From Persephonella sp. (GTDB taxonomy: Bacteria > Aquificota > Aquificia > Aquificales > Hydrogenothermaceae), in contig JALVKE010000006.1 of NCBI GenBank assembly GCA_027028005.1, positions 1 to 46,606 of the forward strand: DNA of 46,606 nucleotides. The letters are read 5' to 3'. The position numbers and the translations under genes were made by a program. The notes beneath the pieces are model-generated. The model was not told the origin of the DNA and searched no databases. It saw nothing but the letters and a program-made list of their open reading frames with translations. How positions within the stretch are numbered: position 1 is the stretch's first letter; each line of letters begins with the position of its first letter. Of this stretch, positions 1 through 46,606 are shown piece by piece.

Positions 1-9
1 ATTGAATAT

Positions 10-97
10 GGAGGAGTCGCCTAGCCTGGCCAATGGCGGGAGACTGTAAATCTCCTGGCGTATGCCTGCGCAGGTTCGAATCCTGCCTCCTCCACCA
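10..97 (+). tRNA. tRNA-Tyr (anticodon GTA), CCA encoded
   Basis: Acceptor stem GGAGGAG/CTCCTCC, anticodon loop ctGTAaa, long variable arm, GGTTCGAATCC T-arm, terminal ACCA. Confidence 0.95.
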
Positions 98-106
98 TTT
101 AATTAT

Positions 107-182
107 GCGGGAGTAGCTCAGCTGGTAGAGCATCTGCCTTCCAAGCAGATGGTCGCGGGTTCGAGTCCCGTCTCCCGCTCCA
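107..182 (+). tRNA. tRNA-Gly (anticodon TCC), CCA encoded
   Basis: GCGGGAG/CTCCCGC acceptor, TTCCAA anticodon loop, GGTTCGAGTCC T-arm, TCCA end. Confidence 0.95.
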
Positions 183-384
183 TTAAAAATATTTAACTTT
201 TTCATTTAGTCTTATTTTTTTTACCCTTTCTATTCTAACAATTTCCGATTTTTATCATCTTTCTTGATATCTCAGTTTATATATTTTTGATAATTTCGGT
301 TATTAAAATATCTGAATATTTTTTATCTATTAATTGAAATCTGATCTCAATTTAAGTTAAAATGTAAGAAAAAAATAGGAGGCC

Positions 385-1404
385 ATGAAAATGGGCTTAA
401 GAAAAATTTATCATTTTTTAACATTGTTACTTTTCTTTCTCTTAGCAGGAAAAAGCTTCTCTCAAGGAACAGAAAAGCCTTTCATTCTTGAACATATTCT
501 TCATAAACATATCATTCATTTCTCAAATACAACTGTATATCAGCAAATAAAAGGATATGGAGCTGTCTATAATGCTTCTCATCTTTTTGCTACTATAGAT
601 ATAACAGCTTCAGATGAAGTTTTTCTTAATGCTTCCATTGCCTTTGGAAACGGCGTAACTGAATATTTAGAAAAAGATGGCTTTTCTTTATCAACAACTG
701 CTGATGACTTGGAAGATTACTTAAAGGATATAAACGATACAGGTAGAAAGTATCTTCTAGAAGCTTATTATCAAAAAACAGTAGATAAAATGACAGTTGC
801 CCTAGGACTTATAGACTCAACAGCTTTTATTGATACAAATAAATACGCAAATGACGAGAATTTACAGTTTTTAAATGATGCTTTTGTTAATAACCCAATA
901 GCTGTTCTACCTTCTTACAACCCAGGTATCTACATGAATTATCAGCTTAAAGGGAATTTATCTTTTTCTGGAGTTTATATAACAAATGATCCAGATAAGG
1001 GAAATGTAGGAATTGTTGAGATCGATTACGAAAAAGATAATCTAACAGTAAGACCTTACTACTATTATCTATTTGGAACAGAAGAAAATAAAGGTTTTGG
1101 AGTATCAGGGGATTTCAATATAAATGAAAAAACAGGTTTATTTTTTAGAGGAGGTTATTCAACTACAGAATACAAATATTTCATTAGTGGTGGTTGTCAG
1201 ATCTCAAATTTATTTTTTGCAAAGGACAAAATAGGATTAGGCTATGGATATATAGAAGGGAATGATGTAAAAGATATTAATGTATTTGAAGGTTACTATG
1301 AAATATCCCTATTAAAAAGACTTTATACATCAGTTGATATTCAATATATAGACGAATATAAATCTCGTTTTGTGTATGGAGGAAGAATTTATTTTTCTTA
1401 CTAA
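385..1404 (+). CDS. Signal-peptide-bearing outer-membrane beta-barrel (porin-like) protein
   Basis: N-terminal signal peptide (MGLRKIYHFLTLLLFFLLAGKSFSQG), alternating aromatic/hydrophobic strands, C-terminal YFSY ending in an aromatic residue; SD aggaggcc. Confidence 0.6.
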   Translation: MKMGLRKIYHFLTLLLFFLLAGKSFSQGTEKPFILEHILHKHIIHFSNTTVYQQIKGYGAVYNASHLFATIDITASDEVFLNASIAFGNGVTEYLEKDGFSLSTTADDLEDYLKDINDTGRKYLLEAYYQKTVDKMTVALGLIDSTAFIDTNKYANDENLQFLNDAFVNNPIAVLPSYNPGIYMNYQLKGNLSFSGVYITNDPDKGNVGIVEIDYEKDNLTVRPYYYYLFGTEENKGFGVSGDFNINEKTGLFFRGGYSTTEYKYFISGGCQISNLFFAKDKIGLGYGYIEGNDVKDINVFEGYYEISLLKRLYTSVDIQYIDEYKSRFVYGGRIYFSY

Positions 1405-1625
1405 AATCTTTAAATATGGTTATGTGAACCACTAAAATTTATGGATCTTTTAGTAACTTGTTAAGTTATTACAGCTACTTTCGCTTTTCTATACATTTTA
1501 ACTCTAATTCTTCTTTTCTAAATCTAAAATTATCCTGGCTGATTTTGTATTTAACTTATTGATATGTTATATTTTTTGAGAGAATTGTTTGTATAACAAC
1601 GTTATAAAAAGAGGAGGTTTATATA

Positions 1626-2225
1626 ATGGTGACTGCTACAGATAAGAGCATGAGAGAAATTAGATGGCATGGTAGAGGTGGTCAGGGAACAGTTACAGCT
1701 GCAAAAATGCTTGCCTCTGCTGCGATAATTAGAGGAAAGCATGGACAGGCAATGCCAGAATTTGGTCTTGAGAGATCGGGAACTCCTGTTAAAGTTTCAA
1801 CAAGAATAAGTGATCAATATATAAACACAAGAGCACCTGTTGAACATCCTGAAATAGTAATAATAACAGACCCTTCTCTTATGTTTACTATCAAAGATAT
1901 AATCAAGGCTGGAACAGATGAAAATACAGTTTTTGTAGTAAACACAAATTTCCCAGCAGACAAAGTGAGAAAAATCCTTGATATTCCTAATAATGAACTT
2001 TGGCTTGTTGACGCTTCAAAAATAGCATTAGAAGAGTTTGGAAGAAATATTCCAAACACAGCTGTTTTAGGAGCTGTATCCAAAGCTACAGGAATTGTTG
2101 ATTTAGAAGCTTTAGAGCAGGAGATAACTGAAGCTTTCGAGGCATCTTCAAAACTTAGAGCCTTACTTCCTCAAAACTTAAAAGCCTTAAAAAGAGGATA
2201 TGAAGAGGTTTATAAAGCTGAATAA
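1626..2225 (+). CDS. porG: 2-oxoacid (pyruvate-type):ferredoxin oxidoreductase gamma subunit
   Basis: REIRWHGRGGQGTVTAAKMLA motif typical of POR gamma; operon with delta, alpha, beta. Confidence 0.88.
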   Translation: MVTATDKSMREIRWHGRGGQGTVTAAKMLASAAIIRGKHGQAMPEFGLERSGTPVKVSTRISDQYINTRAPVEHPEIVIITDPSLMFTIKDIIKAGTDENTVFVVNTNFPADKVRKILDIPNNELWLVDASKIALEEFGRNIPNTAVLGAVSKATGIVDLEALEQEITEAFEASSKLRALLPQNLKALKRGYEEVYKAE

Positions 2226-2296
2226 TCTCATAAAATCAAACAGTGTTTGAAAATACAATTACAACTAGAACCTTAAGAAAAAGGAGGATTATATAA

Positions 2297-2617
2297 ATGA
2301 GTTATGAACTTAAACCATGGCATGAAATACCAATAGGCTCAATAGTTCCAGAACCAGGATCAAGTAGGGTGAACCATACTGGTTCTTGGAGAATGCTTAG
2401 ACCTGTTCTAAACTATGATAAGTGCACTCACTGTCTTATCTGCTGGATTTTCTGCCCAGATGATTCTATACCTGTGTCTCCTCAGGAAAGATTTGAAACA
2501 GATTTTGAGTACTGTAAAGGTTGTGGAATTTGTGCTGTAGAATGTCCTTACGATGCTCTTGAAATGGTTCCAGAAATGGAAATTAAACTCAAAGAGCTAG
2601 AAGAAGAAATAGGTTAA
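2297..2617 (+). CDS. porD: 2-oxoacid:ferredoxin oxidoreductase delta subunit (2x[4Fe-4S] ferredoxin)
   Basis: Two CxxCxxCxxxC clusters: CTHCLICWIFCP and CKGCGICAVECP. Confidence 0.9.
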   Translation: MSYELKPWHEIPIGSIVPEPGSSRVNHTGSWRMLRPVLNYDKCTHCLICWIFCPDDSIPVSPQERFETDFEYCKGCGICAVECPYDALEMVPEMEIKLKELEEEIG

Positions 2618-2636
2618 AAATAGGGAGGTTTAAAAT

Positions 2637-3830
2637 ATGGCTCAAACAAAAGTTGTAGCATTAACAGGTAATCAAGCCGCTGCTGAGGCTATGAGGCAGA
2701 TAAACTTTGATGTAGCAGCGGTTTATCCAATATCTCCACAGACAGAGTTAATGGGTTTCTTTGCTGAGTATGTGGCAAATGGTGAAGTTGATACAGAGAT
2801 GATAGCTGTTGATGGTGAACACTCTGCAATGGCAACATGTATTGGGGCAGCAGCAGCAGGTGCAAGAACAATAACAGCTTCAGCTGGTCCCGGTATCGCT
2901 TATATGGTAGAAAACCTTTATGTAGCATCAGGAATGAGAATTCCTATTGTTCTTTTAGATGTTAACAGGGCATTATCTGCACCACTTTCTATCCACTGTG
3001 ACCACGCAGATAGTATGCTTACAAGGGATACAAGCTGGATTTCTATTTTCTCAGAAAATGCACAGGAAGCCTATCACAATATTATTATGTCTGTAAAAAT
3101 CTCAGAAAAGGCAATGTTCCCAATTATTGTTAACTACGACGGATATATTGTTTCTCACTCAATTGAGGACGTAGAAATCTTAGATGATGAAACAGTTAGA
3201 AATTTTGTTGGACCATCTGATATTCATAGAATTCCATATCCACTTTTAGATGTTGAGAAACCAGTTACATACGGTGCTACTGCCCAACCTGACTACTATA
3301 CAGAATGTAAGTATCAACAGCATGTTGATTTCCTAAAGGTATATGACATAGTTAAAGAAGTATTTGCAGAATTTGCAGAAATTACAGGAAAACATTATGA
3401 CTTTATAGAGGAATACAAAACTGAAGATGCAGAATACATTGGAATTTCAATGGGTTCATCCTTTGGAACACTTAAAGATGCTGTTGATAGATTAAGAGAG
3501 CAAGGCAAAAAAGTAGGAGCTATAAAAATAAGGCTCTACAGACCATTTCCTGCTAAAGAGATAGCTAAGGCTCTTTCAAAAGCAAAAGGTGTAGCTGTTT
3601 TAGATAGAGCTGACTCTTTTGATGGAATAGGTGGACCACTATTCAAAGATATTGTTACATCTTTAATGTGGACTGAGAATAAACCTCTTGTTCACAACTT
3701 TATCTATGGACTTGGTGGAAGAGAAGTTCATGAAGAAGAATTTATGAAAGCTTTTGATAGAGTTGAACGCCTTGAAAAAGGCATTGATACAAGAGACAGC
3801 TTTGTAGAATACTTACAAGTGAGGGAGTAA
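2637..3830 (+). CDS. porA: 2-oxoacid:ferredoxin oxidoreductase alpha subunit
   Basis: GNQAAAEAMRQINFDVAAVYPISPQTELMGFF; pyruvate ferredoxin oxidoreductase alpha architecture. Confidence 0.9.
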   Translation: MAQTKVVALTGNQAAAEAMRQINFDVAAVYPISPQTELMGFFAEYVANGEVDTEMIAVDGEHSAMATCIGAAAAGARTITASAGPGIAYMVENLYVASGMRIPIVLLDVNRALSAPLSIHCDHADSMLTRDTSWISIFSENAQEAYHNIIMSVKISEKAMFPIIVNYDGYIVSHSIEDVEILDDETVRNFVGPSDIHRIPYPLLDVEKPVTYGATAQPDYYTECKYQQHVDFLKVYDIVKEVFAEFAEITGKHYDFIEEYKTEDAEYIGISMGSSFGTLKDAVDRLREQGKKVGAIKIRLYRPFPAKEIAKALSKAKGVAVLDRADSFDGIGGPLFKDIVTSLMWTENKPLVHNFIYGLGGREVHEEEFMKAFDRVERLEKGIDTRDSFVEYLQVRE

Positions 3831-3832
3831 TC

Positions 3833-4861
3833 ATGGCAAAAAAGAGACCTATAGCTTTACTTTCAGAGTTAGCTTCACATAGAGAAACTTTCGGAGACCA
3901 GATGCCATTAGCACCTGGTCATAGAATGTGTATCGGTTGTGGTATACCACCGATTGTAAATGAGATTTTACTTGCAATAAATGAACCTGTTATTGTTGCT
4001 AACGCAACAGGTTGTCTTGAAGTTACAACAGGTGTTTATCCTGTTACTGCCTGGAATGTTCCTTGGATACACGTAAACTTCCAGTCAACTGCAACTGTTG
4101 CAGCAGGTGTTGAAGCTGCATACAAAGTTCTAAAGAAAAAAGGTGTTTTACCTGAAGATAAAAAAATTCATGTTGTTGCTTTTGGTGGAGACGGTGGAAC
4201 TTATGATATAGGATTTCAGGCTTTATCAGCTACAGCTGAAAGGGGACACGATATTCTTTATGTTTGTTATAACAACGAAGGATATCAGAACACAGGATAT
4301 CAAAGGTCTTCAGCAACACCAATAGGTGCTTATACGAAAACAACTCCTGTTGGAAAAGCACAAGTAGGTAAAGAGGAACCAAGAAAAGACCTTACGATGA
4401 TAATGGCTGCCCATGGAATTCCTTATGTAGCACAGGCTTCTCCTCATATATTCAGGGATCTTACAAAGAAAACTAAAAAAGCAATGTCAATGCCTGGATT
4501 TAAATTTATGAATGTTCTTGAGCCTTGTACACTCTCCTGGAGATTTGCTCCAGAAGATACAATGAGACTTGCTAAGCTTGCAGTAGAAACAAGATACTGG
4601 CCTATATATGAAGTTATAGACGGAAAATACTGGAAAGTTAATATAAAACCAAAAAGACCTAAACCAATTGAAGAGTATATTGCTGCCCAGCCAAGATGGA
4701 AGCACGTTCTTAAGTATCCTGAAGTTCTTGAAAGAATTCAAAAAGAAGTTGATGAAAAATGGAGACTTCTTCTTCACCTTGAAGAGATGTCTAAAAAACT
4801 TGCTGAAGAAGAAGGAGTTGACTACGAAGCATTATTTAAACTTCCTGAAGAAGAAGCTTAA
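3833..4861 (+). CDS. porB: 2-oxoacid:ferredoxin oxidoreductase beta subunit (TPP-binding)
   Basis: GHRMCIGCGIPP; VVAFGGDGGTYDIGFQALSATAERGHDILYVCYNNEGYQNTGYQRS (TPP motif). Confidence 0.9.
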   Translation: MAKKRPIALLSELASHRETFGDQMPLAPGHRMCIGCGIPPIVNEILLAINEPVIVANATGCLEVTTGVYPVTAWNVPWIHVNFQSTATVAAGVEAAYKVLKKKGVLPEDKKIHVVAFGGDGGTYDIGFQALSATAERGHDILYVCYNNEGYQNTGYQRSSATPIGAYTKTTPVGKAQVGKEEPRKDLTMIMAAHGIPYVAQASPHIFRDLTKKTKKAMSMPGFKFMNVLEPCTLSWRFAPEDTMRLAKLAVETRYWPIYEVIDGKYWKVNIKPKRPKPIEEYIAAQPRWKHVLKYPEVLERIQKEVDEKWRLLLHLEEMSKKLAEEEGVDYEALFKLPEEEA

Positions 4862-4870
4862 TATCTTAAC

Positions 4871-4900
4871 AGAGGGGTCTCTAAGACCTCTCTTCTTTTC
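4871..4900 (+). terminator. Intrinsic terminator after por operon
   Basis: AGAGGGGTCT-cta-AGACCTCTCT stem followed by a T-rich stretch. Confidence 0.75.
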
Positions 4901-4952
4901 ATATTTAAATTTCTTTAATATTTACATCAAAGTATTTTAACTTGGTGATTTT

Positions 4953-6110
4953 ATGGAATTAATAAAAAAATATTGGTTAGGTTTTTTTGCAGTTATTCTT
5001 TTTTTACTATCTGCATACCTTATTTACTTGAAACTAAATCCTAAACAACTTCCACCAAATCTTGTAATGGGAACTGGAAGAATAGATGGAGATCTAATAA
5101 ATATAAACACAAAATATCCAGGAAGAATTGAAAAACTTTTTGTTGATGAAGGAGATAGCATTAGAAAAAATCAACTTATAGCTATAATAAAAAGCGATGA
5201 GTATGAAGCACAGGAAGAAGCTATAGAAGCTGAGATATCTGCAAGAAAAAAAGAGGTAGAGGTAAAAAATATTCAGCTTAATATAACAAAAGAAGCTCTT
5301 CCTGAAGATGTAAAGAAAGCACTTTCTTTTGTAGAAGTAAGTAACTCCATGCTAAAAGAACTTGAAAAAAACATACAAGCTTTAGAAAAAGTTGTAGAGC
5401 AGGATAAAAAAGATTTTGAGAGATTTAAAAAACTATCTGAAAAAGACCTATTCCCAAAAGAAAAATTTGAAAAAATAAAACTAAAACTTGAAACAGATAT
5501 AGATAAGCTAAAAGCCCTTAGAGAAAAAAGAAAACAGATTTTAGCAAAGATAAAAGTCTCAAAAAGCACGCTAAAGCAGGCAAAGGCTTCTTTAAAAAAA
5601 ATACAAGCTTTAAAGAAAGAGATAGAAGTTTTAAAGGCTAGTATAAAAGCTTTAAAAGCAAAGAAAAAACAGATTGAATCTGTTTTAAATGAGCTTAAGA
5701 TAAAATCCCCTATAGATGGGTATGTTGTTGATAAAATTGCCAATGCAGGAGAAGTTTTAGGAGCAGGAATGACAGTAGTTACTGCCATTGATCCTAATGA
5801 GCTTTATTTGAAAATGTATGTTGATACCATTGAAAATGGAAAGATAAAAATAGGTGATAAGGGAGAAATATTCCTTGATGCTTATCCTAACAAGCCTATT
5901 CCTGCTATCGTTGTTAAAATTGCAAAAAAAGCAGAATTTACCCCAAAAGAAGTTGCAGTACGAGAAGACAGAATTCAAAGGGTTTATGCAGTTCATTTAA
6001 AACCTGTTAAACCAAGTCCTTTATTAAAACTTGGTCTTCCAGCAATTGGAGTTATTTCTTTAAATGGAAAAAACTTACCTAAAAGCTTAAAAGAACTACC
6101 AGAATTATAA
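4953..6110 (+). CDS. HlyD/EmrA-type periplasmic adaptor (membrane fusion) protein
   Basis: N-terminal TM, biotinyl-lipoyl-like halves (GRIDGDLININTKYPGRIEKLFVDEGDSIRKNQLIAII ... SPIDGYVVDKIANAGEVLGAGM), long coiled coil. Confidence 0.8.
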   Translation: MELIKKYWLGFFAVILFLLSAYLIYLKLNPKQLPPNLVMGTGRIDGDLININTKYPGRIEKLFVDEGDSIRKNQLIAIIKSDEYEAQEEAIEAEISARKKEVEVKNIQLNITKEALPEDVKKALSFVEVSNSMLKELEKNIQALEKVVEQDKKDFERFKKLSEKDLFPKEKFEKIKLKLETDIDKLKALREKRKQILAKIKVSKSTLKQAKASLKKIQALKKEIEVLKASIKALKAKKKQIESVLNELKIKSPIDGYVVDKIANAGEVLGAGMTVVTAIDPNELYLKMYVDTIENGKIKIGDKGEIFLDAYPNKPIPAIVVKIAKKAEFTPKEVAVREDRIQRVYAVHLKPVKPSPLLKLGLPAIGVISLNGKNLPKSLKELPEL

Positions 6111-6257
6111 ATTTTTGTTTAGTATTTTAACTGTAGGGATTAATGTCTACTATTATACAGATAAGGGTAAGTATAGAAATATAATAATCTTCATGGTTTA
6201 TTACCTTTCTTATCCAATATTTTAAATTTTGTAATATTTAATTTGGAGGAATAAGAT

Positions 6258-6506
6258 ATGAATATTAAAGAAATAAAAGAACTTGCTAAAAAATTTACAC
6301 CAGAACAGCTAGATAACTGTATAACTCAGGCTATAGAAAATGAAGGGCAAAATGAGTGTTATATAGGAGAAGACGTTTTAGAAGTTGTAAATACTTTAGC
6401 AAAAGCTCAAACAGTTAAGGAACTTATGGAACAAGGATTAAGTGAGATAGAAGCAATAAGAGAGCTTGCAAAAAGAATAAGAAAGGTTCAAGGAGCTGAA
6501 AAATAG
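6258..6506 (+). CDS. Small conserved-looking hypothetical protein (82 aa)
   Basis: SD ggagg upstream of ATG, amphipathic helical sequence, no overlapping better ORF. Confidence 0.6.
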   Translation: MNIKEIKELAKKFTPEQLDNCITQAIENEGQNECYIGEDVLEVVNTLAKAQTVKELMEQGLSEIEAIRELAKRIRKVQGAEK

Positions 6507-6588
6507 GCTTTTTATTAAATTTTCACCTTTTAAAAATATCTTAGTACTTGTAAAGTTCAAAATTGTATTCTCTTTTTTGAGGTTAATA

Positions 6589-7083
6589 ATGAAAAAAGCT
6601 CTACTTCTTTTTGCGTTAATGTGGAGAGATTATAAGAAGTTAAAAGAAGTAGAAAATTTATTAATACATATATATGGAAAAAAATTAGATGAAACTAATG
6701 AGTTTCACCTTCAATACTCAAAATACTATGAAAAAGAGATGGGAGAAGGTTTAAAAAAGAAATTCATTCTTATAGATAATCTTGTAGAAAAAGACAGGCT
6801 TCTAGATATAAAACTTACAAGTATGGAAGTTGAAAAAAGGTTTAGTGTAGATGGAAATAGAACAGTAAACATAGACCCTATCTATTTAGATGATTATCAA
6901 GTGGTTGTTGCATCTAAAAAAGATAAAGGAAGCAGAATATACCTTGGCAAAGGTGTTTTTGCAGAGCTTGAGCTACTGTATCATCATGGTTCATTTCAAC
7001 CTCTTATATGGACGTATCTTGATTATAAAGATAACATACCTTTCTTTAATGAGGTTAGAAAATACTATCTTCAAAAGGTATAA
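6589..7083 (+). CDS. DUF4416-like protein
   Basis: Pattern NIDPIYLDDYQVVVASKKDKGSRIYLGKGVFAELELLYHHGSFQPLIWTYLDYK resembles DUF4416; ATG at 6589 has SD gagg, so the ORF-track TTG start (6577) is likely too long. Confidence 0.6.
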   Translation: MKKALLLFALMWRDYKKLKEVENLLIHIYGKKLDETNEFHLQYSKYYEKEMGEGLKKKFILIDNLVEKDRLLDIKLTSMEVEKRFSVDGNRTVNIDPIYLDDYQVVVASKKDKGSRIYLGKGVFAELELLYHHGSFQPLIWTYLDYKDNIPFFNEVRKYYLQKV

Positions 7084-7111
7084 TTGAAAATATACCACAC
7101 AGGAGGTTTAT

Positions 7112-7582
7112 ATGAAGAAAATATTACTTGTCTTTTTATTAATATACTCTTTAAACTCCCTTGCACAGGAAGAAAATCCTGCTTTATCAGAGTATAAAAA
7201 GATAGAAAGTATAGATAATGATGTTTTAAGCAACCAATGGATTGATAGCTATTTCTTAATCAAAAGAATTTCTTTATATCCACTTATTTTAGAGCATCTG
7301 GAAGATCTAGGTGTAACTCAAGAACAGCTTTTTAATATAAAAAAGTTTTATGTTGATAATTTTCCAACAATGCTGGAAAAAGCAAAGAGAGTAAAAGAGC
7401 TAGAAAATGAACTTTATGATCTTATACTTCATGGAGGGAACCCTAAATCTATTAAAGATAAAATAATAGAGATAGCAAAATTAAAAGCAGAGTTAACAGC
7501 TTACAATGTAAAAGAAGTTAGAACTATTCAGAATATTCTTACCACAGATCAGTATGAAAATCTTCTGGAGTATCTAAAATAA
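7112..7582 (+). CDS. Periplasmic Spy/CpxP-like (LTxxQ-type) helical protein
   Basis: Signal peptide MKKILLVFLLIYSLNSLAQ; helical with LGVTQEQL and LTTDQYENLL motifs. Confidence 0.5.
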   Translation: MKKILLVFLLIYSLNSLAQEENPALSEYKKIESIDNDVLSNQWIDSYFLIKRISLYPLILEHLEDLGVTQEQLFNIKKFYVDNFPTMLEKAKRVKELENELYDLILHGGNPKSIKDKIIEIAKLKAELTAYNVKEVRTIQNILTTDQYENLLEYLK

Positions 7583-7583
7583 A

Positions 7584-8849
7584 ATGAAAAGAAAAGTATT
7601 TTCTATATTTATCTCTATTATCTTACTAAAAGCAGCATCAGGAATAACCTTAAAAGAAGCTGTAGAAAGAGTAAAACAAGTTTCCCCCCTTTATAAAGAG
7701 TATAAAACACAGTTAAAATCTCAGTATTTTACTTACAAAACATGGATATCCCCATTTTTACCTAATATTTCATACTCTTTTGGATACACAAAATATAGAG
7801 ATAATGATCCTAATTATTTTTCAAGAAATCATATCTTAAATGTTAACTGGAATATCTATGACAGTGGTAATGCTATATTCAATAGAAAAATTCTAAAATA
7901 TAACTATCTTTCTTCAAAAGAACAGTTTAATGAAAATGTATTAGATCTTATCTACAATGTAAAATACGCGTATATAAAATGTGCTGTATCTAAAGAGATA
8001 GTTCAATTTAGAAAAACTCAATTAAAAGCTGCCGAGGTAAACTTTAAGATAGCAAAAAGAAAAAAGCAGCTTGGTCTTGTTAAAAAATCAGATGTTCTTC
8101 AAGCACAGGTTAGATATGAAACAGCTAAATATCAGCTAGAGCAAGCAAAAAATCAATACTTAAAGGATCTTGCAGAACTTAACAGCTGGTTAAATCTTCC
8201 CTTAGATAAGAAAACGAACATAAATCTAAATGATTTTTTTGCTTATGCAGATAACGATATATTTCCATACTACAAGTTAGAAGATATTATGTTTAGAAAA
8301 AGATCTGTCTTACAACAGCTTAAATACTCTGTGAAATCCTCAAAGTATGCTACGAAAAAAGCTTTGGCCTCATTTTCCCCGTATATATCTCTATCTTTTT
8401 CTAGAAGTAAATACTTTAATTCAATCTATGAAGAAAATGATTATACAACCACTTACTCTTTATCTATAAACTGGAATATATTTTCAGGACTGCAAAGATT
8501 TTACATATATCTTTCAACAAAAGAAAACTACAAATCTACCAAATATCAGCTTTTAGAATTAAAAAGGAAACTAAAAGTTCATCTATACCAAACATATACA
8601 GATTTAAAAACTGCAGTAGCTAAACTAAAAGTAGCAAAAGCTCTACTAGAAGAAGCAAATCAAAACTATAAGCAAGCTTTAGGAGAGTATAAAGTAGGAA
8701 CAGGGGATATCCTATCGTTAATTAGAGCTGAGGAAGCTTTAGCTTCAGCCCACGAAACATATATTAACTCTCTTTTTGATATAGCAATATCAAAACTTTC
8801 AATAGAAAGACAGTTAGGCATTGATAATATCAAAGAGGTTATAAAATGA
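7584..8849 (+). CDS. TolC-family outer-membrane efflux protein
   Basis: TolC duplicated coiled-coil architecture; SGITLKEAVERVKQVSP start, NYKQALGEYKVGTGDILSLIRAEEAL. Confidence 0.85.
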   Translation: MKRKVFSIFISIILLKAASGITLKEAVERVKQVSPLYKEYKTQLKSQYFTYKTWISPFLPNISYSFGYTKYRDNDPNYFSRNHILNVNWNIYDSGNAIFNRKILKYNYLSSKEQFNENVLDLIYNVKYAYIKCAVSKEIVQFRKTQLKAAEVNFKIAKRKKQLGLVKKSDVLQAQVRYETAKYQLEQAKNQYLKDLAELNSWLNLPLDKKTNINLNDFFAYADNDIFPYYKLEDIMFRKRSVLQQLKYSVKSSKYATKKALASFSPYISLSFSRSKYFNSIYEENDYTTTYSLSINWNIFSGLQRFYIYLSTKENYKSTKYQLLELKRKLKVHLYQTYTDLKTAVAKLKVAKALLEEANQNYKQALGEYKVGTGDILSLIRAEEALASAHETYINSLFDIAISKLSIERQLGIDNIKEVIK

Positions 8850-10075
8850 AAAAAGTTTTAACTGTTCTTTTTCTTCTAGTGCTCGTTGCTAGTGGATTTT
8901 TTGCTTATAAAAAATTTTTCTCAAAAAAAGAAACGATAAAAGTCTTGGAAACAGCAAAAGTTATAAGAGGGAAAATAAGAAATATAATAAACGCAACAGC
9001 AATAGTAAAAACACAGGTTAACGCATATGTAAAAGTAGGAGCTAGAGCAACAGGGACTATACAGGAAATGAATGTAGATATAGGAGACCATGTTAAAAAA
9101 GGACAGTTAATAGCAGTTATAGATCAAAGAGAGATAAAAAAAGAGATAAAGAAAGCAGAAGCTAGATATAAAGAAGCAGTAGCAAAGCTAGAAAATATAA
9201 AAAAAGTTTATCCAGCAAAAATAAAAGAAGCTAAAGAAAAATTAAAAGAAGCTCAGGCAAATTACAACTTTGCTTTATGGAAATATAATAGAGAAAAAAA
9301 ACTTTTGAAAGAAGAGTTTACAACAGAAGAAAACTATCAGATTGCTAAAAAAGAATTAGAGAGGAAGAAAGCACAGTTAGATGCAGCAAAAGCAACACTA
9401 CAAAAACTTAAGAGAGAATATGAAACTTATCTAAAGGAAGCAAGACAGAATGTAAAGTTTGCAAAGGAAGAGTTAGAAAAACAGAAAGTAAGATTAACCT
9501 ACACACTTATATATTCACCTATTGATGGCGTTGTTTCAAAAATTGCAGCAAGAAAAGGAGAAACAGTAGTAGCAGGTCTACAGGTAGCAAATCTTATAAC
9601 AATTTTAGATCCTACAAAGCTTGAAGTAAGAATATACACAGATGAAACAGATATTGGGAAAGTAAAACCGGGACAAAAAGTTCTCTACTTTGTAGATGCT
9701 TATCCAGATAAAGTTTTTAAAGGAGTTATATCTAGTATTTACCCAGAACCTGTAGTTAAACAAAATATTGTCTACTACATGTCCATTGTAAAAGTAAAAC
9801 CTGAATACACAAAATATCTAAAACCAGAAATGACTGTATACGCAAAGATAATAACAGGAGAAAAAGATAATGCACTTTTGATACCTAATGAAGCTCTTAG
9901 ATATGAAAGGGGAAAGGAGTATGTTTATAAAATAGTAAATGGTAAGCCTGTAAAAACATATATAAAAACTGGATGGATGGATGAAAAATATACAGAAGTA
10001 TTAAGTGGTCTTAAAGAAGGAGATATTATTGCTGTAAAAGTAATTGTCCCTAAAAAGACAAAAGAGCTAAGATAG
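8846..10075 (+). CDS. MacA-like periplasmic adaptor (RND/ABC membrane fusion protein)
   Basis: VKVGARATGTIQEMNVDIGDHVKKGQLIAVID; coiled coil; YSPIDGVVSKIAARKGETVVAG; ATGA overlap with the TolC gene. Confidence 0.85.
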   Translation: MKKVLTVLFLLVLVASGFFAYKKFFSKKETIKVLETAKVIRGKIRNIINATAIVKTQVNAYVKVGARATGTIQEMNVDIGDHVKKGQLIAVIDQREIKKEIKKAEARYKEAVAKLENIKKVYPAKIKEAKEKLKEAQANYNFALWKYNREKKLLKEEFTTEENYQIAKKELERKKAQLDAAKATLQKLKREYETYLKEARQNVKFAKEELEKQKVRLTYTLIYSPIDGVVSKIAARKGETVVAGLQVANLITILDPTKLEVRIYTDETDIGKVKPGQKVLYFVDAYPDKVFKGVISSIYPEPVVKQNIVYYMSIVKVKPEYTKYLKPEMTVYAKIITGEKDNALLIPNEALRYERGKEYVYKIVNGKPVKTYIKTGWMDEKYTEVLSGLKEGDIIAVKVIVPKKTKELR

Positions 10076-10753
10076 ATGGAAGATATAATCATAAAACTAG
10101 AAAATATAAAAAAAGTATATGAAAACTATGGAGTAAAAACAGAGGTCTTAAAAGGAATAAATCTAATTATTAGAAAAGGAGAGTTCGTTGCTATTGTAGG
10201 AGTAAGTGGAAGTGGAAAAACAACACTTATGAACATAATAGGATGTTTAGATACACCTACTGAGGGAAAATATTATCTAGAAGGAAAGGATGTTTCAAAG
10301 CTTGATGATGATCAGTTATCAGAAATAAGAAACAAATATATAGGATTTGTATTTCAAAACTTTTATCTTATACCATACCTTACAGCTTTAGAAAATGTTA
10401 TTGTCCCCACCATATACGCAAAAAATCCACCTAAAAATCCTGAGAAAAGAGCAAAAGAACTTTTAAAGCAGGTGAATTTAGAAGATAAAATCAACTATAA
10501 GCCAAATCAACTTTCAGGTGGACAACAACAGAGAGTGGCTATAGCGAGAGCTTTAATAAATAATCCTGAAATAATTTTAGCAGATGAACCTACAGGAGCT
10601 CTTGATAGAAAAACGGCAAAAGAAATAATGTCTATATTTAAAGATCTACATAAAAAAGGAAAAACAATAATCATTGTTACTCATGATCCAGAGATTGCAA
10701 ATCAAGCAGAAAGAATAATTCATATAGAAGACGGAAGGATAAAAGAAGAATAA
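10076..10753 (+). CDS. ABC transporter ATP-binding protein, MacB/LolD type
   Basis: Walker [11 protein letters not shown], signature [15 protein letters not shown], Walker [13 protein letters not shown]. Confidence 0.9.
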
Positions 10754-10849
10754 ATTTACAAGCTTTATAAAAGATGTCTTGTTGTAAAATAGTTACCCTG
10801 GCACAAATTTTGATCTCTTTTTATTAAATCCCAATAAAAGAGAAAATGA

Positions 10850-12010
10850 ATGAAGGAATTAACAGTAGTTCATGGTTTCCAACAGTATCTTGATTATACA
10901 GAAAACTGGGCTTACAAACTCATAAGGAACATACCAGATACAAGAACAATAATAATCGCAAAGGAGTTTTTAAGATACAACTTTTATACACCGGAGTTTG
11001 AGTATATAGAATTTCCTGTAAAAAGAATTGACACAAAAAATAAAAAATTATGGATAAAACTTTTTAACAGGATTGTTTATTACCTGTTAAAGATATATCC
11101 AAGATATGTAAAAAGTTTATTAGGTGATAAAAAATTTGACATTCTTCATTCTCACTTTGCATACGCAGGATATGAGTATATTAAGCTAGCAAGAATACTA
11201 AAAGCAAAACATGTAGTATCTTTTTATGGTCTTGATTATGAATTTTTACCGTACAACTGGCCTGAATGGAAAAAGAGGTACTTTAAATTGTTCAAAGAAG
11301 CAGATGCGTTTATATGTGAAGGTAAACATGGGGCAAAAATACTTCGTCAAATGGGATGTCCTCCGGAAAAAATACATGTAATAAAGTTAGGAGTAGAGGT
11401 TGATAAAATACCATTTTACAAAAGAAAAAAAGAAAAAAATCAACTAAAACTTGTTCAAGTTGCAAGTTTTAGAGAGAAAAAGGGACAGATATATACAGTA
11501 CAGGCTTTTTATAAAGCTTTAAAAAACTGTCCTAATATGAGCTTAACCTTTGTAGGAACAGGAAAAACAAGAAAAGAAGTAGAAAATCTTGTTGAGAAAT
11601 TTAAAATAAAAGATAAAGTTAAGTTTATTGATGTTATAGATTACACAGAACTCTATGATTTTTTAAAAGATTTTCATGTTTTTATACAACCTAGTGTATA
11701 CACTGAAGATAGAGACTGTGAAGGGGGAGCTCCAATTGCTTTACTTGATGCTCAGGCAACAGGGATGCCAGTTATTTCAACAATTCACTGTGATATTCCT
11801 GAGGAGGTTATACACGGTAAAACAGGTTATTTAGCTCCTGAAAAAGATATAGAAAATTTAGCTAAAGGTATAGAAACATTCTATAAAATGGATAATGATA
11901 TGTATAAACTGTTTTCAGAAAATGCGAGAAAACATGTAAAACAGGAATATAATATAAAGAAAAATGCTCAAAAATTACAAGAGTTATATAGGACATTAAT
12001 AAATGGGTAA
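10850..12010 (+). CDS. Family 4-type glycosyltransferase
   Basis: GT-B fold features: VASFREKKGQIYTVQAF, FIQPSVYTEDRDCEGGAPIALLDAQATGMPVISTIHCDIPE. Confidence 0.85.
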   Translation: MKELTVVHGFQQYLDYTENWAYKLIRNIPDTRTIIIAKEFLRYNFYTPEFEYIEFPVKRIDTKNKKLWIKLFNRIVYYLLKIYPRYVKSLLGDKKFDILHSHFAYAGYEYIKLARILKAKHVVSFYGLDYEFLPYNWPEWKKRYFKLFKEADAFICEGKHGAKILRQMGCPPEKIHVIKLGVEVDKIPFYKRKKEKNQLKLVQVASFREKKGQIYTVQAFYKALKNCPNMSLTFVGTGKTRKEVENLVEKFKIKDKVKFIDVIDYTELYDFLKDFHVFIQPSVYTEDRDCEGGAPIALLDAQATGMPVISTIHCDIPEEVIHGKTGYLAPEKDIENLAKGIETFYKMDNDMYKLFSENARKHVKQEYNIKKNAQKLQELYRTLING

Positions 12011-13082
12011 AAAAGTTTATATAATTGTTTTAAATTACAACGGTTGGAAAGATACTATAGAGTGTTTAGAGAGTATATTTAGGCAAAACTATAGAAACTA
12101 TCAAGTTATTGTCGTTGATAATAACTCAAAAGATAATTCTTACGAGTATATAAAAAGATGGGCAAATGGAGAATTTGAACTTTTCGTTCCTGATACAAAC
12201 CCTTTAAAATCTCTTGTATATCCCCCTATAAAAAAACCAATTCCAATAGAATGTCTAACAGGAAAAAAATTTGAAAAAACACAATGTTTGATAAAAAACA
12301 GCTTAAATATTGGAGAAATAGAACCTACAACATCTGAGCCTCTCATTCTTATCCAATCAACAGAAAATCTTGGTTATGCAGGCGGAAATAACTTAGGAAT
12401 TAAATATGCATTAAGTAAAAATGATTTTGAATATATATGGGTACTTAATAACGATACTGTTGTTAAGGAAGATACATTAGAAAATCTTATTAAATGTGCA
12501 GAAGAAAAAGGAGAAAAAGTCAATCCCTTAGGTTCTATTCTTTTATACTATGATAATCCTAACTTTATTCAGGCAGCTGGTGGTAAATTTAATTCTTTTT
12601 TTATAGTAGGAAAACATTTATTTAGTAATGAACAATATACAAATAAATTAATTAATAAGTTAAAAAAAATAAAAATAGACTATCCTGTTGGTGCTTCTCT
12701 ATTATTCCACAAAAAATTTCTAAAAGAAGTAGGTCTCCTAGATGAAGATTATTTTATTTATTACGAAGAAATAGATATTGTAAGTAGAGGTAAAGAAAAA
12801 GGTTATCAACCGGACATTTGTATTGAAAGTATTTTATATCATAAAGAATCTTCAACAATAGAAAAAGTAAATGAAAGCATATCTACTTTTTCTGATTTTT
12901 ATGCAGTAAGAAATAGAATTTTATTCACTAAAAAAAGAGCAAAAAATAAGCTTATATTTGCCTATTTAAGCATATTCTTCTCTCTACTTAATAGAATAAA
13001 AAGAAAAGAATTCAAAAAAGCAAAAAACATACTTAAAATTCTTCTTCAGGGGGAGAAATGCTCTTTCAAAGATTCTGGTTAA
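12003..13082 (+). CDS. Family 2 glycosyltransferase (rhamnosyltransferase-like)
   Basis: KVYIIVLNYNGWKDTIECLESI...VIVVDNNSKDNSYEYI; ENLGYAGGNNLGIKYAL; DEDYFIYYEEIDIVSRGK. Confidence 0.88.
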   Translation: MGKKVYIIVLNYNGWKDTIECLESIFRQNYRNYQVIVVDNNSKDNSYEYIKRWANGEFELFVPDTNPLKSLVYPPIKKPIPIECLTGKKFEKTQCLIKNSLNIGEIEPTTSEPLILIQSTENLGYAGGNNLGIKYALSKNDFEYIWVLNNDTVVKEDTLENLIKCAEEKGEKVNPLGSILLYYDNPNFIQAAGGKFNSFFIVGKHLFSNEQYTNKLINKLKKIKIDYPVGASLLFHKKFLKEVGLLDEDYFIYYEEIDIVSRGKEKGYQPDICIESILYHKESSTIEKVNESISTFSDFYAVRNRILFTKKRAKNKLIFAYLSIFFSLLNRIKRKEFKKAKNILKILLQGEKCSFKDSG

Positions 13083-14299
13083 TAAGTTATTTCCTTCTAT
13101 TTATACTACTATCTCTATCTGTTGTAAAAATACCTGTTGGATTTGAAGCAAGAGTTGGACAGATATTTCTTCTCTTTCTATTTAGCGTTTTGCTTTTATA
13201 TGATCTAAGATTTAAAACATTAAATATAAAAATCCTTATGTATTTTCTTACCTTCGGATTAATAGTAAGTTTAATAAGCAAGTTATCTACATATGAAAAA
13301 GTTGGAGAGGTGAAGTTTCTTATCAAATATCTGATAATCTTTCCTGGAGCATTTTATGTAGGAATGAAGATATTTCAACATTTAACTGTTAAAAAAATTC
13401 TTCTTATAATGGAAACAGCAGGTATTATATATGGTATATCAGCCTTCATCTTATACATACATCCTATTGAAGCTTTGATGCATATTAGAGAAGGGCTTGA
13501 AGGTTTTCAAGGAACATTTTATGAACCTTCTGGACTTGCTGAAGCTATTGGACTTATTTTTATAACATCTTTATCTTTGAGACTTCAGTTTAATCTATGG
13601 GAAAAACCTTACTATATATTTTCTGCTTATCTTTTTTTTCTTATAGTTGCTATCGCTACTAAAAATAAAACAATATGGATAGCTCTCTTCTCTGTTTTAA
13701 TTTTTGCAATAATTTATAAAGTCATTTTAGTTTTCCTTTTGGAAAAGAAACTTAAGTATCTATCTTTTAAGGATATCTATCATGGAGCTATAGAAAATAT
13801 AACAAAGATAAGTATCATCAAAATAACTTTTATTTTAATAACCTTTGGAATGTTCTTATATCTGTACAATGCATCTTTAGAAGAACCAATCTTTTCAGAG
13901 AAGATACTTGAAGAAAAGATAAAAACAGAAAGAGGTAAAGCCTTCTGGGCAGTTATAAAACTACTTGAAAAAAGTCACTGGTTAGGAGGATACGGTTATG
14001 GCTTTGTAGAGGCATATTTCTCTAAATCTAGACAGGAAATCCTCGGTCTTGGAGAAGGTGTATCTATGATTTTCAACTCTTACCTTGATGCATGGCTTGC
14101 AGGAAGCATTATCAATCTATTTTTCCAACTTTCACTGCTAGTTATATCCTTTAGTTTTAAATATTTTCCTACAATGTTTATTCCATTATTTCTTTTTATT
14201 GGAGCAAATTTAAATCCTCTATACGGAGATGAGTACTACTATCTTTTTTTGGGAATGTCTTTTGGATTTAAAAAGTTTTATGATCAGCTAAAGATCTGA
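13058..14299 (+). CDS. Polytopic membrane protein, O-antigen ligase/polymerase-like
   Basis: About 10+ hydrophobic segments, GTFYEPSGLAEAIGL motif, adjacent to glycosyltransferases. Confidence 0.65.
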   Translation: MLFQRFWLISYFLLFILLSLSVVKIPVGFEARVGQIFLLFLFSVLLLYDLRFKTLNIKILMYFLTFGLIVSLISKLSTYEKVGEVKFLIKYLIIFPGAFYVGMKIFQHLTVKKILLIMETAGIIYGISAFILYIHPIEALMHIREGLEGFQGTFYEPSGLAEAIGLIFITSLSLRLQFNLWEKPYYIFSAYLFFLIVAIATKNKTIWIALFSVLIFAIIYKVILVFLLEKKLKYLSFKDIYHGAIENITKISIIKITFILITFGMFLYLYNASLEEPIFSEKILEEKIKTERGKAFWAVIKLLEKSHWLGGYGYGFVEAYFSKSRQEILGLGEGVSMIFNSYLDAWLAGSIINLFFQLSLLVISFSFKYFPTMFIPLFLFIGANLNPLYGDEYYYLFLGMSFGFKKFYDQLKI

Positions 14300-14971
14300 C
14301 CATTTTCCTTTTATTGTTGGTTTTTTTAAAGAGGTCTTTAATCTATCTAAAAATTCTTCTCTAGGTATATCTACTGCACCAAATTTAGCCATATGAGGTG
14401 TTGACTGCTGGCAGTCTATCATATCAAAATCTAAATCCTTTAGCTTATTAACAAGATAAACAAAAGCCACCTTTGAGGCATCAGAAACCTTATGAAACAT
14501 ACTTTCCCCAAAAAATGTTCCACCTAGAGAAACCCCATAAAGTCCTCCAACTAGCTCATTATTTAGATATGTTTCCACAGAATGGGCAAATCCTAGTTTA
14601 TGAAGTTCTATATAAGCATATATCATTTCAGGAGTAAGCCATGTTCCATCCTGCCCTGGTCTTGGAACAGATGCACAGCTTTTGATAACCTCTTCAAAAT
14701 TTGTATCAAACTTAACTGTAAAACCTTTGTTTTTTAAAATCTTCTTTAGATTTCTAGAAACTTTTAGATTTTCAGGAAAAAGAACCATTCTTGGATCTAA
14801 AGACCACCATAAAATAGGTTCACCTTCAGAATACCACGGAAATATACCTAGGGAGTAAGCAAATAAAAGTCTTTCTGGAGATAGATCCCCTCCTGCTGCT
14901 AAAGGAAAATCCTTTGGAGCAGAATAAGGGTCAGGAAACCATATATCATCTTTATCAAGCCATACAATCAT
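14288..14971 (-). CDS. aat: Leucyl/phenylalanyl-tRNA--protein transferase
   Basis: FPDPYSAPKDFPLAAGGDLSPERLLFAYSLGIFPWYSEGEPILWWSLDPRMVLFPENLKVSR; GGLYGVSLGGTFFGESMFH. Confidence 0.95.
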   Translation of the reverse strand: MIVWLDKDDIWFPDPYSAPKDFPLAAGGDLSPERLLFAYSLGIFPWYSEGEPILWWSLDPRMVLFPENLKVSRNLKKILKNKGFTVKFDTNFEEVIKSCASVPRPGQDGTWLTPEMIYAYIELHKLGFAHSVETYLNNELVGGLYGVSLGGTFFGESMFHKVSDASKVAFVYLVNKLKDLDFDMIDCQQSTPHMAKFGAVDIPREEFLDRLKTSLKKPTIKGKWSDL

Positions 14972-14975
14972 ATAT

Positions 14976-15950
14976 CTATTTACTTTTAAAAAGTTCAGGA
15001 AGTTTATAGAGATAAATTAGTATCTTTTTCCATTTATTCCACTTAATAGCAGGAATATTTGCTCCATACACTCCCGGCTCTTTTAGATCTTTTCCCACTC
15101 CTGACTTTGCAGTAACAATAATATCGTTTCCTATGTTTATATGATCTGCTACTCCTACCTGTCCTGCTAGTATAACATTGTCTCCAACATTGCAGCTTCC
15201 AGCTATTCCAACCTGAGAAACAAGAATAGTATTTTTTCCTATTTTGCAGTTATGACCAACCATAACAAGGTTATCTATTTTTGTTCCTTCTTTTATGACT
15301 GTTTTATCAATCATAGCTCTATCGATAGTAGTATTTGCACCAATCTCAACATCATCTTCTATAACAACACTTCCTATATGATTTATCTTTATATGTTTTC
15401 CATCTTCCTGATAATAACCAAATCCATCTCCAGCAATAACTGCCCCTGAATGGATAATAACCCTGTTTCCAATTACTGTGTTTTTATAAATTGTTACCCT
15501 TGGATGTAAAGTGACATTTTCTCCTATCTTTGTATCTTTTCCAACAAATGTAAAAGGATATATTCTTGTATTGTTCCCAATCTCTACATTATCTTCTATG
15601 ACAACATAATCACCTATATAAATATTATCACCTAATTTAACATTTTTTCCTATAACTGCTGTTGGTGCGATAAAATGTTCTCTTTTTTCTTCAGGGTATA
15701 AAAGCTCTAAAAGTGAGTAGAAAACTTTCTCAGGAGAAGAAACGATGATCTGAGGCTTATTAATATCAAGTTTTTCTTTTGTTATAACTGCTCCAGCTTT
15801 ACTTTCTTTTACCACATCTAAATATTTTTTATCTTTTATAAAAACAATATCTTTTTCCCCTGCGTTTTCAGGAGAAGAAACACTTTTTATCTCAACATCT
15901 TCTCCTATCAGCTTTCCATTAAATTTTTTGGCTATTTCTGAAAGTTTCAT
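14976..15950 (-). CDS. lpxD: UDP-3-O-acylglucosamine N-acyltransferase
   Basis: Hexapeptide repeats; IHSGAVIAGDGFGYYQEDGKHIKINHIGSVVIEDDVEIGANTTIDRA. Confidence 0.95.
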   Translation of the reverse strand: MKLSEIAKKFNGKLIGEDVEIKSVSSPENAGEKDIVFIKDKKYLDVVKESKAGAVITKEKLDINKPQIIVSSPEKVFYSLLELLYPEEKREHFIAPTAVIGKNVKLGDNIYIGDYVVIEDNVEIGNNTRIYPFTFVGKDTKIGENVTLHPRVTIYKNTVIGNRVIIHSGAVIAGDGFGYYQEDGKHIKINHIGSVVIEDDVEIGANTTIDRAMIDKTVIKEGTKIDNLVMVGHNCKIGKNTILVSQVGIAGSCNVGDNVILAGQVGVADHINIGNDIIVTAKSGVGKDLKEPGVYGANIPAIKWNKWKKILIYLYKLPELFKSK

Positions 15951-15951
15951 G

Positions 15952-16461
15952 TTATCTGTTCATCTCTTTAATTATTTCCTGTGTTATATCAATTTTTGGC
16001 GAAGCGTATAAAACTCCTGCAAGCAAATTTTTTATAAAAACAATATCAATACCGTGTTTTTGAGCATACTGTTTAACAACCTTTTTAATTTTATCAACAA
16101 GTTCCTTTTCAGCTTTTGCTTTTAATTGATTAAGTTCTTGTGTAGCTTTCATCTGTAAATTTCTAATCTTTTCTTCTAGAAGCTTTTTCTCTTCCATTTT
16201 TTTCTTTTTACCTTCTTCACTTAAAACAGGACTTTTTAGCTGCTTATCAATTTCTTCATATTTCTTCTGAAGCTTTTCTAATTCTTTTTTATAGTAGGAA
16301 AGCTTAGCTTCCATCTCTTTTTTATACTTTAGCCCTTCTTTTGATTTCAACACAGCTTGCTCCATATCAACAACAGCAAACTTCACATCTTTTAAATCTT
16401 TTGTGTAACCTACAGAAACAAAAACAAATAAGGCTAAAAATGAAAGTAAAATTTTCTTCAA
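15952..16461 (-). CDS. OmpH/Skp-family periplasmic chaperone
   Basis: Signal peptide, KFAVVDMEQAVLKSKEGLKYKKEMEAKL, coiled coil, located between bamA and lpxD. Confidence 0.85.
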   Translation of the reverse strand: MKKILLSFLALFVFVSVGYTKDLKDVKFAVVDMEQAVLKSKEGLKYKKEMEAKLSYYKKELEKLQKKYEEIDKQLKSPVLSEEGKKKKMEEKKLLEEKIRNLQMKATQELNQLKAKAEKELVDKIKKVVKQYAQKHGIDIVFIKNLLAGVLYASPKIDITQEIIKEMNR

Positions 16462-16474
16462 TGTTATCCTCCTT

Positions 16475-18844
16475 TTAGAAAAATGTACCTAGAACAAACC
16501 CAAATCTCGAATCACTAACTCCATCTGGTGCATTTAAAACTTTACCATAGTATATATCAATTGGAGCCATAGGTGTTATAAGTTTTATACCAAGTCCTAC
16601 AGAGTAATACATATGTTTAAATGGATTTCCAGCATTATATCCTTTACCAGCATCAACAAATCCATACCCCCAGAGAAACTTTTCAGCAATTGGATGGTTT
16701 AGCTGCAAATTAAGTACAAGTTGTTGTTTTGAACCAAGAGGTTCCTTTTTTCTCTTATCATAGGGGCCACCCATACCATAATCAAATCCTCTAACAGAAA
16801 AATCTCCTCCTACAAAAAATAGCTCATCTAGCAGTATCTTTGATTTTATAGCCTTTATAGCACCATATCTAGCTTTTGCAGAAAGTACCCAGTCTGTATA
16901 AAAAAGTTTATCAGGGATAAAAAAGGCATAACTTACATATGCTTTATAGTAGCCTCTATTTCCAAGACCAACTTTGAATCCTATGTTAAAATCTGATCCT
17001 TTTGTAGGAATTATTGGATTATCTACACTGTTTCTATTAAAATTCCAGAATACTGAAAATATTGAGTAAGATCCTGCCTGTTCTTGAATTCTTATAGGAG
17101 CATCGTTGTCTATGTCTTTAAATTTCCCTGCCTGATATCCGATCCCAAATCCCGTTCTCCAGTATTCAGAGATCTCATAGGAGATAGTTGGAGATATACC
17201 TTTTTTCTCTGAAACAAAGGATGTGTAATCTACATATCTATCATATAGATCAATACCTAGATCAATAGGCTTGTAGAAAGCCCATCTGTGTAAGTATGAT
17301 AATGAGTTATTTCTATAATCAGAACCTATAGAGAGAGATAAACCAATTGTATCCCCTGTTCCCATAAAGTTAGCTTTCTTTATTGCAGCAAAGAGTGAAA
17401 AACCTGTTAACTGACTGTATCCTGCTCCAAAAGATATCTGACCTGTAAATCTTTCTGAAACCTTTACATCTATATCAAGTTTATTATCTTCCTTTACTTT
17501 TGGTTCAAAACTAACAGAATTGTAAAATCCTAGTCTATAAAGTCTTGATTGGGATCTAAAAAGTTTCTTTCTTTCTAAAAGATCTCCTGGAGAAAATCTA
17601 AGCTCTCTTCTTATAACATAATCCCTTGATTCATAGTTACCTGTTATATCAATCTTGTCTACATAAAATACCTCACCAGGCTCAATGTTATAAACAACTT
17701 TAACTGTTTTCTCTTTTCTGTTTAAAATTCTGTTTATAGGTGCAGAAGCAAAGATAAATCCAAGTTCTGAATACTTATCTAAGATATGTTTTTTTATTCT
17801 TTTAATAAGTTCCCCATTATAATAGTCACCTAACTTTAGATCTTTTTTAAATCTTTCTAATAGCTCTTCATCTGTATAGTAAAGATTATTTTTAAAAGCT
17901 ATATCTGTGAGTCTGTATCTTGATCCTTCTTTAATCCTTATTTTGATTATGTACTTTTCACCATCTTTCAGTTGAATAATTGGTTCAGATACATCAACAT
18001 CAAAAAACCCTTTATTAATATAAAATTCCCTTATTCTCTCAATATCATCATAAAGAACATCTTTATCTAGAGCTGGTCTAAATCTTAATTTCCAAATATT
18101 TCTTGCTTTTGTTTCCATTATGTCTAATATCTCATCATCAGGTATCTGTTTGTTACCTTCTATAATGATTTTATCTACATATGCTCTTTCTCCTTCATCA
18201 ATCTTAAAAACAAGTGTATTTCCTTTAAAGTAAAAAGAAACTTTTACATTGTAAAAACCTTCCTTCTGATATTTCTTTTTTATTATCATTTCCATTTTTT
18301 TTATCTCATCTATGGAGAAAACTCTTCCAAGTCCCTTTTTTAAGGAAGCTAACTTTTCAGCTAGCTCAGGACCAATACTTGTCATAGGTAGAATTCCACC
18401 AGTTTCTAATCTCTGCTGAGTCTCTATACCTAAAGCCTGAAGCAAATCCTCTGAAGATATCTCATGATTTCCTTCAAACTCAATCTTTTGAACAACAGGA
18501 AGTTCTTCAAATACAAAGATAAGATCTACACCATTCTCTGTGTACCTTGTATAAGCTTCTATTTCCCTGAAATATCCAAGTTTGTAAAGTTCTCTTAATG
18601 TTTGGGCGAGTCTATCCCTTGTTACAATAGCACCTTTTCCAAAAGGAATAATAGGTTTTATTATCTCTGGATCTACAAACTTTAGACCTTTTATATGAAT
18701 TGCATTTAATTTATATACTTTTTGAACTTCTTTTTCAGTTACTGAAGAAATACTTTGAGTTTGTGCAAATGAAAAAAATGGTATAAAAATGAAAAAGAGG
18801 AGGGCTAAAAACCCTCCTCTTTGAAAGATAAGTAACTTTTTTAT
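16475..18844 (-). CDS. bamA: Outer-membrane protein assembly factor BamA (start codon uncertain; proposed ATA at 18844)
   Basis: POTRA repeats (KIEFEGNHEISSEDLLQALG, KIIIEGNKQIPDDEIL, KIDITGNYESRDYVIRREL), barrel with FFVGGDFSVRGFDYG, C-terminal GFVLGTFF. ORF-track ATG (19105) lies within clpC and is not credible. Confidence 0.92.
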   Translation of the reverse strand: MKKLLIFQRGGFLALLFFIFIPFFSFAQTQSISSVTEKEVQKVYKLNAIHIKGLKFVDPEIIKPIIPFGKGAIVTRDRLAQTLRELYKLGYFREIEAYTRYTENGVDLIFVFEELPVVQKIEFEGNHEISSEDLLQALGIETQQRLETGGILPMTSIGPELAEKLASLKKGLGRVFSIDEIKKMEMIIKKKYQKEGFYNVKVSFYFKGNTLVFKIDEGERAYVDKIIIEGNKQIPDDEILDIMETKARNIWKLRFRPALDKDVLYDDIERIREFYINKGFFDVDVSEPIIQLKDGEKYIIKIRIKEGSRYRLTDIAFKNNLYYTDEELLERFKKDLKLGDYYNGELIKRIKKHILDKYSELGFIFASAPINRILNRKEKTVKVVYNIEPGEVFYVDKIDITGNYESRDYVIRRELRFSPGDLLERKKLFRSQSRLYRLGFYNSVSFEPKVKEDNKLDIDVKVSERFTGQISFGAGYSQLTGFSLFAAIKKANFMGTGDTIGLSLSIGSDYRNNSLSYLHRWAFYKPIDLGIDLYDRYVDYTSFVSEKKGISPTISYEISEYWRTGFGIGYQAGKFKDIDNDAPIRIQEQAGSYSIFSVFWNFNRNSVDNPIIPTKGSDFNIGFKVGLGNRGYYKAYVSYAFFIPDKLFYTDWVLSAKARYGAIKAIKSKILLDELFFVGGDFSVRGFDYGMGGPYDKRKKEPLGSKQQLVLNLQLNHPIAEKFLWGYGFVDAGKGYNAGNPFKHMYYSVGLGIKLITPMAPIDIYYGKVLNAPDGVSDSRFGFVLGTFF
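18794..18822 (-). terminator. Intrinsic-terminator-like hairpin located inside bamA signal-peptide codons
   Basis: Minus strand AAAGAGGAGGG-TTTTTAG-CCCTCCTCTTT (11-bp perfect stem) followed by TTCATTTTTATACC. Confidence 0.7.
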
Positions 18845-21291
18845 GTAGTAGCTACCTCTTTTTCTTTCTTCTCGTCTTTCTTCTTGGGTTTTATAACCTT
18901 TAGACCTACTGAACCATCTTTTTTCATTACAATCTCTGCTGTGGAACCTTCTGGAAGATTTCCTTTTAGTATCTCCTCTGCTAAAAGGTCTTCCACTAGA
19001 GACTGTAGCGCCCTTTTTATACTTCTTGCTCCAAATTCTGGTTTGAATTCCTTCTCTATTAAATGTTCTACAAACTTCTTGGACAGTTTTACAGTTATAC
19101 CCCATTCTTTTAACCTTTTATTGATTTCCTTAAGCTGAATATCAATTATACCTTTAATAACATCTTTGTCTAGAGGCTTAAACACAATCACATCATCAAG
19201 TCTATTTAAAAATTCAGGGCTAAAATGTTTTCTAACCTGTTGTAGAACATTTTTCTTCATCTCTTCATAATCTAACATTGATGATTTTTGTTCAAATCCC
19301 ATTTTGTTACTTTCAAGTAATAATCTAGCACCAAGGTTAGAAGTCATTATGATAATTGTATTACTAAAATCAACTACCCTTCCAAAAGAGTCTGTAAGCC
19401 TTCCATCGTCAAATATCTGTAGGAAAATATTAAACACATCAGGATGTGCTTTTTCTATCTCATCAAAAAGAATTACTGAGTATGGTCTTCTTCTTACTGC
19501 TTCTGTTAACTGTCCACCTTCCTCGTATCCTACATATCCTGGAGGTGCACCAACAAGTCTAGATACAGTATGCTTTTCCATAAACTCAGACATATCAAAT
19601 CTAATGAGAGCCTCTTCTGTTCCAAAGAGATACTCAGCTAAAGCTTTTGCTGTTTCTGTTTTACCTACTCCTGTTGGTCCTAGGAACATAAACACACCAA
19701 TTGGTCTGTGATGTCCTTTTAGACCAACACTGTTTCTTCTTATAGCTTTAGAAATAGCTTTAATTGCTTCTTCCTGATCTACAACTCTCTTATGAAGCTC
19801 CTCTTCTATATGGAGAAGTTTTTCAGCTTGAGATTCTGTAAGTCTTGCAACTGGTATACCTGTCCATTTTGCAACAACTCTAGCAATATCTTCAGCTGTA
19901 ACTTTTGGCTTTTTCTCTTTTCTTTTCTCTTTCCATTCAGACTTTAATGTCTCAAACTTAGCTCTAAGTTTTAGCTCTTCATCTCTAAGAGCTGCTGCTT
20001 TTTCATAATCTTGATCTTTTGCAGCTTGAGCTTTTTCCTCTTCTATTTGCTTAATCCTTTCTTCTATTTCCTTTAACTCTGGAGGTAACTCTAACTCTTT
20101 AATTCTTACCCATGCTCCAGCTTCATCAATTAAATCTATAGCTTTATCAGGAAGCTGTCTGTCAGTGATATACTTAACTGAGTATTCCACAGCTTTTTCT
20201 ATTGCTTCATCTGTATATTCAACTTCATGAAACTCTTCAAACTTCTTCTTAAGACCTTTTAATATTTTTACAGCATCTTCAGGTGTTGGAGGTTCTACTA
20301 GTACAGGCTGAAATCTTCTCTCTAGAGCTCCATCTTTTTCTATATACTTTCTGTACTCATCTATTGTTGTAGCACCTATTACCTGTATCTCACCTCTTGC
20401 TAAAGCTGGTTTTAACATATTAGAAGCATCTATTGAACCTTCAGCAGCTCCAGCCCCAACAAGGGTATGAAGCTCATCAATAAACAGGATAATATATGGA
20501 GCTTTTTCCAACTCTTTTAAGATATTTTTTAATCTCTCTTCAAACTGTCCTCTATACTTTGTTCCTGCTACTAATGCAGCTAGGTCTAAAGCAACAATTC
20601 TTTTAGACTGTAAAGGTTCAGGAACTTTCCCTTCTGCAATTCTTTGAGCTAAACCTTCAACAATAGATGTTTTTCCAACTCCTGGTTCACCTATTAAAAC
20701 AGGATTATTTTTTCTTCTTCTTGCAAGAATCTGTATAACTCTGTCTATCTCTTTATCCCTACCAATAACAGGATCAAGCTTTCCTTCTCTAGCTAAAGCA
20801 GTTAAATCTCTGCTGAATCTATCTATATTTGGTGTTGGAACCTGTTTAACCTGCTCTTGAGGTGGTATTTCTCCAAGTATTTGGAGAATTTCTCTTCTTA
20901 TTGAGTATTCATCTATACCAAAGCCTCTTAAAACTCTTCCACCTAGACCAGTTTTTTCTCTAACAATTCCAATTAAAAGATGTTCTGGCCCTACAAATTG
21001 ATGATGGAGAATTCTAGCTTCCTCAACTGCAAACTCTAAAACCCTCTTTGCATCAGGAGCAAATAAAACTTCTCCTGAATGTGAACCATGAACCATTTGA
21101 GAAATTAACGTTCTCTTTACTTTGTCAACTGTTAATCCAAATCTAGATAAAACTAAAACAGGTATATCTTCTTCTTCAAGTAAAGATAAAAGAAGATGTT
21201 CACTTCCTAAGTAATTATTTTTATGTTCTAAAGCTTTTTCTCTTGCGTTTAATATTACTTTTCTAGCTCTCTCTGTAAATTTCTCAAACAT
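18841..21291 (-). CDS. clpC: ATP-dependent Clp protease ATP-binding subunit ClpC
   Basis: [21 protein letters not shown]-terminus, two AAA+ modules ([29 protein letters not shown]), UVR motif; start moved to 21291 (SD aaaggagtttcag). Confidence 0.95.
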
Positions 21292-21354
21292 ATCTGAAAC
21301 TCCTTTGTTTCTTTTTTTATTTTGCTTGAAAAAAATATGCCATAACAAAATTTT

Positions 21355-22038
21355 TCAAGTCTTATCAATTATATCCTGAATTCTACCGTCTTTTAAGTAA
21401 TAAATCCTGTTACAGTATCCTGCTATTTCCTGATCATGAGTAGCAATGACTATACTCACATTTTTATCTTTATTCATATTTCTAAATATATTCATAACTT
21501 TATGGGCATTTTCTGTATCTAAGTTTCCTGTTGGTTCATCTGCCAAAATTATATCAGGTTCATTAACAACAGCCCTTGCTATTGCTGTTCTCTGCTGTTC
21601 TCCACCAGATATCTGAGTAGGCTTATGATTTAATCTGTGTTCTAAACCAAGCAACCTTAAAATTTTTTCTGCTTTTTCTTTTGCATTACTATGTTTATTA
21701 TAAATTTGCACAGGAATCATAACATTTTCAAGCACCGTAAATTCTGGAAGCAAGTAGTGGAACTGAAAGACAAAACCAATATGTCTGTTTCTGAAAACTG
21801 ACAATTTTTTGTCATCTAAAGAAAAAATATCAAAACCATTTATAAAAACTTTTCCTTCTGTTGGAACATCAATTCCTCCTAAAAGATGAAGTAATGTACT
21901 CTTTCCCGATCCTGAAGGTCCCATTAATGCAACCATCTCTCCTTTTTTAACTGTTAAATTAATACCTTTTAAAGCCTCTATTTTTTCTCCTTCTAAAAAA
22001 TAGACTTTTTTTAGATTTTCTGTTTTAACAATTTCCAT
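21355..22038 (-). CDS. lolD: LolD-type ABC transporter ATP-binding protein
   Basis: [73 protein letters not shown]. Confidence 0.85.
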   Translation of the reverse strand: MEIVKTENLKKVYFLEGEKIEALKGINLTVKKGEMVALMGPSGSGKSTLLHLLGGIDVPTEGKVFINGFDIFSLDDKKLSVFRNRHIGFVFQFHYLLPEFTVLENVMIPVQIYNKHSNAKEKAEKILRLLGLEHRLNHKPTQISGGEQQRTAIARAVVNEPDIILADEPTGNLDTENAHKVMNIFRNMNKDKNVSIVIATHDQEIAGYCNRIYYLKDGRIQDIIDKT

Positions 22039-22208
22039 GTTCTTTCCTATCAGGACAAATTTTTAGCTTAGAACATTATCCATATAACCTTGTGAAAAAT
22101 CTATCAATTTCCATCTATTACTATCTTCTATTCTGGTATTTAGTTTTTTAAATGTAAGTGTTCCCTAACTTTGCTACATTAGTTAGAAATTACTTACAGG
22201 AGGTTGTA

Positions 22209-22712
22209 ATGAACAACGACAAACCTATTATGGGTTGGGCTCTTGCTGGAACATTGTTTGCTGTTATTAACCTTATAACATTTATCGTTGCAAACAGACC
22301 TATTGGAGCATCAACAGCTTTTCCCTACATAGGAAACATTATATTTCCTGCCATTGAAAATGAATACTGGAAGGAGATCAAAACATCTGGTTTTTGGGAA
22401 GCATGGTTTCTCTTTGGTGGATTAATTGGTGCTTTTATCACTTCAAAATTAACAAAAACATTTAGATTTACATTAACTCCTGTTTACTGGGAAAAGAAAC
22501 TACAGATGGGACCTGTTTCAAGGGTTATATTTGCATTTGTAGGAGGTTTTTTACTTATTTTTGGTGCAAGAATGGCAGGAGGTTGCACATCAGGACATAT
22601 GTTTAGTGGTGGGATGCAGTTAGCTGTAAGTTCTCTCTGGTTTTCAATATTTGCTTTTGTAGGTGGATTAGTTGCAGCAAACTTAATCTATAGAAGGAGG
22701 TATAAAGATTGA
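22209..22712 (+). CDS. YeeE/YedE-family (sulfur/thiosulfate transport) membrane protein, first half
   Basis: GARMAGGCTSGHMFSGGMQLAVSSLWFS motif; ATG at 22209 has SD caggaggttgta. Confidence 0.85.
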   Translation: MNNDKPIMGWALAGTLFAVINLITFIVANRPIGASTAFPYIGNIIFPAIENEYWKEIKTSGFWEAWFLFGGLIGAFITSKLTKTFRFTLTPVYWEKKLQMGPVSRVIFAFVGGFLLIFGARMAGGCTSGHMFSGGMQLAVSSLWFSIFAFVGGLVAANLIYRRRYKD

Positions 22713-23257
22713 GCACAATAATAACAGCATTTATTATAGGTCTATTCTTTGGGGCAATAATGCAGCTTGCACAGCTTGATAGACTTGCAAAGGTTATTGG
22801 TGCATTTTTACTTAAAGATTTAACTATTCCTAAAGCTCTTTTAATGGCTATGGGTGTTGGAGCAATCCTTATTTATACTGCTGAATACTTTGGTTTTATC
22901 CATTTTCATATAAAACCTTTTTATCCTGTTGGAATTGCAATAGGAGGAATTATATTTGGTATAGGAATGGTTATAGTTGGTTACTGCCCTGGTAGCATGC
23001 CTGAGGCTGTAGGTGAAGGAAGAATAGATGCTTTATTTGGTATTATTGCAGGAATAATAGGTGGTGTCATCTTTACTATGATATATCCTGCATATGAAAA
23101 CTCATTCCTACACGGAGATGTTGTTGGTAAACCTGTTTTAGCTGATCTTTTTGGATTAAAAGGAACTGCTAAGTGGTTATTTTCAGTATTTGTTGGAGGT
23201 ATATCTATAGCACTTGCATTTTTAGTGGATAAGATTGAAAAAAAATATCTTCAGTGA
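22709..23257 (+). CDS. YeeE/YedE-family membrane protein, second half (TTG start)
   Basis: GYCPGSMPEAVGEGRIDALFG motif; overlaps preceding gene stop; SD aaggagg. Confidence 0.85.
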   Translation: MSTIITAFIIGLFFGAIMQLAQLDRLAKVIGAFLLKDLTIPKALLMAMGVGAILIYTAEYFGFIHFHIKPFYPVGIAIGGIIFGIGMVIVGYCPGSMPEAVGEGRIDALFGIIAGIIGGVIFTMIYPAYENSFLHGDVVGKPVLADLFGLKGTAKWLFSVFVGGISIALAFLVDKIEKKYLQ

Positions 23258-23767
23258 TTATTGATGGGGAGATACTTCCCCATCAATCTTTTTTTTCTTT
23301 TTAAGAAAGATTTCATAAAAGACGAACATTGCAATTCCTAATGTTATTGCTGAATCGGCAATATTAAAAGCTGGCCAATGATAACTTTTTATATGCCAAT
23401 CTATAAAATCCCTTACAGCACCAATAAAAATTCTGTCATAAAGGTTTCCTAAAGCTCCACCAGAAATCAATGCTAAAGCATAAAGCTGAACAGGATGAAG
23501 GGAGCCTTGTTTTTTATACGCATAAAAGACCGCAATAATAACTGCTATCAAGGATGCAAATATAAGAATAAGCTTCCTTACAAAATCTGGTGCCTGAGCT
23601 AAAATTCCAAAAGCGGCCCCTCTATTCCATACAAGGGTTAAATCAAAAAACCCAGGGATTATAGTAATATCTCTATTAGCTAAATATCTTTCTGCTATCT
23701 CTTTTGTAAAAAGATCTAAAAAAACAACAGAAAAAACTATTAATAAAAAAAGATAAAATCTTCTCAA
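23258..23767 (-). CDS. lspA: Lipoprotein signal peptidase (signal peptidase II)
   Basis: FFDLTLVWNRGAAFGIL; GGALGNLYDRIFIGAVRDFIDWH; FNIADSAITLG. Confidence 0.96.
   Translation of the reverse strand: MRRFYLFLLIVFSVVFLDLFTKEIAERYLANRDITIIPGFFDLTLVWNRGAAFGILAQAPDFVRKLILIFASLIAVIIAVFYAYKKQGSLHPVQLYALALISGGALGNLYDRIFIGAVRDFIDWHIKSYHWPAFNIADSAITLGIAMFVFYEIFLKKKKKIDGEVSPHQ
23260..23287. terminator. Bidirectional terminator at convergent gene ends (inside lspA 3' end)
   Basis: ATTGATGGGGA-gatact-TCCCCATCAAT followed by T8 on the + strand. Confidence 0.7.
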
Positions 23768-23776
23768 GCTAACTCT

Positions 23777-24205
23777 TTACTCCGGAAGTTTTTTATTTTC
23801 TTCTTCTTCTTCAAATGTAGATGGAATTATATTGTAGTATGGAGTATCTTCATTTCTACTAGAGAATGTTTTTATTGTTTCTTCATTCTGACTACATTCA
23901 ATACACAGTCTTACCCAAGGAATAGCTTCAAGTCTCTTTTCTCCAATTGGCGCACCGCATTCTTCACACACACCATATGTACCACTATCTATCTTTTTTA
24001 AAGCTATGTCTATAAGAAAAAGTGTTTCTCTGTCAACCTGAGAAAGCTTATAAACAGTTTCTCTACTTAACTCTGATGTAACAATATCTGCAGCGTCTTC
24101 AACTCCTGATTTCTCATTAAGTTCTTCATTATTGTGATTAGAAAGAGACTCAAGTATCTCCTGCCTTTTCTTAAGAAGCTCTTCTTTTATTTTTTTAATG
24201 TCCAT
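23777..24205 (-). CDS. DksA/TraR-family zinc-finger protein
   Basis: YGVCEECGAPIGEKRLEAIPWVRLCIECSQNEE. Confidence 0.9.
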   Translation of the reverse strand: MDIKKIKEELLKKRQEILESLSNHNNEELNEKSGVEDAADIVTSELSRETVYKLSQVDRETLFLIDIALKKIDSGTYGVCEECGAPIGEKRLEAIPWVRLCIECSQNEETIKTFSSRNEDTPYYNIIPSTFEEEEENKKLPE

Positions 24206-24291
24206 AACTAAAACCTCCTCCTAAAATGAGCATACTAAATATACTTTTTTTTTATAAAAGTCAAGCTTTGCAGGAGATACTTGAAAGATTC

Positions 24292-24486
24292 TTATCTTGT
24301 AGCTCTTCTAACTTTTCCTGCTTTTAAGCATTTTGCACAAACATAAATTCTTTTTACTGTACCATCTGATAAAATAGCTCTAACTTTTTGTAAGTTTGGT
24401 CTCCAAACTCTTTTTGTAGTTGTTGCAGAGTGAGCAACTCTATTTCCATGAGCAGTTTTCTTTCCACATATCTGACAAACAGCCAT
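24292..24486 (-). CDS. rpmB: 50S ribosomal protein L28
   Basis: [37 protein letters not shown]. Confidence 0.97.
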
Positions 24487-24530
24487 TCTCTTCCTCCAGT
24501 TTATAATTTGAAATTGAAAAAAATATTATA

Positions 24531-25964
24531 TCAAATTTGGAGATACTTTTTAATAATCTTAGTATCATCAAAAGGTAGAACTTTATCTCCAACAATCTGA
24601 TACGTTTCGTGCCCTTTTCCTGCTACTAGGACAATATCTCCTTTTTCAGCTAACTCCACAGCTTTTTTTATAGCCTCTTCTCTATCCTCAATAACAACAG
24701 GAGATTTTTCCATTCCTTTCTTAATATCTTCTATTATCTGAGCAGGGTCTTCTGTTCTTGGATTGTCTGAAGTGAGAATAACAATATCAGCATACCTTTC
24801 AGCAACTTTTCCCATTAAAGGTCTTTTTGATCTATCTCTATCACCTCCTGCTCCAAAAACAACTATTAAACGGTTGTGTTTTATCCTTTTCAAACTTTTT
24901 AAAATATTTTCTAAAGCATCAGGAGTATGAGCGTAGTCGTTAACAGCAAGAAAATCTCCACTATAAACAGTCTCAAATCTTCCTTTTATAGGCTCTAGAT
25001 TAGAAGATTTTTCTAATAGTTCTTTCAAAGGGAAACCTAAACTATGAAGGGTTGCAATGGCTGCTGTAAGGTTGTAAACATTAAACTCTCCAATAAGTTT
25101 AGTTCTAACTAGGTATCTTTCTCCTTGAAATAAAAGGTTAAATTCTGTTCCTTTTATAGAGATATCAATATTCTCAATTGTGTAATCAGCGTATTTCTTC
25201 CCATAAGAAAAAACATTCTTTCCTTCTTTTTTTAGTTCTATAAATATTCTCTTTCCGTATTTATTGTCTGTGTTTATAACAGAAACAGCATCAGGATTTC
25301 TTTCTGAGAGATAATCAAAAAACCTCTTTTTAGCTAGAAAGTAGTTTTCCATAGTTTTGTGATAATCAAGATGATCTTGAGTTAGATTTGTAAAAACTCC
25401 TGCAGAAAAATTAGTTCCATATACCCTATACTGATCTACAGCATGAGAGGAAACTTCTGAAACCACATATTCAGCTCCTAAATCTTTCATCTTTTTCAAT
25501 AGAGAAAACCACTCTATAGAACCAGGAGTAGTCCTTCCTGAAGAAAAAACTTTATCTTCAAATCTATACTCTATAGTTCCTATTATCCCTGCTTTTTTAT
25601 TTAGTAAACCAAGATACTGATATATAAGATTTGATGTTGTTGTTTTTCCATTTGTTCCTGTTATCCCAATGATTTTTAGACTTTCATCAGGATGTTTAAA
25701 AAACTCTTTGGAAATAATAGCCTGTGTTTTTCTTGCATTATTTGTAAAAAACGTTTTTACATAGGGATACTTCTTTTCTATCTCCTTTTTCTTCTCTTTA
25801 TCTTCTAAAACGATGTACTTAGCCCCTTTTTTTATAGCCTCATCTATAAATAGATGCCCATCAACAGATGTTCCTTTTATAGCAATGAAAAGGTATCCTT
25901 CCTTAACCTCTTTTGAGTTATTTGTTATTCCTTTTACATCTTTTAAAAAAGATAAATCCATCAT
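24531..25964 (-). CDS. murE: UDP-N-acetylmuramoyl-L-alanyl-D-glutamate ligase (MurE)
   Basis: GITGTNGKTTTSNLIYQYL; SSHAVDQYRV; DYAHTPDALEN; SDNPRTEDPAQI. Confidence 0.95.
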   Translation of the reverse strand: MMDLSFLKDVKGITNNSKEVKEGYLFIAIKGTSVDGHLFIDEAIKKGAKYIVLEDKEKKKEIEKKYPYVKTFFTNNARKTQAIISKEFFKHPDESLKIIGITGTNGKTTTSNLIYQYLGLLNKKAGIIGTIEYRFEDKVFSSGRTTPGSIEWFSLLKKMKDLGAEYVVSEVSSHAVDQYRVYGTNFSAGVFTNLTQDHLDYHKTMENYFLAKKRFFDYLSERNPDAVSVINTDNKYGKRIFIELKKEGKNVFSYGKKYADYTIENIDISIKGTEFNLLFQGERYLVRTKLIGEFNVYNLTAAIATLHSLGFPLKELLEKSSNLEPIKGRFETVYSGDFLAVNDYAHTPDALENILKSLKRIKHNRLIVVFGAGGDRDRSKRPLMGKVAERYADIVILTSDNPRTEDPAQIIEDIKKGMEKSPVVIEDREEAIKKAVELAEKGDIVLVAGKGHETYQIVGDKVLPFDDTKIIKKYLQI

Positions 25965-27343
25965 ATAGCTTTTGAGAATCTTTTCTCCTTTTTAGCTTTT
26001 GTATACTTATCGAAAGTAACAGCAATATTTCTGATAAGAAGCCTTCCTGCAGGGGTAACATCTATTCTGTCAGGATAAATCTTTATAAGACCATCTTTTT
26101 CTAACTCCTTTAACTCTTCCATCTCTGGAGCAAAGTACTCATCAAAGACAATACCGTATTTGTCCTCTATCTCTTTTTTATAAAGCTGGAAGTGAGACAT
26201 TAGTCTCATAATAACATCTCTTCTTAAGATATCATCTTCATCAAGGAAGAAACCTCTTTCTACTGGAAGTTTTCCTCTATCAATAGCCTCATAGTAATCC
26301 TTTAATTTTTTGAAGTTTTGAGCATAAGCATCGTAGAGCATACTTATAGATGTAGCTCCAAATCCTATAAGCTCTGCTTCTGCATGGGTTGTGTATCCTT
26401 GGAAGTTTCTGTGAAGGGTTCTTTCCCTTTGAGCAACAGCAAGTTCATCATCAGGTTTTGCAAAGTGATCCATTCCTATAAATATGTATCCTGCATCTGT
26501 CAGTTTTTCTATTGTCATTTTTAGAATATCCAGTTTTTCCTGTGGTGGTGGAAGAGCTGTCTCATCTATCATTCTTTGAAGTCTTTTTAGCCATGGAACA
26601 TGTGCATAGTTGAAGTTTGCAATTCTATCTGGATTTAGTTTTATCACCTTATCTATAGTTTCTGAGAATGTTTCAAGCGTCTGATAAGGAAGACCATATA
26701 TAAGATCTATATTTACACTTTCAAAACCTGCCTCTCTTATCCATTCCATAACATTAAAAATCATCTCTTCAGGCTGAATTCTGTTTACTGCTTCCTGAAC
26801 CTTAGGATTAAAATCCTGTATACCAAAGCTAACCCTATTAAAACCTATCTCCCTGAGAAGAAATATTCTTTCCCTATCAACATGTCTTGGATCTATCTCA
26901 ATAGATACTTCTGCATTCTCATCAAAATCAAATCTCTTTTTTATTTCATTCATAAGCCAGACTGTCTGCTCATTGTTAAGATAGTTTGGAGTACCACCAC
27001 CCCAATGGAGCTGAACAACTTTTCTAGAAGGGTCTAAAAGAGATCTCATAATATCCATCTCTTTTGATAGATATCTTAAATAGGGTTCTACAACTTCCTT
27101 TCTTCTTGTGATAATAACGTTACAACCGCAAAAATGACATGCAGACTCACAGAAAGGTATATGGAAATAAAGGGATAAAGGGGTTTTTCTTTCATTTGAC
27201 TGTATTACTTTTTTTCTCCATTCTTCCTCTGATATAGGATAAAACTCCTGAGCTGTAGGATAACTAGTGTATCTTGGAGCTGGTTTTGCATATTTCATAA
27301 TTAAATCTAAATCAAACTTTACATCTTGAGGATGAAAACTCAT
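25961..27343 (-). CDS. hemN: Oxygen-independent coproporphyrinogen III dehydrogenase
   Basis: PAPRYTSYPTAQEF; PFCESACHFCGCN radical SAM motif; QLHWGGGTPNYL. Confidence 0.96.
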   Translation of the reverse strand: MSFHPQDVKFDLDLIMKYAKPAPRYTSYPTAQEFYPISEEEWRKKVIQSNERKTPLSLYFHIPFCESACHFCGCNVIITRRKEVVEPYLRYLSKEMDIMRSLLDPSRKVVQLHWGGGTPNYLNNEQTVWLMNEIKKRFDFDENAEVSIEIDPRHVDRERIFLLREIGFNRVSFGIQDFNPKVQEAVNRIQPEEMIFNVMEWIREAGFESVNIDLIYGLPYQTLETFSETIDKVIKLNPDRIANFNYAHVPWLKRLQRMIDETALPPPQEKLDILKMTIEKLTDAGYIFIGMDHFAKPDDELAVAQRERTLHRNFQGYTTHAEAELIGFGATSISMLYDAYAQNFKKLKDYYEAIDRGKLPVERGFFLDEDDILRRDVIMRLMSHFQLYKKEIEDKYGIVFDEYFAPEMEELKELEKDGLIKIYPDRIDVTPAGRLLIRNIAVTFDKYTKAKKEKRFSKAI

Positions 27344-27463
27344 GGCTTATCTCCTAATTTTTGACTTTAGTGTTAAATTATATCTGATATATGTTAATAC
27401 AAGGTGATATTTATCAGAAAAGGTTGATTTATATTAAAGTAATTTTATATTTTAGTTTATGGT

Positions 27464-27469
27464 ATAATA
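27464..27469 (+). promoter_or_regulatory. Candidate -10 element (TATAAT) upstream of the speD leader
   Basis: tatggTATAATaata; no strong -35 seen. Confidence 0.4.
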
Positions 27470-27514
27470 ATATCCCTTTTTCTTTAAAAATTTAACCTTT
27501 AAGGAGGTTTTATT

Positions 27515-27610
27515 ATGTTGGGCATTGATGCCCCGAGGATTTATTTCCTTTTAGAAAAAATAACTTTGGAGGATAGAAAATGGAAAAAACCCTCGGACTG
27601 CATATCCTAG
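27515..27610 (+). CDS. Candidate 31-aa leader peptide/uORF overlapping speD start (MLGIDAPRIYFLLEKITLEDRKWKKPSDCIS)
   Basis: Strong SD aaggaggttttatt-ATG; ORF ends 28 nt inside speD in another frame; not in the supplied track (too short). Confidence 0.45.
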   Translation: MLGIDAPRIYFLLEKITLEDRKWKKPSDCIS

Positions 27611-27987
27611 CGGATCTTTATGGGGTAGATTTTGAAAAAATTGATCACGTTGAAGATGTTAGAGCACTTTTAGAAGGTGCTGTTAAGTATGCAAATCTAA
27701 GTAAACTCTCTTCTCACTTTCATCAGTTTCACCCTCACGGTGCTACAGGAGTTATTCTCTTAGAAGAGTCTCACATCTCAATCCACACATGGCCAGAACA
27801 TGGATATGCAGCTATTGATGTTTACACATGTGGTGGAAAAGAAAAAACATTTAAAGCAATGGAGTACATCCTAAAGGTTTTAAAACCTAAAAGGGTTGAT
27901 GAAAAAGTTGCTGAAAGAGGGGTTGTTCCTATTAATCAGGAAGCCACGAATATTGAAAAGATAGAGCTTGAAACAGTAAATAGTTAA
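27580..27987 (+). CDS. speD: S-adenosylmethionine decarboxylase proenzyme (prokaryotic class 1B)
   Basis: LLEESHISIHTWPEHGYAAIDVYTCG (pyruvoyl-forming Ser). Confidence 0.96.
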   Translation: MEKTLGLHILADLYGVDFEKIDHVEDVRALLEGAVKYANLSKLSSHFHQFHPHGATGVILLEESHISIHTWPEHGYAAIDVYTCGGKEKTFKAMEYILKVLKPKRVDEKVAERGVVPINQEATNIEKIELETVNS

Positions 27988-28020
27988 TAAATCACGAATA
28001 CAATCTTCATTATATATATA

Positions 28021-28042
28021 TAAGCGGCGTATGCCGCTTAAT
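28021..28042 (+). terminator. Hairpin downstream of speD
   Basis: TAAGCGGC-GTAT-GCCGCTTA perfect inverted repeat; weak T tract. Confidence 0.5.
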
Positions 28043-28321
28043 TCTATTTCGGCTTATGTGATCGTAAATCCTTTGATGCTATATCTATAGTGGATTTTAA
28101 ATGGTGGCATCCTCTATGGAAGTTTTTTACATTATAGAATTTTTTTTGCTTTCTAAAACCATTTTCTTGTTCGTCTTCGGCTCACCTAATTCAAAGAATT
28201 ATTAGAAAAAGGATACTTCAAATAAGGCATAAGCCGTAAAAACTCTTTTAGCGTTTAATTTTACATTTTTTCTTAAAGAGCTTGCTTTTTTCATTAGTTT
28301 ACAATAGGATAATCAAAAAAT

Positions 28322-28473
28322 GGAAAATCTAAAGGCAAAAGAAGCTTAATAATAGAGCTAAAAAATGTGGCAAAGTGGCGAGCTAAAGTCCAACAGCTTC
28401 CCTGTAAAGATATTGACAAATCATAGATTTGAGCATGCCGTAAAGCATAGCACTTTAGTCAAGGGTGGTTCAC
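28322..28473 (+). mobile_element. Probable degenerate IS200/IS605-type right-end relic
   Basis: cactttagtcaagggtggttcac resembles the conserved TnpB-element right-end (..CTTTAG..GGG..GTTCAC); upstream frame interrupted by stops; no intact ORF between 27987 and 28511. Confidence 0.35.
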
Positions 28474-28510
28474 ATCTTGTATATAGACAATAAATATTAA
28501 GGAGGGCAAT

Positions 28511-28942
28511 ATGGCTAAATTACCTGAAAATGTATTTAATCTACTAAAAAGATTAACTCCTTCAGTAGTTGCAACAGCAAAAGACAATAAACCTTATACA
28601 ACATTTATCACATGGCTTATTGCAAAAGATGAAAATACCATTAGATTCGCTGTTAATAAGGACTCTCTAACAGCGAATAATGTAAAAGAAAATCCTTATG
28701 TATCTATTGAAGTATTTGGAGATGGTATTGCATATAGTATTTCTGGTTTAGCAAAAATAATAAAAGATGAAATTGAGACCCTTCCATTTCCTGTATCAGT
28801 TATTGAAGTAAAAGTTGAAAACGTTGTAGATAACCTTTTTCCAGGCGGAACAGTAACAGGAGAAATACCTTTTAAACATACAGGAGATGTAGAAAAAGCT
28901 GAGGATCTTGATAAAAAGGTTTTAGAAGCATTACTCTCCTGA
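28511..28942 (+). CDS. Pyridoxamine 5'-phosphate oxidase-like (FMN-binding split barrel) protein
   Basis: Compact ~143 aa split-barrel pattern: VVATAKDNKPYTTFITWLIAKDENTIRFAVNKDSLTANNVKENPYVSIEVFG. Confidence 0.75.
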   Translation: MAKLPENVFNLLKRLTPSVVATAKDNKPYTTFITWLIAKDENTIRFAVNKDSLTANNVKENPYVSIEVFGDGIAYSISGLAKIIKDEIETLPFPVSVIEVKVENVVDNLFPGGTVTGEIPFKHTGDVEKAEDLDKKVLEALLS

Positions 28943-28944
28943 AG

Positions 28945-28972
28945 GAAGGGTAGCAGCTGCTACCCTTTTATG
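28945..28972. terminator. Bidirectional terminator
   Basis: AAGGGTAGCAGCTGCTACCCTT perfect palindrome between convergent genes. Confidence 0.75.
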
Positions 28973-29891
28973 TATTTACTAGCTTTAATTTTTTATCTGT
29001 CTCTCTTCTTTTAAATTCTTCCTCTAAAGCATTTAAAACTTCCATTTTTCTTCTTGGAGAACACCAGTCTGGAGCAATAAGCTCATCATCTGAAGCTTCT
29101 CCTGTCATTCTGTGGATGATAATATCTTCTGGAAGGTACTCTAAAAAGTCTGCTACATACCTTGCATACTCTTCTAAAGATAAAACATCTATCTCACCAT
29201 TCTTATACTGTTTTTCCATAGCTGTATGTTTTACTATATGAAGGGGGTGTATCTTAATGCCATCTATTGGAAGAGCAGCTATAAGTTTTGCAGTTTCTAT
29301 ATAATCCTCATACTCATCTCCAGGAAGACCAATTATCACATGGGCACAAATCTTTATTCCTGCTCTTTTTTTTGTTCTTAATACAGCATCAACAAACTCT
29401 GCCACTCCATGGGCTCTATTTATATTTCTTAAGGTTTTAGGATTTGCTGTTTGCAGACCATACTCAATCCATACCTCAGGTTTTTCTACAGTATATGAAG
29501 CAATAAGATCTAAAACTTCATCAGGAACAACATCAGGTCTTGTTCCTATAGACATTCCGATTATTTCAGGATACTCCATAGCTTTATCGTAAAGCTCTCT
29601 CAATGTTTCAACTGGAGCATAGGTATTGGTAAAAGCCTGAAAATAAGCTATAAATCCCTTTAGATTTTTAAATCTCCTTTTGTAAAAGTCCATAGCTTTT
29701 TCAATCTGCTCTTCAACGGTCTTTTTAGACATTGCATATGGACTGAATGAGATATTATTACAGAATGTGCATCCTCCAGATGCTTTTGAACCATCCCTGT
29801 TTGGACATGTAAATCCCGCATCTATAGAGATCTTTTGAATCCTTCCACCGTATTTTTCCTTAAGATACTGATTGAATTTTACCAGTTTCAC
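28968..29891 (-). CDS. Radical SAM protein, YhcC/TIGR01212-like
   Basis: FTCPNRDGSKASGGCTFCNNISFSP; IGTRPDVVPDEVLD; HVIIGLPGDEYEDYIETAKL. Confidence 0.88.
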   Translation of the reverse strand: MKLVKFNQYLKEKYGGRIQKISIDAGFTCPNRDGSKASGGCTFCNNISFSPYAMSKKTVEEQIEKAMDFYKRRFKNLKGFIAYFQAFTNTYAPVETLRELYDKAMEYPEIIGMSIGTRPDVVPDEVLDLIASYTVEKPEVWIEYGLQTANPKTLRNINRAHGVAEFVDAVLRTKKRAGIKICAHVIIGLPGDEYEDYIETAKLIAALPIDGIKIHPLHIVKHTAMEKQYKNGEIDVLSLEEYARYVADFLEYLPEDIIIHRMTGEASDDELIAPDWCSPRRKMEVLNALEEEFKRRETDKKLKLVNT

Positions 29892-29966
29892 TTTTACACT
29901 CCTGTGTAAGTTTTAAGAAAAATTTATCACAAAAAGAAAAGATTTCCATTGATGAAAAGTTAGAAA

Positions 29967-32120
29967 CTATCTATAACTTTCAATCTTTTTGTACTCATCT
30001 ATATATCTTATAGGCTTTCCTACAAAGAATCCCTGTGAATAGTCAATATCAAGTTCTCTTATAACCTTGTATATTTCAACAGATGAAACAAACTCTGCAA
30101 CAGTTTTTATATTAAGTTTTTTAGAAAAATCAACAATTGTACTCACTATTATCTTAGAGTAAGGATCTTTATGTATATCTTTAATAAGGGAACCATCTAT
30201 TTTTACAAAATCTGGTCTTAAATTAACCACATGAGAAAAGTTGGAATAACCGGCTCCAAAATCATCTATTGCTAAATGAGCTCCTAGCTCTTTTATCTGT
30301 TCCACAAAGGATTGAACCTGTTTGTAGTTTTGAATACTTTCACTTTCTAGTAATTCAACAGTTATTTTATGTGCTATATTTTCGTTATCTTTTAAAAGTC
30401 CTAAGAAATAATCAACTACTATATGATCCAAAACATCCTCAATAGAGAGATTTATAGAAAGATTTACATTTTTTTCTGCTATAGTTTCAAATGCCTTTCT
30501 CACTATAATCTTTGTAATATCCCTGTAATACTTTGATTCTTTTGCAACAGGGAGAAAAACTCCAGGAGATAAATATCTATTATCTGACGTTTCCAGTCTT
30601 GCTAAAACTTCATACTTTTCAATCTCACCTGTTCTGTTATCAACAATAGGCTGAAAGAAAGGTACTATTTTATCTTCTTTAACTGCTGTTTTTATAATAT
30701 CAAGAATATTAAGGTTTTCTAAAATTTCCACACTCTTATCAAAATCTTTAGAGTATATAAGATATTTTTCTCTTCTATTTTTAACTTCCTTTAAAACCAT
30801 ATCTGCTTTTTCTAGTAAAGGGGCTTCAAATGTTATTCCTATAGAAACATTTAAAGTTAGTTCTAGGTTTCTATATTTAAAAACTTTATTTTCAAGTTCT
30901 GCTAGAAGCTTTTTAACATAACCTTCCGTTTCTTTTCTTCTGTTTTCATACAGAATTCCAAATTCATCTCCTCCTAATCTGTACACTTTTGCATCGTTTA
31001 AACCTATACTTTTTATAAAATCTGTTAAAAATTTTCCAAACTCTTTTAATATAAAATCTCCGGCTTTTGTGCCGTAAAAGTCATTAATATTTTTGAATCC
31101 ATCAATATTTATTAAAATAAAAGATGGGTTTTTGTATTTTATGACATCATGGTTGAAGGCTCTTCTATTTGGAAGACCTGTTACATCGTCAGTTTCTGTT
31201 ATTTTTTCTAATCTTTTTGCCATTTTTATAAGTTGCATATTTTTTTTATCTAAAGATATTAGGAGATAACCTGTATATCCTAATAGTAGAAGAAAGAAAG
31301 CTGTTGATCCTAGAGAGAAAATAGTAATAATTTCTGTTTCCTTTTGAGTTTCTCTAACAAAGCTATTATTAAGTGCAATTAAATATTCTTTCCCTTTTGT
31401 ATCATTAACAAGATAATTTAAAATTTTATGATACTCTGGATACCTATCTATATACAACTTTAAATGGGAAAGTAATACAGAATGAAAATGATCAAGTTTT
31501 TCATCATTTCCAAAGTCGAAATATTCTAAATCGTTTACTAAATTCTTTAATGGTTTTAAAAAATCAATATCTGTACTGTTTCTAAGTAAAAATAAAGAAG
31601 CTAAAAGATTTGTTAATTTTAATGAATAAATTTGAATATCTTTCTTTTGAAGAAGATCATTGTCTATATCTAAACTACTTGTATACTTTAGAATAAGACT
31701 TGGTATATACACAGCAGAATTTTTAATCTCAGAATTTAATGTTTCAAATTTTATGATTTTTTCTTCTTTATTGTTGATATAAGTTTTATACATCTGTAAG
31801 TATTTAAACGATTCTCTGTAGGAGGGGCTTTTAAAATGAGGAGCATTTTCTAAATATGTAATTTTTTCTTTTATTTTTTCTAAATTTTTGTAGATATTAT
31901 CATAATCGTAGTACAGAAAAAAACTGCTTTTTATAATATCTGTATCTAAGTTATACTCTAATGATTGTAAGTCTTTTATATTATCGAGAATTTCCTCTGA
32001 TGTTTTGAAGTAATCTTTTGTCCATATATTAAAATAAAAAAGACCAGCAATAGAAATGACAGCAATGAAAGGTATAAGGAATATTTTTATTTTATGGTTT
32101 TTCATGATTGGCACGTTCAC
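29967..32120 (-). CDS. Membrane-bound diguanylate cyclase/phosphodiesterase (GGDEF-EAL)
   Basis: VYRLGGDEFGILYE; YEVLARLE; DDFGAGYSNF; two TM helices flanking a helical sensor domain. Confidence 0.92.
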   Translation of the reverse strand: MNVPIMKNHKIKIFLIPFIAVISIAGLFYFNIWTKDYFKTSEEILDNIKDLQSLEYNLDTDIIKSSFFLYYDYDNIYKNLEKIKEKITYLENAPHFKSPSYRESFKYLQMYKTYINNKEEKIIKFETLNSEIKNSAVYIPSLILKYTSSLDIDNDLLQKKDIQIYSLKLTNLLASLFLLRNSTDIDFLKPLKNLVNDLEYFDFGNDEKLDHFHSVLLSHLKLYIDRYPEYHKILNYLVNDTKGKEYLIALNNSFVRETQKETEIITIFSLGSTAFFLLLLGYTGYLLISLDKKNMQLIKMAKRLEKITETDDVTGLPNRRAFNHDVIKYKNPSFILINIDGFKNINDFYGTKAGDFILKEFGKFLTDFIKSIGLNDAKVYRLGGDEFGILYENRRKETEGYVKKLLAELENKVFKYRNLELTLNVSIGITFEAPLLEKADMVLKEVKNRREKYLIYSKDFDKSVEILENLNILDIIKTAVKEDKIVPFFQPIVDNRTGEIEKYEVLARLETSDNRYLSPGVFLPVAKESKYYRDITKIIVRKAFETIAEKNVNLSINLSIEDVLDHIVVDYFLGLLKDNENIAHKITVELLESESIQNYKQVQSFVEQIKELGAHLAIDDFGAGYSNFSHVVNLRPDFVKIDGSLIKDIHKDPYSKIIVSTIVDFSKKLNIKTVAEFVSSVEIYKVIRELDIDYSQGFFVGKPIRYIDEYKKIESYR

Positions 32121-33078
32121 TCTCCCTTAATATGTCAGGTAATTCACCTGTTAGTGTTTTTAAAAAAGCCTCTATATAATCTATTTCTTTATCAGTTAAT
32201 TCAAACCCTAAATTATGGTATGACATTTTTTTTAAAGCCTCTTTCAACGTTTTTACTGAACCATCGTGAAAGTAAGGATATGTACATGCAATATTTCTTA
32301 AAGAAGGTACTCTATAAACATTCTTATCATCTTCTTTTCTAGTTATCTGATATCTATCTGGATTAGATGGTATCCATTTGTACTTATGAATAACTCCAAT
32401 TTTTTGAAATGAATTTCCACCAACATTAATTCCATTATGACAGGTTATACATCCAATTCTCTTGAATATAATGTAACCTCTTAGTTCCTTTTCAGTTAGA
32501 ATTGAATTACATTTTTCAGGATTACCTATATTTTGTAGTTTGCATTTTAGATACATGTCGAATTTACTATTTGGTGTTATTAATGCTTTTTCAAACTCTA
32601 CTATAGCATCTAAAACTTGCCAGTATTTTATTTTATCTGTTTTATACACTTTTTTAAAAAGTTCTCTATAAAGCTTGCTATTATTTAATCTGTTTTCTAT
32701 TTCTTTTTTATTCATATCCATCTCAACAGGATTGTGAAGCGGACCTTTTGCCTGTTCATATAGATTTCTAGCTCTTCCATTCCAGAAAAGCCTAAAGTTG
32801 AAGTACGTGTTAAAAACACTAGGTGCATTTACAGTTCCTTTCTTCCCATTAACTCCTATAGAAACGCTTTTTCTATCTGTTCCCCATTTTGTATAAAGAT
32901 CATGGCAAGTAGCACAGGAAACAGTTTTATCTTTAGATAAAATAGGATCATGAAACAATAATTTTCCTAGTTTAGCTTTTTCCTTATCATATGAGATTTT
33001 TTCAGGAATAGGTTTTATAGGTTCAAATGAATAAGAAGTAGTAATAATCAGTATCAAAAGAAAAATAGCAGATCTCAC
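32092..33078 (-). CDS. Di-heme cytochrome c peroxidase (CCP/MauG family)
   Basis: VSCATCHDL and GCITCHNG heme motifs; FWNGRARNLYEQAKGPLHNPVEM. Confidence 0.93.
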   Translation of the reverse strand: MRSAIFLLILIITTSYSFEPIKPIPEKISYDKEKAKLGKLLFHDPILSKDKTVSCATCHDLYTKWGTDRKSVSIGVNGKKGTVNAPSVFNTYFNFRLFWNGRARNLYEQAKGPLHNPVEMDMNKKEIENRLNNSKLYRELFKKVYKTDKIKYWQVLDAIVEFEKALITPNSKFDMYLKCKLQNIGNPEKCNSILTEKELRGYIIFKRIGCITCHNGINVGGNSFQKIGVIHKYKWIPSNPDRYQITRKEDDKNVYRVPSLRNIACTYPYFHDGSVKTLKEALKKMSYHNLGFELTDKEIDYIEAFLKTLTGELPDILRESERANHEKP

Positions 33079-33189
33079 TATTAAACTCCGTGCAAAGCTT
33101 TAAAGCTCCCATGTTTTTATATTAGTATCTTCCTTCAAGATTAGATTATCGTGAATTTTTATTAAATTTTCTAGAAAATTTATCATAAA

Positions 33190-33205
33190 AGCCCCAAAGG
33201 GGCTC
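33190..33205 (-). terminator. Intrinsic terminator of leuB
   Basis: AGCCCC-aaa-GGGGCT hairpin just after the leuB stop; T-run on the minus strand. Confidence 0.65.
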
Positions 33206-33210
33206 TATGT

Positions 33211-34284
33211 TTACAAATGTTCTATTATTGCCTGTGTCATTTCTTTTGTATTCACTCTTTTTGTTCCTGGTGCCCATATATCTCCTGTTCTATAGCCTTC
33301 CTCTAAAACTTTTTCCACAGCATTTTCTATATCTTTTGCTGCCTCATGTAGCTTACATGTTATGTCTAACATCATTGCTGCAGAGAGTATCATAGCTATA
33401 GGGTTTGCTACCCCTTGTCCTGCAATATCAGGAGCTGAACCATGAACAGGTTCATAAAGAGCATACTTTTCTCCAATAGAAGCAGATGGAAGCATTCCTA
33501 AAGAACCTGTTAAGGCTCCTGCTTCATCAGAGAGAATATCTCCAAATAGGTTTCCTGTAACAATAACATCGAAATCTTTAGGTCTTCTAACAAGCTGCAT
33601 AGCACAGTTATCTACATACATATGTTCAAGTTCAATATCCTGATAATCTGCATGGGTTTCTGTAACTACTTCTCTCCAAACAGCAGAAACTTCAAGTACA
33701 TTTGCCTTATCTACACTTGTTACTTTTTTTCTCCTATTTCTTGCAATTTCAAAGGCAAGTTTAGCAATCCTTTTAATCTCATGCTCGTAGTAAATCATTG
33801 TGTTGTATCCTACTCTTTCTCCATTTCTCTCTTCTATTCCTCTTGGTTCCCCGAAATAAATTCCACCTGTTAACTCTCTAATAACAAGTAAATCAACCCC
33901 TTTTATAAGACTTTCTTTTAAAGGAGAAGAGTCTAAAAGTGCAGAATAAGCTTTTCCAGGTCTAAGGTTTGCAAAGAGTTCAAGCTCTTTTCTTATTTTT
34001 AATAAACCTTTTTCAGGTCTTTTATCTGTTGGCAGATTATCCCATTTTTCTCCCCCTACAGCTGCGAGTAAAACAGCATCACTTTCTTTGGCTATTTTTA
34101 ATGTTTCTTCAGGGAGAGGTTCCCCTGTTGCATCTATAGCAGCTCCCCCTATTAAACCTTCTCTAAACTCAAATTTTACTCCATATTTTTTTTCTATAGC
34201 TTTTAAAACTTCCAAAGCTGCTTCCATTATTTCTGGACCAATTCCATCTCCAGGTAAAACAGCAATTTTACAACTCTTTTTCAT
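33211..34284 (-). CDS. leuB: 3-isopropylmalate dehydrogenase
   Basis: [33 protein letters not shown]-like [46 protein letters not shown]. Confidence 0.96.
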
Positions 34285-34385
34285 TTAAAACCTCCTTAAC
34301 GTTATCTAATTTATTAAATGTTATCTATTATATTTGATTTTGCCTGTAAAAGATTAGAAAATAAGGAATTAAAAATATTGGGGCG

Positions 34386-35501
34386 GTGTTTATGGAATTT
34401 GCCAAATCTATTCCTTTATTTAGAGTATTTGGTATTCAGGTTAATTTAGATTATAGCTGGTTTATAGTATTTTTTCTTATAACATACACATTAGCTGAAT
34501 ATTTTTATCCTTACTATTATCCAAACCACAGCTTTTTAACATATCTATTTTTTGGGGCAATATCTGCTATATTGCTATTTGTATCTGTTCTTCTACATGA
34601 GTTGGCACATTCCTTAGTAGCTAAACATTACGGTATTCCTGTTAAAAATATTAATCTTTTTATATTTGGTGGCGTTGCTATGATAGAAGAAGAAGCTCCC
34701 TCTCCAAAAGTTGAATTCCTAATTGCTATAGCAGGACCTATATGTAGTTTTATTCTTGGAACTATATTTTTCTTATTAGCCTATTTTTATCCCCAAGATG
34801 ATCTTTTAAACGGGCTTATTAACTACTTAATGTATGTAAACTTTGCGATAGCATTATTTAACCTTGTGCCTGCTTTTCCTCTAGATGGTGGAAGAATCCT
34901 CAGATCAATAATCTGGGCTAAAAAAGATATTATAACTGCAACAAAGGTTAGTGCTTTTACAGGAAAAGCATTTGCTTATTTTCTAATGTTATTAGGTGCT
35001 TTATCTGTATTACAGGGAAGTCTTATCAATGCTGTATGGTATTTCTTTTTAGGATGGTTTCTAAAAAATGCTGCTGAAGTTAGTTATGAGCAAACTAAAC
35101 TCTCTGTTATTCTATCCCAGTATAAAGTTGAAAGATTTATGAGAACAATAAAACCTCTTTTATATAATGATACTATTTATACACTTATGACATATTATTA
35201 TCCTTTTTACAGGTCCAATATCTTTCCTGTTATCGGAAACGATGGAAATATATATGTTGTCTCTGTTAAAGATGCTATGAAGATTCCACAACACCTTTGG
35301 GAAAAAACTTCTGTAATGGAAATAGCTAAACCTCTAAAAGTATATGTAAGTCCCTATGATTCTCTCTTTAAAGCTTTAAAGTTGATGAACAAATATCAGC
35401 TTGATGAACTTCCTGTTATATACAACAATGCTGTCCTTGGAATAATAAGACGGGTGGATATAGAAAATCTATTAGAAAAATATCTAACAGAAGAAAAATA
35501 A
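34386..35501 (+). CDS. Site-2 protease (M50) family zinc metalloprotease with C-terminal CBS-like region
   Basis: LLHELAHSLVAKHYGIPV; LVPAFPLDGGRILRS; multiple TMs; C-terminal LKALKLMNKYQLDELPVI. Confidence 0.92.
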   Translation: MFMEFAKSIPLFRVFGIQVNLDYSWFIVFFLITYTLAEYFYPYYYPNHSFLTYLFFGAISAILLFVSVLLHELAHSLVAKHYGIPVKNINLFIFGGVAMIEEEAPSPKVEFLIAIAGPICSFILGTIFFLLAYFYPQDDLLNGLINYLMYVNFAIALFNLVPAFPLDGGRILRSIIWAKKDIITATKVSAFTGKAFAYFLMLLGALSVLQGSLINAVWYFFLGWFLKNAAEVSYEQTKLSVILSQYKVERFMRTIKPLLYNDTIYTLMTYYYPFYRSNIFPVIGNDGNIYVVSVKDAMKIPQHLWEKTSVMEIAKPLKVYVSPYDSLFKALKLMNKYQLDELPVIYNNAVLGIIRRVDIENLLEKYLTEEK

Positions 35502-35512
35502 GGAGAATACTG

Positions 35513-36709
35513 ATGAAATGCTATATTCTGATAACTGGCTCAGAGTTTACGCTTGGATTAAAACAGGAAAAAAATAGTCTTTACATTGCAAGGGAGGCTT
35601 ATGATAGAGGATTGGATATTGTTGGGATAACAATAACTGGAGATGATATATACAAAATTTCCTTTTTTATAAAAGTAGCTTTAGATAAAGCAGATATAGT
35701 ATTTATTTCTGGGGGACTTGGTGGAACATCTGATGATTTAACAAGAGAAGCAATAGAAGAAGCAATAGGTGTTCCTCTTGTATACGATGAAGATTGGTTA
35801 AAAAAGATAAAAGAGTATCTAAAGGAAACAAATAGAGATTTAAACGATAAAATTAAAAAAATGGCTAAAATTCCTTACGGATCAAAAAAGATAGAAAACC
35901 CTGTAGGAAGAGCTCTGGGATTTATAAAAGTTTTAGATGATGTAAAAAAAGCTATTGTAGCTCTTCCAGGAGTACCTCAAGAGATGGAACCTATGCTTGA
36001 GAAGGCATTTGAACTTTTAGGACTAAAAGAGAAGAAAAAAAGAATTCATCTCTTTAGAACATTTGGAAAAAGTGAAGTAGAAATAGATGAGTTGCTTAAA
36101 GATATTGATGGAAAAGTTATAAATGCATCCCCTAAAGGAGTAGATATCTGGATAACAGACCAAGAACCTGTTTTTCTTGAAAATAAAGTAAAGGTTGTAA
36201 GAGAAAGATTAGGAGAAATCATATATGCTGAAGACAATATAGAGATGGAAGAAGTTGTTGGGAAACTTTTAAAAGAAAATAATCTAACTATATCAACAGC
36301 TGAATCTTCAACAGGAGGACTCATTGTTTCCCGTTTAATAAATGTACCAGGTTCTTCTGCTTATGTTATGGGAGGAATTGTTTCCTATTCAAATGAAGCA
36401 AAAATAAATCTTCTTGGTGTAAAAAAAGAAAGTATAGAAAAGTACGGTGCTGTAAGCCCTGTTGTTGCTGAAGAGATGGTTAAAGGAGCAAAAGAAAAAT
36501 TCAATACAGATATTGCTTTAAGTGATACAGGCATAGCTGGTCCAACTGGTGCTACAGAAGAGAAACCCTTAGGACTCCACTACATAGGTTTCCTTTTTAA
36601 GGATGAGCTTCAGGTAGAAAAAGTTATCTTTCAAAACGAACGAAACAATGTTCGTCTATATATTTCTCAGTATGCTTTAAATCTTATTAGACTAAAACTA
36701 AAAAAATAA
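35513..36709 (+). CDS. cinA: CinA-family (competence/damage-inducible, NMN deamidase-like) protein
   Basis: VFISGGLGGTSDDLTREAI; STAESSTGGLIVSRLINVPGSSAYVMGGIVSYSNEAKINLLGV; SDTGIAGPTG. Confidence 0.93.
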   Translation: MKCYILITGSEFTLGLKQEKNSLYIAREAYDRGLDIVGITITGDDIYKISFFIKVALDKADIVFISGGLGGTSDDLTREAIEEAIGVPLVYDEDWLKKIKEYLKETNRDLNDKIKKMAKIPYGSKKIENPVGRALGFIKVLDDVKKAIVALPGVPQEMEPMLEKAFELLGLKEKKKRIHLFRTFGKSEVEIDELLKDIDGKVINASPKGVDIWITDQEPVFLENKVKVVRERLGEIIYAEDNIEMEEVVGKLLKENNLTISTAESSTGGLIVSRLINVPGSSAYVMGGIVSYSNEAKINLLGVKKESIEKYGAVSPVVAEEMVKGAKEKFNTDIALSDTGIAGPTGATEEKPLGLHYIGFLFKDELQVEKVIFQNERNNVRLYISQYALNLIRLKLKK

Positions 36710-36727
36710 AATAAGTATTCCGATAAC

Positions 36728-36967
36728 CTATACTGCAAATAGGCTTGTTGTTGAATTCCTTGTAAGTGTAAAAAACTTTGACAATTTTGCGCTTGGAATG
36801 TGTGTATTTTGTAAATTTTTTTTACACTTCATCAACATTCTCTTTCTTTTTTCAAATTCCTCAGTTAAATATTTCCTTCCTTCAACTAGCTCCATAACTC
36901 TTTCAACCCCTTGACTATCAATAAATCTAACAAAATGCTTTCCATCTTTTTTAAATATTGCAGCCAT
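36728..36967 (-). CDS. Small hypothetical protein (79 aa)
   Basis: SD aggggga upstream of ATGGCTGCAATATTT; convergent with cinA. Confidence 0.5.
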   Translation of the reverse strand: MAAIFKKDGKHFVRFIDSQGVERVMELVEGRKYLTEEFEKRKRMLMKCKKNLQNTHIPSAKLSKFFTLTRNSTTSLFAV

Positions 36968-37096
36968 TTCATCTCCCCCTAGGGTTTTATTTTGCTATTG
37001 GTATTTTTGCAAAGGATGTGCCAATGAATGTTTAAGATAAAATATTGTTATTCCGAATAAGTAATGTTAATAAAACTTCTTTAGAGAGGTGAAATA

Positions 37097-37534
37097 ATGC
37101 GTGTTTTAAAAGTATTAAGCCTTTTTTTTATTTTTACATTAGTTATCAATAGTTTTTATAGTTGTTCTCAGATTCAGGCAGTTAAAAATCTAAAACTCAA
37201 AGAACCAGCTATTTTAGAGCCAAAAACAGAAAAGTTTGGAAACTATACATTTGTTATTCCTGCAAATTTTGAACTGAAGGATGATCTATCTGTGATATAT
37301 GAGGATGATGGTATATATAGGGGATACATTGTTTTTATAGGTAAAGCATCTTTTGATAAGCTTCTTAGATTTTTTGATAAGTATATGACTAAAATGGGAT
37401 GGAAAAAAGAAAGTGTCCTTGTTGGTGGGGATGCTGCAATAGTTGCTTATTCCAAAGGAAAACAGTTAATTATCTTTAAAATACAAAATATTCTTGGAAT
37501 AACGTATATAAAAACTCTTTTGTCCTGTAAGTAA
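37097..37534 (+). CDS. Putative lipoprotein
   Basis: Signal peptide ending with lipobox-like NSFYSC; SD agaggtg. Confidence 0.65.
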   Translation: MRVLKVLSLFFIFTLVINSFYSCSQIQAVKNLKLKEPAILEPKTEKFGNYTFVIPANFELKDDLSVIYEDDGIYRGYIVFIGKASFDKLLRFFDKYMTKMGWKKESVLVGGDAAIVAYSKGKQLIIFKIQNILGITYIKTLLSCK

Positions 37535-37538
37535 CTAA

Positions 37539-37570
37539 AAGGTAGCTTTCGCTACCTTCTCTTTTTTTCA
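37539..37570 (+). terminator. Intrinsic terminator
   Basis: AAGGTAGC-TTTC-GCTACCTT followed by ctctttttttc. Confidence 0.8.
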
Positions 37571-37664
37571 CATTTTAGAAAAATAAAACGCTGTTTGACA
37601 AAGAAATTCGTTAATTATAGACTAATTTAGTGATTGATAATCAATAAATTTCTGGAGGCGTTTC

Positions 37665-38663
37665 ATGGGAGAATACAAAAGACCTGTAGTTTCAGTAGTT
37701 GGAGCTGGAAATGTCGGAGAGCACGTTGCGAATCTGGTGGCTATAAGGGAAATTGCCAATGTGAGAATGTTTGACCTTGCAAGAAAAGACGGAGATAAAG
37801 TTTATGAGATTGTGAAAGGAAAAGCTCTTGATATAAAACAGATGGCAGCTGCTATAGACTGCGATGTTGAGGTAGAAGGTTTTACAGTTACTCCAGATGG
37901 AGAAGGATATGAACCTTTAGAAGGTTCAGATATAGTTGTTGTAACAGCTGGGTTTCCAAGAAAACCAGGTATGAGCAGAGATGATCTTCTATCTAAAAAC
38001 GTTGGAATTATAAGAACAATATCTGAAAGAATAGCCCAGTATGCCCCTGATTCTGTTGTTATAGTAGTATCAAACCCTGTTGATGTTTTAACCTACGCTG
38101 CTTTAAAGTTAACAGGATTTCCTGCAAATAGAGTAATGGGAATGGCTGGTGTTTTAGATACAGCTAGATTCAAAGCGTTTATTTCAATGGAATTAAAAGT
38201 TTCCGTTAAAAATATAAATGCATATGTTCTAGGTAGCCACGGAGATGATATGGTTCCTCTTCTATCTGTTTCAAATGTTGGGGGTGAACCACTAACAAAG
38301 CTAATCCCAGAAGAGAGATTAAAAGAGATAGTTGAAAGAACAAAGTTTGGTGGTGGTGAAATTGTTTCTCTAATGGGAACGTCTGCTTACCATGCACCAG
38401 GAGCATCTGTTGTTGAGATGATAGAAGCTATTTTAAAAGACAAAAAAGAGATACTCCCCTGCTCTGTTTATCTTGATGGAGATGTTGCTAAGCATTATGA
38501 AGCAGAAGATATATGTATTGGCGTTCCTGTTAAGCTTGGAGCTCACGGGGTTGAAGAGATTTTAAAACTAGATTTTACAGATGAAGAAAAAGCCTTATGG
38601 AAGTCATCAGTGAAATCTGTAAAATCTGGAATAGAAAGAATTAAAGAGTTAGGACTTATATAA
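37665..38663 (+). CDS. mdh: Malate dehydrogenase
   Basis: VVGAGNVGEHVANLVA; VVVTAGFPRKPGMSRDDLL; VSNPVDVLTYAALKLTGFPANRVMGMAGVLDTARF. Confidence 0.94.
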   Translation: MGEYKRPVVSVVGAGNVGEHVANLVAIREIANVRMFDLARKDGDKVYEIVKGKALDIKQMAAAIDCDVEVEGFTVTPDGEGYEPLEGSDIVVVTAGFPRKPGMSRDDLLSKNVGIIRTISERIAQYAPDSVVIVVSNPVDVLTYAALKLTGFPANRVMGMAGVLDTARFKAFISMELKVSVKNINAYVLGSHGDDMVPLLSVSNVGGEPLTKLIPEERLKEIVERTKFGGGEIVSLMGTSAYHAPGASVVEMIEAILKDKKEILPCSVYLDGDVAKHYEAEDICIGVPVKLGAHGVEEILKLDFTDEEKALWKSSVKSVKSGIERIKELGLI

Positions 38664-38669
38664 AGAGGT

Positions 38670-39521
38670 ATGAAAATGAGAGAGATACATGCAAATGAGA
38701 TAAAAGAAGTTGTTAAAGCCCTTGTTATGGATGCAGAGTATTTTTTACCTTCAGATTTTGTTCAGGCTTTAGAGAAATCTGTAGAAACGGAAGAATCTCC
38801 TTTAGGAAAAGAAATTTTAAAAACCATTCTTAAAAATGCAAAAGTTGCCGCTGACGAAGAGGTGGCTTACTGTCAGGATACAGGATACCCTGTATTTTTT
38901 GTAGAAATAGGACAGGATGTCCACGTTATAGGTGGAAATATAAGAGATGCTATAAATGAAGGAGTTAGAGAAGCTACAAAAGAAGGTTATTTAAGAGCCT
39001 CTTTAGCTTACGACCCGGTTATAGAAAGAAAAAACACAGGGGATAACACACCTGCACTTATATACTTTGATATTGTCCCAGGGAATAAGATAAAAATAAA
39101 GTTTGCTGCTAAAGGTGGTGGTTCAGAAAACACAAGTAGACAGATGATGTTAAAGCCTGCTGACGGATGGGAAGGTGTTAAAAACTTTATTATAAAAACT
39201 GTTGCAAACGCAGGACCTAACGCATGTCCTCCTTTTACCGTTGGGGTTGGAATAGGTGGGACATTTGACTACTCAGCTGTTTTAGCGAAAAAGTCCCTTT
39301 TCAGACATATAGGTGAAAGACATCCAGACCCAAAAATAGCAAAACTTGAAGAAGAGCTTATAGAAGAGATAAATAAGTTAGGTGTTGGACCTTTAGGATT
39401 TGGAGGTTCAACAACAGCTGTTGATGTAAAAATAGAGGTAGCACCTGTTCATATAGCCTCTTTGCCTGTTGCTGTTAATATTCAGTGTCACGCAGCAAGA
39501 CATAAGGAGATTGAGATATAA
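38670..39521 (+). CDS. fumA: Class I fumarate hydratase, alpha (N-terminal) subunit
   Basis: EVAYCQDTGYPVFFVEIG; AAKGGGSENTSRQMMLKPADGWEGV; GPNACPPFTVGVGIGGTFD. Confidence 0.93.
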   Translation: MKMREIHANEIKEVVKALVMDAEYFLPSDFVQALEKSVETEESPLGKEILKTILKNAKVAADEEVAYCQDTGYPVFFVEIGQDVHVIGGNIRDAINEGVREATKEGYLRASLAYDPVIERKNTGDNTPALIYFDIVPGNKIKIKFAAKGGGSENTSRQMMLKPADGWEGVKNFIIKTVANAGPNACPPFTVGVGIGGTFDYSAVLAKKSLFRHIGERHPDPKIAKLEEELIEEINKLGVGPLGFGGSTTAVDVKIEVAPVHIASLPVAVNIQCHAARHKEIEI

Positions 39522-39522
39522 A

Positions 39523-40137
39523 ATGGCTACAGCTGTTAAAAAGCAGCTTTCAAATAAGAAAAAAGTTTCAGGAAGAGTACCTAAAGAGCTTATCTATGAA
39601 ATGAGGAAAGGTTCTCCCATTTACTACAGGGATTATGACAAAGTCTTGAAGGGAGAACTACCTATAGAGGCGGTTATGGGAAGTAGTGGATTACAAGCAT
39701 GGTTAGTAGATTTAATAGTTACATTTTTAAAATCGGTTTTAGACAAAAAGAAATACAAAGTTCTTTATAATGAAGTTGGCTACAAATTTGCCCCTCGCAG
39801 CTGGTATAACCTTGACATAGCTATCTGGGAAAAGGAGAAGGTTAAGCCGTATCTGAAAGAAAACAAACTTATTCCTGTTGCACCGGAAGTTGTTATTGAA
39901 GTGGACACTAAAGCAGACCTTAGAAAGTTTGAAAATCCTCAGGATTACTTCCACAGAAAAACACAGGATTTATTAAACAGCGGTGTTAAAAAGGTTATAT
40001 GGATTTTTACAGAAGATAAAAAAGTGTGGATAGCAGAGCCTAAAAAACCCTGGCTTATCGTTGATTGGGATTATGAAATTCCTGTTATGGAAAATATAAA
40101 AATAAATCTTGAAAAATTAACGAAAGAGGAAGAGTAA
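39523..40137 (+). CDS. Uma2/DUF820-like PDDEXK-type putative endonuclease
   Basis: YNLDIAIWEK...VAPEVVIEVDTKADL...KTQDLLNSGVKKVIWIFTEDKKVWI; start reset to ATG 39523 just after the fumA stop. Confidence 0.7.
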   Translation: MATAVKKQLSNKKKVSGRVPKELIYEMRKGSPIYYRDYDKVLKGELPIEAVMGSSGLQAWLVDLIVTFLKSVLDKKKYKVLYNEVGYKFAPRSWYNLDIAIWEKEKVKPYLKENKLIPVAPEVVIEVDTKADLRKFENPQDYFHRKTQDLLNSGVKKVIWIFTEDKKVWIAEPKKPWLIVDWDYEIPVMENIKINLEKLTKEEE

Positions 40138-40138
40138 A

Positions 40139-40726
40139 ATGAGTGAAGTAAAGAGAATAACAACACCTTTAACAGATGATGTTATAGAAACATTAAAAGC
40201 AGGAGATAGAGTTTTAATAACAGGATATGTATATACAGCAAGGGATGCAGCTCATAAAAGAATGCTTGAAGAGTATGAAAAAACAGGAAAACTGCCTTTT
40301 GATATAAGAGGACAGGTTATATACTATGTAGGTCCTACACCTCCAAAACCAGGACAGGTAATTGGTTCAGCAGGTCCAACAACAGCATATAGAATGGACA
40401 AATACACCCCAAAACTTCATGAACTTGGACTAAAAGGAACAATAGGAAAAGGATGGAGAGGTCCAGAAGTAAAAGAGGCTTTAAAGAAGTATAAAGCTGT
40501 ATACTTTGCAGCTTTTGGTGGAACAGCAGCTCTCCTTTCAAAGCATATAAAGTCTGTTGAGATGATAGCCTATGAAGACCTAGGACCTGAAGCTATAAGA
40601 AAGCTTTATTTTGAAGATTTTCCTGTTATTGTTGCTAACGATATATACGGAAATGATGTATTTCAAGAGCTTGAGGAAAAGTATAGAAAGATAGACCTTT
40701 CAAAACTTCCAACTTACTGTATTTAA
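40139..40726 (+). CDS. fumB: Class I fumarate hydratase, beta (C-terminal) subunit
   Basis: AGDRVLITGYVYTARDAAHKRM; GPTTAYRMDKYTP; GLKGTIGKGWRGPEVKEALKKYKAVYFAAFGGTAALLSKHI. Confidence 0.94.
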   Translation: MSEVKRITTPLTDDVIETLKAGDRVLITGYVYTARDAAHKRMLEEYEKTGKLPFDIRGQVIYYVGPTPPKPGQVIGSAGPTTAYRMDKYTPKLHELGLKGTIGKGWRGPEVKEALKKYKAVYFAAFGGTAALLSKHIKSVEMIAYEDLGPEAIRKLYFEDFPVIVANDIYGNDVFQELEEKYRKIDLSKLPTYCI

Positions 40727-40743
40727 AGAGGTAAGAAAAACCT

Positions 40744-41352
40744 TTGGTTTTATATACATTAGGATATTCAAACTTTTTTGAAGAAGAGAGGCTTATAAAT
40801 AGGTTAAAAAAGATTGATATTGAATATATTATAGATATAAGAACTTTCCCTTATTCAAAAACGTTTCCCCAGTATGATGAACCTGTTTTTAAGAAAAGAT
40901 TAAACAAAGAAGGGATAGAGCAATTTTTTCTTGGGGATTATATAGGCGGTTTAGTTTTTAAAAATCATTTTAAAAAGGGTATAAGCTCTATCTTTGCTCT
41001 TTTAGAAGACGAAAAAATCAAGACAGGATTAAACAAACTTTACAAAATAGCCAAAGAAAAGAAAACAGTTATAATGTGTGCAGAAAAGGAACCTTTTAAC
41101 TGCCACAGACTGGCCATAAGTTTTCTCTTTAAAGAAAAAACCCCTTTTGAGATTATTCATATATATTCTGATAAAAATGAAACTTTTAAAGAGAATATTA
41201 GCCGTTTTAAAGAGGAAAACAATCTGAAAAAACTTAACATAAAGACTGAAATGCTTATAAAAGAAAGACTTGAGCTCTTATACAAGTACCAAAACAAAAG
41301 GGAAGAAAAATTCCCACAAGAAGCAAAAAATTTAAAATTATTTAAAAAATAA
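40744..41352 (+). CDS. DUF488 family protein (TTG start)
   Basis: [54 protein letters not shown]. Confidence 0.85.
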
Positions 41353-41366
41353 GCAGGAGGATACAG

Positions 41367-42536
41367 ATGAAAGTACATGAACATCAGGCAAAAGAAATTT
41401 TTAGAAAATATGGGCTACCAGTCCCTGAAGGATATCCTGCGTTTACAGTTGAAGAAGCTGTAGAAGCGGCACAGCAAATTGGAAGATTTCCTGTTGTTGT
41501 GAAAGCTCAAATCCATGCAGGTGGTAGAGGTAAAGCAGGTGGTGTAAAACTTGCTCATAACCTTGATGAAGTTCAGCAGTATGCAGCAGAATTACTTGGA
41601 AAAACTCTTGTTACGTTCCAGACAGGACCAGAAGGACTTCCTGTAAGCAGAGTTTACATAGAAGAAGGAACAAACATAGACAAAGAATACTATGTAGCAA
41701 TAACTCTCGATAGAAGTAAATCAAAACTTATTATCATGGCTTCTGCTGAAGGTGGAATGGAAATTGAAGAAGTGGCAGCTAAGAATCCAGAAGCTATTAT
41801 TACTGAAGTAATTGACCCATTCTTAGGTCTTAGACCTTATCAGGCAAGAGAGATAGCATTAAAACTTGGATTCCCAAAAAATCTTTTAAATAAAGTTGCT
41901 TCAATATTTGTAAAACTGTATGAAGTTTATATGAATGAAGATGCTTCAATGGTAGAAATAAATCCTCTTGTTTTAACAAAAGAGGGAAATGTTGTAATTT
42001 TAGATGCAAAAGTCGATTTTGATGATAACGCACTCTTTAGACATCCTGATATTATGGAAATGGAAGATCCAACACAAGAGTCAGAACTAGAAGTAAAAGC
42101 TAAGCAGTATAACCTGAACTATATAAAACTTGATGGAGATATTGCATGTATGGTTAATGGTGCAGGACTTGCTATGGCAACAATGGATACAATAAAACTT
42201 GCTGGCGGTGAACCTGCTAACTTCCTTGATGTTGGTGGTTCTGCAAACGCTGAGCAGATTGCAAATGCATTTAAGATCATACTTTCTGACCCTAATGTAA
42301 AATCTATCTTTATTAATATATTTGGTGGAATTTTAAGATGTGATAGATTGGCAGAAGGTATTATTGAAGCTTCAAGGGAAGTTAAGCCTCATGTTCCTAT
42401 TGTAGTTAGAATGGAAGGAACAAATGTTGAGCTTGGAAAGAAAATGCTTGCTGAATCAGGATTAGACCTCATAACAGCTGATACAATGTGGGAAGGAGCT
42501 GTAAAAGCTGTTGAATTAGCTAAACAAGCAGGTTAA
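41367..42536 (+). CDS. sucC: Succinate--CoA ligase (ADP-forming) beta subunit
   Basis: [60 protein letters not shown]. Confidence 0.96.
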
Positions 42537-42544
42537 AAAGATAT

Positions 42545-43081
42545 ATGAGTTTAGCTGATAGATATTTGCCTTACTATACGGTAGAAGATAGAGAAAAGTG
42601 GAAAGGAGATTGGGAACTTGTTGAAGGGGTTCTCTTTGCTTTAGCTTCTCCTTCTATCGAGCATCAAAGAGTTATATCTCGTTTACTACAACAACTCCAA
42701 AATGGTTTTGAAAAATGTAAGGAGTGTGAAGCTTTACCAGACTTAGACTACTTTATATCTGAAGATACTGTTGTTAGACCAGATGTTATTGTTTTATGCA
42801 AAAAAGTAAAAGAAAAACTAACTGTACCTCCAGATATTATATATGAGGTTGTATCACCATCTTCAGTAAAAATGGATGAACACATAAAATTTGAGCTGTA
42901 TGAAAGAGAAGGAATTAAGTTTTATGTGCTTATTTATCCTTTTAAAGATAGAAAGCATATAAAAATTTTCCAGCTTTTAGATGGTAAATACAAAAAAATA
43001 TTTGAAACTATAGATGATACTTTTGAATCTATTCTTGAAAAGTGCAAATTTACACTTGATTTTTCAAAAATATGGGAATAA
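42545..43081 (+). CDS. Uma2 family (DUF820) putative restriction-endonuclease-fold protein
   Basis: WELVEGVLFALASPSIEHQRVISRLLQQL; VVRPDVIVLCKK; DIIYEVVSPSSVKMDEHIKFELYEREGIKFYVLIYP. Confidence 0.9.
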   Translation: MSLADRYLPYYTVEDREKWKGDWELVEGVLFALASPSIEHQRVISRLLQQLQNGFEKCKECEALPDLDYFISEDTVVRPDVIVLCKKVKEKLTVPPDIIYEVVSPSSVKMDEHIKFELYEREGIKFYVLIYPFKDRKHIKIFQLLDGKYKKIFETIDDTFESILEKCKFTLDFSKIWE

Positions 43082-43099
43082 AGAAGGAGGAATATAAAG

Positions 43100-43987
43100 A
43101 TGAGCGTATTAGTTAACAAAGATACAAAAGTGATAGTTCAAGGTATAACAGGAAGAGAAGGTTCTTTCCATGCAATACAATGTAAAGCTTACGGTACACA
43201 GGTAGTAGGTGGTGTTACCCCAGGAAAAGGAGGACAGGATGTAGAAGGAATTCCTGTTTTTGACAGTGTAAGAGAAGCAGTTGAAAATACCGGAGCAGAT
43301 TGTTCTCTTATTTTTGTTCCACCTCCATTTGCAGCAGATGCTATCTTAGAGGCAGTAGATGCAGGATTAAAAACTGTTATCTGTATCACAGAAGGAATTC
43401 CTGTGAATGATATGATACCTGTTAAAAACTATATAAAAACTTACTACCCTGACACTGTTTTAATTGGTCCAAACTGTCCAGGGGTTATAACTCCAGAAGA
43501 AGCAAAAATCGGAATTATGCCAGGGCACATATTCAAAAAAGGAAATGTTGGAATAGTTTCGAGATCTGGAACTCTTACATATGAAGCAGCATTTCAGCTT
43601 ACAAACAAAGGAATTGGTCAATCAACTGTTATAGGTATTGGTGGTGACCCTGTTCCTGGAACAGTTTTCTCAGATGTATTAGAATGGTTCCAAAACGACC
43701 CTGAAACAGAGGCTATTGTTATGATTGGAGAGATTGGAGGAACAGCAGAAGAAGAGGCGGCTGAGTTTATAAAGTCTCACGTTACCAAACCTGTTGTTGC
43801 ATATATCGCCGGTGTTACAGCTCCTCCAGGAAAAAGAATGGGACACGCAGGGGCTATTATAGCAGGTGGAAAAGGAACAGCTGAAGAGAAATACAAAGCT
43901 CTCGAAGCAGCAGGTGCTAAAACTGTAAAAAATATCTCAACAATAGGTGAAGCTGTAGAAGAAGTTTTAAAAGCAATAAAAGGATAA
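43100..43987 (+). CDS. sucD: Succinate--CoA ligase (ADP-forming) alpha subunit
   Basis: [80 protein letters not shown]. Confidence 0.97.
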
Positions 43988-43996
43988 AAATATCAT

Positions 43997-44022
43997 AAGC
44001 CCCTTTAAAAGGGGCTTTTTCT
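43997..44022 (+). terminator. Intrinsic terminator of the rTCA-type cluster
   Basis: AAGCCCCTTT-AAAAGGGGCTTTTT. Confidence 0.85.
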
Positions 44023-44339
44023 TTTGCGTAAAGTTTGATAATATGTAAAAAGGATTTTTGGAAAGAGAATATGGCTATCCTATAAACAGTCTATTTCGAG
44101 GGATAGGATTAATTAATAATAGTTACTATTAAGCTTTGCATTTTTAATAGAAAATATAATTTTGCGTAAGTTGGCTTTTTACAGGCGTTAGCGAGAATAT
44201 AATAGAAAATATATTCGCATTAATGGAGGGTCGATGCAAAAAACTACCTTCAGCGAGGATTTGATAAAATTCTAAAAATCTCGCTAAGCCTTGAAACTAC
44301 TTGCTGAAATAAAATTTTTTTACTTATCTCAATTAACGG
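44023..44339 (+). promoter_or_regulatory. Probable CRISPR leader
   Basis: AT-rich non-coding region immediately upstream of the first repeat; contains two bulged inverted repeats (44191-44218, 44252-44285). Confidence 0.65.
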
Positions 44340-45034
44340 GTTTTATCTGAACTATATGGGATAGAAAGACTACATTGTGTAGTATATGATAACAAAAAAA
44401 AAGAAAGGTTTTATCTGAACTATATGGGATAGAAAGAGCTCTTATCAAGTGTTCAGGTTCTTCTTGTGATGAGAGTTTTATCTGAACTATATGGGATAGA
44501 AAGTTTTGAGATGTTCCAAGATTTGCAGGTATATACTTGGTTTTATCTGAACTATATGGGATAGAAAGTCTAATTACATATTCTCCTGCTTGGGCTAAAA
44601 CAGGTATAGTTTTATCTGAACTATATGGGATAGAAAGTGTTTTCATTAGTGATGAGACAGATAGAAGGTTTATACTAGTTTTATCTGAACTATATGGGAT
44701 AGAAAGAAAGCAAAAAATGAACCTACTTTTGCTATTGATTTTGGTTTTATCTGAACTATATGGGATAGAAAGATTTTGATATTTCGTTAGAAGTTAAAAT
44801 ACCATCAGTTTTATCTGAACTATATGGGATAGAAAGAATTTTTTGAATTGTTTTAGCTTCTTTTGAACTTATCTGTTTTATCTGAACTATATGGGATAGA
44901 AAGTCTTTAGATATCACATAGTTAGGAGATCATAGTTATGTTTTATCTGAACTATATGGGATAGAAAGCGAAAAGAAAAACTCTTCGTTGATAAAGATGG
45001 ACACAGTTTTATCTGAACTATATGGGATAGAAAG
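44340..45034 (+). CRISPR. CRISPR array: 11 identical 29-bp repeats GTTTTATCTGAACTATATGGGATAGAAAG, 10 spacers of 35-40 bp
   Basis: Repeat starts at 44340, 44408, 44475, 44540, 44609, 44678, 44744, 44808, 44875, 44940, 45006; all copies identical by eye. Confidence 0.98.
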
Positions 45035-45294
45035 ATATATACAAGATTTTAAAAGGCACTTTTTACAATAAAAAGGTATTTTAATACGTATTTCTAGAAA
45101 ATCCATTCGAATTATTAAATATGTAATTCGTTTTTTATCTCTTAGAGAAAAGAAACTTTCACAGCTAAATCTGAACATATTACAGTACCTCATTTATTCT
45201 TTTTATATAATGACATATACTTTCTAACATTTTAACTATAGTATAGAGACTTACGATAATAGATAAAGTCATTTTTTTATTATAGGAGTATAAT

Positions 45295-46606
45295 ATGGAT
45301 TATGAAGTTATCTACCATTTCAACGAGAAATTTTCTTATTGTGAAAAATGCGATAAATATGAAAACTTAAAAATTCCTATAGCTGTATATGTGAAACCTA
45401 AAGAAAAAGAAAAAGTTAAAAAAGAACAAAAAAATATTAAAAGTAAAAAAGGTTTAACTACCTATTTAAAAAAACTATACAAAGGAATAAAAGGACGGGA
45501 AGATAAAAGGAAATATTGGTATACATGCATTCTTCACGATGACAAAGAAAATGAAATATGGATGACTGATTCTTATCAAGAATATATGAATGCATTAGAT
45601 TCTCTTTTTAAGAATAATTATAATATACTCCTGTATGAAGCAAAAATTAATTGGAATAAAATTTTGTTAAGTGAATTTGAAGAATGGTTTGCTACATATT
45701 CCTTAATCGTTTACATAAACAATATTCTTTATAATTTAGAAAAAAAATTAGCATTTTCTGAATTTTTGTTTAATTATTTAAATAATAAAGATAGAAAAAA
45801 GACATTAGAGAAATTCAAAAATTTTTTTGTTATTTTAAATTACTTCTTAAAAAATAAGAATTTAAGCGGTGATAAACTTCTTAACTTTTCTGAGATAAAT
45901 TTTCCTATTTTTCCTTTGAAAGATGGAAGTGTATGGGAAAGCAAACTTTTTTTATTTTATGATCCATATAAAGATGATGAATCACTTGAACCAAAATCTA
46001 TGATATTTAATTTTTATAAATGTAAATTTTATGGAGAAACAATAATTAGCTCTTATCATAAAATATGGAATAATTCAACCATCATTACTGATAGATGCAT
46101 ATTTCTTAATAATTTAAATATTTATTCTTATACTTATGATTGGGAAAATCCAGAATTTGAACAATATAAATTTAAGGATATTTTTTTAAAAAATAGCAAA
46201 TTTTACAGCCCAGTATATGTAGAAATAAATGTGAATGGTTGGTTAGGAAGTGTTGAAGATGTAGGTGTTCATCCTAATATTGAAAATTGCAAATTCTTTT
46301 ATTCATTTAGTATTGCATGGGCAGATCCTATTATTTCATATGATCTATATGAAATATTAGAAAATGAAATAGATGGTTTTTTCTTATGGACATTTAAGAG
46401 TGCTATTAAAGATTTTTATATAAAAAATACAATCTTCCATAAAGGTGCTTATTTTAATACCATCATTCACAAAAATATCTTTGATAATGTTACATTTAAT
46501 TCAAGCATTTACTTTACATATTTTAATATTAACTATGAAGAATTTACTAAATTGTTAAAGTCTATAAAAATAAAATCAAAAAAATTAGAAGCTCAAGATG
46601 TAAAAA
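45295..46606 (+). CDS. Uncharacterised large protein with pentapeptide/beta-helix-like C-terminal half; truncated by window end
   Basis: ATG with SD taggag; 437 codons open to the window end: MDYEVIYHFNEKFSYCEKCDKYENLKIPIAVYVKPKEKEKVKK...; not in the ORF track because no stop is reached. Confidence 0.85.
   Translation, partial: MDYEVIYHFNEKFSYCEKCDKYENLKIPIAVYVKPKEKEKVKKEQKNIKSKKGLTTYLKKLYKGIKGREDKRKYWYTCILHDDKENEIWMTDSYQEYMNALDSLFKNNYNILLYEAKINWNKILLSEFEEWFATYSLIVYINNILYNLEKKLAFSEFLFNYLNNKDRKKTLEKFKNFFVILNYFLKNKNLSGDKLLNFSEINFPIFPLKDGSVWESKLFLFYDPYKDDESLEPKSMIFNFYKCKFYGETIISSYHKIWNNSTIITDRCIFLNNLNIYSYTYDWENPEFEQYKFKDIFLKNSKFYSPVYVEINVNGWLGSVEDVGVHPNIENCKFFYSFSIAWADPIISYDLYEILENEIDGFFLWTFKSAIKDFYIKNTIFHKGAYFNTIIHKNIFDNVTFNSSIYFTYFNINYEEFTKLLKSIKIKSKKLEAQDVK

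Follow-up and report, generated by a model that had tools for sequence, protein, structure and literature searches.

Results

The open reading frame at the end of a Persephonella contig is a genuine gene fragment. Its family is unnamed and patchily distributed, and profile comparisons make it highly probable that this is a family of Aquificota and Campylobacterota proteins in which a Cys/His knuckle is combined with pentapeptide repeats and transmembrane (TM) segments. What appeared to be an orphan is thus a member of a widespread family. We estimate a probability of about 0.5 that the protein, as a member of this family, is also a membrane-anchored accessory of the cell's defence repertoire; a defence-related role taken by itself seems to us about as probable as its absence. 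Below, "the window" denotes the whole analysed stretch of 46,606 nucleotides.

The open frame at the contig end

The frame (45,295 to 46,605, plus strand) contains 437 codons without a stop and runs off the contig, the last base of which is 46,606, a true contig end and not only the edge of the window. The coding sequence (45,295 to 46,606, plus strand) therefore covers codons 1 to 437 of a family member, and its 3′ end is missing because the contig stops. At this composition, an open run of this length would be expected by chance with a probability of about 1e-20. A Shine-Dalgarno sequence, AGGAG (45,284 to 45,288, plus strand), was read directly about 6 nt before the ATG, and the start codon falls at the same residue as in one homologue. 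Both the open run to the edge and the frame's own Shine-Dalgarno sequence had been described in the first-pass annotation, and both hold. The same annotation called the frame very AT-rich, which is correct for the overall GC content (22.5% vs 31.8% for the window) but not for third codon positions, where GC3 is 0.167 against a mean of 0.201 and is lower in 5 of the 42 genes. Because this GC3 is unremarkable in the window, the AT-richness mostly reflects the amino-acid composition; a foreign origin of the window copy, considered from its AT-richness, gains no support from GC3.

The continuation of the gene was sought on other contigs, and no joinable contig was found. Contig C314 of the same genome carries a C-terminal family fragment at its very start (L066, G000:C314, 1 to 660, plus strand) but was rejected as the continuation, as it overlaps neither the window end nor C224. 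The latter contig holds a second family copy (L072, G000:C224, 3 to 1,242, minus strand), in which the frame is interrupted downstream of the N-terminal part, by either a real frameshift or an assembly error. In draft Aquificota assemblies, contig ends repeatedly fall within the family gene or near it, as if it were breaking the assemblies: C6, C224 and C314 of G000, C77, C72 and C74 of G121, C54 and C26 of G035, C83 of G036 and C131 of G108.

Detection and distribution of the family

With the window protein alone, no named family was found in Pfam, NCBIfam, PHROG or PADLOC, in agreement with the earlier impression that it resembled no cas or housekeeping family, and searches of the PDB, phages, plasmids, viral_contigs and genome_contigs returned nothing useful. 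No PADLOC-DB 2.0.0 model matched the frame or three relatives. A match to TssR_M scored 18.3 bits, below the cut-off of 25.7, and was taken as chance. Among 136 genomes of the phylum, the search gave one relative sharing TCI[FL]HxxKENEIWM.

Because the first-pass annotation had guessed at a pentapeptide protein, related genomes were searched with Pentapeptide_3 and then scanned for C-x-x-H, which revealed two relatives, 912 and 645 residues long, together with a paralogue in the same genome. An iterated profile found members in 10 of 136 Aquificota genomes and one relative in Sulfurimonas, and subsequently members in 28 of the 151 genomes of that relative's family; in its phylum they were found in 66 of 250 genomes, although repeat-only matches may account for some of them. 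The family is absent from both other genomes of the window organism's genus that were examined. On phage, plasmid or viral contigs no member was found, the plasmids giving only general pentapeptide matches. Our literature search found no description of the family or of its linkage to restriction-modification (R-M) systems, and no experimentally tested member was found.

As the window protein was itself part of the first profile, a second one was made from the other Aquificota members only; it found the frame with E = 3.9e-13 over residues 1 to 296 and picked up no shuffled control. When the C-terminal half alone was compared with a broader profile, E was 1.3e-3, and no hit was reported among 50 shuffled sequences (with E-values calculated for Z = 1000); hhalign of this half against the Campylobacterota members gave 8e-4. 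By sequence comparison, then, homology is firm for the N-terminal half, and for the repeat half it appears weak but collinear.

Regions of the window protein and architecture of its relatives

The N-terminus of the window protein has the family's CxxC...CI[FL]HxxK(E) knuckle, with C16, C19, C78 and H81 followed by KENEIWM. The first half, C16-E-K-C19 (45,340 to 45,351, plus strand; aligned with relatives), is the CxxC that had been noticed at the outset, but the conserved part had been missed: the second half, C78-I-L-H81 followed by KENEIWM (45,526 to 45,564, plus strand), is the best conserved stretch of the N-terminus, and its C78-x-x-H81 sits within CILHDDKENEIWM. The knuckle may bind a metal. 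Alignment places between its halves a Lys-rich insert of family-variable length (45,397 to 45,513, plus strand), and behind the second half lies a helical middle (residues 94 to 235; 45,574 to 45,999, plus strand), which aligns to the FWRRxRAYRFAVDYK region of the relatives and whose helices are taken from a low-confidence model. The Lys-rich linker and the helical middle had both been proposed from the sequence, and both are present.

Residues 236 to 423 (46,000 to 46,563, plus strand) would form a degenerate pentapeptide or beta-helix-like region, as suggested by the broader-profile and hhalign comparisons described above. The guess of such a fold from the recurring F/I pattern is right at the family level, but in this copy the pattern does not stand out by itself: the 5-residue periodicity of residues 200 to 437 was 12 against 8 in shuffles (P = 0.11, not significant alone), and Pfam gave no pentapeptide match in the frame. 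AlphaFold, which had been proposed as a check, returned a single-sequence model of the window protein with a pLDDT of 33.6, unusable for reading the fold. A beta-helix in residues 200 to 437 is suggested only through the homologues.

In the relatives, the order is a Cys/His knuckle, a pentapeptide beta-helix, a conserved linker (RETxRxIK...NxIEANxFYxLEM), one to four predicted C-terminal TM segments and a basic tail (YQFIVxxRxxTRR, e.g., YQFIVSVRQNTRR). Six Aquificota relatives whose N-terminus could be read carry the knuckle, with the consensus CxxC...CI[FL]HxxKENEIW, as do 10 of the 21 Campylobacterota members, a group that varies more in its N-terminal region. The repeats match PF13576 (3e-32 in the best case), and two relatives (P0003 and P0004) exceed the Pfam pentapeptide cut-off. 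Among solved structures, the family profile gives a match at 1e-4 to the pentapeptide protein 2xt2/2xt4. When a relative was modelled with AlphaFold from a three-sequence alignment, confidence was moderate in part of the beta-helix only, with regular strands at a pLDDT of 64–83 confined to residues 260 to 340, and a fold search with this model gave no match. The missing C-terminal end of the window copy presumably resembles that of the relatives, with linker, TM helices and tail.

Significant repeats are thus common to the relatives and to the pentapeptide-repeat proteins (PF13576 Pentapeptide_3, PF00805), whereas the window copy is too degenerate for a Pfam match and the family adds a knuckle in front of the repeats and a linker and TM tail behind them. 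By its description, HglK, a cyanobacterial pentapeptide membrane protein that acts in heterocyst envelope and septal functions, is like the family in having both a pentapeptide region and TM segments (PMC8145042). In HglK, however, the TM segments are N-terminal and the repeats C-terminal; this order is reversed in the family, which also has the knuckle and the conserved linker.

Genomic neighbourhoods of the relatives

About 8 of the 35 Campylobacterota loci are part of R-M systems or adjoin them; these systems are of types I, II, IIL and III, and most loci have other surroundings. Type I neighbours were seen at L078, L117, L123 and L161, the last being assigned from the same member-KAP order as in L123 and a ResIII frame downstream, on a contig that starts just before the member. 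The type II neighbours are at L120, in the order D12 methylase, member, AlwI endonuclease; MmeI-type neighbours are at L125 and L160, and a type III system is at L127. Overlaps of start and stop codons with R-M genes occur in five loci (L117, L120, L123, L125 and L160). Pfam confirmed neighbours of L117, L120, L123 (KAP), L124, L125 and L127, and among the neighbours PADLOC identified type I restriction subunits and specificity subunits, three of each; neighbour names beyond these confirmations were assigned by eye. Gene cluster 14, suspected from its length to be HsdR, is leucyl-tRNA synthetase by its sequence. The Abi_2 gene beside L124 is among those confirmed by Pfam, and inspection by eye suggested an FRG-like protein and an ATPase at L164 and RelBE-like pairs at L114, L115 and L119. 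R-M operons carry accessory genes such as those of KAP NTPases and Abi_2 proteins; these share operons or islands with the members at L123, L161 and L124 but have no sequence relation to the family.

At 1e-10, 244 PADLOC models matched among 138 neighbours and 39 among an equal number of control genes (138) from those genomes, counts that are not independent as the models are redundant and that include some defence genes among the controls. Of the 35 members, 5 have an N6_Mtase domain no more than 7 kb away, against 0.73 expected (P ~7e-4), with loci treated as independent and kinship ignored, although L125 and L160 share their context, as do L123 and L161.

Other members (L112, L126 and L130) reside among housekeeping genes. 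At the ispE/smpB site, likely an insertion hotspot, a member occurs alone in L126 (6,724 to 8,229) and together with MmeI in L160 (5,550 to 9,396), and so the R-M association is not obligatory. On the readable side of the window copy there is no R-M gene, and a CRISPR array is the only defence feature in the window. The first-pass suggestion of an accessory or defence gene has moderate independent backing in the relatives embedded in R-M operons, although most relatives are found in other contexts, and the neighbourhood analysis it had called for reveals enrichment of the family beside R-M systems but no recurrent linkage with CRISPR, a single further array having been encountered.

Discussion

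The CRISPR array in the window (44,340 to 45,034, plus strand; 11 identical 29-bp repeats) ends 260 bp upstream of the frame, and this position was one of the grounds on which a defence role had originally been proposed. One could imagine an ancillary Cas-type protein acting together with the array beside it, the frame lying just beyond the last repeat. Yet among about 35 loci of relatives only L116 has an array within ~5 kb, and inspection by eye revealed no cas gene in the window or on its contig. Cas1 of this genome is encoded on four other contigs, among them C92, where a one-mismatch copy of the array repeat lies near a Cas1 fragment (G000:C92; L154 position 1218). Given the single array near relatives and the location of Cas1, the adjacency is probably incidental, the array is probably not of the same system, and a CRISPR accessory is extremely improbable; the argument from position is not supported, and a neighbouring array can mislead as a clue to the role of a gene. 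Mimicry of B-DNA has been proposed for gyrase-binding pentapeptide proteins, and by analogy the beta-helix might imitate B-DNA, restrain a neighbouring restriction enzyme and protect the host. The PDB matches of the family profile are indeed to an McbG-like pentapeptide protein (2xt2/2xt4), and many members have an acidic helix region, with a net charge as low as −18 in L118; but the region is neutral or basic in L115, L116, L120, L124 and L127, of which L120 and L127 are R-M neighbours, and near neutral (−2) in the window copy. The argument from charge was dropped owing to this inconsistency, and as such a role needs no membrane anchor either, we regard a DNA-mimicking regulator as very unlikely.

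A serious rival, possible without being probable, is that the family consists of membrane pentapeptide proteins whose role, in the envelope, in transport or as a scaffold, is an unrelated one, and which travel with genomic islands and thereby often come to lie next to defence genes with which they do not cooperate. It is serious because most members (about three quarters of the loci) are not beside R-M genes and because members are AT-rich in their surroundings: all 25 measured members exceed their surroundings in AT content, with a mean difference of 11 points, and in many of them GC3 is the lowest of the locus, a pattern expected for mobile genes. The alternation at the ispE/smpB site, integrases recognised by eye near L117 and L129, and the envelope and septal functions of HglK (PMC8145042) also fit a passenger. 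Start/stop overlaps with R-M genes of different types in five loci, however, are more than sharing an island normally yields and speak against a passenger.

Our preferred reading, an accessory of the defence repertoire, builds on the directly supported homology of the frame, architecture of the relatives and enrichment beside R-M systems, and the patchy distribution of the family also speaks for it; counted against it are the many members away from R-M genes and the fact that the array is not a family trait. The Cys/His knuckle and the beta-helix may form a docking face, and this part of the protein would bind a partner, which could be a phage product or a complex of an R-M system or another defence system. 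The beta-helix would be placed in the cytoplasm, and the membrane part would anchor the protein or deliver a response, e.g., a membrane disturbance if restriction fails. This membrane-effector mechanism is offered tentatively and is, as it stands, rather unlikely. Equally doubtful is the broader idea that an undescribed membrane-anchored pentapeptide family is a shared accessory of several unrelated R-M types, with the window gene as a stand-alone member, and that it would act in Aquificota and Campylobacterota alike as a back-up effector or regulator. If true, the repeated insertion of one membrane protein into R-M operons of types I, II, IIL and III would point to a coupling of restriction to the membrane.

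Several further features were noted. The array at L116, in G253, is CRISPR-like, with 15 repeats (12,780 to 13,800), ~5 kb from the family member. In the window, an ORF resembling the Uma2 family by eye (42,545 to 43,081) lies between two succinyl-CoA synthetase-like genes. Fusions of an NTPase-like part to pentapeptide repeats, with many near-identical repeats, were seen at L031 (a frame of 1030 aa), at L032 (928 aa) and in G042; they resemble STAND-type defence proteins and constitute a different family from that of the window ORF.
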